From the NCBI GenBank assembly GCA_016867835.1, contig VGIQ01000006.1:1-49901 (forward strand): a DNA stretch of 49,901 nt, read 5' to 3'. Both the position numbers and the translations under genes were made by a program. Under the pieces are notes generated by a model. The model saw nothing but the letters and a program-made list of their open reading frames with translations, ran no database searches and was not told the DNA's origin. Source of the stretch: Calditrichota bacterium (GTDB lineage Bacteria; Electryoneota; AABM5-125-24; Hatepunaeales; Hatepunaeaceae). This document shows, in pieces, positions 1 to 49,901 of this stretch; position 1 is the stretch's first letter, and the number at the start of each line of letters is the position of its first letter.

Positions 1-2
1 AC

Positions 3-830
3 GTCTGGGGTCAGTTCACCCCCGAAGGGTACCAGATCAATGTCTCGGACGACGGTGGAGCAAACTGGCAAGGCCCGCAGGAACTCTGGTCCTTCGACGA
101 CGGTCTGCGCGGCGGTTACATTGCCCAGAACATCATTCTGGCCGGACAGAGTGACAATGTCTTTGTCGCCTTCTGCGGACAGTACGGCGCCACCGACTTT
201 GATGCTCCGTCGATTTCGGATATGACGCTTTCCAGCGTCCGCCGCGGCGAGCCCTGGATCGTTACCGCCGAATTGAACGACGAGAGCGGCATTGACTATA
301 CCGATGTCAACTGGCTCAAGGTCGGCGCTGAAGAGTGGGACTTTGCCGAGGCCGACTCCGGAATGGTCGATGACGACGACAACGGGACCTACTACTACAC
401 GATGCCGTCCGATTCGATGAACGGAATGGCTCTCGCCGACGGCGACTCGGTCTGGTTCTTCGTCTTTGCTCGGGATGGCGTCGGCAATCTCGGATTTGGA
501 TTGGAGGGCCTGATCATTGTCGGGCGGGAGTGGCAGGGCGTCACCAACCCGGTCTTCATTCCGAGCGAGACCACGCTCGGCGTAAACTACCCGAACCCGT
601 TCAACAGCGAGACGGTGATTCCCTACACGCTGAATCGTTCCCAGAAGGTCACGCTGCAGATATGGGACACCAACGGGCGATTGGTGGAGACACTCTACGA
701 CGGCCGTCAGGTTGCAGGTCATCACTCGGTTTCCTGGAAAGCAACAGGCGTCCCGACGGGGCTCTACATCTACACGATGAAGACCTCAGCCGGCGTCACA
801 CTTTCCGGTAAACTGACTATTCTTCGTTAA
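3..830 (+). CDS. Secreted Asp-box protein with T9SS sorting domain, 5'-truncated
   Basis: The frame is open from the first bases of the window, so this is the C-terminal part (275 residues) of a larger protein. Residues 15-22 read SDDGGANW, an Asp-box of the sialidase/BNR type (SxDxGxxW), so the missing part is probably a beta-propeller. A beta-rich segment follows. The last 80 residues start with NYPNPFNSE and run through a VxLxIWDxxGRLV strand to GLYIYTMK and a basic end, as in T9SS C-terminal sorting domains. By family knowledge such a protein is exported by Sec, passed through the outer membrane by T9SS and released or anchored at the surface. The substrate cannot be told. Two hairpins follow the stop codon. 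Confidence 0.85.
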   Translation, partial: VWGQFTPEGYQINVSDDGGANWQGPQELWSFDDGLRGGYIAQNIILAGQSDNVFVAFCGQYGATDFDAPSISDMTLSSVRRGEPWIVTAELNDESGIDYTDVNWLKVGAEEWDFAEADSGMVDDDDNGTYYYTMPSDSMNGMALADGDSVWFFVFARDGVGNLGFGLEGLIIVGREWQGVTNPVFIPSETTLGVNYPNPFNSETVIPYTLNRSQKVTLQIWDTNGRLVETLYDGRQVAGHHSVSWKATGVPTGLYIYTMKTSAGVTLSGKLTILR

Positions 831-840
831 GGAAGGTCGT

Positions 841-867
841 TCGGCTCGTATCGAGCCGACCTGTTTT
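841..867 (+). terminator. Rho-independent terminator after the first gene
   Basis: TCGGCTCG (841-848) and CGAGCCGA (852-859) form a perfect 8-bp stem with a TAT loop, followed by CCTGTTTT. It lies 10 bases after the stop codon at 830 and fits an intrinsic terminator. Confidence 0.65.
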
Positions 868-869
868 CG

Positions 870-908
870 GCAGGGTGGGGGGGAGATAACAAATCCCTCC
901 CGCCCTGC
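870..908. terminator. Second long hairpin after the first gene
   Basis: Bases 870-884 pair with 894-908 over 15 bp (two of them G-T wobbles) around the loop GATAACAAA. No T-tract follows. It may reinforce termination or protect the 3' end of the upstream mRNA. The rest of the gap up to 1073 shows no convincing gene. Confidence 0.45.
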
Positions 909-1073
909 ATCCGGATCGTTCGCAGTCCTGCGCAGACCTTCCTTAATCTTACAGACATCGCACAGCACTGACTGCAAGCGATTCGTTGGGACTTTCATCC
1001 ACATGATAGTCTTGTCGGACGATCATTGCGGCTGCCATTAGCCGGCTGAATAAGCCGGCAAGTGAGGTATTCC

Positions 1074-4000
1074 ATGAACCGATTGCGTCGCTTGAGCTGG
1101 GCGATCCCGCAGATAGCGCTCCTCAGTATCCTGCTCTCCGCTGCCGGGCTTCAGGCCGGCATCACCGGCAAGGTCACGGGCACCATCCTCGATGCCCGGA
1201 CCGGTGAACCGGTGGCAAATGCCAACGTCGTCGTCGTCAACACCGACTTTGGCGCTTCATCTGACCTCGAAGGCCAATTCTTCATCATCAACCTCCCGCC
1301 GGGACGTTACTCCATAACGGCCAGTTCCGTCGGCTATGTTGCTGTAACGCAACAGGACGTGATGGTCTTCGCCGACCTGACGACGACGCTCGACTTTCAA
1401 CTCGAGCCGACCGTCATCGAAGGGCAAGAGGTGATAGTCAAGGCTCCCCGCAAGGTTATCCGCCCGGATGTAACATCCTCGACCCGGATTGCCACCGGCG
1501 ACGAAATCTACCATATGCCGGTTGCCAACTACGTCGGCGCGCTGGCTCAGGTCGGCGGTGCCGTCGGATCCGACCAAAACATCCATATTCGCGGTGGCCG
1601 GCGAGGTGAAGTCGCCTACCTTATCGATGGGATGGAAGTCAAAGACCCGCTGCGCAATTTGCGGATGTTGAACATCGGCAACCCGGCAGTAGCCGAGATG
1701 ATGGCGCTCACCGGCGGTTTCGATGCCGAATTTGGCAATGCGCAGTCCGCAGTAGTTAACGTCGTAACCCGGGAAGGCTCGAAGGAATACCACGGCCAGG
1801 CGCGCTACGTCTTCGACGACCTATCTGAGCGGCAGGAGACCAAGTTCCAGACCACTAGATTCACCACTCCGGATGGCCGGACGTTAAATCTGACGACCCA
1901 GGAACATGCCTCCTATTTGAATTACGACTACTTCGAATTGTCACTCGGCGGTCCCGAGCCGATCACCTCGCGGCTTTTCCCGGCGCTGGATTTGAAGATT
2001 CCCGGCTACCTCACCTTCTTCACCTCCTTCGACATGATTGGGCGCAACGCGACCTCCAACGGCCTCTGGATTCACTCGTCAGAGTGGTATCGGCATGATA
2101 TGTCCGGAGGACTGGGTCTCGATCAAAATCGCGAGCAGACCTTTGTCAACGGTGGTCTGGCACTGACCTATCATATCAACCCGGCGATGAAGTTGAAAGG
2201 CGCCTATCGCACCACTAACAACTGGTATAACATTTATTTGATGCGCCAGAGCCGGAAATTTCCCTATGACTACTCCCAGAACGATATCAACACCGCGCTT
2301 CAAGCCTGGACCGCCAACGACTCGACCTATACCTATGTTTTCGGGGCAGATGACGACCGCGACGGCCGTATCGATGAGGAGATTCTGAATGGTCGCGACG
2401 ATGACCTCGACGGCCGCATCGACGAGGATCTCCAACTGTTCGAATACAACGCTCCCGACCACCTCCCGACCCGATCCATCGACGACCGTCAAATACTTCT
2501 GACCTGGAGCCATACCCTATCGCAGCGAACGTTCTACTCGATCAAGTTATCGCGGTATCAGGCTGCAAGAGTTCTGGCCGCCGGTAACAAGAGCCCTGCA
2601 GCGTATGGCGAATTCGCCGAGACCCACATCGACCAACCCGACGCGGAGGGCAAGTATAATGGCCGCTACGACATCGGCGAGCCGTTTATCGACCGCAACG
2701 GCAACGGGATGTGGGATCGCGGCAACCAGGCCAACAACTACTTCGCATACCGGGGGTTCCTCCTCTCCGGCGATGGCACCGAAGACGATGTCGGACAGCC
2801 GGTGCCTTACTGGCTAAGCGAAAGGTCCTATGTCAATGGTCTGAAGTTCCAGATCACCAACCAGATGCACCGCAACCATCAGTTGCGCGCCGGATTCGAC
2901 TATAACGAATACGAACTTAACAAGAACAGCCTGCCCTATCCGACTATAGACAACCGGGGGCGGGGTATCTACACCGACATCTACACTGTCCATCCCCGGG
3001 ATGGCGCAGCGTATGCCCAGGACAAGATGGAGTTCAAAGACATTACGCTCACCTTGGGTCTCCGGCTCGACTTCTACATGCCGGGCAAGGAGGTGCGCCA
3101 TGTAATGGCCTTCGACACCACGAACGCCCGGTGGAACCCCAACTACGTTCCGTTCTCCGTCCCCAAGTGGATCAAAGCCAACCTGTCGCCGCGTCTGGGG
3201 GCGTCGTTTGCCATCTCCGAAAAGTCCTATCTACACGCCCATTACGGACACTTTTATCAGCGTCCGGTCTGGGACAACCTTTACCTCGGCGTCAATCAGG
3301 AGCAAACCGGCGGGACTCCACTCATCGGCAATCCCGACCTTAATCCGGAAAAGACCGTCGCATTCGAGGTTGGCATCACCTACAACCCTTATGCCGACTA
3401 CTTGATCGACATTACCGGATTCCTCAAGGATGTGAAGAACTGGATCAACGCCCGCGAGGGTAAGTATTGGTATCCGGAAAAGTTCGGTCAGCCGCTCATC
3501 GGCCAGAACTTCGCCATTTACGACAATCAGGACTACGCCTTTGTTCGTGGTCTGGAGTTCAACTTCTCCAAGGAATATGGCTCGAACGTCTCGGGGCGGC
3601 TGACTTATACGCTCTCCTGGGTGAATGCCAAAAACTCCTATAACATCGGCACCCAGGCTATCCGCGAGAACTACGTCGAGCCGCCTCAGGCTCTTCCCGC
3701 CGGTTGGGACCAGCGCCATGGGATTGTGGTTAACTACGGCCTCTCCTATGGCCCGGAGGATCGCCCGTTTGGCAGTCCGTTCGTGCCCGGTGGCTGGGAC
3801 TTCAATGTCCTATGGAACATCCGCAGCGGCCTGCCCTACACGCCGACCGACGCCTCCGGCACCCGCATCGAAGGCAAATATATGTCCGAGCGGACGCCCT
3901 GGACCAACAGCGTCGATTTCAACATCATTAAGCGGATCCCGATCGTAGGATCCTATCGCGGTGCGTTATGGCTTCAGGTCTTCAACGTCCTTGACCGACG

Positions 4001-4193
4001 CAACATCCTACCGGTCGATGACAATTATGGCCGGGCTGGATCGCCGAATGCTTTCGACGATTACACCGGTCAGCCCGGCTGGGTCAATGACACCGTCTCC
4101 CCTAATTTCGTCCTGAATCCCTATGCCGGGCCTAATCAGGACGCGTTCGACAATCCGAGGTTCATCCGCCTCGGTCTGGGCGTCGATTTCTAA
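1074..4193 (+). CDS. TonB-dependent receptor with carboxypeptidase-regulatory-like N-terminus
   Basis: Outer-membrane beta-barrel of 1039 residues. A signal peptide (about residues 1-30) is followed by a carboxypeptidase-regulatory-like fold (GTILDARTGEPVANANV, about 35-115) and a plug domain (about 130-230, with IRGGRRGEVAYLIDGMEV). A barrel fills the rest and ends in the typical C-terminal phenylalanine (LGLGVDF). Two acidic calcium-loop-like motifs, DDDRDGRIDE and DDDLDGRIDE, lie near residue 430, and DRNGNGMWD lies near 550. I chose ATG 1074 because GTGAGGT sits 6-7 bases upstream; an in-frame GTG at 1062 lacks a ribosome binding site. It is the first gene of a tight operon running to 10290. 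The ligand is unknown; receptors of this family import nutrients or assist surface protein complexes. Confidence 0.88.
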   Translation: MNRLRRLSWAIPQIALLSILLSAAGLQAGITGKVTGTILDARTGEPVANANVVVVNTDFGASSDLEGQFFIINLPPGRYSITASSVGYVAVTQQDVMVFADLTTTLDFQLEPTVIEGQEVIVKAPRKVIRPDVTSSTRIATGDEIYHMPVANYVGALAQVGGAVGSDQNIHIRGGRRGEVAYLIDGMEVKDPLRNLRMLNIGNPAVAEMMALTGGFDAEFGNAQSAVVNVVTREGSKEYHGQARYVFDDLSERQETKFQTTRFTTPDGRTLNLTTQEHASYLNYDYFELSLGGPEPITSRLFPALDLKIPGYLTFFTSFDMIGRNATSNGLWIHSSEWYRHDMSGGLGLDQNREQTFVNGGLALTYHINPAMKLKGAYRTTNNWYNIYLMRQSRKFPYDYSQNDINTALQAWTANDSTYTYVFGADDDRDGRIDEEILNGRDDDLDGRIDEDLQLFEYNAPDHLPTRSIDDRQILLTWSHTLSQRTFYSIKLSRYQAARVLAAGNKSPAAYGEFAETHIDQPDAEGKYNGRYDIGEPFIDRNGNGMWDRGNQANNYFAYRGFLLSGDGTEDDVGQPVPYWLSERSYVNGLKFQITNQMHRNHQLRAGFDYNEYELNKNSLPYPTIDNRGRGIYTDIYTVHPRDGAAYAQDKMEFKDITLTLGLRLDFYMPGKEVRHVMAFDTTNARWNPNYVPFSVPKWIKANLSPRLGASFAISEKSYLHAHYGHFYQRPVWDNLYLGVNQEQTGGTPLIGNPDLNPEKTVAFEVGITYNPYADYLIDITGFLKDVKNWINAREGKYWYPEKFGQPLIGQNFAIYDNQDYAFVRGLEFNFSKEYGSNVSGRLTYTLSWVNAKNSYNIGTQAIRENYVEPPQALPAGWDQRHGIVVNYGLSYGPEDRPFGSPFVPGGWDFNVLWNIRSGLPYTPTDASGTRIEGKYMSERTPWTNSVDFNIIKRIPIVGSYRGALWLQVFNVLDRRNILPVDDNYGRAGSPNAFDDYTGQPGWVNDTVSPNFVLNPYAGPNQDAFDNPRFIRLGLGVDF

Positions 4194-4204
4194 CTGGATT
4201 TGGG

Positions 4205-6388
4205 ATGAACAGGAACATCACATTTCGTAGCGGGCGCGGCTGCGCCCTGCTCGGTGCAGCCTTACTGGCAGTCGCCATGACCGCGCCGCAATTACAGGCG
4301 CGCCGCACATCGGACCGCGGCCCGGTTCGCTTCAAAGAGGGTGCCCAAGTCGATGTCGGCAAGCGGTCGCTCATGGTGCACGACGTAGGCAATGTCCGGA
4401 TGTCGCTCTCCAACTGGGGCGAACAGGGCAACCCGGACGGGGTGCCGGGCTACTACGGCTTCGAATTCCCCCTCGGCAGTGGCAACGACTTCCTTTTCAG
4501 TTCCGGTATCTGGGTCGGCGCTATCGTAAACGGCCAGAAATTTGTCTCCACCGGCACCGACGGCGATAACGGGACGAATGAATTCGCACCCTTCCTCTCG
4601 TCGGTCGCGCCTTATCTCAACAGTTTCTATCCGCTATCTGCCATTAGCGAACTCGTCAATGGCCGCGCCACCGTGCGAGGTGCTAAAGGCGTCGATGATG
4701 ACAACGACGGCCGAATCGATGAAGACCCCGCCGGCGACAGGACGAACGACCTGATGGACGAAGCCTTCGTTCATGGGGCTTACAACGATGACGGCGATGA
4801 AAAACTCGATGAGGACGGAGATGCGCGTGGCACCCAGGAATACTTCACCGTCTATGATGACCGCTACGTCGGACAGGTGCAAAGTTCCGACCCCGACGGT
4901 CATACGCCGCTCAACATCCTCGTCACCCAGCGCACTTATGCGTGGGGCGAAGCCTATGCCTCAGAGTTCATCCTCGTCGATCTGGTTGTCCGGAATATCG
5001 GCGAACTGCCACTGACCGAGGTCTATGTCGGGCTCTTCGCCGACGCGGACATTGTCGCCAAGGGCGAGTCCGGCGACGCCGCCTCTGCCGACGACTGGAA
5101 CTTCTATGACGCTCCCAACCTGATGATGGTCCAGGGCGACGACACCACCGATGCCGACGGTTTCGGTCCGGGCCTCTTTGCAATGAAGATCGTCCGGACG
5201 CCCAAACCGCTCGACTCGCTGAAGATATCGTTCAGCAATTTTGAGCGGCTTGGCGGCGGCGACCCCGAGACCAACATCGACAAATACAACCTCCTGAATC
5301 CCGGTCCCAACGGCGTCATCATGCCGCCGGCGTCATTCCTTAGCGACTGGCGCTACCTGTTGGGCTTCGGTCCCAAGGAAGGCTCCTGGGTCTTGCGGCC
5401 CGGCGAGTCCCTGCCGGTTACGGTGGCTTTCATTGCCGGAACCCGGCTGGAAGACCTGCGCCGCAACGCCCAATGGGCCCAGGCCATTTATGACAACGAC
5501 TTTCAAGGCCCGCAAGCCCCCGATCAGCCGCGTTTCAGCCTCCAGCCTTCAACCGATCGCATTCGCATCACTTGGGAGAGCAACGCCGAGACTTCTCAGG
5601 ATCCCATTTCGAAGGATTTCGACTTCGAAGGTTACGTGATCCAGCGCTCGAGCGATGCGGTCAACTGGTTCACCCTGACGCAGTTTGATAAGATCAACCC
5701 TAACGACGAATTCGATCCGGAGTTCCGCCGCGAAAATCTCAACCTCGGGATGCCTTACGACTCCATCCGTTTCGGAGACGCCGGACTCGGATGGACCGGC
5801 ACCCTCGACACCGTCTTTGCCGGCACCGACAGCGCCCATGTCGTCCTGCGCGGCAACTACTGGCTCGAGGACCGCGACGTCTTGCGCGGCTGGAACTATT
5901 TTTACATCGTCCGCGCTTTCGACAAGGGCGTATCGGGTGCAGGGGTTCTGATCACCCCGGTCGGTCGATCCTACCTTGAAGCCGCGGCAACTAACACCCT
6001 CTCAACCTGGCCCTACGGCGAAGACCTCGAACGGGTCATCGTCGTCCCCAATCCCTATCAAGGCGGGCATCAACTTGAGTCGAGCGGCGCGCTCGATGCC
6101 TCCGGCGTCAAGCGCTATCCGCGCAAACTCTACTTCATGAACCTCCCCCCCACCGGTGCCCGCATCGACGTCTATTCCCTCGCCGGTGATCACATCATCA
6201 CCCTGGAACATCCACCGGGCGGATCGGACCAACTGGTATGGGATATGCGCAACAAGTACCAGCAGGAGATCGTGAGCGGCGTCTATCTCTATGTCGTCGA
6301 GTCCGGCCGCTTCTACTACAGCGGAGGTCGCCGCTGGATCGAAGGCTCCGGGCAGACGAAGATCGACAAGTTCGTAGTTTTGAAGTAA
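4205..6388 (+). CDS. Large secreted protein with acidic Asp-rich repeats and variant T9SS C-terminus
   Basis: 727 residues. A signal peptide ends near residue 32 (MTAPQLQA). Residues 160-205 carry acidic motifs: DDDNDGRIDEDP and later YNDDGDEKLDEDGD. They resemble the DGRIDE motifs in the receptor encoded just upstream and could bind calcium. A fibronectin-like or beta-sandwich region lies near residues 440-600. The last 110 residues start with VVPNPYQGG and contain IDVYSLAGDHI and VSGVYLYVVES, a variant T9SS sorting module that ends in KFVVLK. It starts 11 bases after the receptor gene, so the two are probably co-transcribed and their products may meet at the cell surface. No enzyme motif was recognised. 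Confidence 0.8.
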   Translation: MNRNITFRSGRGCALLGAALLAVAMTAPQLQARRTSDRGPVRFKEGAQVDVGKRSLMVHDVGNVRMSLSNWGEQGNPDGVPGYYGFEFPLGSGNDFLFSSGIWVGAIVNGQKFVSTGTDGDNGTNEFAPFLSSVAPYLNSFYPLSAISELVNGRATVRGAKGVDDDNDGRIDEDPAGDRTNDLMDEAFVHGAYNDDGDEKLDEDGDARGTQEYFTVYDDRYVGQVQSSDPDGHTPLNILVTQRTYAWGEAYASEFILVDLVVRNIGELPLTEVYVGLFADADIVAKGESGDAASADDWNFYDAPNLMMVQGDDTTDADGFGPGLFAMKIVRTPKPLDSLKISFSNFERLGGGDPETNIDKYNLLNPGPNGVIMPPASFLSDWRYLLGFGPKEGSWVLRPGESLPVTVAFIAGTRLEDLRRNAQWAQAIYDNDFQGPQAPDQPRFSLQPSTDRIRITWESNAETSQDPISKDFDFEGYVIQRSSDAVNWFTLTQFDKINPNDEFDPEFRRENLNLGMPYDSIRFGDAGLGWTGTLDTVFAGTDSAHVVLRGNYWLEDRDVLRGWNYFYIVRAFDKGVSGAGVLITPVGRSYLEAAATNTLSTWPYGEDLERVIVVPNPYQGGHQLESSGALDASGVKRYPRKLYFMNLPPTGARIDVYSLAGDHIITLEHPPGGSDQLVWDMRNKYQQEIVSGVYLYVVESGRFYYSGGRRWIEGSGQTKIDKFVVLK

Positions 6389-6400
6389 GGAGAATCGACC

Positions 6401-7294
6401 GTGACCATCCCCATGCCAAACATCTCGGCGGGGCATCGGAAGATCCTCGCCTTGCTATCACTGGCGGCCATTGCACTCTATTTCGCAGGCTGCTCGGACG
6501 ACCGGAAGGTGCCGCTGGTACCGGGAACCCCCTCTTACTCCGAGACAATCGTCCTGCTGGACAGCGTAGTTGCCAACGGAGCGCTGCTGTCGCCGTCGTT
6601 TCGGCCTCGCGGACAGGTTGTCGATGCCCGGCTCTATATCACCGGGCTGCTCAAAGCCGATGCCGGACTGATCCTCTACAACGATCTGAATGCCGACTCA
6701 GACTCGCTCAACCAGATCATTCTAAGGCTTAGCGGCGCGATCCTCGACATCGAACTGAAGCCCGATTCGCTGAAGACCCGCGAAGACTCGCTCGCCCTGG
6801 ATAGTCTGAGGGCTTTGCGCGGTGTCAACGAAGGACTTAAGGCTGGTCTGCAGCCGGTGATCGACTCACTCGACACCCGTCTGGACGACCGCTACAGCGT
6901 CAAGGTCCGGCTCGACAATGACGCGACGGACCTTATGCCGCGTGCCATTATTCTGACCGACGCCTCGGTCCCGGCGCAGTTGAATGCCGGCGAGACCGCC
7001 GTTTGGGGACAGGGCTATTACAACGCCGAGCCCAACGCTTACGGTGTGATCGGCAAAACGATGCGCTTGAGTTTGAGTCGCTTCTGGGTTGCCGACCAGA
7101 CCTTTATTCCCTCCGGTAAGCCGTCCCGACCGACGAACCCGGACGGCCTTCCGGAACTCTTCCCCATCACCGACTGGTTGGGGCGTCTCACCCCCGGCAC
7201 CGATCACCGTCTGCATATCCGGTTTGGGCAGCCCGCCACCGACACCAGGCTCACGGTGACGCTCTATCTCGTTTACCAGACCATTCCCGGGTAA
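6401..7294 (+). CDS. Putative lipoprotein of unknown function
   Basis: 297 residues. The GTG start is supported by AAGGAG eight bases upstream; a nearby ATG (6413) would be too far from it. The N-terminus has a hydrophobic stretch (LLSLAAIALYFAGC) ending in a lipobox-like FAGC, so the mature protein should be lipid-anchored. The rest is beta-rich with a charged helical stretch near residues 110-155 (LKPDSLKTREDSLALDSLRAL). I recognise no domain. The gene sits 12 bases after the secreted protein gene and 5 bases before the PorV-like gene, so it belongs to the same operon and probably to the same envelope assembly. Confidence 0.75.
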   Translation: MTIPMPNISAGHRKILALLSLAAIALYFAGCSDDRKVPLVPGTPSYSETIVLLDSVVANGALLSPSFRPRGQVVDARLYITGLLKADAGLILYNDLNADSDSLNQIILRLSGAILDIELKPDSLKTREDSLALDSLRALRGVNEGLKAGLQPVIDSLDTRLDDRYSVKVRLDNDATDLMPRAIILTDASVPAQLNAGETAVWGQGYYNAEPNAYGVIGKTMRLSLSRFWVADQTFIPSGKPSRPTNPDGLPELFPITDWLGRLTPGTDHRLHIRFGQPATDTRLTVTLYLVYQTIPG

Positions 7295-7299
7295 GGGCA

Positions 7300-8394
7300 A
7301 TGAAACGAACCTCATTCACCTTTTCAGCCGGCGCTTTCGACCGGATCAGGGGAGTTGTTGCGGCCTTCCTCGCTCTAACAGTTGCCACCGCATCGCTCGG
7401 CCGGGAAGTTCAAAAGGTTGGGACTACCAGTCTTACGACGCTTAAGGTTACCACCAGCGTTCGTGCCGCCGGTATGGGCGACGCATACTGCGCCATGGCC
7501 GATGACATCCAGTCGATCTTCTGGAATCCAGCCGGGCTTTACCATTTAAAGGGGACTTCGGCGGCATTCACCCAGATCAATATGCCTGCCGATATCCAGT
7601 TCAACACCGCAGCAGTCGCTCGCAATCTGGGGCGGATCGGAGTGGTCGGTGTTCATCTCATTGCGATGAATACCGGCGATATGCCTGTCCGGACTATATT
7701 CCAGCCCGATGGGACCGGCGAGAACTTCATCGCCTACGATGTCATCGGCGGGGCGTCCTACGCCGGAAGATTGACCGATCGGTTCATCTACGGCGCCAAC
7801 TTGCGGATGGTCGTATCGGGTATCAAGGGTGAAAACTACACCGGTCTATTGGGAGACTTCGGGACCCTCTACGAGACTTCTCTTCGGACGCTGAAACTCG
7901 GGATGGCGATACAGAACTTTGGCCCCGATGTGAAGTACTCGGGGAGTTATTACGATTACCTCGACCAGGGGCGAAGAGCGCGAAGCACACCCGCCTCCAA
8001 CAATTTCAGCGCAGCCCCTCCGCCGACCATTTACCGCATCGGCCTGGCTTTCAACTTTTTCGAAATGACCGAAGTGGATCGACCGGAGCAATTCGACGCG
8101 AGCGTAGCGGTCGAGATGAGTCATCCCAACGACAACCGCGAGCGACTCAACATCGGCGTCGAGGCCTGGTATCTTCGTATGATCGCCCTGCGCGCCGGTT
8201 ATAAGTTCAGACTCGCCAACAGTTATGGCTACGATGAGGAGCATTGGACTGCCGGTTTCGGCCTCTGCGTTCCGATTCCGGGCGGGTCCACCGTCAACCT
8301 CGACTATGCCTACCTCGAGTCAGGTCGGCTGGGTGAAGCCGCAAGCGGATTCGCGGAGACTCCGCACCGCTTCTCACTCGGCATCAATTTCTAA
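7300..8394 (+). CDS. PorV/PorQ-like outer-membrane protein
   Basis: 364 residues. After a signal peptide (about 1-35) comes the family hallmark: a TTLKVTTSVRAAGMGDAY block followed by DDIQSIFWNPAGL (about residues 45-85). The protein then continues as a 14-strand-like FadL-type barrel and ends in a terminal phenylalanine (FSLGINF). In Bacteroidota PorV is the shuttle that takes cargo from the T9SS translocon to the attachment complex; PorQ has a related role. Other members of this broad family are structural. The location inside an operon with a secreted T9SS-like protein and a TonB-dependent receptor suggests a dedicated partner of these proteins rather than the housekeeping PorV, but this is inference. 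Confidence 0.82.
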   Translation: MKRTSFTFSAGAFDRIRGVVAAFLALTVATASLGREVQKVGTTSLTTLKVTTSVRAAGMGDAYCAMADDIQSIFWNPAGLYHLKGTSAAFTQINMPADIQFNTAAVARNLGRIGVVGVHLIAMNTGDMPVRTIFQPDGTGENFIAYDVIGGASYAGRLTDRFIYGANLRMVVSGIKGENYTGLLGDFGTLYETSLRTLKLGMAIQNFGPDVKYSGSYYDYLDQGRRARSTPASNNFSAAPPPTIYRIGLAFNFFEMTEVDRPEQFDASVAVEMSHPNDNRERLNIGVEAWYLRMIALRAGYKFRLANSYGYDEEHWTAGFGLCVPIPGGSTVNLDYAYLESGRLGEAASGFAETPHRFSLGINF

Positions 8395-8412
8395 AGCGGC
8401 TGAGAATCGATT

Positions 8413-10290
8413 ATGAAGCAAATTCCACAGAAACTGCGGCCGCTCCAGATTGTCAGATTTCTGGTTCTGCCACTGGTGTCCACGCTGATCCTATCCCTAA
8501 CGGCGTGCGAACCAAAGACACCGGGGGACCCCAAGTCGAACAAGGCGCCCACCGTTCGCATTACCGTTGCCCCCGACACCAATGCGATCCACGACCACTA
8601 TCTCTCGCCAACGCCGATGTTCCGGGTTCAGTGGTTCGGTTCCGATGAAGACGGATATGTAACCGGCTACTACCTTCAAGTTGACGACGGTCCGACTGCC
8701 TTCACAACCCGTGGGGACAGCGCTATCGCCTTCATCTCCAGCGATCCGGATACGACCGACACCACACACGTCCGAACATTACCTGCATCGCATACCATAA
8801 AGGTCTGGTCGGTGGACAACGAAGGCTTGCGCAGCAATCCCGCTGAGCGACAGTTCCGGGCTGTAAACGGCATCCCCCGCATTAACTCGCTGGCTGCACC
8901 ATTTGCATCGGGAGCGACGACGGGGCGGGGTATTGCCTTCAGCGTCGATGCCTCGGACACTAATTATTCCGGCCTCTGGTATCGTCTCTGGGTGAACGGA
9001 CAGCCGGTCACGAACTGGATCGAGCAGTCCAAGTTCCAGTTCTGCAAGGTCGGCGACGCGGTCATCGTCGGTTCCATAGACGCCGGCGAAACCGTCGTTG
9101 TCGATCACCTTCTGCTGGGTCTCGGCAGCAACACCATCGAGGTTCGCGCCCGCGACTGGGGCAATGCAGTGAGCGAACCGGTGCTACGCACCTTTACCGT
9201 CAGCGACACCTTTCGACCGGCGATTTCACGCATCAATTCGACCTATGGCAGCGCCCGCTACTATCCGGACGGTTCGATCTTCCACTCACCCAACACCACG
9301 ACGCACTTCGAGATAAATGGATCGGCTGTGACCTACTACGGTTCCATTCAGGGCTATCGCTACCGTTTCCTGCGGGAGGGTCAGAGCGATGTCCCATGGT
9401 CATCCTGGGGTGGAGGATCGGTTGACATTGAGGATTTAGCCCCCGGCAACTACCGCTTCGAAGCCATTTGTCGTGACTACACCGGCGCCGAAAGCTCGCC
9501 TTCCACCTATTCGCTGACCATTGTCCAGGCCGATTTCAGCGGCCGCAAGATGGCCATCGTGGACGAGACTCGAGACGGCAATGGAAGTCTTGGCAGTCCA
9601 GACGACCGGCAGGTCGATCGCTTCTATCGCAATATCCTGGGCGGTGACTCGTCGCGCGCGGACACGATTTGGACTTCCGATGACGGCTGGGCGGTAACCG
9701 AGTTCGACTACGTAACCCATCGCGTCGGAGAGACTAAATACATTTCGCCCAAGGACCTGTTCGATAAACGGATCGTCATCTGGCATGCCGAAGATAAGAC
9801 CGTCAAAGATCTAAAGGACAATGCTGAGAACCGCCGGGTGCTGGGTGAGTATTTGGACCGCGGCGGCCGGCTGATTCTGACCGGCTGGGACGTCGTAGGT
9901 AACTTCACCGATGTCGATTCCGCTGCCTTCCCCGCGGGCTTTGCCTCGCGTTATCTTCGCATCAGGTATGCCAGGCGCGCCAATGACCGGATATTCGTCG
10001 AAGCAACCGGTTTTGGAGACTATCCCACAATCACACTTGATCGGGACAAGATTCCGGCACGCTGGACCGGTGTTGATTTCTGCTGGGCATTGGAGGCTGC
10101 GCACCGCACCGATACCCTCGCGGTCTGGTCCGCCGGAACAACACCGGCCGGTAAGGCTGCAGTTATTCTCAATAACTCGCCGGTCAACGTCTGGCGCACC
10201 GCGACCTTTGGCTTCCCGCTCTACTTTATGCGCGATGCCGAAGCCGGCCCGTTCTTGCGACGGGTCATAACGGCACTTGATGCCGGTTGA
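8413..10290 (+). CDS. Lipoprotein with Ig-like repeats and a C-terminal Rossmann-like region
   Basis: 625 residues. A signal sequence ends in the lipobox LTAC near residue 32. Two or three fibronectin/Ig-like repeats follow (about 45-370), each with a DxxGYVTGYYLQVDD or GYRYRFLREG type strand pattern. The last 240 residues (IVDETRDGNG..., ending in DxxGRLILTGWDVVGNF) look like an alpha/beta domain of the type found in DUF4350 or ThuA-like proteins; this assignment is tentative. It is the last gene of the five-gene operon: 18 bases follow the PorV-like gene, and a terminator hairpin lies 20 bases after the stop. The likely place is the outer membrane or surface. Confidence 0.75.
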   Translation: MKQIPQKLRPLQIVRFLVLPLVSTLILSLTACEPKTPGDPKSNKAPTVRITVAPDTNAIHDHYLSPTPMFRVQWFGSDEDGYVTGYYLQVDDGPTAFTTRGDSAIAFISSDPDTTDTTHVRTLPASHTIKVWSVDNEGLRSNPAERQFRAVNGIPRINSLAAPFASGATTGRGIAFSVDASDTNYSGLWYRLWVNGQPVTNWIEQSKFQFCKVGDAVIVGSIDAGETVVVDHLLLGLGSNTIEVRARDWGNAVSEPVLRTFTVSDTFRPAISRINSTYGSARYYPDGSIFHSPNTTTHFEINGSAVTYYGSIQGYRYRFLREGQSDVPWSSWGGGSVDIEDLAPGNYRFEAICRDYTGAESSPSTYSLTIVQADFSGRKMAIVDETRDGNGSLGSPDDRQVDRFYRNILGGDSSRADTIWTSDDGWAVTEFDYVTHRVGETKYISPKDLFDKRIVIWHAEDKTVKDLKDNAENRRVLGEYLDRGGRLILTGWDVVGNFTDVDSAAFPAGFASRYLRIRYARRANDRIFVEATGFGDYPTITLDRDKIPARWTGVDFCWALEAAHRTDTLAVWSAGTTPAGKAAVILNNSPVNVWRTATFGFPLYFMRDAEAGPFLRRVITALDAG

Positions 10291-10309
10291 TATTTACGGT
10301 GCTTTACAG

Positions 10310-10339
10310 GCAGCCCGTTTCTTGACTGAAGCGGGCTGC
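10310..10339 (+). terminator. Terminator of the receptor/PorV-like operon
   Basis: GCAGCCCGTTT (10310-10320) pairs with AAGCGGGCTGC (10329-10339): 11 bp with one G-T wobble and an 8-base loop. A moderately T-rich GCTCTTTAT follows. Confidence 0.65.
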
Positions 10340-10410
10340 GCTCTTTATAGAGTTCAACGCCCGTTCCAAGACCCGGCAATGCCAACGCCGTCGCTTTGGA
10401 CTATATCGGC

Positions 10411-10440
10411 TTGACTTTGAAGCCGCCCGGTGCCTATATT
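10411..10440 (+). promoter_or_regulatory. Sigma-70-type promoter of the B12-binding protein gene
   Basis: TTGACT (10411-10416) and TATATT (10435-10440) are 18 bases apart. The predicted start of transcription, near 10447, leaves about 30 bases of leader. The TATATT box recurs in four other promoters of this window. Confidence 0.55.
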
Positions 10441-10477
10441 TATGCTTTAACCCGAATCGCCATATTCATTGAGCGGA

Positions 10478-10915
10478 ATGACCACCCCGGAGCCCGGACG
10501 CAAGATTCGCGTTATCATCGCCAAACCCGGTCTTGACGGCCACGATCGCGGCGCCAAAGTGCTCGCTGCAGCCTTTCGTGACGCCGGAATGGAAGTGATC
10601 TACCTCGGACTGCGCCAGACGCCCGAGATGATCGTCGAAGCCGCTTTGCAGGAGGATGCCGATGTAATCGCTCTCTCCATCCTTTCCGGCGCGCATATGA
10701 CGATTTTTCCCAAGGTGCGCCGGTTGATGAATGAAGCCGGACTGGACGACGTGCTTCTAATCGGCGGCGGTATTATTCCTCCCGAAGAGATCGACGAACT
10801 GGAAAAGCACGGCATCGATCGCCTCTTTGGGCCCGGCACTCCGGTCAGTGAGCCGATTGCCTTCATTCGCAACTGGTTTACCACATCGCACCAGTCGGTT
10901 CTTGCTCCGGCATAG
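10478..10915 (+). CDS. Cobalamin-binding domain protein, methylmalonyl-CoA mutase small subunit type
   Basis: 145 residues that correspond to the C-terminal B12-binding domain of methylmalonyl-CoA mutase. The signature DGHDRG near the N-terminus supplies the lower axial histidine of cobalamin, followed by the loops SILSGAH and IGGGIIP. The family isomerises methylmalonyl-CoA and succinyl-CoA; in organisms with a split enzyme this domain is a separate subunit that pairs with the catalytic one. The catalytic subunit is not in this window. The start is not certain: ATG 10478 is chosen because a TTG at 10469 has no ribosome binding site; GAGCGG lies just before the ATG. An enoyl-CoA hydratase and an acyl-CoA thioesterase lie 20 kb away, which fits fatty-acid or propionate metabolism. 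Confidence 0.85.
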
Positions 10916-10958
10916 CGAATTGGGTAAGGTCGCAAGTTTATAGATTCAGGGAATTCGT

Positions 10959-11702
10959 ATGTCCGGCCACTCCAAATGGGCCACCATCAGACGGGACAAA
11001 GAGAAGAACGACAGCGCGCGCGGTCGCGTCTTCTCCAAGATCATCAAGGAACTGACTATTGCTGCCCGGCTCGGCGGCGGCGAGCCGGGGGCCAATCCAC
11101 GTCTGCGGACCGCCGTTGCCGCTGCCAAAGCCGCCAATATGCCGTCGATCAATATCGATCGTGCCATCAAGAAGGGCACCGGTGAACTGCCGGGCGTCAG
11201 TTATGAAGAAGTAACCTACGAAGCCTACGGGCCGGGCGGAACTGCGCTCCTGATCGAAGTGATGACCGACAATCGCAACCGGACCGTGAGCGAAATCCGG
11301 CACCTTATCAGCAAGCATGGCGGTAATATGGGTGAATCGGGCTCGGTCGGCTGGATGTTTCAGCGGCGCGGGCTCATCACTATCCCGTCATCGCAGACCG
11401 ATGAAGAGAGCCTGATGCTCTCAGCCCTCGACGCCGGCGCGGAGGACATCGAACAGGTTGGGGACGAGTTTCAGGTGACGACCCCACCCGATAGACTCGA
11501 AACTGTTCGTGCTGCACTGGAGGCTTCCGGATTGACCCCGGAGTCCGCCGAACTGGCGCAAATTCCGCAGAATTACGTCCCGGTCTCGAGCGAGCAGGCA
11601 CGGTCAGTAATCAAGTTGATGGAGATCCTCGACGAGCACGACGACGTGCAAAAGGTCTGGTCGAACTTCGACATTCCGGATGAACTTATGGCGGCGCTCT
11701 GA
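10959..11702 (+). CDS. yebC: YebC/PmpR family protein
   Basis: 247 residues. The N-terminus MSGHSKWATIRRDKEKND is the hallmark of the YebC/TACO1 family, followed by the typical RGRVFSKIIKEL and the NxxRTVSEIRHL segment. Members act as DNA-binding transcription regulators (PmpR) or as translation factors that help ribosomes through stalling motifs. An AGGGA Shine-Dalgarno lies six bases before the ATG. The gene is followed without a gap by ruvC, an arrangement (yebC-ruvC) found in many bacteria. Confidence 0.95.
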   Translation: MSGHSKWATIRRDKEKNDSARGRVFSKIIKELTIAARLGGGEPGANPRLRTAVAAAKAANMPSINIDRAIKKGTGELPGVSYEEVTYEAYGPGGTALLIEVMTDNRNRTVSEIRHLISKHGGNMGESGSVGWMFQRRGLITIPSSQTDEESLMLSALDAGAEDIEQVGDEFQVTTPPDRLETVRAALEASGLTPESAELAQIPQNYVPVSSEQARSVIKLMEILDEHDDVQKVWSNFDIPDELMAAL

Positions 11703-12187
11703 TCGTCTTCGGTATAGATCCCGGACTCACCGCCACCGGCTGGGGCGTCGTCGCCCGGCAAGGCAGTCGCATAACCCCCCTCGAATGGGGGGTTATTCAC
11801 TCTGGTGCCGGAGACTTGGCCGTCCGTTTGCGACGCATCTACTTTGAACTTCTCAGCGTGTTGGAGAGGCATCGCCCGGAGTTGATTGCCGTCGAGGAGA
11901 TTTTCGTCGCCCGGGACCCAAGAGCCGCGCTGCGTATGGGTCATGCCCGCGGCGTTGCACTGCTTGCATCAGCGACGTTGGAGCACTCCAGGGTCGTCGA
12001 ATATCCGGCGAATACGGTCAAGCAGGCTGTTGCCGGCCGCGGTGGTGCGGCTAAGGAGCAGGTCCGGTATATGGTGGGAAAGTTGCTTGCGCTCGATATG
12101 ACCAACGTGGCAGAAGACGCCTCGGATGCGCTGGCGGTAGCCATTTGCGGGGCTTTGAAAGGTTCCTCAATCGTCATCCCGTCATAG
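11699..12187 (+). CDS. ruvC: RuvC crossover junction endodeoxyribonuclease, CTG start
   Basis: 162 residues if read from CTG 11699. Translation from there gives (M)IVFGIDPGLTATGWGV, which places the first catalytic aspartate at residue 7, exactly where it lies in known RuvC proteins. Further catalytic positions are the glutamate in AVEEIFVARD and the aspartates in EDASDALAVA near the C-terminus. RuvC cuts Holliday junctions at symmetric positions in homologous recombination. There is no ATG, GTG or TTG in the frame between the upstream stop (11681) and TTG 11816, and a protein starting at 11816 would lack the GIDPG core. The CTG overlaps the yebC stop as CTGA, the analogue of the common ATGA coupling. 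ruvA and ruvB are not next to it. Confidence 0.9.
   Translation: MIVFGIDPGLTATGWGVVARQGSRITPLEWGVIHSGAGDLAVRLRRIYFELLSVLERHRPELIAVEEIFVARDPRAALRMGHARGVALLASATLEHSRVVEYPANTVKQAVAGRGGAAKEQVRYMVGKLLALDMTNVAEDASDALAVAICGALKGSSIVIPS
11771..11796 (+). other. Perfect hairpin inside ruvC
   Basis: ATAACCCCCC (11771-11780) and GGGGGGTTAT (11787-11796) form a perfect 10-bp inverted repeat around TCGAAT, about 70 bases into the coding sequence. It could slow translation or transcription; there is no T-tract after it. Confidence 0.5.
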
Positions 12188-12261
12188 AACAGTCTTGTCA
12201 TAGAACCTGGAGGGCTGCTTCGTCCCGCCTCCAAGCAAAGCCCTCACCATCTACCGCCGCC

Positions 12262-14844
12262 TCAAGACGAGGTTGTAGTGATGACCAACCTATCCTTCCC
12301 CACTTCTACCAAAACCTTCGAGCCTTCCCGCACCTCACCAGAGATGATCATACGGCTGAGCGGCGTTTCGATAGTTCGCTGAAGGTAGCGTTTGAGCGGT
12401 CTCGCGCCATATTGCGGATCGTAGGCTTCACGAGCCACCAATGCCCGTGCCGCAGGTGTCAACTCCAGGCTGATCCCCATTTCCGCCAGCCGCTTGGAGA
12501 GCCCCTCAACCTGTAGTTCGACGATCTTCTCCAACTGTTCCGGTGTAAGCGGCTCAAAGAACAACATCCCGTCGATGCGGTTGAGAAACTCCGGCGAAAA
12601 GTGCATCCGCACCGATACCATCACCCTCTGTTTCGTATCAGGTTGGGTGCTATCCGCCCCGCCGAGGTTCGAGGTCATGATCACCACCGTATTGCGAAAG
12701 TCAACTGTCCGCCCGTGACCGTCGGTGAGCCGGCCGTCGTCGAGCAGTTGAAGCAGCAGCGCAAAGACGTCGTGGTGCGCCTTTTCGATTTCGTCAAGCA
12801 GCACGACGGCGTAGGGTTTGCGCCGGATCGTCTCGGTCAATTGACCGCCTTCCTCATATCCGACGTATCCGGGAGGCGCGCCAATAAGCCGCGCGACGGT
12901 ATGCCGCTCCTGATACTCCGACATATCGATCCGCACCAGTTGCTCTTCGCTGTCGAAGAGCGCTTCGGCAAGGGCACGCGCCAGTTCGGTCTTGCCGACA
13001 CCGGTGGGCCCGAGAAAGAGAAACGTCCCGATCGGGCGTTTCGGATCTTTGATGCCGGATCGCGCTCTGAGGACGGCATCGGCCACTGTATCGACCGCCT
13101 CATCCTGACCAACGACCCGCCGGTGCAAATCGTCGGCGAGGCGGAGCAGTTTTTCCCGTTCGACTTCCAGCAGTCTCGCCGCCGGTATTCCGGTCCAGAG
13201 AGCGACGATCCGGGCGATCTCCCGTTCGGTGACTTCCTCCTTTAGCAGCCGCTCGCCCGGCAAGGCCTCGAGTTCACCTTCACATTCTCGCAGCGCCTTC
13301 TCAAGTCCTATAAGGTGTCCATACTTAAGTTCGGCTGCCCGGTCCAGATCATAGTCCCGCTCGGCACGTTCGACAGCCAGTTTCGCGGCTTCAATCTCCT
13401 CCCTTAATTTCCTGCGACGGCCGATAATATCGCGCTCAAGGTCGTATCCCGTCTTTAACGACTCCTCAACGACTTTAAGGCCTGCCAGTTCGTCCTGAAT
13501 TTCCTTGAGCCGCGACCGGGAGGCGTCGTCCTTCTCACGTGCCAGAGCCGTCCGCTCCACTTCGAGTTGCCGGCTGCGACGGGTAATGTCGTCGAGGTTC
13601 TGGGGCAGCGAGTCGATCTCGGTGCGGATCATTGCCGCGGCTTCATCGACGAGGTCGATTGCCTTATCGGGCAGGAACCGGCCTTGAATATAGCGATCCG
13701 ACAATTTCACTGCGGCCACAAGCGCTGCATCGCGGATGCTGACGCCATGATGCACCTCAAATCGCTCCCGTAGCCCGCGAAGGATTGAAATTGCTTCCTC
13801 AACCGACGGTGGCTCGACCAGGACAGTCTGAAACCGCCGCTCGAAAGCAGGATCCTTTTCAATGTGTTCGCGATACTCGTCGAGCGTCGTAGCGCCGATG
13901 CAATGGAGTTCACCACGCGCCAGGAGCGGCTTCATGATGTTGCCGGCGTCGAGCGAGCCTTCGGTGCGACCGGCGCCGATGACGTTGTGAAGTTCGTCAA
14001 TGAAGAGGATGATCCGGCCGCTCGAGGCTTCGATTTCCTTTAGGACAGCTTTAAGTCGTTCTTCGAATTCACCTCGATATTTGGCTCCGGCAATGAGGGA
14101 AGCCAGGTCGAGCGCCCAAACCTGCCGGTCGCGCAACGACTCCGGCACATCGCCGCGGACAATGCGCTGCGCCAGTCCCTCGACGACCGCCGTCTTTCCG
14201 GTTCCCGGCTCGCCTATTAGGACCGGGTTGTTTTTAGTTCGTCGCGAGAGGATGCGGATGACGCGCCGGATTTCTTCCTCGCGGCCAATGACCGGATCCA
14301 GTTTGCCGGCTCGCGCCAGTTCGACCAGATCCCGTCCATACCTGGCAAGCGCCTCATAGGTGCCTTCGGGCCGATCTGTGGTGATCCGTTGCCGACCGCG
14401 AACCGTTGAAAGGGCTCTTAAGATCGCCTCACGGGTGATGCCAAAGCGCTTCAGCAGGCTTCCCGCCCGCTCGCGCTCCCCGATTCCGGACATAGCCAGA
14501 AGCAAATGCTCGACTCCGGCAAACTCATCTTCCATCCGTTTCGCTTCGGTGAGTGCCGCAGTCAGAACCTCCTGTACCGTCTTTGATAGATAGATACGTC
14601 CCGCCTCGACACCAGGCCCTGTTACCCGGGGAATTCGACGCGATGCCTCCTCGAGGGCTTCCCTAAACTCCATTACCGGCACCTCGAGCCGCTGGAGCAA
14701 CCGCACCGCAAATGTGTTACTGTCTGCTACCAGCGCCAGCAGCAAATGCTCCGCCTCAACCTGCGGATGACCGCTCTCGAGAGCGAGGTTCTGAGCGGAG
14801 ACGAGGGCTTCGCGAGCCCGTTCGGTGAATTTAGTCAGATCCAT
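12262..14844 (-). CDS. clpB: ATP-dependent disaggregase ClpB
   Basis: 860 residues from the start [18 protein letters not shown]. In order: Clp-N double repeat (1-150), AAA+ domain 1 with Walker A GEPGTGKT, the long coiled-coil middle domain ([18 protein letters not shown]... to about 530) and AAA+ domain 2 with Walker A GPTGVGKT, then the C-terminal small domain. With DnaK, ClpB pulls proteins out of aggregates after heat stress. The frame is open further upstream, but earlier starts would add a tail not found in the family and would lie upstream of the promoter at 14865-14892. An AAGG lies close to the ATG. It converges with ruvC, with 74 bases between the stops. Confidence 0.97.
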
Positions 14845-14864
14845 GAGCCTTAATGTCTCATTCA

Positions 14865-14892
14865 AATATAGGTAGCAATGATGCGCAGGCAA
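14865..14892 (-). promoter_or_regulatory. Sigma-70-type promoter of clpB
   Basis: On the minus strand TTGCCT (14892-14887) and TATATT (14870-14865) are 16 bases apart. Transcription should start near 14858, 14 bases before the clpB ATG. No CIRCE element is visible. The promoter supports the start at 14844. Confidence 0.55.
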
Positions 14893-14938
14893 ATCTCAAG
14901 CAGGATGGCGTGCGTATCACTTTATGGACTGGAGCGGC

Positions 14939-14988
14939 GACGCCGCCCGTTGGTGGATGGAAGTCTCCATACCCCTACTGGCGGCGTC
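14939..14988. other. Long imperfect hairpin between hsp20 and clpB
   Basis: GACGCCGCC (14939-14947) pairs with GGCGGCGTC (14980-14988), and inside it ATGGA (14957-14961) pairs with TCCAT (14966-14970). It lies downstream of hsp20 and upstream of the clpB promoter. A terminator for hsp20 or a mobile palindrome are both possible. Confidence 0.45.
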
Positions 14989-14996
14989 CGCTTTGC

Positions 14997-15038
14997 CTGA
15001 GCCTTGAGCCTATAGCCTTGAGCCTTGAGCCTTGAGCC
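14997..15038. repeat. Heptamer array TTGAGCC
   Basis: Six adjacent heptamers: CTGAGCC, TTGAGCC, TATAGCC, then TTGAGCC three times. The array ends four bases before the hsp20 stop codon complement. The same heptamer family, on the other strand, occurs at 39313-39383. Confidence 0.8.
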
Positions 15039-15042
15039 CCGC

Positions 15043-15495
15043 TTAGTGAACCTTGACTTCGATTTGCCGCGACCGAGACTCCTCAGACTTCGGCAGGGTC
15101 ACGACCAACAGCCCGTTCCGGTATTCGGCGTCGATCTTGCCGGCATCGATCTGACCGGGGAACTGGAAACTGCGGCGGAAAGTGCCGAAGGCGCGCTCGG
15201 TCAGGTAGAGGCCGCGGTCTTTGCGCTCCGTGTCCAAGCGCTTTTCGCCGGACAGAGTCAGGACGTTGTTCTGCAGTTCGACCTTCACTTCGTCGCGGGT
15301 CAGGCCCGGCAGTTCGGCGGTTACCTCGAACCGGTCCTCGTGCTCGACGACATCGACCCGGGGTGACCAGTGCGCGTCGCTTTCGCCGGAATCGTTGCCG
15401 AAGAAGTCATCGAAGAGTCGAACCATCTGGCGCTGCAGCGGACTGAAGTCTGCTGCCCGGCTCCAGGGGCGGGGGGTGCATCGAACGAGTGTCAT
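15043..15495 (-). CDS. Small heat-shock protein, Hsp20/alpha-crystallin family
   Basis: 150 residues. The N-terminal arm (about 1-42) is followed by an alpha-crystallin domain that starts WSPRVDVVEHEDRFEVTAELPG and includes the ENGLLxVxLPK-type strand as YRNGLLVVTLPK. The C-terminal tail (RQIEVKVH) carries the IxV anchor that joins subunits into oligomers. The protein holds unfolding proteins for ClpB/DnaK; clpB lies downstream on the same strand. Shine-Dalgarno GGAGGT lies exactly five bases before the ATG. A near-consensus sigma-54 promoter sits about 70 bases upstream. A 198-base gap with repeats and its own promoter separates clpB, so the two genes are probably transcribed apart. Confidence 0.95.
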   Translation of the reverse strand: MTLVRCTPRPWSRAADFSPLQRQMVRLFDDFFGNDSGESDAHWSPRVDVVEHEDRFEVTAELPGLTRDEVKVELQNNVLTLSGEKRLDTERKDRGLYLTERAFGTFRRSFQFPGQIDAGKIDAEYRNGLLVVTLPKSEESRSRQIEVKVH

Positions 15496-15562
15496 ATCAT
15501 ACCTCCATGATGTTGGTTTTTGATGGCAGTCCTGTGACTGCTGCTTTCGATTCTTGCTATTC

Positions 15563-15577
15563 GCAACCGCCGTGCCA
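15563..15577 (-). promoter_or_regulatory. Candidate sigma-54 (RpoN) promoter of hsp20
   Basis: On the minus strand TGGCACG (15577-15571), four bases, then TTGC (15566-15563): the -24/-12 consensus with exact spacing. A T precedes it, as expected. Transcription would start near 15552, leaving about 57 bases of leader with the GGAGGT ribosome binding site. The next 100 bases upstream would have to hold activator sites; a partial TGCC...GGCA dyad lies near 15622-15644. Confidence 0.6.
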
Positions 15578-15709
15578 AAACCACATTATTAGTAAATACA
15601 ATCATATAGATACCAGTCGCTATGCCGACAGGGCACTTGCTGGCAGAATATGTGTCATTATGGCATACATTTAGGTGTGAGTTTGGCAGACCAGGCTGCC
15701 CGATTGCAC

Positions 15710-15738
15710 TTGACACCGTGCTCTTTATTGATTACTCT
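15710..15738 (+). promoter_or_regulatory. Possible sigma-70-type promoter of the first C25 gene
   Basis: TTGACA (15710-15715) is followed 17 bases later by TACTCT (15733-15738), a perfect -35 with a weak -10. It would give a leader of about 50 bases. This and the sigma-54 site are all I see in the 299-base gap 15496-15794. Confidence 0.3.
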
Positions 15739-15794
15739 ATAGATTACCTCTTCGCCGGAGGCACTTTCGCTCACCCCGCATTTCCGGAGGCGCC

Positions 15795-18700
15795 ATGACC
15801 GTCATCATCATCCTGCTCAGCATCCTATTCGGATCACTGGTCCCGACTGGCTTTGTCGAAGCCATCCCGGCCGGTGGCGACGCGGCCATCTCGGTTCAGG
15901 TGGTTCGTGAAGGACCTGCCGGCCTGACCACCCAAATGCGCTTCGCGGCACCGGAAATCGCCATTGCCGATCCCGATGGCGAGCCGCGGCTCCGGGTCGA
16001 TCTCGGTGGAGCATTGCCCGATTTCGAGAGCGACGGCCCGGCACTCCCGGTTATATTTCGCCTGATTGCAGTGCCGGACGGCTATGAGACACGTGCGGAA
16101 GTGCGCATCGTTCGGGAGCGGTCGATCGATGTTGAGCCGATACTTGCGCGCGACCGCGCCGGTGAACGCGAACTGCGCGATGCTGGACCGCAGCCGATGG
16201 TCGAAGTCGGCGAAGCCGGCTGGATGCGCTGGCTCCGCGTGGCCCCGGTGGTAATCCGGCCGGTGCGTTATGATGCCGGCAGTCGCACCCTTCAGGCGGC
16301 TGAAGAGATCGCGGTGGACTTTGAGTTCGTTCCGACCCGTCCTTCGGGGGTTGCGACTCCCGATCCGGCATGCCTCTGGTCACCCACTTTCGACGAACTG
16401 TTCCGCGTTCTACTGCTCAATCCCGGCAGTCTTCCGGGTATCATGCCGGGCGGCAATCCGGTTCATCGCGGCAGTTACATCATTATCACCAATCGCTCCC
16501 TCTCGGCTGCCACTATCGAATTCGCCAAATGGAAGCGTAAGAAGGGCTTCGACGTCGTCGTCAATCCGATGTATTATCCCGGCATTACTGCTGACGAGAT
16601 ACGCAACTATATTCAGGATGCCTACGATCGCTGGGAGCGACCGCCAGAAGTGGTTCTCCTGCTCGGCGATGTGAATGCGCCTTCGATGAGCATGCCTTCC
16701 TACAGCATCCGCCATCCCGACAGGAATCAACAAGAGGTCGATGTAACCGACCTGCCTTACTCACTGATGACGGGCGACGACTACTATCCCGACCTCTTCG
16801 TCGGCCGGGTATCGGTCGATTCGCTCTCGACATCTGAGGCGACAATCTATTTTTCGCGCATAGTTGCCCATGAGACGATTGCCCATACCTTCCCGCAGGC
16901 GGCATTCAAGCGGGCGACGCTCTTTGCGGGCAACTTCGGCGACGGCGGACGGCGGGTCTTAAGCCCGGTTGAGACTTGTGAATGGCTTGGATCGCGACTC
17001 CGCGAACGCGGCTGGAACGTTCAGGACTTCTACTTCCGTAGAGCCGGTGATGACGTCAATCCCGGGCCTATCGTTGAGTCGATCAACCGCGGAGTCAACA
17101 TCGTCGCCTATCGCGGCTGGGCGGATGCACGCGGGACGCACTATCCTCAGTTCTACAAGGTCAATCTCGACCAACTCGACAACGGTCCGTTGCTCCCCAT
17201 CTTCACCTTCTTCGTCTGCAACACGGGTGACTTTGGCAGTAACGAGACCAACCCCTGCTTCGGCGAGTATGCAATAACCCGGGGGACACGTCGTCGGCCG
17301 GCGGCAGCGCTCTCCTTCTTCGGTCCGTCTGACCTGCATACCAACACCCGCTTCAACAATCCGCTTCTGGGCGGATACTATTCAGGGTTGCTCAACAACG
17401 ACATCCGAACGATGGGCGCGCTCGTCCTGCGGGGCAAGTTTGAAATCTGGCGCAACAACCCCAACTACCGGCACCGCGGCTGGCCTGAGAATTACGTCGA
17501 GTTTTACTACTCAGTCTATAATATTCTCGGGGATCCCGACGTCGCCTACTATCTCGACGCGCCGCGACCGCTGCAAGTCGTGCATTCCCAGTCCTACAAC
17601 GTTGGCCAGACGGAAGGTCGCTTCATTGTCCGTCGTGCCGACGGTTCGCCGGTGAAGGGAGCCTTGCTGACCTTGCTCAAGACCGGCGAAACCGACCTCT
17701 CGGTGCTTACCGACGACAACGGCCTGGCATTGGCGCCGCTCAAACTCACCAGCCCTGACTCGCTGCACATTTCAGCCATTGCTCATCAAGCAACCCCTTA
17801 TATGGCATCGGTTCCGGTCGTCAACGCGGCGCGAATGGTGGGGCTTGAATCGATAACCGTTCGCAACCGCCTCGGTGGCGATGGGCTCACCACGGGGGAG
17901 CCGGTCGAACTGATGATGACGCTGCGCAATTTCGGATCCGAAGCGGCATCGGGAGTTACTGCGACGCTGCAGGACGGCACCGATATTGAGGTTATGTCCG
18001 CAACCGCTGCTTTTGGGGATATCGCCCCTGGAGCGACGGCCGGCGGCGGATCGCCGTTCCGGCTATCCGTTGCTCCGCATGTCTGGCCCGGATCCCAGGT
18101 CATATTCAGGCTCATCGTCTCCGACGGAGCCGGCAACGATTATCCGCTCCTGATCCGCATTCCTGCCGCCGGACCGCAACTGGAGTATGCCGGGCACCGG
18201 TTTGAGGACGCGCAATATCTACTGCCGGGAACGACCCGCAACCTCATCGTCAGCATCGCCAATAAAGGGCATCAGGCTATATCCGGGCTGCATGGTCGTA
18301 TGCATTCCCACGATGGCGCGGTGGACTTTGTCAATGATCGCGGCAATTTCGGCGATGTCGCCTTCGGCGAGATCATCGACTCTTCGCCGCTGCCGTTCCG
18401 GATCACCGCCCGTGAAGGCGCCCAGCATGGCCGGGTCGTTCAGTTGCGCCTCGAACTCTTCGACAGCGACGACCAATTGCGCGGTCTGGTATTCTTTAAC
18501 ATCACGCTCGGCAATCTGGAGCCAACCGATCCGATGGGTCCCGACGCCTATGGCTACTACGTCTATGACGACACCGACCGGGCTTACGAACCGGCGCCTC
18601 GCTATGACTGGATCGAACTCGACCCGGCATTTGGGGGCAGCGGTGCAACGCTTCATAAACTGACCGACGACTCGACGACCGGACTGAGGCTGCCCTTTGC

Positions 18701-19553
18701 CTTCCGCTATTATGGCCGCAATTACGATTCGGTCTGGGTCTGCTCAAATGGTTGGATATCCTTCGCAGTGAAGAAGATGGACAGCGAGTTCGACTTCACC
18801 AACCATCCCATTCCGAGTCCGCTCGGTCCACGCTCGATGGTTGCACCCTACTGGGAGGATTTGGTCGGGGATACCATAGCAGGCGGCGGAGGCCGTCGCG
18901 ACTCGATCCGCGTTTTCGTGAGGCACGATGCCAACGGGGGCCGCTTCATCATCGAGTGGAGCCGCGCCATTGCCCGCGCCAGCCAGAACGTCCAGCACCC
19001 GCAAACCTTTGAAGTGATTCTCTACGACCCTGCACGTCATCAGACGCGCACCGGCGACGGCGCCATCCTCTTCCAATACAATCAGGCATCGGTCGTCGAT
19101 CAAGGCTTTGACGGCACCTATGTGACGGTCGGCTTCCAGGATTACAACCACATGCGCGGAATCGGCCTGACCTTTGCCGCGCGGTATGCGCCGGGCAGCG
19201 ATTCGCTCCGTGCCGGCCGAGCCATCAAGATCACAACCGATCTGCCCGACGGATTTCTCGCCGTGCCGGTGGGTCCGGCGATTCAACCGCTGCAGTTTGC
19301 CCTGGATGAGCCTTTCCCGAATCCCTTCAATGCCCGGGTGACCATATCCTATGGTCTGGCAACCTTCGGAGACGTTCACCTGGCGCTTTACGACCTTCAA
19401 GGCCGACTGGTGCGTGAACTGGCGAACGGCCGACAACCAGCCGGAAGGCACTCGCTCATCCTCGACGGCAGCGATCTGGCGACCGGACTCTATCTCTTGC
19501 GTCTTGAGTCCGGCGGGGAGAGACTACAGCGCAAACTTACGCTGGTGAAGTAG
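15795..19553 (+). CDS. Gingipain-like (C25) secreted protein with T9SS sorting domain
   Basis: 1252 residues. A signal peptide (1-24) and a gingipain-type propeptide (about 25-200) precede the C25 domain (about 225-600). The family's catalytic cysteine is present in FVCNTGDFG. The usual histidine of the NYxGHG motif is not: the aligned segment reads AYRGWADARG. The domain ends with NILGDPDVAYY, matching the FGDPS end of gingipains. Two CARDB-like beta-sandwiches and a FRYYGRNYDSVWVCSNGWISF-type domain follow. The T9SS module starts EPFPNPFNARV and ends KLTLVK. A GGAGG ribosome binding site lies five bases before the ATG. It should be a surface or secreted protein. Peptidase activity is doubtful because of the missing histidine. 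Confidence 0.87.
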   Translation: MTVIIILLSILFGSLVPTGFVEAIPAGGDAAISVQVVREGPAGLTTQMRFAAPEIAIADPDGEPRLRVDLGGALPDFESDGPALPVIFRLIAVPDGYETRAEVRIVRERSIDVEPILARDRAGERELRDAGPQPMVEVGEAGWMRWLRVAPVVIRPVRYDAGSRTLQAAEEIAVDFEFVPTRPSGVATPDPACLWSPTFDELFRVLLLNPGSLPGIMPGGNPVHRGSYIIITNRSLSAATIEFAKWKRKKGFDVVVNPMYYPGITADEIRNYIQDAYDRWERPPEVVLLLGDVNAPSMSMPSYSIRHPDRNQQEVDVTDLPYSLMTGDDYYPDLFVGRVSVDSLSTSEATIYFSRIVAHETIAHTFPQAAFKRATLFAGNFGDGGRRVLSPVETCEWLGSRLRERGWNVQDFYFRRAGDDVNPGPIVESINRGVNIVAYRGWADARGTHYPQFYKVNLDQLDNGPLLPIFTFFVCNTGDFGSNETNPCFGEYAITRGTRRRPAAALSFFGPSDLHTNTRFNNPLLGGYYSGLLNNDIRTMGALVLRGKFEIWRNNPNYRHRGWPENYVEFYYSVYNILGDPDVAYYLDAPRPLQVVHSQSYNVGQTEGRFIVRRADGSPVKGALLTLLKTGETDLSVLTDDNGLALAPLKLTSPDSLHISAIAHQATPYMASVPVVNAARMVGLESITVRNRLGGDGLTTGEPVELMMTLRNFGSEAASGVTATLQDGTDIEVMSATAAFGDIAPGATAGGGSPFRLSVAPHVWPGSQVIFRLIVSDGAGNDYPLLIRIPAAGPQLEYAGHRFEDAQYLLPGTTRNLIVSIANKGHQAISGLHGRMHSHDGAVDFVNDRGNFGDVAFGEIIDSSPLPFRITAREGAQHGRVVQLRLELFDSDDQLRGLVFFNITLGNLEPTDPMGPDAYGYYVYDDTDRAYEPAPRYDWIELDPAFGGSGATLHKLTDDSTTGLRLPFAFRYYGRNYDSVWVCSNGWISFAVKKMDSEFDFTNHPIPSPLGPRSMVAPYWEDLVGDTIAGGGGRRDSIRVFVRHDANGGRFIIEWSRAIARASQNVQHPQTFEVILYDPARHQTRTGDGAILFQYNQASVVDQGFDGTYVTVGFQDYNHMRGIGLTFAARYAPGSDSLRAGRAIKITTDLPDGFLAVPVGPAIQPLQFALDEPFPNPFNARVTISYGLATFGDVHLALYDLQGRLVRELANGRQPAGRHSLILDGSDLATGLYLLRLESGGERLQRKLTLVK

Positions 19554-19593
19554 GTTATTGGCTGAACAGCCTGTCCGAAAATGCGCTGGGGTG

Positions 19594-19936
19594 CCGTCGG
19601 GTGTCCTCACCCGACGGGAAGTCATTGCTGGGGTGTCGTCGGGTGTCCTCACCCGACGGGAAATCATTGTTAATAAAGGTATGTTGGTGTCGGATTAGAC
19701 AACTTACACCGCGGCCAAGAGTGCTTGATAGTGTCAGGTGTGACACCTGACACCACATCTAAATGCGCTTGGGTGCCGTCGGGTGTCCTCACCCGACGGG
19801 AAGTCATTGTTAATAAAGGTATGTTGGTGTCGGATTAGACAACTTACACCGCGACCAAGAGTGCTTGATAGTGTCAGGTGTGACACCTGACACCACATTA
19901 AGAGTGCTTGATAGTGTCAGGTGAGACACCTGACAC
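19594..19936. repeat. Array of two kinds of palindromes in tandem 140-bp units
   Basis: Element P (CCGTCGGGTG-TCCT-CACCCGACGG, 10-bp stem) occurs at 19594-19617, 19636-19659 (one wobble) and 19776-19799. Element Q (GTGTCAGGTG-3 bases-CACCTGACAC) occurs at 19731-19753, 19871-19893 and 19914-19936. P and Q are joined by a conserved linker of about 70 bases, and the P-linker-Q unit repeats with a period of exactly 140 bases (about 19623-19758 and 19763-19898) with few differences. An extra P precedes and an extra Q follows, 42-43 bases away. This resembles REP/BIME elements. The 492-base gap 19554-20045 holds no gene that I can support. Confidence 0.9.
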
Positions 19937-20045
19937 CACATTTGATCGTTCTCAGACACACTGTTAGACCTTAGAGTAAGCAGCACTCAACGGTCTCAAC
20001 ATCTCTGCGAGAGCGTGTCCGTCATCGTCTCATTAGAGGATTAGA

Positions 20046-22004
20046 ATGACGAAAGTTACACTCACGATTGCACTGTTGCTGGCCTTCTGCGCTTTGGCAG
20101 TTCAGGCTGGCGTCCCGCGCTATCCGGCTGACGCGCCGGCTTACCGGATCGTCGATCCCTCCGATCTGGGGCGGTTCGAGCCGGGACCTGCTGTTCCTTG
20201 GCGTCCGCTGCCCCGTCGCGACCCCGTCATCGGGCAGACAAGTCAGGCCGGCGAGACCTACGCCGACTACTGGACCAACGGCGTCTGCGGAAAACTGATC
20301 ATCCGCGACCGGCGCGACGGCATCCACGTTACCTTTATGGACGGCTACGATGCCGACCTTAACACCCGCCACCAGAAATACAACTACTACAGCGAAGGAG
20401 AATGGCTCGACCGCGACGGCTCGGTCGTCCCGGGCGGAAGCCGGTCGGGCTATGGCAGCATCTGGCTCTCTCCCGACGATGAAGAGGTCGCTGTCGTCTT
20501 TACCCATGTCGAAGGTATTCAGCAAGAGATCGTCAGCGCAATCTGTATCGACTTCGGGCAGGGCTGGGGCGCGTTCCAGACCTTCACACTGCCGCGCTAT
20601 GGCGAGCAGACCGTAATCTGGCCGCAAGGGGTGATTTCCTCGGACGGCCGCATCCACGTCGTCTATAATCGTCGCGACGCCGGGATGATCTCCTACACCT
20701 CCGCCGATTGGAACGGCGGGGAGCCGCAGTTTCCGAATCTTCCCCAGGAAGTCTCGATCACCGCGCTCAACAGTTATCGGATAGCGATCTCACCGAACAG
20801 CGAGCGCGCCGCAATCGTCTATGCGAAGAACCGCGTTGGCATACCGGCACCACCAGAGTGGGAAGGCTTCCTCGCCTGGCAGATGAACAACGATCTCTGG
20901 CTCGCGACGGCCGACAATGGGCGCGACTGGAACTTCAACCAGCCGCTAAACATCACCAACTGCATCCCGCCCGATCCGCAACTTGAGGGCGATGCGGCTT
21001 ACGGCGACACCCTTCGGCCCTTCGTCAACTATGACGTGATCTTCGATGCCAACGATATGGTTCATGTCGTCTTTGAAGCGCGCGGAATGTGGGAAAAGCC
21101 GGTCTATGACCCCGACGTCGATCGCCCGCCCGTCGATGGCATCACTGTCGATGCGGCCATTCTCTTTCACTGGACAGAGGAGGACTGCACCTTTTCGCCG
21201 GTTGCGGATGGCTGGTTCACGCAGCAAATCCGGGACGAGAATGACAGCCTTCTGGCTTGGCCTACACCCGGCGCCTGGAAGTCAAACGTGACCCATCCTT
21301 CGCTTGGCTATGACGAGGAGGGCGACCTATACTGCGTCTTCAACTACTTCCCGCGCGAGGACTTCGATCCCAATGTGGCTAATAATGGCCGGTGCAACGG
21401 CGACATCTCGGTAACGGTTTCGCAGGACAACGGCCAGACCTGGTTTCACCCGACGCGGGTCGTCGAAACCCGCACCAACAACCCGGAATTCGGGCAGGCA
21501 CTCTCCGAGCAATACCCGACGATGAACTGGAAGGTGGACGACTTCCTGCACTTCTTCTATCTGGTGGACCGGCAGCCCGGAACGCCGATTCAGAACGAAG
21601 CCGGTGCGGCCAACACCCTCAACTCAGCGATCTACCATTGGGTCTCCCGCGACGAGATTCTGACCGACTCTATCTATGAGGGACCGGCCTTTCACACGGG
21701 TGAGGTTCTCGCGGTGCGCGGCGATGCGCCCTGGCAGCCGGGTGGATTCCGGCTCGGTTCGGCCTATCCCAATCCCTTCAACGGGCGCGCCGAGATCGCC
21801 TTCGAACTGCGCACCGCTCTGCCGGTTCGTATGACCGCCCATTCATTGGATGGTCGAGAGGCAGCCGAAATCTACTCCGGCAAGGCCTTGTCGGGAACGC
21901 ATCGGGTGGCTTGGAATGCCGAAGGATTGCCGTCGGGGATTTACCTCGTGCGGCTTACGGCTGGAACCGAGCAAGCCGTGATCAAAGTGGCGCTGGTGCG
22001 GTAG
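20046..22004 (+). CDS. Secreted Asp-box (sialidase-like fold) protein with T9SS sorting domain
   Basis: 652 residues. The signal peptide MTKVTLTIALLLAFCALAVQA is followed by a region that looks like a six-bladed propeller. Asp-box motifs are ATADNGRDW and SQDNGQTW, and the repeating pattern DxxxxxHVVxxxR (DGIHVTFM, DGRIHVVY, DMVHVVF) marks the blades. I do not see the arginine triad and Tyr/Glu of true sialidases, so enzyme function is open. The C-terminal T9SS module starts AYPNPFNGRA and ends VIKVALVR. AGAGGA lies six bases before the ATG. Like the first gene of the window it combines Asp-box repeats with a sorting domain. A strong hairpin terminator follows. Confidence 0.85.
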   Translation: MTKVTLTIALLLAFCALAVQAGVPRYPADAPAYRIVDPSDLGRFEPGPAVPWRPLPRRDPVIGQTSQAGETYADYWTNGVCGKLIIRDRRDGIHVTFMDGYDADLNTRHQKYNYYSEGEWLDRDGSVVPGGSRSGYGSIWLSPDDEEVAVVFTHVEGIQQEIVSAICIDFGQGWGAFQTFTLPRYGEQTVIWPQGVISSDGRIHVVYNRRDAGMISYTSADWNGGEPQFPNLPQEVSITALNSYRIAISPNSERAAIVYAKNRVGIPAPPEWEGFLAWQMNNDLWLATADNGRDWNFNQPLNITNCIPPDPQLEGDAAYGDTLRPFVNYDVIFDANDMVHVVFEARGMWEKPVYDPDVDRPPVDGITVDAAILFHWTEEDCTFSPVADGWFTQQIRDENDSLLAWPTPGAWKSNVTHPSLGYDEEGDLYCVFNYFPREDFDPNVANNGRCNGDISVTVSQDNGQTWFHPTRVVETRTNNPEFGQALSEQYPTMNWKVDDFLHFFYLVDRQPGTPIQNEAGAANTLNSAIYHWVSRDEILTDSIYEGPAFHTGEVLAVRGDAPWQPGGFRLGSAYPNPFNGRAEIAFELRTALPVRMTAHSLDGREAAEIYSGKALSGTHRVAWNAEGLPSGIYLVRLTAGTEQAVIKVALVR

Positions 22005-22025
22005 AGTCTTCCGCTTGGAAACACA

Positions 22026-22056
22026 AAGGGGCGTGGAACTGGTCTCCACGCCCCTT
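22026..22056. terminator. Bidirectional hairpin between convergent genes
   Basis: AAGGGGCGTGGA (22026-22037) pairs with TCCACGCCCCTT (22045-22056), a perfect 12-bp stem with a 7-base loop, followed by CTCTATCT. It lies between the ends of the Asp-box protein gene and the anti-sigma gene. Confidence 0.75.
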
Positions 22057-22099
22057 CTCTATCTATGACACTCCTAAAGACCAGTCGAAGTTCGGACCC

Positions 22100-22684
22100 C
22101 TACCTCTTCCAAACCACCCCGATTGCCGCTGCGCTTGCCAGCGCCATCAAGCCGGTCAGGAAGATCGCCAACGACGGCATGGTAAACGTAACGCTCGAGC
22201 CGATCTGTTCCAGCAGTGGTCCAAGCAGCCGCGCGATGCGAACCTGACCGGCGGTCTGCAGCATTATCCGCTCGAATGTTACCACCAATTCCGTCCGGAA
22301 TAGCCCGATTCCGAGGGCTGCAAGTCCTGCCAGCGCCACCCAGCCTACCCCTATCCAGCGCTCACGACGAACCTCGCGAGGATGCTGATCGATCTCCAGA
22401 GTCTCAATCAAGTCCGCCTCGAACGACGAACCTGGTGACGGCAATCGCGCCGGAGCAATGCTTCCGCGAAGGAGCGGCTCGATCTCGCTCGCAGCGCGGC
22501 ATTCCGGACAAGTTGCAAGATGCCGCTCGAATGCCTTTCGGTCGTCGTCGCAGCACGGCTCGAGCGAATCGATGATCTCGCACGCCCGTTGGCAGTCGCA
22601 TTCCGCCGGCGGTGCAGAAACACCACCGGTCATCCCCGTTCCCGGGTAAAATAGACGTCGAATGAAGTTTGGCAAGATAATCAT
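22100..22684 (-). CDS. Putative membrane anti-sigma factor with zinc-finger N-terminus
   Basis: 194 residues. The N-terminal part contains CDCQRAC...HLATCPEC, the HxxxCxxC arrangement of the ZAS anti-sigma fold. Two hydrophobic segments follow: near residues 115-135 (VGWVALAGLAALGIG) and at the C-terminus (FLTGLMALASAAAIG). In the family the cytoplasmic zinc-binding part holds the sigma factor at the membrane until a signal releases it. The gene begins 12 bases after the sigma gene, the usual operon order. An alternative ATG at residue 18 (22633) has a comparable ribosome binding site, so the start is uncertain. Confidence 0.8.
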   Translation of the reverse strand: MIILPNFIRRLFYPGTGMTGGVSAPPAECDCQRACEIIDSLEPCCDDDRKAFERHLATCPECRAASEIEPLLRGSIAPARLPSPGSSFEADLIETLEIDQHPREVRRERWIGVGWVALAGLAALGIGLFRTELVVTFERIMLQTAGQVRIARLLGPLLEQIGSSVTFTMPSLAIFLTGLMALASAAAIGVVWKR

Positions 22685-22696
22685 TATCGGCTCGTG

Positions 22697-23290
22697 TCAG
22701 GTTGCCGGGACCGGCACCGGCCGGTAGCCCCGTCCCATTTCCTTCAATGCGGCTTCGCGCATCCGTTCTTTGGCGCGAAAGAGCGTTGCCTTCACTGTTC
22801 CCATCGGCCAGTTGGTGATCCGGCTGATCTCATCGTAGGATAACTCCTGCAAATAGTATAGCGTCAGCGCCAACTGCTGTTGTTTTGGCAGTTGCGCCAT
22901 CAAGATTGCCACAAACTGCCGGTTTTCCAGGCTCCGGTAGCCCGGGTCGGCGCCCGACAGGCGTTCTGGCTCGCTGGCCGTCAACGCTTCGTCGGTAATA
23001 TCCACGGTTGTCGCGCTGCGGCTCTTTTCCTCAATATAAGACGCGCAGACGTTCCAGGCTATATGGTAAATCCAGGTCGCAAGCGAACTGTCTCCCCGAA
23101 AGCGCGGCAGCCCTTTCCAGACGCGGATAAAAGTCTCCTGCGCCAGATCTTCCGCCTGTTGACGGCTGCCGGAAGCGCGCAGGCACAAGAGGAATATCCG
23201 GTCGCGGAAGGCTTCCATCAGCATCCCGAACGCCCGCTCCGGCCGGAGTTGATACTCCTCCAGAAACCGACGCTCGTCGAATCCGCCCAT
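22697..23290 (-). CDS. ECF RNA polymerase sigma factor, RpoE type
   Basis: 197 residues with the two domains of an ECF sigma factor. Region 2 contains AEDLAQETFIRVWKGLPRF and the ATWIYHIAWNV helix. Region 4 contains LPKQQQLALTLYYLQELSY followed by the helix-turn-helix with MGTVKATLFRAKERM. It should direct RNA polymerase to a small regulon, probably for envelope stress, given the membrane anti-sigma partner downstream. A GAGGGA precedes the ATG closely. Its own upstream region carries one arm of a perfect 15-bp inverted repeat (see 23314-23414), which suggests self-regulation together with the genes on the other side. Confidence 0.93.
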   Translation of the reverse strand: MGGFDERRFLEEYQLRPERAFGMLMEAFRDRIFLLCLRASGSRQQAEDLAQETFIRVWKGLPRFRGDSSLATWIYHIAWNVCASYIEEKSRSATTVDITDEALTASEPERLSGADPGYRSLENRQFVAILMAQLPKQQQLALTLYYLQELSYDEISRITNWPMGTVKATLFRAKERMREAALKEMGRGYRPVPVPAT

Positions 23291-23313
23291 TCCCTCGTCC
23301 GTTAATGGTGACT

Positions 23314-23414
23314 TTCACTCCTATAGACTATGGAAGTGCCGCTTTTGTTGCCGAGGGTGAAGCCGCAATGAGGCTTGTAACATTTTACCGCCCCCGGTTG
23401 TCTATAGGAGTGAA
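23314..23414. promoter_or_regulatory. Divergent promoter/operator region with a perfect 15-bp inverted repeat
   Basis: The sequence GTCTATAGGAGTGAA lies on the plus strand at 23400-23414 and on the minus strand at 23328-23314, separated by 71 bases. Each copy points outward: one to the sigma gene (start 23 bases further), the other to the small frame at 23447. The core CTATAG could be a -10 element or an operator. Copies in this layout fit an element recognised by the sigma factor itself or by a dimeric regulator. Confidence 0.6.
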
Positions 23415-23446
23415 CCGAATCGATTACACTACAAGGAACTCAAACA

Positions 23447-23644
23447 ATGGCTCCGCACCAGACCGATTACAATCTGCATCAACTTGAAGGTGAACCCTGC
23501 TGCAACCGGAATCGGGAGCGCCAACACTCTGCGTTGATGACAGGCAGCCGGTTCCAGGGCCGGTTTCATAACGCTGCCCAGCGCATCGAACTGACGGGTA
23601 TCGTCTATATCGCCCGTGCTCGCTCGCGAACCGCGTCGCGTTAG
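23447..23644 (+). CDS. Possible small protein, divergent from the sigma factor gene
   Basis: 65 residues. AAGGAA lies nine bases before the ATG, and the inverted-repeat element ends 32 bases upstream. The product is hydrophilic and rich in Arg and Gln, with two adjacent cysteines and no hydrophobic segment or recognisable domain. Codon third positions are only moderately GC-rich. It may be a real small gene of the sigma regulon, or only a leader of the next gene. The 412-base gap 23291-23702 holds nothing else that looks coding. Confidence 0.35.
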   Translation: MAPHQTDYNLHQLEGEPCCNRNRERQHSALMTGSRFQGRFHNAAQRIELTGIVYIARARSRTASR

Positions 23645-23653
23645 CAAAACCGG

Positions 23654-23667
23654 TTGCCTATAGGCAA
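23654..23667 (+). promoter_or_regulatory. 14-bp perfect palindrome upstream of the membrane protein gene
   Basis: TTGCCTATAGGCAA is a perfect palindrome, preceded by CCGG. The site CCGGTTGTCTATAGG at 23395 differs by one base over the shared part (CCGGTTGCCTATAGG here). It is therefore a third copy of the element near the sigma gene and may bring the 23703 gene into the same regulon. Confidence 0.45.
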
Positions 23668-23702
23668 TATATCGATATTACCCCCAACCACGGGAGAATA
23701 CT

Positions 23703-24113
23703 ATGGACTCCAGCGACTTCCTCTCACATCTGACCGAACTGATCGTCCCGCTTGCCTTCTTCGCGGTGGCGGTCCTGATCGTTTACTTCGTTATCAAGGC
23801 GCGGCTCAGACTGCGGGATCTGGAACACGCTGAGCGGATGCACGCTATCGAGCACGGAGTGCCACTTCCGGAATCGCCCACCCGGCCGAAAGCGCGCAAT
23901 CCCTATAAGTGGCCCGCCATATTCATCGCCATCGGCCTGGCGATCCTGATTGCTTCGACCTTCGGTGATGGTGAGCATTGGGGATTTGGGCTTGGAATGG
24001 TCCTGGTCGGTGTCGCCCTCCTCTACGCCCATAAACTTAACCAGCAGCGTCGGGAAGCGATGCCGGCGCCTCCGGTCCCACCGCCTCCGCCACCAATACT
24101 GCCTCCACATTGA
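23703..24113 (+). CDS. Small membrane protein, DUF6249-like
   Basis: 136 residues. Transmembrane segments lie near 12-32 (LIVPLAFFAVAVLIVYFVI), 72-88 (WPAIFIAIGLAILIAS) and 96-108. Between the first and second is a charged RLRDLEHAERMHAIEHG stretch typical of small membrane proteins found near ECF sigma genes in FCB bacteria. A proline-rich tail (PPVPPPPPPILPPH) ends the protein. GGGAG lies seven bases before the ATG. The gene sits downstream of CCGGTTGYCTATAGG-type sites. The role is unknown, possibly envelope stress. Confidence 0.75.
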   Translation: MDSSDFLSHLTELIVPLAFFAVAVLIVYFVIKARLRLRDLEHAERMHAIEHGVPLPESPTRPKARNPYKWPAIFIAIGLAILIASTFGDGEHWGFGLGMVLVGVALLYAHKLNQQRREAMPAPPVPPPPPPILPPH

Positions 24114-24119
24114 TGCACA

Positions 24120-24165
24120 GCGGAGTGAGAGGGGCTGCCCGTCGAGGCAGCCCCTCTCACTCCGC
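24120..24165. terminator. 20-bp perfect hairpin between convergent genes
   Basis: Bases 24120-24139 (GCGGAGTGAGAGGGGCTGCC) pair without mismatch with 24146-24165 around the loop CGTCGA. It separates the 23703 gene from the long C25 gene that ends at 24181. No T-tract follows on either strand, but its size makes it a likely two-way terminator. Confidence 0.65.
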
Positions 24166-24180
24166 AGGTGAGGTAATCCA

Positions 24181-27100
24181 CTACTTCACGAGCGCCAACT
24201 TGCGCACCGCAGACCTATTGCCGGCCTCCAGTTTCATGATATAGACCCCCGCCGGAAAGTCCCCCGCATCGAGCGCGACCGTGTGGCGTCCCGCTTCGAC
24301 CCGGCCGTCGATAAGGCGCGCCGTCTCCCGACCTGTAAGATCGTAGATAGCCAGTCGAACCGCTCCGGTTTCCTCCAATTGAAAGTGCACCCGGCTAACG
24401 GCGTTAAACGGATTTGGATAAGCCGCGTCAAGGCTGAACTTCAATGGTGTGGCGCTATCGTCCGCCACTTCTGCCTCATTGCTGACCGTCAGCGTTACCG
24501 GCAGCGTCGTTCCCAAACCGGCGGCGTTATGGGTGAACCGGACGAGCAGCGAGTATTCCCCCAATGGAAGGTCATCGGCTGTGAAGTGGAACCGCACTTG
24601 CTGGTTGGAGCGCGGCGCCAGTATGGCCGTACGGGGCTCGAACGAAACCCACCGTGTGTTGGGCGCAATGTCGTAGATCGAGACCGTCGATCCGCCCGGA
24701 TTGTTGAGGACCGCCAGCATCACCCACTTTTGCGAATCGAACCGGCTCGATATCTCGATTCCTCCGGCACGGTCTTCGAGCGTCCCCTCGGCTACGACGA
24801 CCGTCCTGACTTCACCCGACTCCGGATCAAACTTAGAGACCAGGGTCTCCGGCACTTCAAGGTTGGGATTGGTCTTGTCCCGGCTGAAGATGTGCAACGG
24901 ATAGCCGTCGGGATCGTCATCCCGCCAGCCGAGGCCATAAATGTCGAGCAGCAACTGCACGCTGCGCCAGACGTTCCCTTCGCGATCGATCTCCAACAAA
25001 GGCTCGTTACGGCCGTTGGCGACCCAGAAGTGGTCCGACTCGTGGTCGTAGGCGATTGCGCGGGTTAGTTGCAACGGCGACGGTACCGAATCGACCGGTT
25101 CGCCCTGGGCGTTCACGCCGACGATCCAGCGCCCTTCGCCGCCGAAGAGTCGGGTCTCGGTTGAAGCGAGCCCGCGGAAACCGTATGCCGACTGTCCCGG
25201 CTGGACGATTCGCCCGAGATACCGGCCCTGCCGGTCGAAGCGGTAGAAGTAATTGGGATTCTCATTGCCGTTCGAGCCGGTGATCCATATCGCCCCGGCG
25301 AAGTAATCGACACCGTTGATGCGATAGTCCCCGGTCTGGCCAGTTACGCTGAACTCGAGCATCCGTGCCCAATTACCGCCGCCGCCTCCGGCGTAGTCGA
25401 TCCGGCTGCGGAACTCAAGCGGCCCGTTGCCGCGGTTTTCAATGGTATAGTCAAGATCGGTGGAATAATCGGGCCGCAGTTCGACACGCAACGCCTCCGC
25501 CGACCCGACAAACTCGGGGTGCAGGAGCGAGAACGATAGATTGATCGTATCGCCCTCGGCGATGTCGAATCCGGTCAAAGTCGAGTCATTGTAGCCCGGA
25601 GCCCAGGCCGTGAAACTGTAGTCATCACCGATCAGGACGTTCTCCATCAGAAAGCGCCCGTTACGGTCCGTCGTTCCGAACGATCCGCGACTGCCGCGGA
25701 TCTGGGCATTCGGGATAGGTGCATTGGTCGCCGCGTCGGTTACAGTGCCGCGCACCGCACCGACGACCACCACCAGTTTGGTAGTGAACTTGATTGCCCG
25801 GCCCGGACGAAGCGGTGCGGCTCCTGCTGTGTAGCGATTCCAATAGGTGTATTCCATCCCGTCGGTGCCATTCAAATTGACAATCCCGACGGTGGCAAAA
25901 GGCGTGTCAAATTCGACGGGATCGACGTCGGCGTCGTTGCTAACATCGCGATACTGGAAGACGATCTCGCCATCGCCGGTGTAGGTCGGGTAGTGCTGAG
26001 GATCGTAAAGGAGCGCCTGAAAGGTGTTGAGGCTGCCCTGCCGGATGTTGTTTCCTTCCATACCTACATAGCGCCGCATCCGGCTCCACTCGACGATGAA
26101 CCGGTTGTTGGTCGTATCGTAGTAGGTGAAAATCCCGCCGATCATACCCTGCTGGTTGGTGTAGTTGATCAGGTCGTCCCAGAAGGCACAGACCTGAGCG
26201 CGGGGTCCAAAGGCGGAGGGAATCCGTTTGTTCTGAAAGTCAGCGTTGCGCGATTCGTCGCCGAACGAAAGCCAGCCATTGGTGCAGACGGTGATCCGGT
26301 TGAAGTCGCGCCCGTAGTAACGGAAACCGAACGGGAGATCGACGAGGACGCTGAAATCCTGCTCGTTGCCGAGGTCGCGCAGTCCAGTGTTGACGCCTGG
26401 CCCGCCCAGACTGGAGTCGATCTCGAGCCAGTCATAGTCCGGCGCCGCGTCCCATAGCGTATCGGTATTGTCGAAGCAGACGTAGCCGTAAGCATCGGGG
26501 CCGAAGGGCGTCCAATCGCGCGGCGCTCCGATGGTGAAATCGAAGTGCGCAGTGTCGGTAAAGCCGGTTTGCGAAGTGAGAGCAAGATACATGTCCGCCT
26601 TCGTTCCCGGCACGGTCAGGCTGTGCGCATATATACGAAACCGAGCGGTGGCCAGCGAGTCATTGCCGTCGATCAGCACCGGCGCAACGTTGGCATTGGC
26701 CTGATGGACGACGATAGTCGGGGTGCGGGAGAGCAGTTGCGCGCTCATCGCGGCACTGGAGAGCCTTCCGACATTGCGCAGTGTAACGTCGATCCAAACG
26801 GTGTCGGCAGGGTCGAAATTGTTCGGGGTGAAAGTGTGCCGGGCATATTCGAGATTGGGTGCAGCAGATTGCAGTTCTATCGGCGAATGCCATGTTTCGT
26901 TGCCGGACGTGGTCGCAAGGTCGAAGAGCAGGCGCCGCTGGTCCCAGTTCTCATTACCGACGGTGAAGACGAAAGTCGCCGCGGCTGTATCGCCCATCGC
27001 TGGAGCCTGATTAATCGTCGCCGAAGCGGTCGTGATGGCGGCGTCGCCTTCGAGTAGGGTAAGAGTTAGGTCGAGCCGCCCCTGGGCAGCTTCGGATCCG

Positions 27101-29265
27101 AAGTTGCCGACAAAAGTGCGAAGTTCAATGATTTCGCCCGGATTCGCCTGTCGGTCGCCGTTGCCGCGGCTCCGTCCGGCGTTATCGTCATCGACCAGGA
27201 TGCTCGATGCCCCTACAAACCGTGCCGACTGCTCGACCGGCACATCGGCCAGATAGGGGAACATATTGTGCTGCCAGGCGGTCAGTTGCAGACTGCCTTC
27301 AGCCAGTTCACCGACTGCGAAACTGAAGACGATCCTTCCATCGGCATCGGTTATGCCGCTTCTTAGAAGGCTCTCGTCCTGAACGACTGTAACCGTAACC
27401 CCGGATCGGGGGACTTCACCCCCGGCGTTTACCACCCGGACGGCGAGCAAGTTCTCGCCGAGTGAGAGCCGCTCGACGTGAGTAACCTCGACCCGCTGCG
27501 GCACATCGGTCCAAATCTCGCTTCCGGCGTCGCCGATCAGGTTCAATTGATAGGCATGAGCCTCCCAGACCAGCAGATTCTGCACCTGCGGATCCTGAAC
27601 ATCGTTGAATTGTCCGAAGTGGCGATAGAGTTCTATCTTGCCGCGGGTGATCGCCCAGCCGGTGGTCCAAAGCCGGTCGCGGTAGATCGAGTTGAGCGTC
27701 CCCCCGGAAAAGACGTTATTGTAATTGGTGTGAGTGTAACCACTCGACCCTACCGCGCCGATGCAGCCGCCATTTTGCCCCCAGAGAAAGTCCTCGGTGT
27801 AAGCATGAGGTGTCAGGATATGATCGGCAAAGTCACCCGAATTGCAGGTCGGCAGGAGCCAGAAAGGCATCTTTCGACCATTCCGGAGATTACGAGCATC
27901 GCCGACGGACCAGTCGCCGTTGAAAGCTCCCCAGCCGCGGTAGTGAAAGACGGCGATGCCGTTATCGACGGCGTTGCGGATGAAGTTATTGCCCGAGACT
28001 TGATTGTCGTGCATAAAGTAGAACGTATCGACGGCAGTGTAGCCGGCTTCAAGCATCACCTTCCGGGTCCACTGCTGAAGGTAGTAGGATGAGTAGCCGG
28101 TGCGCTGGTCGTTGGCCATTACCGCGCCGCGCCGATACCAGTTGGTGTCGTCCATGTAGGGATCGGACTCGTAGGCGACGATCCGCTCGACGATGGTGCG
28201 CAATTCGGCTAAACTGCGGCAGGAGATGCGCCCGATGGCTGCTTCGGGGAGGAGGTCCTGTCCCTCCAATAGGACATACTTGTAGTCGGTCTCCCACATA
28301 TAAGCCCGTCCGACATCCCAGGTGGCGATCATAAAGTCAGCCATAGCCAGGTCGGCATCGCCTACCAGGGTGATAAACTCGGGCGGGATCTCCCAATCGT
28401 TGTAGGCATTCTGTATAGCGTTCTTCACATCGACGTTGGAGGCGTTGGGTGCCACTTCGATGATCGCGGTCGGGAAGCCCTGCCGGCGGCGCCATTCTAC
28501 GAGCGGCCGCAACGCATCAGGCAAGCCGTTAAAACGTGGGATGACATAGACATAAGCGCCGCGTTCGGAGAGGTCGTCCCGCCGGACGTCGTCCGGATTG
28601 ATGACGATGCTCCGCGCCAGTTGGAGCGCTGAAGACGAAGGCTTGATCCGGTGCGGGTCGGCTACCGGATTGACCACCCCACCGCGGGTGAAGTCAAGAT
28701 CGACTTCCACATTGTCCCAAGCCCGCAGTTCGCCCGTTACGGGATTTATCTGCACCGGACTAATGGTAACATTCACCATCCGAATGCCGCGCATGATGAC
28801 CGGGTCGCTCACCTGAACAACTTCCGGCGGCCAGAAACCGTCGCGCAGTTGAAGTTGCGCCCTTGCTCCCGGCAGTTCCCAACCCTCGGCATCAGACATA
28901 GGCACCCAGCCCGGAGCCGGCAGATCGAGTCGTCGCGGTGCATCTGAGTTCCAGGTGAATGAAACGGGGGCGACGGGCGGGATCACGACCAGTTGCGAGA
29001 GACGCGGCAAGTCGGGATAACCCGGAACCGGCGCCGTCTCGACGCCTTCTATCGCAATACGGTTGACTTTGGCACTGCCCGGCAACAATTGGGCAGACAT
29101 TTCGGGCAAGCGCATGCTCAATGTTAGCCCACTTGAGCGGGATGATATGACCTTAACCGGCGAGTCTTCGATGCGGGTCATATCGGCAGCCGCAAGCCGG
29201 CCGGCCAGTATCAAGACGACTGGCGCGACGGCCGCAACAACGGTGAATCGAGGAAGGAGGTGCAT
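24181..29265 (-). CDS. Giant gingipain-like (C25) secreted protein with T9SS sorting domain
   Basis: 1694 residues. A signal peptide at the N-terminus (MHLLPRFTVVAAVAPVVLIL...) supports ATG 29265, as does the promoter at 29343-29371; the frame is open further up, but those starts would lie upstream of transcription. A propeptide precedes the C25 domain (about 230-620). The catalytic cysteine is in LLPTCNSGDFAD; the histidine of GHG is replaced in FHYRGWGAFNG. Next come CARDB-like repeats, a FRYYGRDFNRITVCTNGWLSF domain, a carboxypeptidase-regulatory-like domain (GTVTDAATNAPIPNAQI, about 1210-1290) and an NHL/strip-like region. The T9SS module AYPNPFNAVS...KLALVK ends the protein. It is the second C25 member with the same substitution in this window. 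Confidence 0.87.
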   Translation of the reverse strand: MHLLPRFTVVAAVAPVVLILAGRLAAADMTRIEDSPVKVISSRSSGLTLSMRLPEMSAQLLPGSAKVNRIAIEGVETAPVPGYPDLPRLSQLVVIPPVAPVSFTWNSDAPRRLDLPAPGWVPMSDAEGWELPGARAQLQLRDGFWPPEVVQVSDPVIMRGIRMVNVTISPVQINPVTGELRAWDNVEVDLDFTRGGVVNPVADPHRIKPSSSALQLARSIVINPDDVRRDDLSERGAYVYVIPRFNGLPDALRPLVEWRRRQGFPTAIIEVAPNASNVDVKNAIQNAYNDWEIPPEFITLVGDADLAMADFMIATWDVGRAYMWETDYKYVLLEGQDLLPEAAIGRISCRSLAELRTIVERIVAYESDPYMDDTNWYRRGAVMANDQRTGYSSYYLQQWTRKVMLEAGYTAVDTFYFMHDNQVSGNNFIRNAVDNGIAVFHYRGWGAFNGDWSVGDARNLRNGRKMPFWLLPTCNSGDFADHILTPHAYTEDFLWGQNGGCIGAVGSSGYTHTNYNNVFSGGTLNSIYRDRLWTTGWAITRGKIELYRHFGQFNDVQDPQVQNLLVWEAHAYQLNLIGDAGSEIWTDVPQRVEVTHVERLSLGENLLAVRVVNAGGEVPRSGVTVTVVQDESLLRSGITDADGRIVFSFAVGELAEGSLQLTAWQHNMFPYLADVPVEQSARFVGASSILVDDDNAGRSRGNGDRQANPGEIIELRTFVGNFGSEAAQGRLDLTLTLLEGDAAITTASATINQAPAMGDTAAATFVFTVGNENWDQRRLLFDLATTSGNETWHSPIELQSAAPNLEYARHTFTPNNFDPADTVWIDVTLRNVGRLSSAAMSAQLLSRTPTIVVHQANANVAPVLIDGNDSLATARFRIYAHSLTVPGTKADMYLALTSQTGFTDTAHFDFTIGAPRDWTPFGPDAYGYVCFDNTDTLWDAAPDYDWLEIDSSLGGPGVNTGLRDLGNEQDFSVLVDLPFGFRYYGRDFNRITVCTNGWLSFGDESRNADFQNKRIPSAFGPRAQVCAFWDDLINYTNQQGMIGGIFTYYDTTNNRFIVEWSRMRRYVGMEGNNIRQGSLNTFQALLYDPQHYPTYTGDGEIVFQYRDVSNDADVDPVEFDTPFATVGIVNLNGTDGMEYTYWNRYTAGAAPLRPGRAIKFTTKLVVVVGAVRGTVTDAATNAPIPNAQIRGSRGSFGTTDRNGRFLMENVLIGDDYSFTAWAPGYNDSTLTGFDIAEGDTINLSFSLLHPEFVGSAEALRVELRPDYSTDLDYTIENRGNGPLEFRSRIDYAGGGGGNWARMLEFSVTGQTGDYRINGVDYFAGAIWITGSNGNENPNYFYRFDRQGRYLGRIVQPGQSAYGFRGLASTETRLFGGEGRWIVGVNAQGEPVDSVPSPLQLTRAIAYDHESDHFWVANGRNEPLLEIDREGNVWRSVQLLLDIYGLGWRDDDPDGYPLHIFSRDKTNPNLEVPETLVSKFDPESGEVRTVVVAEGTLEDRAGGIEISSRFDSQKWVMLAVLNNPGGSTVSIYDIAPNTRWVSFEPRTAILAPRSNQQVRFHFTADDLPLGEYSLLVRFTHNAAGLGTTLPVTLTVSNEAEVADDSATPLKFSLDAAYPNPFNAVSRVHFQLEETGAVRLAIYDLTGRETARLIDGRVEAGRHTVALDAGDFPAGVYIMKLEAGNRSAVRKLALVK

Positions 29266-29342
29266 GGCGGTATCGGCTTGGGGTGAGCGATCCTGTGTGC
29301 CGTCTCCGGCATTTGAGGAGGCCGGCGGAATGACGACTTTAC

Positions 29343-29371
29343 AATATAATACGGGCAGACTCGCGATGCAA
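29343..29371 (-). promoter_or_regulatory. Sigma-70-type promoter of the giant C25 gene
   Basis: On the minus strand TTGCAT (29371-29366) and TATATT (29348-29343) are 17 bases apart. Transcription should start near 29336, leaving about 70 bases before ATG 29265. Confidence 0.55.
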
Positions 29372-29531
29372 TTGCCGCCCCCCCCAATTTCGCTCGCCAG
29401 GCAGGCCATTTGATGCCAACTGCCAATGCCTTGCCCTGCCGCTATTGGAAGGCAAACCTACATAGTCTTAACTTATTCACAATAGAACACCTTCGCCGGC
29501 TCTATAAATCTGCTTACAATTGTCTATAGCA

Positions 29532-30674
29532 ATGAACGTTCCTCAACTTGATCTTAAAGCGCAACTCGCCACCATTCGAGACGACATGCTTAAGGCGTTG
29601 ACCGATGTTGTCGACTCGACCCGCTATATTCTTGGCCCTCAGGTGGCAGAACTGGAACAGCAGGTGGCAGATTACTGCGGTGCGCGTTACGGAATCGGCG
29701 TTGCGAGCGGCACCGACGCGCTTCTGGTTTCACTTATGGCACTCGACCTGAAGCCCGGCGATCTGGTCTTGACGACACCTTACTCCTTCTTTGCCACGGC
29801 CGGCGTCGTCAGCCGCCTCGGAGCCCGTCCACTCTTTGCCGACATCGAGCGCGACACCTACAACCTCGACCCGGCGAGCGCCCGTAAAGTCCTCGAAAGC
29901 CTCTCTCCTGACGAGCGCCGCCGCCTGAAGGCGATCCTACCGGTTCATCTTTACGGACAATCGGTTGACCTGACAGCGCTGGTTGACCTCGCTCGCGAGT
30001 TTGATGCAGCATTGATCGAAGACGGCGCCCAGGCGATTGGTGCGCGCTATGAGTCGTCGGACCGGACGGTGCGGGTCGGATCGGTCGGTTTGGCAGGCTG
30101 CTTCAGTTTCTTCCCCTCCAAGAACCTCGGCGGAATCGGCGACGGCGGGATGGTCGTCACCAGCGATGAGACCTTCGCCGAGCAGGTGCGCATTCTCCGC
30201 GTTCATGGCGCCCGGCCGCAGTATTATCACTCCTTCGTCGGCGGCAACTTCCGCCTCGACACCCTCCAGGCTGCCGCACTGCTGGTGAAGTTGCCGCATC
30301 TCGAAACGTGGCATGCCGGTCGTCAGGCGCGCGCGGCTTACTACGATGAAGGGTTTGCCGGTGTCGCGGATGTGATCCGGCCGGCGGTTGCGCAGCGGCA
30401 GGAGTATCACATCTACAATCAATACGTCATCTCGGTCTCCCGGCGCGATGATCTGCAAGTTCATCTGAAGAACTGCGGCATTGCGACGGCGATCTACTAC
30501 CCGGTGCCCTTCCATTTGCAGCCCTGCTTTCAGTATCTTGGCTATGGTGAGGGCGACTTCCCGGTCTCGGAATGGGCCGCCCGGACGACCCTCGCACTCC
30601 CTATCTATCCCGAACTGACGACCGATCAGCAGGATTACATCATCGACGCAGTGCGGCAGTTCTATGGCCACTGA
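29532..30674 (+). CDS. DegT/DnrJ/EryC1/StrS family sugar aminotransferase
   Basis: 380 residues of a PLP-dependent aminotransferase that usually works on nucleotide-linked keto sugars for surface polysaccharides. The fold-type I signature is complete: VASGTDALLVSLMAL, the PLP aspartate in IEDGAQAIGA, and the Schiff-base lysine in FFPSKNLGGIGDGG, followed by RVHG and NFRLDTLQAA. ATG 29532 gives the usual MNVPQLDLKAQ start; a TTG further up would add four residues. There is no Shine-Dalgarno. A TACAAT box at 29515-29520 lies only 12 bases before the ATG, so the mRNA may be leaderless. The downstream gene follows after 24 bases. Confidence 0.92.
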   Translation: MNVPQLDLKAQLATIRDDMLKALTDVVDSTRYILGPQVAELEQQVADYCGARYGIGVASGTDALLVSLMALDLKPGDLVLTTPYSFFATAGVVSRLGARPLFADIERDTYNLDPASARKVLESLSPDERRRLKAILPVHLYGQSVDLTALVDLAREFDAALIEDGAQAIGARYESSDRTVRVGSVGLAGCFSFFPSKNLGGIGDGGMVVTSDETFAEQVRILRVHGARPQYYHSFVGGNFRLDTLQAAALLVKLPHLETWHAGRQARAAYYDEGFAGVADVIRPAVAQRQEYHIYNQYVISVSRRDDLQVHLKNCGIATAIYYPVPFHLQPCFQYLGYGEGDFPVSEWAARTTLALPIYPELTTDQQDYIIDAVRQFYGH

Positions 30675-30698
30675 AAAGTAAAGCAAAGGAACCGGACC

Positions 30699-31460
30699 AT
30701 GCACATCGCTCGAAACGTCATCATCCCGGTTGCAATCCTCATCCAAATCATCCTTGCCGGAGGTAAGACAATGGCACACGAAGGCGAAGGCTCGCTCCTG
30801 GGCGATTCGAGCCTGGTGACAGAGGCAATTGCGCTCGCCAAGACCGGAACCGATGCCCAGATCGTCGCCTTTATCGAAAGCCACTCCGATTCGGCCGGCC
30901 GGGCTAAGTTCTATGTCAACGCCCAGTGCGACGTCAACAACATAAGCCACGATCCCTTCGCATCAGCCCGCATCGGCGAACTCGGCGTCAAGTATGCCCT
31001 CAGAGTCGGCAACAAGCGCGCGGCGGCGATGATGCTGCACAACATCGAAGCCTTCTTCCTGCCCGAATTCGATGAAAACGTCGATCCCAAAGCAAAGGCG
31101 ATCCTGCTCGACGCTGCCCGGCGGCAACTGCCGCTCCGGATCGAACTGGCGGAATCGGAGCCGTTCATCTGGGCTTATTGGGATTTGGGGATGGCGGAGA
31201 TGATCTCCCGGAACATCGTCGAGGCTCAAGCCGCATTCCGTGCCGGAGCGAAACTTGCCGAAGGCAAGAAGGACCGCAACGCCGAAGCCTGGTGCAACCT
31301 CTTCCTGGGCAAGATTCAAGTCCGGCACATCAATAAGGAAGCGGAAGAAGGAAGAAAAGCTATGCTCGCCGCGGCCAAGGTCATCCGCGAACTGGGTGAA
31401 GACTGGGAGAAAGAGGAGATTGTGAAGATCCTTGGCAGCGTCGGCTTGGAATTGAAGTGA
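30699..31460 (+). CDS. Helical repeat protein of unknown function
   Basis: 253 residues. The N-terminus is a signal peptide (VIIPVAILIQIILAGG). The mature part is mostly helical, with TPR-like stretches such as AYWDLGMAEMISRNIVEAQAAFRAG and EAWCNLFLGKI. I do not recognise a family. AAAGGA lies eight bases before ATG 30699. A second ATG (30771) is preceded by a perfect GGAGGT at six bases; it would give a protein of 229 residues without a signal peptide. Its stop overlaps or adjoins the start region of the next gene. Confidence 0.75.
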   Translation: MHIARNVIIPVAILIQIILAGGKTMAHEGEGSLLGDSSLVTEAIALAKTGTDAQIVAFIESHSDSAGRAKFYVNAQCDVNNISHDPFASARIGELGVKYALRVGNKRAAAMMLHNIEAFFLPEFDENVDPKAKAILLDAARRQLPLRIELAESEPFIWAYWDLGMAEMISRNIVEAQAAFRAGAKLAEGKKDRNAEAWCNLFLGKIQVRHINKEAEEGRKAMLAAAKVIRELGEDWEKEEIVKILGSVGLELK

Positions 31461-31489
31461 GTCGGCCGCTCGCAACTTTCGGAAGAGCA

Positions 31490-32092
31490 ATGTTCAAGGT
31501 TTGTCCGATTCTCATCGCCGGTTTGCTGGGGATGGCTGTCAGTGCCTGTCAGGACGGGAAGAAGGCTGAGTCCCCACCACCCCGGGTCTCCCCCGGACCG
31601 CCCCGGCATTGGGACATAGGGGACCGGATACTCCGCACGCCGCTACCGCAGGACGTGAGTGACGGATATCTTGAGTTTGGCCGCTCGCCGGCGTCGTCCT
31701 ACGGCGTAATGCTGGCTCATGAGCGCATTTCAGCGCGCAGCCACGAACGCTCCGATATGGTCTTTTATGTCCATGGCGGCGTAGCCCGTATTCATGTCGG
31801 GCCGGAGTCGTTCACCGCCTCTACCGGCGATGCCGTTTATATCCCGCGCGGCGCAATCTATTCAGCCGAGTCGCTGAGCCGTCGTTCGATCGAACTTTTC
31901 GCCATCTTCACTCCGCCGCTCGATGCTGCAGATATCGTCTATGTCGAAGCGAGCGACCGCAGCGAACCGGGTCCCGGCGGCAAACGCAAGTTGCGCGTTG
32001 AGATCGACACCGCCGCCGTCAAACGAGCAGTGGAAGACACCACCGGGAGGAAGTTCCTCGAATGGCAGGAGGAAGAGGAGATCGACGAATAG
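31490..32092 (+). CDS. Cupin-domain lipoprotein
   Basis: 200 residues. ATG 31490 is preceded by GGAAGAG and starts a lipoprotein signal (VCPILIAGLLGMAVSAC) with the lipobox VSAC. An in-frame GTG at 31457, overlapping the stop of the preceding gene, is an alternative start. The mature part has the cupin_2 pattern: HERISARSHERSDMVFYVHGG (motif 1 with two His) and GDAVYIPRGAIYSAE (motif 2). The C-terminus is acidic (EWQEEEEIDE). Cupins bind a metal or a small ligand; the ligand is unknown. It follows the helical protein gene directly, so both probably belong to the aminotransferase operon. Confidence 0.8.
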   Translation: MFKVCPILIAGLLGMAVSACQDGKKAESPPPRVSPGPPRHWDIGDRILRTPLPQDVSDGYLEFGRSPASSYGVMLAHERISARSHERSDMVFYVHGGVARIHVGPESFTASTGDAVYIPRGAIYSAESLSRRSIELFAIFTPPLDAADIVYVEASDRSEPGPGGKRKLRVEIDTAAVKRAVEDTTGRKFLEWQEEEEIDE

Positions 32093-32129
32093 GTGTAGGG
32101 TCTTTACCCGGTGCAGATAGTTCTTGGTC

Positions 32130-32168
32130 TGTCATGCTGAACGCAGTGAAGCATCTCGTCCGGGTGAG
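32130..32168 (+). repeat. Dispersed intergenic repeat of the GTCATGCTGAACGCAGTGAAGCATCTC type
   Basis: The stretch starting TGTCATGCTGAACGCAGTGA and ending GAAGCATCTC is a known kind of dispersed repeat seen between genes of many bacteria (usual form GTCATGCTGAGCGNAGCGAAGCATCTC). It lies in the 152-base gap between the cupin gene and the LeuD-like gene and produces a false short frame that begins CHAERSEASR. Confidence 0.7.
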
Positions 32169-32244
32169 ATACCGCGCTTCGGGCAGGTTCATAATAGGTC
32201 GATCATATCGTTCAGGGTGAAGAGTCGATCATCTACCACTCTCC

Positions 32245-32838
32245 ATGAATGCCAATCCAGAATCTATGACGGCCTCGCCCCGGCTCATCACCGGGCGGGC
32301 ATATCGGCTGGGCGATTATATCGATTGCGATGCCATTCTTCCGGTGCGGTTCTGCACCCGGCCGACTCCGGAGATTCTGCGCCGCTTCTGCCTGACGATA
32401 GTCGATCCCGACTTTCCCTTGAAAGCGGGTCACGACCAAATCATCGTAGCCGGCAAGGACTTTGGTCGGGGCAGCGCCAACGAAAATGCGGTCCGGGCGC
32501 TGATGGAGAGTTATGTCCGGGCCGTTGTAGCGACCTCGTTTGCCGCGCTCTTCCAACGCAACGCACTAAATCTTGGCTTCCCGGCACTTACGGCTGACGA
32601 CTGCCTGGTTGAAACAGAGACCGGAGACCGGATCGTGATCGACCTTGAATCCTGGCAGTTTGCCAACCTCGCTTCGGGCTGTGAGTCTTCCCTGGGCGGC
32701 AATCCCGGACTGGAGCGCGATATACTCCTCACTGGAGGTCTTATCCCCTGGACCCGTCGCCATTCGACAACACCTTCCGAGCCAGCGGCCCGCCGCGCCA
32801 GACGTTTGCCATCATCCCTTCGAAATAGAGAGCCATGA
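32245..32838 (+). CDS. LeuD-like swivel-domain protein (aconitase superfamily small subunit)
   Basis: 197 residues related to the small subunit of 3-isopropylmalate dehydratase and homoaconitase. Visible are ILPVRFC, the loop DFGRGSANENAVRAL and the segment VVATSFAALFQRNALNLGFPAL. In active LeuD and in aconitase the loop reads GSSREHA or GSSRDWA and supplies the substrate-binding arginine; here the arginine is replaced by asparagine (GSANENA). A basic, Ser/Pro/Arg-rich tail of about 30 residues ends the protein. No large subunit is next to it. No good ribosome binding site is seen for ATG 32245 or ATG 32266. Its TGA overlaps the ATG of the enoyl-CoA hydratase gene, so the two are coupled. Confidence 0.75.
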   Translation: MNANPESMTASPRLITGRAYRLGDYIDCDAILPVRFCTRPTPEILRRFCLTIVDPDFPLKAGHDQIIVAGKDFGRGSANENAVRALMESYVRAVVATSFAALFQRNALNLGFPALTADDCLVETETGDRIVIDLESWQFANLASGCESSLGGNPGLERDILLTGGLIPWTRRHSTTPSEPAARRARRLPSSLRNREP

Positions 32839-33683
32839 CTTACGAGAATCTCCTCTGCACGACCGACGATCAGGGCATCTGCGTCGTAACGGTCAATCGT
32901 CCGCGTCAACTTAACTCCCTCGACACTCCCACCGTTATCGAGATCGCCGACTGCTTCGACGCGCTGTCGGACGATGCCGCGGTCAAGGGGGTAATCCTCA
33001 TCGGAGCCGGGGACAAGTCGTTTGTTGCCGGAGCCGACATCACCGAACTGGAAGCCAAGGATGTCAACGAAGCCCGCGCTTTCTCGCTCCTCGGCCAGAT
33101 GGCGCTGGACCGGATCGAAAACCTTCGAAAGCCGGTCCTTGCTGCCATCAACGGATTCGCCCTCGGCGGCGGATGCGAAATCGCGATGGCAGCGCATATG
33201 CGCGTCGCAGCAGTTCATGCGAAAATCGGTCAGCCGGAGGTCGGGCTCGGCATTATACCGGGGTTTGGCGGGACGCAGCGCCTGCCGCGTCTGGTAGGGA
33301 AGGGACGGGCGCTGGAATTGCTTCTGGGAGGAGGCCCCATCGACGCTGCCGAAGCCTTGCGCATCGGCCTCGTCAACTGCATTGTCGATACCCCGCGCAA
33401 GGACGCCGAAGGAAATGTACAAAAAGATGAGAAGGGCCGCCCCCTCTTCGACCGCGAGGCGTTCCTTTCCGAAGTCAAGCGGATGTTAGGCGGGTTCATT
33501 CGGAAAGGTCCGCTGGCGCTTGGCTACGTCATCGAAGCAGTTAACCGCGGACTCGAGCACGATTTAGCAGAAGGCCTGGCAATCGAAGCCGACCTCTTCG
33601 GCCTCGTCTATGCGACCTCCGACCGCAAGGAGGGACTCGAAGCCTTCCTCGCCAAGCGCGAACCGAAGTTCAGCGGAAAGTAG
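32835..33683 (+). CDS. Enoyl-CoA hydratase/isomerase
   Basis: 282 residues of the crotonase family. The oxyanion-hole segments are FVAGADI and FALGGGCEIAMA; the two catalytic glutamates lie in GGGCE and GQPEVGLGIIPGFGGTQRL. The enzyme hydrates 2-enoyl-CoA in beta-oxidation or related pathways. A short charged insert (KDAEGNVQKDEKGRP, near residue 200) is unusual for a simple hydratase and resembles longer crotonases found in fused beta-oxidation proteins. Its start overlaps the stop of the preceding gene as ATGA, and AGAGAG lies upstream. The C-terminal helix (RKEGLEAFLAKREPKF) is typical. Confidence 0.92.
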   Translation: MTYENLLCTTDDQGICVVTVNRPRQLNSLDTPTVIEIADCFDALSDDAAVKGVILIGAGDKSFVAGADITELEAKDVNEARAFSLLGQMALDRIENLRKPVLAAINGFALGGGCEIAMAAHMRVAAVHAKIGQPEVGLGIIPGFGGTQRLPRLVGKGRALELLLGGGPIDAAEALRIGLVNCIVDTPRKDAEGNVQKDEKGRPLFDREAFLSEVKRMLGGFIRKGPLALGYVIEAVNRGLEHDLAEGLAIEADLFGLVYATSDRKEGLEAFLAKREPKFSGK

Positions 33684-33759
33684 CAGGGATTACGTTCAGA
33701 CCACCCGCTCTTCGCCTATGCTGTCGCTTGATCTACCGCCTCCCTGACCGGCTGTTAAA

Positions 33760-34143
33760 TCAACCCTTTTGATTCTGCAGTTCCGGTGGTAGGAGTTTGG
33801 GGCGGAGGTTGCGGTCGATGTTGACCATGGTGGTGGTGTAGCGGAAGGCTTCGGTGGACTGGCCGGTTCGGGGGTCCTGGATCATGACGATGATGCGGAC
33901 AGTGACGCTCGTCTTGCCGGTCTCAAAGGTATCGCCGTAGAACTCGACGATGTCGCCGACCCGGACCGGCGCCACAAAAGTCACGTCCGACATATGGACG
34001 GTGACCATGTTGTCGGACCGGGCGATCCGCATGCACCAGAGCGATGCGGCAATATCAGCCCAGGCCAGCATCTGTCCGCCGAAGAGGATATCCTTGGTGC
34101 CGACGTATTGCGTCAGGCAGAGTTGACGGGTGATAAGTTCCAT
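33760..34143 (-). CDS. Acyl-CoA thioesterase, hotdog fold
   Basis: 127 residues. The hotdog pattern is clear: the helix segment GGQMLAWADIAASLWC, then VTVHMSDVTFVAPVRVGDIVEFYG and SVTVRIIVMI. The family (YciA/BFIT type) hydrolyses acyl-CoA to the free acid and CoA. The protein is short, as single-domain members are. An AAAGG lies about nine bases before the ATG. It is transcribed away from the aconitase gene; the 222 bases between them carry the aconitase promoter. Confidence 0.88.
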   Translation of the reverse strand: MELITRQLCLTQYVGTKDILFGGQMLAWADIAASLWCMRIARSDNMVTVHMSDVTFVAPVRVGDIVEFYGDTFETGKTSVTVRIIVMIQDPRTGQSTEAFRYTTTMVNIDRNLRPKLLPPELQNQKG

Positions 34144-34301
34144 TAAGAAGTTGCCTTTTTGACCACGAAGGGCATTGAGAGCAAGTGAGCATCTATTCAG
34201 GTCCTCTTGATAGATTCTGGAATTGATTCATTCCTGCCATTGCACCCTCGCACTACAATATAGGCATTGCATTCACCTTTCGACACTCGAAAAGGGTGGA
34301 C

Positions 34302-34330
34302 TTGCCCTGTCGACAGGGCTTATCTATATT
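34302..34330 (+). promoter_or_regulatory. Sigma-70-type promoter of acnA
   Basis: TTGCCC (34302-34307) and TATATT (34325-34330) are 17 bases apart. Transcription should start near 34337, leaving a leader of about 29 bases. The -35 box and spacer overlap a perfect palindrome. Confidence 0.65.
34304..34319 (+). promoter_or_regulatory. Candidate operator: 16-bp perfect palindrome in the acnA promoter
   Basis: GCCCTGTCGACAGGGC covers most of the -35 box and the upstream half of the spacer. A protein bound here would block RNA polymerase, so the site could be a repressor operator. The regulator is unknown. Confidence 0.5.
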
Positions 34331-34365
34331 GAATCATATCACTAATCTACAATTCGAGATCGCTA

Positions 34366-37077
34366 ATGACTCGCATTGTCAATAACTCACTTGGAACCCG
34401 GGACCGTATCGACATTGCCGGCTCAGCCGGAACCGTTTATCGTCTCGACCGCCTCACTTCGACCGGTGTCGCCGATGTCTCTCGTCTGCCTTATGCGATT
34501 AAAATTCTGATCGAAGCCGTGCTCCGTTCTGAAGATGGCCATCTCGTGACCCGCGACGACATCGAACGGCTCGTCCACTACGATCCGGCATCACCAGCGC
34601 AGCGGGAGATCCCCTTCATGCCGGCGCGGGTGCTTTTGCAGGACTTCACCGGCGTTCCCTGCGTCGTCGATCTGGCAGCGCTGCGGAGCGCAATGGCGCG
34701 GATGGGAGGCGATCCGTCGCGAATCAACCCTCTGGTGCCGGTCGATCTGGTCATCGACCATTCGGTGCAGGTTGATTTCTTCGCCTCCGCCGACGCCGAA
34801 GTGCGAAACGCGGCCCTCGAGTTCGAGCGCAATCGGGAGCGTTATGAGTTTCTGAAATGGGGCGCGTCGTCGTTCGGGAACTTTCGGGTGGTGCCTCCGT
34901 CGTCCGGCATCTGCCATCAGGTCAACCTTGAGTTCCTCGCGTCGGTTGTCCAGGCCCGGACTTTGGACGGCGAATTGACCTACTTCCCCGACAGCCTCGT
35001 TGGGACCGACTCACACACCCCGATGGTGAACGGACTTTCGGTGCTCGGCTGGGGCGTCGGCGGGATCGAAGCCGAAGCCGCGATGCTGGGCCAGCCGCTC
35101 TATTTCCTAATGCCGGAAGTGATCGGGTTCAAACTGACCGGCAGCCTTCCGCCGGGTGCGACTGCGACCGACCTTGTGCTGCGGGTGACCGAAATGCTCC
35201 GCAAGCGCGGCGTCGTCGATAAGTTCGTCGAATTCTTTGGCCCCGGTGTCTCGGCGATGTCGGTTCCCGACCGGGCGACAATCTCGAACATGGCGCCCGA
35301 ATATGGCGCCACAGTCGGCTATTTTCCGATCGATCATATGACGCTCGAATACCTGCACTGGACGGGCCGTCCTGCAGATCTGATCGCCCGTGTCGAGCGC
35401 TATGCCCGTGAACAGATGCTGTTCCGGACTGACGATTCGCCGGATCCGATCTACCGGGATGTCCTTACGCTTGATCTGGAGACGGTCGAACCGTCGCTGG
35501 CAGGGCCTAAGCGGCCGCAGGATCGCGTTTCGATGCACAACCTGAAGGACTCATTCCGGCGGTCGCTGGTGGCGCCATTCGAGAAAATGGGTTTCGGCCT
35601 GGATGAGGATCGCTTGGGGGTGACCGCAGCAGTGCAATCCAACGGGTCGTCATCGGAACTGCGTCATGGCAGCGTCGTGATTGCTGCGATTACGTCCTGC
35701 ACCAATACCTCGAACCCCTCGGTGATGCTGGCAGCGGGACTCTTGGCAAAGAACGCCATCGCCGCCGGACTCTCCGTAAAGCCCTATGTCAAGACCAGTC
35801 TGGCGCCGGGATCGCGGGTCGTAACCGACTACCTCAAAGCCGCTGGCCTGCTCGAAAGCCTGTCGCAGATCGGATTCGACGTCGTCGGTTATGGCTGCAC
35901 CACCTGCATAGGTAACAGCGGGCCGCTGCCCGAGCCGGTAACGAATGCGGTCAAGGCAAGCGGCGTCGTTGCGGCGGCCGTCCTCTCAGGCAATCGCAAC
36001 TTCCCCGGCCGGGTGCACCCGCTCGTCAAGGCGGCCTATCTGGCGTCGCCTCCGCTGGTCGTAGCCTATGCCCTCGCCGGATCGGTTGAAGTCGATCTGG
36101 CAACCGAGCCGCTCGGCATCGGTCGCGACGGCCGGCCGGTATTCTTGAATGACATCTGGCCGACCCGGGAGGAGATTGAGGCAGTTCTGCCGACGGCGCA
36201 GGATCGCGAGGCATTTCGCATGCGTTACGATGGCATCGAGTCGTCCAACCCGGCCTGGAACGCTATAGAAACCTCGGGCGGCGCGATCTACGAATGGAGC
36301 GAGGCGAGCACCTATATTCAGGAGCCGCCGTTCTTCGTCTCCCTCGCGAAGGCTCCGCTGCCAATCGCTCCAATCACCGGAGCACGGATGTTGGTGCTGG
36401 CAGGCGATTCCATAACCACCGATCACATCAGCCCGGCGGGAAACATTGCCCCCGACAGCCCGGCAGGGCGATTCCTTCAGGATAAAGGCGTCGCGATTCG
36501 TGAATTCAATCAGTACGGCGCCCGGCGCGGCAACGACCGGATTATGACCCGCGGGACGTTTGCCAATGTCGCTTTTCGAAATCAGTTAGGGCAGAGTCGG
36601 GAAGGCAGTTGGACGACGCACTTCCCGTCCGGCGAACTGATGTCGATTTACGACGCTTCAGTGCGTTACCGGACCGAGGGCACACCGCTCGTTGTCCTGG
36701 CTGGAAACGACTACGGGATGGGGTCATCGCGCGACTGGGCTGCCAAAGGTGTCTTCCTGCTCGGCGTGAAAGCTGTCATCGCGCAGTCCTTTGAGCGGAT
36801 CCACCGGTCGAATCTGGTCGGTATGGGCGTCCTGCCGCTGCAGTTTCTGCCTGGGGAGAGTGCCCAGTCATTAGGGCTCACCGGCAGTGAAGTCTATACG
36901 ATTCCCGTCGAAGAGGGCGTCAAGCCGGGCGACCGCTTGATGATAAAGGTTGCGCTGCCGGACGGCGAATCGAAAACCTTCGCCGCCATTTGCCGTCTCG
37001 ATTCGAAGGTGGAGGTCGATTACTATCGCAACGGCGGCATCCTGCAGACGGTGCTCCGGCGGTTCCTAACGGGGTAG
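34366..37077 (+). CDS. acnA: Aconitate hydratase AcnA
   Basis: 903 residues, the normal length for the AcnA/IRP type. It interconverts citrate and isocitrate in the TCA cycle. The three cysteines that hold the [4Fe-4S] cluster are in ITSCTNTSNPS and GCTTCIGNSGP. The substrate segment SHTPMVNGLSVLGWGVGG and the swivel motif MGSSRDWAAKG with its arginine are intact. A leader of about 29 bases and a weak GAG precede the ATG. The next three genes follow with almost no spacing. Confidence 0.97.
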   Translation: MTRIVNNSLGTRDRIDIAGSAGTVYRLDRLTSTGVADVSRLPYAIKILIEAVLRSEDGHLVTRDDIERLVHYDPASPAQREIPFMPARVLLQDFTGVPCVVDLAALRSAMARMGGDPSRINPLVPVDLVIDHSVQVDFFASADAEVRNAALEFERNRERYEFLKWGASSFGNFRVVPPSSGICHQVNLEFLASVVQARTLDGELTYFPDSLVGTDSHTPMVNGLSVLGWGVGGIEAEAAMLGQPLYFLMPEVIGFKLTGSLPPGATATDLVLRVTEMLRKRGVVDKFVEFFGPGVSAMSVPDRATISNMAPEYGATVGYFPIDHMTLEYLHWTGRPADLIARVERYAREQMLFRTDDSPDPIYRDVLTLDLETVEPSLAGPKRPQDRVSMHNLKDSFRRSLVAPFEKMGFGLDEDRLGVTAAVQSNGSSSELRHGSVVIAAITSCTNTSNPSVMLAAGLLAKNAIAAGLSVKPYVKTSLAPGSRVVTDYLKAAGLLESLSQIGFDVVGYGCTTCIGNSGPLPEPVTNAVKASGVVAAAVLSGNRNFPGRVHPLVKAAYLASPPLVVAYALAGSVEVDLATEPLGIGRDGRPVFLNDIWPTREEIEAVLPTAQDREAFRMRYDGIESSNPAWNAIETSGGAIYEWSEASTYIQEPPFFVSLAKAPLPIAPITGARMLVLAGDSITTDHISPAGNIAPDSPAGRFLQDKGVAIREFNQYGARRGNDRIMTRGTFANVAFRNQLGQSREGSWTTHFPSGELMSIYDASVRYRTEGTPLVVLAGNDYGMGSSRDWAAKGVFLLGVKAVIAQSFERIHRSNLVGMGVLPLQFLPGESAQSLGLTGSEVYTIPVEEGVKPGDRLMIKVALPDGESKTFAAICRLDSKVEVDYYRNGGILQTVLRRFLTG

Positions 37078-37078
37078 A

Positions 37079-37378
37079 GTGCGGTTCCTCTACCTAATTC
37101 GCCCGGTGCGGGAGGGCTTTGCTGAAGTGATGCTGCCCGAGGAGGAGACCGCGATGACGGAACATTTCGACTACCTGAAGCGTTTGCATAGGGAAGGGAT
37201 GGTCCAACTTGCCGGACCCTGCCTCGATGCGGCATTCGGGATCGTGATCTTCGAAGCGCCGGACATCGAATCGGCAAGGAAGATCATGGCAAATGATCCG
37301 GCGGTCTATAAGGGCGTGATGCAAGGTGAGGTCCATCCCTATCGGGTCTCGCTCGTGACGCCGATGACTGCGGGTTAG
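37079..37378 (+). CDS. YciI-like protein
   Basis: 99 residues from a GTG one base after the acnA stop. The fold is the ferredoxin-like YCII domain: LYLIRPVREGF, then HFDYLKRLHREGMVQLAGPCLD, and a C-terminal DPAVYKGVMQGEVHPYRV with the typical aspartate and histidine. Proteins of this family are small dehalogenase- or mutase-like enzymes whose reactions are mostly unknown. It is in the same transcript as acnA by spacing. The stop codon overlaps the ribosome binding site of the short frame downstream. Confidence 0.85.
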   Translation: MRFLYLIRPVREGFAEVMLPEEETAMTEHFDYLKRLHREGMVQLAGPCLDAAFGIVIFEAPDIESARKIMANDPAVYKGVMQGEVHPYRVSLVTPMTAG

Positions 37379-37389
37379 GAGGAATCAAC

Positions 37390-37482
37390 ATGCCTACAAT
37401 TGTCGGGGATAATCCGTATCATTTTCAACGACCCTCGCGGCGAGGATCGAAGAAACTTGTTCAATCGAAAGGAGAGGAATGA
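37390..37482 (+). CDS. Very short coupled reading frame (30 residues)
   Basis: ATG 37390 has AGGAGG seven bases upstream, one of the best ribosome binding sites in the window. The frame encodes a 30-residue basic peptide beginning MPTIVGDNPYHF and ending QSKGEE, and its stop TGA overlaps the ATG of the next gene (ATGA). I do not recognise the product. It may be a small protein or a leader that couples translation of the downstream gene. Confidence 0.5.
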   Translation: MPTIVGDNPYHFQRPSRRGSKKLVQSKGEE

Positions 37483-37850
37483 AGAAACACATCGCAACCC
37501 TGATCGCGATCGGGCTGGTAGCCGGGCTGGCTGACTACACGTTTGCCTGCGGCGGCAAGAAGATGGAAAAGGCAAGCGCCTCCGGGACCGCGGTTGCTGC
37601 AGTTCCGGGTCCTGAAGCCAAGGTGATGGTCAAGGCTCCGGAAGCCGTTCCGGCGGCGGAGACCAAAGTCGCCAAGGGCGGCAGCGCCTGTTGCCCGGCG
37701 GATGGAGCCGCCAAGGTCGAAAAGAGTGCGGTGGCTGACGCTCACTGCGGCACCGACTGCCCGCCTGAAGCCTGTGACGCACATAAGGCGAAGGGAGCAA
37801 CTGAGGTAAAGGTGGCGCCGAAGGTCGAGCCATCCAAGAAGACCTCCTGA
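37479..37850 (+). CDS. Small secreted Cys/Lys/Ala-rich protein
   Basis: 123 residues. A signal peptide (MKKHIATLIAIGLVAGLADYTFA) precedes a low-complexity mature part rich in Ala, Lys, Val and Pro. Six cysteines occur, in ACGG, GSACCPADG and HCGTDCPPEACDAH, with neighbouring histidines, so metal binding is possible. I do not recognise a family. AAGGAG lies about five bases before the ATG. It is the last gene of the acnA transcript and is followed by a terminator. Confidence 0.75.
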   Translation: MKKHIATLIAIGLVAGLADYTFACGGKKMEKASASGTAVAAVPGPEAKVMVKAPEAVPAAETKVAKGGSACCPADGAAKVEKSAVADAHCGTDCPPEACDAHKAKGATEVKVAPKVEPSKKTS

Positions 37851-37873
37851 TCGCAAATACCGATCGATACGCG

Positions 37874-37895
37874 AGAGCCCCTGTAAAGGGGCTCT
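37874..37895 (+). terminator. Terminator of the acnA operon
   Basis: AGAGCCCCT (37874-37882) pairs perfectly with AGGGGCTCT (37887-37895) around GTAA, followed by TCGTGTT. It lies 23 bases after the last stop codon. Confidence 0.75.
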
Positions 37896-37941
37896 TCGTG
37901 TTAGAGGTGCTTATATCCCGCCCCCCAAGATAAATTCTCCA

Positions 37942-38568
37942 TTATTCCGCAATCGGCGCTCTCCCCGGCGCCAGCCGCTCGGCGATCTCCTTGGGCACAT
38001 AGACCCGCACCCAGCCTGTTCGCCCCATAATCGCCAGTTCGGTCTGAAGGCGATGCGCCATCCTCGCAGTTAGAACCACACCCCGCCGCAGGAGATAGAC
38101 GTCGCCTTCCTGATAGATGTCTTGCGCCAGGCGGAATCCCGGCTGCAGTTCCGAGGGCTTGACGTCGATCACTGTTTGGGTGTCGATTTCTTGCTCGCGC
38201 TGCATTAAAGCCTTAACCGCGAGACGAGCCAGTTGAGCGTCGTAGGATTTGCCCGATTCGTTGTGAAGGTGATCCTTGGCGACCTGCCAGGCTGCTCGCT
38301 TTGGGTCGGGACTGGCTTCGAGGAATCGGTCCACGCCGTCGGCGATGCGGAGTATTCGGCTCGTAACCGGCAGGTCGATAGCCTTCTTGCCGGCCGGGAA
38401 ACCGGAGCCATCGACGTTCTCGTGGTGGTCTTCCACCATCTGGCCGGCGCTCCCCAGCCCCGGCACACCGCTCACGACGATCCCGCTGATGACCGGATGC
38501 CTCTTGAAGAGCGTCAGATCGGCTGGGTCGAGGTCCTCGGGGCGGGCGTGAATCATCCGCTCGGGCAA
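37942..38568 (-). CDS. HD-GYP domain, downstream half of a frameshifted regulator
   Basis: 208 residues that continue the HD-GYP domain begun in the neighbouring upstream frame. It contains HPVISGIVVSGVPGLG, the diagnostic HHENVDGSGFP (usual form HHExxDGSGYP) and SRILRIADGVDRFL. After the phosphodiesterase domain comes a C-terminal region with VYLLRRGVVLTARMAHRL, which has the look of a small beta-rich domain. HD-GYP proteins cleave cyclic di-GMP. As it stands this half lacks the HD pair, which lies in the upstream frame (LLHDIGKF). One base inserted after AGT near 38562 would give a continuous protein. Confidence 0.8.
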   Translation of the reverse strand: MPERMIHARPEDLDPADLTLFKRHPVISGIVVSGVPGLGSAGQMVEDHHENVDGSGFPAGKKAIDLPVTSRILRIADGVDRFLEASPDPKRAAWQVAKDHLHNESGKSYDAQLARLAVKALMQREQEIDTQTVIDVKPSELQPGFRLAQDIYQEGDVYLLRRGVVLTARMAHRLQTELAIMGRTGWVRVYVPKEIAERLAPGRAPIAE

Positions 38569-39290
38569 CTAAATTTGCCAATGTCGTGGAGCAGCGATGC
38601 GAGGCTTAAGTCGCGCATTTCGATGGGCGACAGGTTGAGCGCTTCGCCGATCCGGCGCGAGAGGTCTTCGACGCGGGTTACATGGCTCGAGCCGCTGGCC
38701 ATTACGTTGTCGAGCAATTCCGCCATCATCCGAACTGAGCCGAGGTAGTCGCGTTCGAGGTCCATCTGCTGCTCTTCGAGTTCTCGGACGGTCTTCTTAA
38801 AATGCTCCTGTATAGTGTCGAGTTGGCTGGTAAGGGTCTTGGCAGCGCTCTTCATCTGCTCGGCAACCTGAGCGCGCATCGCCCCGACGCTCATTTCACG
38901 ACGGCGGCGGTCATTTGCTTCGTGCTCAAGGAGACCGCCGACGGTCGCAGCGAACATGTCGAATGAAAAGGGCTTGGGGAGAATGGCCCGGACGCCGCGG
39001 GCAAAGAGGTCGCGGGCTAATTGCGGGTCGTCGATGCCGGTAGTGACGATTAGGAGTTGATCGGCCTGTCGCTGGAATATCTCCCGGACCAGCGCCTGCC
39101 CGTGCATGTTGGGCATACGAAGGTCGGTGATAACGAGGTCGAACTTCTCGCGTTCGAAGATTTTCAACGCCGCAATGCCGTCGAGCGCCGGCGAAGCCGT
39201 GATGCCGATCTTCTCCAGAAAGGCGACCAGATTGCGCAAAATCTCGGCGTCGTCATCGACCACGAGGGCGCGATTGACCGTCGATGTCAA
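38553..39290 (-). CDS. Response regulator receiver plus start of an HD-GYP domain, frameshifted
   Basis: The receiver domain starts NRALVVDDDAEIL and has the phosphoacceptor aspartate in LVITDLRMPN and the lysine in LPKPFSFD. A coiled-coil linker (about residues 140-185) leads into an HD-GYP domain that breaks off after LLHDIGKFSC. Joined with the next frame, the full protein would be a c-di-GMP phosphodiesterase controlled by a sensor kinase. No kinase is next to it. The start is uncertain: TTG 39290 fits the family, and TTG 39323 lies within the repeat array. There is no clear ribosome binding site. Confidence 0.8.
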   Translation of the reverse strand: MTSTVNRALVVDDDAEILRNLVAFLEKIGITASPALDGIAALKIFEREKFDLVITDLRMPNMHGQALVREIFQRQADQLLIVTTGIDDPQLARDLFARGVRAILPKPFSFDMFAATVGGLLEHEANDRRRREMSVGAMRAQVAEQMKSAAKTLTSQLDTIQEHFKKTVRELEEQQMDLERDYLGSVRMMAELLDNVMASGSSHVTRVEDLSRRIGEALNLSPIEMRDLSLASLLHDIGKFSCPSG

Positions 39291-39312
39291 TTTAAGGTCG
39301 GGCAAGGGGGGG

Positions 39313-39383
39313 TATAGGCTCAAGACTCAAGGCTTTAGGCTCAAGGCTTTAGGCTCAAGGCTTTAGGCCCAGGGTTCAAGGCT
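39313..39383. repeat. Heptamer array GGCTCAA/GGCTTTA
   Basis: Fourteen-base units (GGCTCAAGGCTTTA, first copy GACTCAAGGCTTTA) repeat at 39324-39337, 39338-39351 and 39352-39365, with partial copies on both sides. Each unit is two heptamers of the same family as the array at 14997-15038 (reverse strand). It fills the gap between ptsI and the response regulator gene. Confidence 0.8.
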
Positions 39384-39409
39384 GGCATGCTTGATCTAAT
39401 GCTTGATGA

Positions 39410-41152
39410 TCAGTCAAACCATATCGGCAGGTTGGCGAAGCGGTGCTTCATCGTCTCCCAACAGAACTCTCGCAGTTCTGCAACGCCGGTCTTGGTGAGC
39501 GCGATCTCGGTCATCGCACGAGCCTCATCGAAAGTGAAGGAACGGATCAGTTTTTTCACCTCGGGAAGCGCTACGGGACTGACCGAAAGTTCATCGAGGC
39601 CAAGCCCCACCAGCAGCATCGTTGCCGTCGGACTGGCGGCAAGTTCACCGCAGATGCCGGTGGTAATCCCGGCCCGGCGAGCGGCTTCAACGGTGATGCG
39701 TATCATCCGGATCACCGCCGGATGAAGCGGGTCATAACGATCGGCGACCCGTTCATTACCGCGATCGACCGCCAATGTGAACTGCGTCAAGTCGTTGGTG
39801 CCAATGCTGAAGAAATCCGCCGCTGCAGCCATCTCATCCGCCATCATTACGGCTGAGGGGAGTTCGATCATGACCCCGAAAGCGACATTCGCGCTGTCGG
39901 GTATTCCATCAGCGGCAAGGCTATGACGGGCCGCGTCGAGCAGTTGCCGGGCGCGACTCACTTCTGCCGGATCGGTTACGAACGGGAGCATGATCCGGGC
40001 GCGACCGTGAACCGCCGCACGAAGGATGGCGCGGAACTGGTCTTTCAGTATGTCGGGATGGTCGAGGCTGACCCGCACTGCACGCCAGCCCATAAAGGGG
40101 TTTGCTTCAGCCGGCAGCGGCATTTCAGGGAATATCTTGTCCCCGCCGACATCGAAAGTCCGGATGGTAACCGGATGCGGCCAGGCGGCTTCGAGAACCC
40201 GGCGATAGTCTTCGTATTGCTCGTCTTCGGTCGGTATGCGCCGCCGTGCAAGTAGAAGATATTCAGATCTAAACAATCCGACCCCTTCGCCGCCGCGCTT
40301 CACCACCGACTCGATCTCCTGTGGCAGTTCGATGTTAGCCCGGAGGGCTACCGGGTGACCATCCAGAGTCTCCGCGGGAAGACGGACCGCATCCTTCAGA
40401 CTCTCAAGGTATTCAAGATAGCGGTCGAGTTTGGCCTGGTATTCACTCTCGGTCGCCGTCTCGGGCCGGACAATCACCTTACCGCTGTTGCCGTTGACGA
40501 TGATCGAGTCACCGGGAGAAATAGACCGGGAGACGTCTTTCAGGCCGACCACTGCCGGCACTTCGAGCGCCTTCGTGAGAATCGCCGTATGCGATGCCGC
40601 GCCGCCAAGATCGATAGCAACGCCGATGACGTTCGACTTCAGAAGGTGCACCACGTCCGAGGGCAGTAGGTCGTCGGCTACCAGTATAGCCGGGCCGTCG
40701 GTCGGAAGCGACCGGCCATCGCCCTGCCCGAGGAGGTTAAGGACGATGCGACGGCCGATGTCGGTTACGTCCTGAGCGCGCTGGTGAAAACGAGCCCCTT
40801 CGACCGCCAGCAGCCTCTCCCGCCACTTCATAGCCGACGATTCCACGACCCACTCGGCGCTCATTGCTTCACTTCGGATGCGGGATTCAATCTCGCCGAC
40901 GAACTCGACGTCGTCGATGATCATCTGCTGGGCGTCGAAGATGTAGGCAGCGCTTTCGCCGGCTTCGCGGGAGAGTTGCTCGCGGAGTCCGGCGACTTGA
41001 CGACGCGCCAGTACCAGCGCCCGGCGAAACCGGTCGATCTCGCGGCCTGTAGCCTCAGGCTCGAGCCGACGCGGGGCGACGTCAGGACTGTCGTGCCGGT
41101 AGAGAAGCGTCTTGCCGATAGCCAGTCCCGGTGCGGTGGGCGAGCCTATCAG
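39410..41152 (-). CDS. ptsI: Phosphoenolpyruvate-protein phosphotransferase (enzyme I)
   Basis: 580 residues if it starts at CTG 41152. The N-terminal part reads IGSPTAPGLAIGK; the phosphorylated histidine lies in GGAASHTAI; the PEP-binding barrel has VGLFRSEYLLL, IRTFDVGGDK, FSIGTNDLTQ and GICGELAASP with the active cysteine. Enzyme I takes phosphate from PEP and hands it to HPr. The frame is open up to TTG 41254, which would add 34 residues, but a promoter (41234-41261) lies across that codon. Starting at CTG 41152 gives the normal family length and the normal MIxG-type beginning. No HPr or EII gene is adjacent, so it may serve a regulatory PTS. Confidence 0.9.
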   Translation of the reverse strand: MIGSPTAPGLAIGKTLLYRHDSPDVAPRRLEPEATGREIDRFRRALVLARRQVAGLREQLSREAGESAAYIFDAQQMIIDDVEFVGEIESRIRSEAMSAEWVVESSAMKWRERLLAVEGARFHQRAQDVTDIGRRIVLNLLGQGDGRSLPTDGPAILVADDLLPSDVVHLLKSNVIGVAIDLGGAASHTAILTKALEVPAVVGLKDVSRSISPGDSIIVNGNSGKVIVRPETATESEYQAKLDRYLEYLESLKDAVRLPAETLDGHPVALRANIELPQEIESVVKRGGEGVGLFRSEYLLLARRRIPTEDEQYEDYRRVLEAAWPHPVTIRTFDVGGDKIFPEMPLPAEANPFMGWRAVRVSLDHPDILKDQFRAILRAAVHGRARIMLPFVTDPAEVSRARQLLDAARHSLAADGIPDSANVAFGVMIELPSAVMMADEMAAAADFFSIGTNDLTQFTLAVDRGNERVADRYDPLHPAVIRMIRITVEAARRAGITTGICGELAASPTATMLLVGLGLDELSVSPVALPEVKKLIRSFTFDEARAMTEIALTKTGVAELREFCWETMKHRFANLPIWFD

Positions 41153-41233
41153 AGTCCGCTGACCGGTCGAACCGGTCTTTAATACTGCGGAGACATCTTT
41201 AACCGGGCTATGTCGTTTCGTTTCGATACTTTG

Positions 41234-41261
41234 AATATAAGGGCAGGGCGGCAAAATGCAA
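41234..41261 (-). promoter_or_regulatory. Sigma-70-type promoter of ptsI
   Basis: On the minus strand TTGCAT (41261-41256) and TATATT (41239-41234) are 16 bases apart. Transcription should begin near 41227, after the TTG at 41254, and 75 bases before CTG 41152. Confidence 0.5.
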
Positions 41262-41389
41262 GGGATAGGTCAATCTCTATGCTTGAGTTACGCCCCACAG
41301 CAACTTGGTTCAACTATGGCATAAGCGAACACAAACGCTTAATTTGTCAGTCAACAATGATCCATTGACAGACTTTCCGCTGGTACCCC

Positions 41390-43525
41390 ATGCCTCGTTT
41401 CGTCAAAGGCTCGCCGATCACATCAGCAGCGATACTGACCGTCGCGACGGCGCTGGCTTCACTGCTGCTCTCGCAGCGCGACTTTTTCCTTAGCGTCGAG
41501 TTAAGCCTCTACGACCGCCTCTTTCAGGTGCGCGGACCCCTGCCGGTTGAAAGTCCCGACATCGCTTTGGTGGTTATCGACGAGCAGACTGCCGACAGCC
41601 TCTCCTTTCCCTTTGACCGCAAGCACTATGCGATGCTGGTGACTAAACTGAACCGACTGGGGGCGCGGATGGTAGCCTTCGACGTCGGCTTCTCAAGCGA
41701 AGGCGCCCGCCCGGAATCGGACTCGCTATTTAAAGCGACCATTCACGAGGCGGGGAACGTTGTCCTTTGCTCGAAGACCGATCAGGTGTCCCACCGCCGT
41801 TTGCGGGAACGAATCGTTAGCCTGAAGCCGCCGCATAGTTCGATCATGCCTCCTGGAACACCGTGGGGGCTGATCGACGAAATCCCTGACGATGACGGCT
41901 TCACGCGACGTTATCTCCTCTACAACGTCGTGCGCGACACGGCGTTTCTCTCGTTCGGCTTGAAGATCTACGCACTCGACCGGGGAATCGACCTTGCACG
42001 TCAGCATTTTCCCCGTCGCGGTGACTTCGTCTTTGGCGACCGGACGATTCCGCGCATAGACATCAACACCTGCCTTGTCAACTTCAGCGGTCCTGCCCGG
42101 ACCTTCCCGACCTACTCCTTCTACGATGTCATTCGCGGCAACTATGACTTCGATGATCTTCTGTCGGGCCTCTCGCCGGAGGAGGCTGAAGCGCTGCAAG
42201 CCTCGGGAATGGCAGACTTGTTACAGGCAAGCCCCTTCAAAGACAAGATCGTCCTGGTCGGCGCTTCTGCCGAGGATCTTCAGGATAATAAATTGACACC
42301 CGCCTTCACTGCCGGGACGAACTACCGGATGCCGGGTGTCGAGGTTCACGCCAACGCCTTGAAAATGCTGCAGGACGGCACCTTCATCCGGCCGGTCGAT
42401 CTACTCTGGACGCTCCTCGGGATGCTATTCCTTGCGCTATTAATCAGCGTTGTCGGGCATAGGCTCCCTGCCGGGTGGTCGGCGCTTATCGCCATACTTG
42501 CTATCGGCGGAATCCTTGTGCTGGGAGGCTATCTCTTCGTCGAGAGGGGTCTTTGGCTGCGTCAGGTGCCGCTTCTGCTTGCCGTGATAACTGGTTATCC
42601 AGCCAATTTGGTCTGGCGATTCATCCAAACCCAGCGCGAAAAGGCGCTCTATCGCGGAATGTTCTCCCAGTATGTTCAGAAGGAAGTGGTCGATGAACTG
42701 ATCAAGCACCCCGAGAATCTCAAGTTAGGCGGCGAACGGCGTCGGATGTCGGTGCTCTTCACCGACGTCGCCGGATTCAGCACCATTTCCGAGCGCCTCT
42801 CCCCGGAGGATCTCGTTCACCTGCTGAATGAATATCTCTCGGCGATGTCGAGAAAGATCGTCGAGCACGGCGGTATCATCGACAAGTATGAGGGCGACCT
42901 CATAATGGCTGAGTTCGGTGCGCCGATTTGGGCGTCCGATCACGCTGCCCGTTCCTGCCGGGCCGGTCTGCAAATGCAACAACTGCTCACCGAGTTGCGG
43001 CTAAAGTGGCAGTCCGAGGGCCGAATACCTCTTTACAGCCGGGTCGGCATCAACACCGGCGACATGCTGGTCGGAAATATGGGATCGGATACGGTATTCG
43101 ACTACACTGTGATGGGCGACGCAGTCAACCTCGCGAGCCGTCTCGAGGGGGCTAACAAAGCCTACGGGACGACCATCATGATCGGGCAGGGAACCTGGGA
43201 GGAGGTGAAGGGTTCGTTCGTCACCCGACCCCTCGATCTGCTTCGGGTGAAAGGCAAGAACGAACCGGTGGCGGTTTATGAGTTACTGGCGGAAAGTCGA
43301 GGCGAAGTGAGCGAAGCGAAATTGCAGGCGCTCGAACTTTTTAGCACTGGGTTGGCACATTACCAATCCCGGCGTTTTGCTGAGGCTTTGGCACTGTTCG
43401 AGCAAGCGCTTGCTGCCGACAGTAAGGACGAACCTTCCCGCACTTATATCGGAAGGTGTCGCTTCTTCATCGCCGAGCCGCCGGGTGAAGATTGGGACGG
43501 CGTCTGGACACTGACGGAGAAGTGA
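41390..43525 (+). CDS. CHASE2-domain adenylate/guanylate cyclase
   Basis: 711 residues. A first transmembrane segment (about 10-30) is followed by a CHASE2 sensor domain outside the membrane (about 40-330: DIALVVIDEQTADS, RPVDLLW), then two or three membrane helices (about 340-405). The class III cyclase domain (about 440-620) contains the metal-binding aspartate in VLFTDVAGF, GDLIMAEFGAP, and the VFDYTVMGDAVNLASRLEG segment with the catalytic asparagine and arginine. TPR-like helices end the protein (ALELFSTGLAHYQSRRFAEALALFEQAL). It should make cAMP or cGMP in response to an external signal. No clear ribosome binding site precedes the ATG. It is divergent from ptsI. Confidence 0.93.
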   Translation: MPRFVKGSPITSAAILTVATALASLLLSQRDFFLSVELSLYDRLFQVRGPLPVESPDIALVVIDEQTADSLSFPFDRKHYAMLVTKLNRLGARMVAFDVGFSSEGARPESDSLFKATIHEAGNVVLCSKTDQVSHRRLRERIVSLKPPHSSIMPPGTPWGLIDEIPDDDGFTRRYLLYNVVRDTAFLSFGLKIYALDRGIDLARQHFPRRGDFVFGDRTIPRIDINTCLVNFSGPARTFPTYSFYDVIRGNYDFDDLLSGLSPEEAEALQASGMADLLQASPFKDKIVLVGASAEDLQDNKLTPAFTAGTNYRMPGVEVHANALKMLQDGTFIRPVDLLWTLLGMLFLALLISVVGHRLPAGWSALIAILAIGGILVLGGYLFVERGLWLRQVPLLLAVITGYPANLVWRFIQTQREKALYRGMFSQYVQKEVVDELIKHPENLKLGGERRRMSVLFTDVAGFSTISERLSPEDLVHLLNEYLSAMSRKIVEHGGIIDKYEGDLIMAEFGAPIWASDHAARSCRAGLQMQQLLTELRLKWQSEGRIPLYSRVGINTGDMLVGNMGSDTVFDYTVMGDAVNLASRLEGANKAYGTTIMIGQGTWEEVKGSFVTRPLDLLRVKGKNEPVAVYELLAESRGEVSEAKLQALELFSTGLAHYQSRRFAEALALFEQALAADSKDEPSRTYIGRCRFFIAEPPGEDWDGVWTLTEK

Positions 43526-43536
43526 GGACTGTGCAC

Positions 43537-43672
43537 GCCGGACGCCCTTGTCCGGCACGCTTGATCGGGCGGACGGGGGCGTCCGCCCGCCGCAGGTATG
43601 GAATCTTCATGCCCGCGCAGGCAGGCATCCAGTCTTAGTCTTGCCGGTCTGGGTTCCCGCCTTCGCGGGAAC
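43537..43672. repeat. Cluster of intergenic palindromes after the cyclase gene
   Basis: Three perfect hairpins: GCCGGAC/GTCCGGC (43537-43556), CGGGCGGACG/CGTCCGCCCG with a GGGG loop (43566-43589), and GTTCCCGC/GCGGGAAC (43653-43672). The last, with the preceding CAGGCATCCAG...TCTGGGTTCCC, belongs to a widespread family of GC-rich intergenic palindromes. The first hairpin may end cyclase transcription. Confidence 0.7.
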
Positions 43673-43708
43673 GACGATCACTACAGACGTCTTGCGGCAA
43701 GCGAGCGC

Positions 43709-44101
43709 TTAGTTCTCCAAAGCGCCGGCGTCGATCCAGGCTTTGATCGAGTCGATCTGAGTGTTCTCCAGGAACAGCCCGCCTTGCGGCATCCGGGGTT
43801 GGTCTTCGCCGGTGAGCCGGCGGACTAACTGGCTCCCGGTCGCATTGCCGGGCCGGATGCGCCCGCCACTCATAGCACCGGAGTAGGTTGTCAGGTCGTA
43901 GAAAGAGGCTTGCCCTCCGGCACGGTGGCAGGTCGTGCATTTCTGTTGCAGAAAGGCGCCGATGCCGCTATCGCCCGACCACCTGGCGCGCAAAGAACTT
44001 CCGCTGCCCGGCGACGTCGGCCCGCTTTTGTCATCGCTGCAACCCAGAACAAGCATAGTCGCCGCGATAGCGATCGTAAAAATTCGACTTGGGAGATTCA
44101 C
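43709..44101 (-). CDS. Cytochrome c-like lipoprotein
   Basis: 130 residues. A lipoprotein signal ends in LVLGC near residue 21. The mature part has a single heme-binding motif CTTCH (KCTTCHRAGG) and a later methionine in PRMPQGG that could be the axial ligand. It resembles the planctomycete-type cytochrome c domains found in FCB and PVC bacteria. The GTG start overlaps the stop of the upstream beta-helix gene (GTGA), so the two are translationally coupled. A role in electron transfer at the outer face of the membrane is likely; its link to the neighbouring secreted proteins is not clear. Confidence 0.82.
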   Translation of the reverse strand: MNLPSRIFTIAIAATMLVLGCSDDKSGPTSPGSGSSLRARWSGDSGIGAFLQQKCTTCHRAGGQASFYDLTTYSGAMSGGRIRPGNATGSQLVRRLTGEDQPRMPQGGLFLENTQIDSIKAWIDAGALEN

Positions 44102-45849
44102 TTCAGCAACACCACTTGAGTTGAAATGGATCGACTGCCGGCTACGGCGGTCAACAGGTAAATTCCGGCCGGAAGGTCGTTCCCCTCGATGATGACCCGA
44201 TGAGAACCAGCATCGTAGTTCATCGCTCCAAGATCCCGTAACGTCCTTCCGTTTAGCCCGCGAAGGAGAAGGCTCACCCGCGTAGCCTCGGGCAAAATTA
44301 ATGTAACGACTGCCGTCGCATTAAAGGGATTGGGATAGGCGGAAAGGCGCATCGCGTAGGGCGGGATTCCGATCCCGCCGTCGTCGGGGATTGAAAGCGA
44401 GACCGCCCGCACCGGGATTTCGACCCGCGCTTCGTCGCGGTCGTCAGACTCTATGAGAATCGTCGCGACATACTCCCCGTCAACCTCGGCGCGAAACATC
44501 ACATAGACCCACATCGAATCGCCCGGTTCAAGGACCTGCTCGTCTTCGATGCCGCCAAACAGGACGAAGGCATCGGGAGTCTCCGATTCCAATGTTACTC
44601 GCCGGAGGGATAGGTTGCGCAGGCCGATGTTGGAGATGAAGAGCGTGTCGGATCTGGCGCCTTCGGGCGACTCAAGATAGACTTCACGCGGATCGGCGGC
44701 GAGATTGCCTTGCGGGAAGTAGAAGGGGCCGATGTCGGCGATGGTGCCGTCGGGGTCGGGGTCGGCTTCGGGGTCACCGGCGTCGATGCAGGGTGAGTCG
44801 GGCGCGAGGAAATTGGTATCGGGCCACTGCCAGCCTTCTACGATGCCGGGATCCATTAAGAGGTTGCCATAGCGATCGGTCGAGTCGCCGTTAGCGTTGG
44901 TGCGGGAAGGTATAGCAAACCCATCATATTGAATGTTTCCATTCCCCTCAACCTGAATAATGCTAGAAACATCCTCAGAAGAAAAGTTGCTATATTCAAT
45001 ATTAGGAAAATTATCTGCATCCAGATTATGATCAATATCATAAATATAGATAGTATTTCTGCCAGAAACAAAAATGCATGCAGTAATTGATAAGGGATTA
45101 TCATCTGGATCCATTGCATCATATGCAACTGACACATCGCAATTCTTAAATATGCAATTATGGAGCGAAAATGCGCCAGCAGTCGAAATGCCAATTCGCA
45201 CCCGATAAAATGCAGTATTGCTAATGAAAGTGTTACTCTGCGCTGTGCCCACCGCGAACCGCCCATTTACTGCCATTTCGACAAAATAGCAATTATTAAT
45301 AATCATTTCATTTGCATTTAGAGAGGAAATGCCCTCTCTGAAGTTGCGGAATATACACGCGCTGAATATTATGGAATGATAATAACTTAAGATGGAAACG
45401 GATGGGGGGCCGTCTGCAAATTCAAAAGGTGGACTTGTGTCAGAAAATATGCACCATTCAAAATTCGACTGCTGATCGGTCCTCAATGTGTCGTCAAAAA
45501 AAAGCCCAATCCAGTTTCGATTACCCAATCTGCCAAAATGTACTGGCTCCTCACTTGTTCCTAAGGCCAAAATGACACCCTCGACTATGATCGTGCCCCG
45601 CCATGGAATCTGAATGACCACTCCGGGCTCGATAACGAGGGTATCTCCGGATCGAACTCCGAAACCACTAGTGCCATCATCGGCGTGATAGGGGCTTCCT
45701 TCTCGCGTCAAGGTGCCATTGATCCAACCGCCAATGTGAGTCTGCGACCACAAATCGTGCACGAAGCAAAACAGCGCCAATAGGCAAAGGGTCGAAAGTC
45801 CTAGAGGACGGCTTTGAATATCTGTAATCTTCATGTGCCGTAACCCCAT
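44098..45849 (-). CDS. Secreted right-handed beta-helix protein with T9SS sorting domain
   Basis: 583 residues. The signal peptide covers about residues 1-35 (LCLLALFCFVHDLWS). A parallel beta-helix region (about 60-330) has recurring short strands such as ISSLNANEMIINNCYF and FSLHNCIFKNCD, as in pectate-lyase-like folds. A SPCIDAGDPEADPDPDGT end piece and a choice-of-anchor/ASH-like sandwich follow. The T9SS module starts AYPNPFNATA and ends STQVVLLK. AGGAG lies seven bases before ATG 45849. The part encoding the beta-helix (about 44890-45800) is visibly AT-rich, while the 3' part is as GC-rich as the rest of the window. It lies ten bases after the subtilase gene. Confidence 0.85.
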   Translation of the reverse strand: MGLRHMKITDIQSRPLGLSTLCLLALFCFVHDLWSQTHIGGWINGTLTREGSPYHADDGTSGFGVRSGDTLVIEPGVVIQIPWRGTIIVEGVILALGTSEEPVHFGRLGNRNWIGLFFDDTLRTDQQSNFEWCIFSDTSPPFEFADGPPSVSILSYYHSIIFSACIFRNFREGISSLNANEMIINNCYFVEMAVNGRFAVGTAQSNTFISNTAFYRVRIGISTAGAFSLHNCIFKNCDVSVAYDAMDPDDNPLSITACIFVSGRNTIYIYDIDHNLDADNFPNIEYSNFSSEDVSSIIQVEGNGNIQYDGFAIPSRTNANGDSTDRYGNLLMDPGIVEGWQWPDTNFLAPDSPCIDAGDPEADPDPDGTIADIGPFYFPQGNLAADPREVYLESPEGARSDTLFISNIGLRNLSLRRVTLESETPDAFVLFGGIEDEQVLEPGDSMWVYVMFRAEVDGEYVATILIESDDRDEARVEIPVRAVSLSIPDDGGIGIPPYAMRLSAYPNPFNATAVVTLILPEATRVSLLLRGLNGRTLRDLGAMNYDAGSHRVIIEGNDLPAGIYLLTAVAGSRSISTQVVLLK

Positions 45850-45859
45850 TTTGACGCTC

Positions 45860-48701
45860 CTATCGTAATACGGTCAGTTTACTACGAACCTCCGAGATTT
45901 GCCCTTTTTGTGACCTAAAGGTGGCCACACAAAAGTAGATCCCAGAAGTCACCCTCATTCCATAGAAATTCCTGCCAGCCCATATCCAACTTAAATAGCC
46001 GGATTGCCGATTGGGATGAATCGACTTGGAGATGATCCTTCCCAGCGGATCGTAAATCTCAATTTTCAAATCGCCAATATCTGGCAATGCAAATAGAAAG
46101 GCGGTGGATGAGTTGAAAGGATTGGGGAAATTGCCTAAAACAGCGAATGCAGTAGGTATCGAAACACCTTCATCGGAGAAGGCTAGATCGATGGCAATCG
46201 AAGATGGAATTTCGGCGTCGATATTATCGCCGAAAACGTTGACGGAATCAAGCCCATAATCCTCGTTCTGGCTTGTGCACCAGTAACGAAAAAAGAATGT
46301 CTCCGGTGCGCGATAGCCATCCACGTCCAAGGTCGTAGTGTCGTCGCGCCAAACCGCAAGTCCAATAGGGAAGTCACCATCGACCACTGACGCCCCGATG
46401 CAGGTGTTTGCGCCATTAAAGACGCCGACCTCATCACCTTCTGAAATATCGAAATTCTCGGCTGCAATCGAGGTAATGATAATCGGATAAAAGTCATCGG
46501 TTCGAGGGAAGGAAAAATGAGCGGGATTGGAAGCGACGCACTTTGTATTACCTTGAGAATCACTTCGTCCAACCGGCTGTGCCGAAGGGTAGACCAGTTC
46601 GTCGGCATCGAAGACCTTGACCTGATAACCCATTCCCGGTGCCAAGTCTTCCATATTGCTGTATTGGAATGAAGGCTTATAGAAGTGCCCGTGCTCATCC
46701 TTGGCAATATCGAGGTTATTGGTCGCAGTTAACGACTCAAAACCGTCGTGCTCGTCGAGGGTGAAATTAGGGAGGTAGGCGACGGTGCTCCAGCCAGCAG
46801 GTAGTTCAATCGGATCGTCCGGTTCAGCCTGTTTGCCAAGCCAGACGACAGTGCCGGCCGCATTCAACTTGATCAGATAGCCCTGCTTGTAGTCCCAAGA
46901 GGGGATGTTACAGAACTCCTGTGCGGGATACCAGAATTGACCATCACCATTCTTCAACTGATAAAGTTCGTTGGCAACTTCGTCAAACATTAGGAAGATG
47001 CCGTTCTCATCGTCAAGGCCGTTTTCGGCGGTGTAGTAGGGTATCACCCGGGAAGATATCCAGTGCCAGGTATTGGCGTTGAGTGCACGTGACTGGTGCT
47101 GCCCATAGACGACCGCATTGCCCATATTGAGTTGGCCGTAACCTACTTCCTCGTTCCAAGTGCCATAAGGATAATCTACGAAAAGTTGGAATCCTATTTG
47201 CCCCTCATCGATCTTGGTGGCGGTGATGCAGAGGATCTCAAAGAGGTTTTGAGGTGTTAATGTAGACTCTTGTGACAGCAACAAGGCTGCTACACCACTC
47301 ACCATAGGGGTAGATCCCGACGTTCCCCCAAACCAAGGCACACCAAATTGAGGATCAGGAGGATATTCAGGATCGAGTTCATACTCCCAACCATTATTAT
47401 CGGTGTAGACATGAGGGCAATAGATGATCCGAGTATTCTGCGCACCGCCATTTGCTACTGTCAGCCAAGATGGTGCCGTAATATCAAGTAGTAGGCCAAA
47501 ATTAGCGCCAATTCCACCGCCAAGCGACATCCGCTCATTATCTGCACTTGCCCCGACTGAAATAACAACCGGGTGGCTTGAAGGGTAGTCAACTTCGTCA
47601 CTGTCAGCATTGCCGCTTGCGCCCGCCATGAATATGCCATCATCGAATGCTTCCTCAAGCAGATCCTCAATGTCTTGATGCCAAGCGACCCCAAAACTCA
47701 TATTGATGATGTCAACCTCTGCCCCACGGATCAGATATACGAGCCCATCGATGACTTCGGCTTGATCGGGATTTGGACCCATTTTGCAGAAGACAATGGA
47801 AGCACCGTTTTCCTCATCCCAACCTCCCGCTATCCCAGAATATTGGCTCCCGTTGTTACTTCTTGCGCAGATGATCCCCGATACTGGGGTCCCGTGCTCT
47901 GTCTCGTATTCGAATGCCTCTGCATCGCCTATGTGTTCAGGTGCACCATAAACTACAGACACATTGTATCCAATGAGGTCATCGGCATAACCGTTGCCAT
48001 CATCGTCATCATCATTCAAGTCGCCGGGATCCAAGACCCATTGGCCGTTGACGAACTCCATCGTGTGGCCGTCTTCGTCAGCATCTTCATCGAGGTTCTG
48101 CCAAACATTCTCGCGAATCTCGGAGTGCTGAAACAGAAGGCCGGAATCGAGAACTCCGACCTTCACGGAAGGTGAGCCAGTGGTGAGTTCCCACGCCGGC
48201 TCGGGGTTGATAGTGTTGTCGAAGAGGTCGTCCTCTGGCTTCAGCAGGTAGCGCTGAATGTAATCAACCTCTTCGGTAACGCCAGGGTCATTGGGCATGC
48301 TGAAGTAGGCCCTGACGTTGTTTGAACCCTTCACGACGAGGCTGGAGTTGAGGTAGGACTCCATGAAATCGAGTGGATCCGGCTCAGGGGAGCCGGTCGA
48401 TTGGATGAGATAGGTGCCGAGGGCGTTGACCTTTATTGTTTCGCCCTCCAGAAGTTGATTCAGGGAGTCGATCTGGGATGTCGTCGAGCCAGTGGTGAAA
48501 TAGACGAAGATCTCTGTTCCGACTACCCGGAACGTGTCGCCTTGATAGATCTCAAACCATTGGTCACCGGATTCAGTGAACTGCACATACTCCCTCCCGT
48601 TGAACTCCTCCGCCTCAGCCGACGTCAAGAGAGAGAGAGAGAGAGACGATTCCGATTGTGAAGATGCTCACGAGGGGGAGAGAAGCGAACCGAGCGAACA
48701 T
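45860..48701 (-). CDS. Subtilisin-like T9SS-secreted protease, out of frame at a (TC)9 tract
   Basis: The protease frame runs from TTG 48628 to the stop (922 residues). The catalytic triad is complete: aspartate in VGVLDSGL, histidine in TEHGTPVSG, serine in GGTSGSTPMVSG. An acidic loop (DLNDDDDDGNGYADD) probably binds calcium. The T9SS module starts NFPNPFNSS and ends SKLTVLR. This frame alone has no signal peptide. Just upstream, ATG 48701 with GGAGG five bases before it starts a hydrophobic leader (MFARFASLPLVSIFTIGIVS) that runs into a (TC)9 tract in a frame shifted by one base and stops after 28 codons. One more TC unit would fuse both into a normal precursor. So the gene is off in this sequence, by phase variation or by a sequencing error in the tract. 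Confidence 0.82.
48629..48646 (-). repeat. Dinucleotide tract (TC)9 in signal-peptide codons
   Basis: Eighteen bases of pure GA on the plus strand, (TC)9 in the sense of the gene. It encodes alternating Ser-Leu in the hydrophobic core of the signal peptide. Change by one or more units alters the reading frame of the subtilase. Confidence 0.95.
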
Positions 48702-48836
48702 TGCAGCCTCCATTGCGTTATGGTGTCGATGACGATCTTCAAGCCCTCTAAAGGGGCGGGAGCCTTCATTGGTCGATACGGAACAGCAGCGGCTTGAGGG
48801 CGGCGCTCGCTCTTGAGCAACGCTACTCTCCCTTAT

Positions 48837-48865
48837 ATCTTAATACATCAAAAGCAGGAAGTCAA
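48837..48865 (-). promoter_or_regulatory. Sigma-70-type promoter of the subtilase operon
   Basis: On the minus strand TTGACT (48865-48860) and TAAGAT (48842-48837) are 17 bases apart. Transcription would start near 48828 and give a leader of about 127 bases. The rest of the 336-base gap 48702-49037 shows no gene, only the tandem repeat near 49013. Confidence 0.45.
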
Positions 48866-49012
48866 TACCCCCGCGAAACTATTTTTGCGCGGTGCAGGCG
48901 CGTCTCCGAAGGAATGACCGTCAAGTCGGGTGTAGCAAATGGTCGGTGATGGTTTCATGTTCTGCCATATCCAAATGCTCTTTACCCCAACCCGCTCAGG
49001 CAACCGATCTTT

Positions 49013-49036
49013 CTCCCTTGCTTCCTTGCTCCCTTG
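49013..49036. repeat. Three 8-bp tandem repeats next to the otsA stop
   Basis: CTCCCTTG, CTTCCTTG and CTCCCTTG lie side by side and end one base before the stop codon complement of the next gene. The heptamer array at hsp20 abuts a stop codon in the same way. Confidence 0.7.
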
Positions 49037-49037
49037 C

Positions 49038-49901
49038 CTACTTATGTAGAGCGATAGCCGGGACGTATTCTTCGACCATGGGAAAGTCTCCGAGACGCCG
49101 TGCCAGGGCGGCTTTTAGGTAGGAATCGACCCAGTCATAGATGTTGTGCCTGCGGATTGACGTGCGCATTGCTTTCATCCGGTTTCGACGTTCCGGCTCG
49201 GGCATCGTATAGGCCCTGTGGATTGCCTCTGCGACGCCTTCGCGGTCATTGGGATTGACCAGTATGGCTCCCCGTTGCAGTTGCGAGGCGGCCCCGGCGA
49301 ATTCACTTAGGATTAGGACGCCGTCCTCGCTGGTGTTGGCGGCGCAAAATTCCTTGGCGACCAGATTCATCCCGTCTTTGACCGGGGTTACCAGTGCGAT
49401 GCGGGCAGCGCGATAGTAAGCCAGAAGTTCATCCGGCTCAAGATTGCGGTAGATGTAATGGATCGGCACCCAGCCCGCTGCGGTAAACTCCCCGTTGATC
49501 TCCCCGACCCGTTGCTCGATCTCAGCCTTAAGTTCCTGATACTCCAGAACGTCAGTGCGGCTGGGAACGACCACCTGGACGAATGTCAGCCGCCGCCTGA
49601 GGTCGGGATGCCGGGTCAACAGCGTTCGGAACGCTTCCAGACGTTCGGGCAGACCCTTGGTGTAATCGAGCCGATCGACGCCGAGGACCATCTCGGAACC
49701 GCCCAGTGTCTCGCGCAGCCACTTGGTGCGCGACTCAACTTCGCGCGAAGCCGACCTCGTGGCAAAGTGCTCGTAGTCGATGCTAATCGGGAAACTGCCG
49801 ATGCGCACCGGCCGGTGGTCGATCTGCACAGTCAGGACGGCTCCGCGCCCCGTCGTCTTCAGCCCCGGCGAAAGGTATTGCAGACATTGGATGAAATTGC
49901 G
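49038..49901 (-). CDS. otsA: Trehalose-6-phosphate synthase, C-terminal part (5' end outside the window)
   Basis: 287 codons up to the window edge; the frame stays open at 49901 with NFIQCLQYLSPGLKTTGRGA, so the N-terminal part lies outside. Diagnostic segments are VDRLDYTKGLPERLEAF, VTPVKDGMNLVAKEF and LILSEFAGAA, which bind UDP-glucose and glucose-6-phosphate. The enzyme (GT20) makes trehalose-6-phosphate, the precursor of the stress protectant trehalose. The protein ends soon after the catalytic domain (VEEYVPAIALHK), so there is no fused phosphatase; otsB should be elsewhere. Confidence 0.93.
   Translation of the reverse strand, partial: RNFIQCLQYLSPGLKTTGRGAVLTVQIDHRPVRIGSFPISIDYEHFATRSASREVESRTKWLRETLGGSEMVLGVDRLDYTKGLPERLEAFRTLLTRHPDLRRRLTFVQVVVPSRTDVLEYQELKAEIEQRVGEINGEFTAAGWVPIHYIYRNLEPDELLAYYRAARIALVTPVKDGMNLVAKEFCAANTSEDGVLILSEFAGAASQLQRGAILVNPNDREGVAEAIHRAYTMPEPERRNRMKAMRTSIRRHNIYDWVDSYLKAALARRLGDFPMVEEYVPAIALHK

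Follow-up and report, generated by a model that had tools for sequence, protein, structure and literature searches.

The stretch of DNA analysed here, called the window below, covers positions 1-49,901 of the forward strand of contig VGIQ01000006.1 (assembly GCA_016867835.1, Calditrichota bacterium). Near its end lie a subtilase reading frame, a short leader in another frame and a tract of TC repeats within the leader, with a beta-helix gene on the 3' side. The features, all on the minus strand, are:

44098..45849, minus: beta-helix protein with a T9SS tail, located 10 bp downstream of the subtilase
45860..48628, minus: S8 subtilase ORF of 922 codons with a marginal T9SS sorting domain, intact except for its start
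48615..48701, minus: 28-codon leader ORF that encodes the N region and hydrophobic core of the signal peptide, in a frame other than that of the protease
48629-48646, minus: (TC)9 tract inside the signal-peptide core, a pure repeat followed by T (48646..48628, 19 bases)
48707..48711, minus: Shine-Dalgarno GGAGG, 5 bases before ATG 48701
48773..48792, minus: conserved 5' UTR stretch CCGCTGCTGTTCCGTATCGA
48837..48865, minus: sigma-70-like promoter TTGACT-17-TAAGAT, consensus-like
48873..48888, minus: imperfect palindrome GCAAAAATAGTTTCGC, a candidate operator that marks the 5' edge of the repeated cassette

Reading frames at the subtilase locus

The initial annotation had described a leader with GGAGG five bases before ATG 48701, which runs through nine TC units and stops after 28 codons, and a protease frame displaced from it that one added TC unit would join to it. 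The sequence agrees on each of these points: GGAGG is found at 48711-48707, translation from ATG 48701 gives MFARFASLPLVSIFTIGIVSLSLSLDVG with the stop codon at 48617-48615, and the ORF 45860-48628 is read in the next frame. When the frame was tested by unit number, 9 units were closed, 10 open and 11 closed; by the same arithmetic as 10, 7 units also open the subtilase frame. A second in-frame ATG for the leader lies at 48713. Since the subtilase frame contains a TGA at 48670-48668, just 5' of the tract, leader and subtilase are connected through the tract alone. As in contingency loci, a pure short tandem repeat with a unit that is not a multiple of three is found in the 5' coding region, and for the subtilase another unit number (10 or 7) gives an intact precursor.

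The only listed start in the subtilase frame is TTG 48628, with which the signal peptide would be lost. It is very improbable that the protein is made at nine units with no switch at the DNA level, through slippage in translation or transcription, or from this TTG. Re-initiation is conceivable, as the TTG is in frame and lies ahead of the leader's stop codon; however, the TTG has no Shine-Dalgarno sequence (the tract occupies the place), its product would lack the signal peptide that the orthologs have, and no known +1 frameshift signal was recognised.

The body itself appears sound. The ORF matches Peptidase_S8 (PF00082, E=9.7e-29), and its catalytic triad, which had been called complete, is so: D161, H245 and S437 align with the subtilase of known structure 3vv3. 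The T9SS domain that had been reported is also there, but marginally, with the C-terminal sorting domain TIGR04183 scoring 23.2 bits against a cut-off of 23. The translocon gene for the T9SS component SprA is encoded in the same genome. Given this marginal domain and the presence of a T9SS in the genome, the subtilase is a predicted T9SS cargo and would be exported.

Orthologs with about 42% identity were found in genomes G001, G007 and G008, and four ortholog loci were read. Their signal peptides end just before an FNGREY motif, like the open register in the window, and the start of the window's subtilase aligns with them just before this motif. No repeat tract was present in the leader at any of the four loci. 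A related THxGG beta-helix gene lies 3' of the subtilase in the window and at every ortholog locus found; thus, the gene pair is conserved. G007 carries two ortholog copies, of which one (L029, G007:C314) has TAG at leader codon 4, where the other (G007:C313) has TTG; start loss therefore occurs in this protease also without any repeat.

A repeated leader cassette

We searched the genome to which the window belongs, a draft and presumably metagenomic assembly of 2,903,125 bases (~2.9 Mb) in 214 contigs, for further leader copies using a composite leader query. The leader proved to be a repeated cassette with at least seven copies, on C6 (the window), C113, C124, C36, C173, C15 and C88, the last being cut by a contig end. 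The earlier reading of the locus had the leader anatomy right and missed its nature as a repeated cassette. An apparent extra copy in C9 was rejected as a chance match within another coding gene.

The unit common to C6, C113 and C124 starts with the palindrome GCAAAAATAGTTTCGC; next come a promoter whose hexamers are 17 bp apart, a 5' UTR containing CCGCTGCTGTTCCGT and the leader. Allowing one mismatch, we found the palindrome's 15-mer core five times in the genome, each time upstream of a leader copy, and it is inverted in C15 and C173; in C36 and C88 the contig ends before the palindrome and promoter region. The corresponding promoter place reads TTGACA-17-TATATT in C113 and C124, and TTGACT-17-TATGAT in C15 and C173, with spacers that are unlike one another. 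Because the hexamers and their spacing are kept while the spacer sequences differ, these comparisons suggest selection on promoter function. An Rfam search of the 5' UTR matched no RNA family. Homologous cassettes were absent from 98 other genomes, eight of the same family included and none of the same genus among them; protein and DNA-pattern scans of genome contigs, and a DNA-pattern scan of viral contigs, found no relatives of the cassette.

The bodies behind the leader are diverse. In C6 the leader precedes the subtilase, and in C36 a beta-helix protein of 1080 aa, which carries a sorting tail and is read in frame with it. In C113 the leader points to a gene paralogous to the C36 one; the two are 89% identical in nucleotides, with a dN/dS of about 0.22 across the first 420 codons compared. 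The C113 gene has a frame-breaking deletion relative to C36, located between GC-rich near-repeats (L058, cassette strand, near position 4430); owing to this second break, no unit number restores C113. In C173 and C88 the leader, or its last part, is joined directly to a sorting domain, and likewise in C15, but there the ORF ends early inside the domain. C124 is a remnant in which the leader runs into an unrelated short frame with no secreted body behind it; the gene next to it has its own signal peptide.

It should be noted that a T9SS-tail stretch (IGIPPYAM.L.A.PNPFN) is near-identical in L058, L061, L063 and the window gene 44098-45849, in some cases at contig ends, which suggests a second repeated module on the 3' side. 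L063 also carries an (ATC)7 tract at position 4215.

Tract length, possible phase variation and its alternatives

The (TC)9 tract is real and non-random. No (TC)8 match arose in 100 dinucleotide shuffles of the window, all four tracts of at least six TC units in the whole genome sit in this leader, and tracts of at least eight units were found in none of 40 other genomes (38 of the same phylum, eight of these of the same family). The number of units is nine in C6, C113 and C124, and seven in C36; C173 and C15 show no more than interrupted TC-rich sequence, and their frame continues across the leader. The 7-unit copy is open and the three with 9 units are closed; adding a single unit would open the leader in each of these three. 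Tract length therefore sets different reading states among paralogues, as in oipA and sabA of H. pylori or opa of Neisseria. The three 9-unit copies are identical in unit number, yet they differ from one another at 10 to 23 positions in the 55 bp immediately before the tract, while the tract itself stays pure. A shared number of nine behind diverged leader 5' parts can mean tract stability or gene conversion.

These observations are consistent with a portable cassette for expression and export, made up of an operator-like box, a sigma-70 promoter, a 5' UTR and a signal peptide. It has been copied before several secreted proteins, and part of its signal peptide is encoded by the TC tract. Replication slippage at the tract, the putative cause of the length differences, would shift the frame between leader and body. 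At nine units the subtilase copy would be OFF, with a 28-residue peptide made; with one more unit the signal peptide would be complete and cleaved near SAEA|EE, and the protease would be exported. Such switching may take place within the population and may affect the downstream gene through polarity. We regard it as plausible, and as about an even call, that the leader is switched by slippage and that the phase-variable subtilase was caught in its OFF state. This reading is favoured by the pure tract, the preserved promoter, Shine-Dalgarno sequence and box, the uninterrupted 922-codon body, which retains its catalytic residues, and the presence of SprA; by the confinement of long TC tracts to this leader, with 0 of the 40 other genomes reaching eight units, and the difference between paralogues (7 open, 9 closed); by the alignment of the subtilase start with ortholog signal peptides; and by a length of nine units, which is above the dinucleotide threshold of eight or more units used in a phasome scan (PMC5953494). 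That the same cassette, as a shared operator, promoter and signal peptide with a built-in TC switch, co-regulates and phase-varies several unrelated T9SS cargoes in this uncultured lineage is a more doubtful proposition, and we put it forward tentatively.

Conversely, several points speak against an active switch. Nine units go together with damaged copies (the second break in C113, the absence of a body in C124), and their sharing by three diverged copies may mean a stable tract. In addition, mutS and mutL are both present in the genome, which rules out loss of mismatch repair as a source of tract instability, and dinucleotide tracts of Neisseria were found to be non-varying in the phasome study (PMC5953494). 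The initial annotation had proposed a slipped-strand contingency layout: the anatomy fits, and paralogous leaders do differ (in frame at 7 units, out of frame at 9). Two of the three genes with 9 units, however, are broken in other respects, which a fixed frameshift explains as well as phase variation does. The main rival is a recent pseudogene: the cassette would have fused with the subtilase inside the signal peptide in the wrong frame, or the frame would have been lost later by drift. This is a possible reading, albeit one to which we give less than even weight. The junction of cassette and subtilase falls directly at the tract, the other two 9-unit copies are damaged or bodiless, and one of the two G007 copies has a stop in its own leader; against this, the 922 codons are still open with all catalytic residues in place, the promoter, Shine-Dalgarno sequence and downstream gene are kept, and the tract is still pure.

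Another, lesser rival is a consensus miscount in the draft assembly, with a true number of 10 and the gene simply ON. The assembly has 214 contigs, and the cassette is a repeat with contig ends at it (C36, C88); however, the 19-base tract is shorter than an ordinary read and has unique flanks, and the count is 9 in three copies and 7 in a fourth. We consider such an error improbable.

Comparison with known systems

In H. pylori, CT repeats in the signal-peptide region switch oipA (PMC10564699), and CT dinucleotide repeats in the 5' coding region set the frame of the surface protein SabA (PMC5371856). The TC leader described here resembles them in that repeats in the 5' coding region set the frame of a surface protein, and its layout has the anatomy of an oipA-type switch. 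However, it occurs in another phylum and with another body, one leader is common to unrelated bodies, and the documented variation from isolate to isolate belongs to the H. pylori genes. The opa genes of Neisseria form a family with a pyrimidine-rich CTCTT repeat in the shared leader-peptide region (PMC3960869), and a family with a pyrimidine-rich repeat in a shared leader is also what we find; opa, however, has a pentamer repeat and homologous bodies, whereas here the bodies range from a subtilase and beta-helix proteins to bare sorting domains. With S8 subtilases that have a T9SS sorting domain, the window's protein has the catalytic triad, the signal peptide (in the ON register) and the sorting tail in common, and it differs from its orthologs at the four loci in having the tract. 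Our literature search, the coverage of which was incomplete, found no papers joining phase variation, simple sequence repeats and type IX secretion. If the tract varies, repeat-driven phase variation of surface proteins, which has been described mainly in host-adapted bacteria, would extend to an uncultured T9SS lineage, and a single switchable leader would serve unrelated bodies.

Two further repeat regions were noticed in the window. Nested tandem repeats of 42, 43 and 140 bp lie at 19585-19942, and tandem repeats of 7, 14 and 21 bp (AGGCTTT / CTCAAGGCTTTAGG) lie at 39315-39368, between the ORFs 38553-39323 and 39410-41254.
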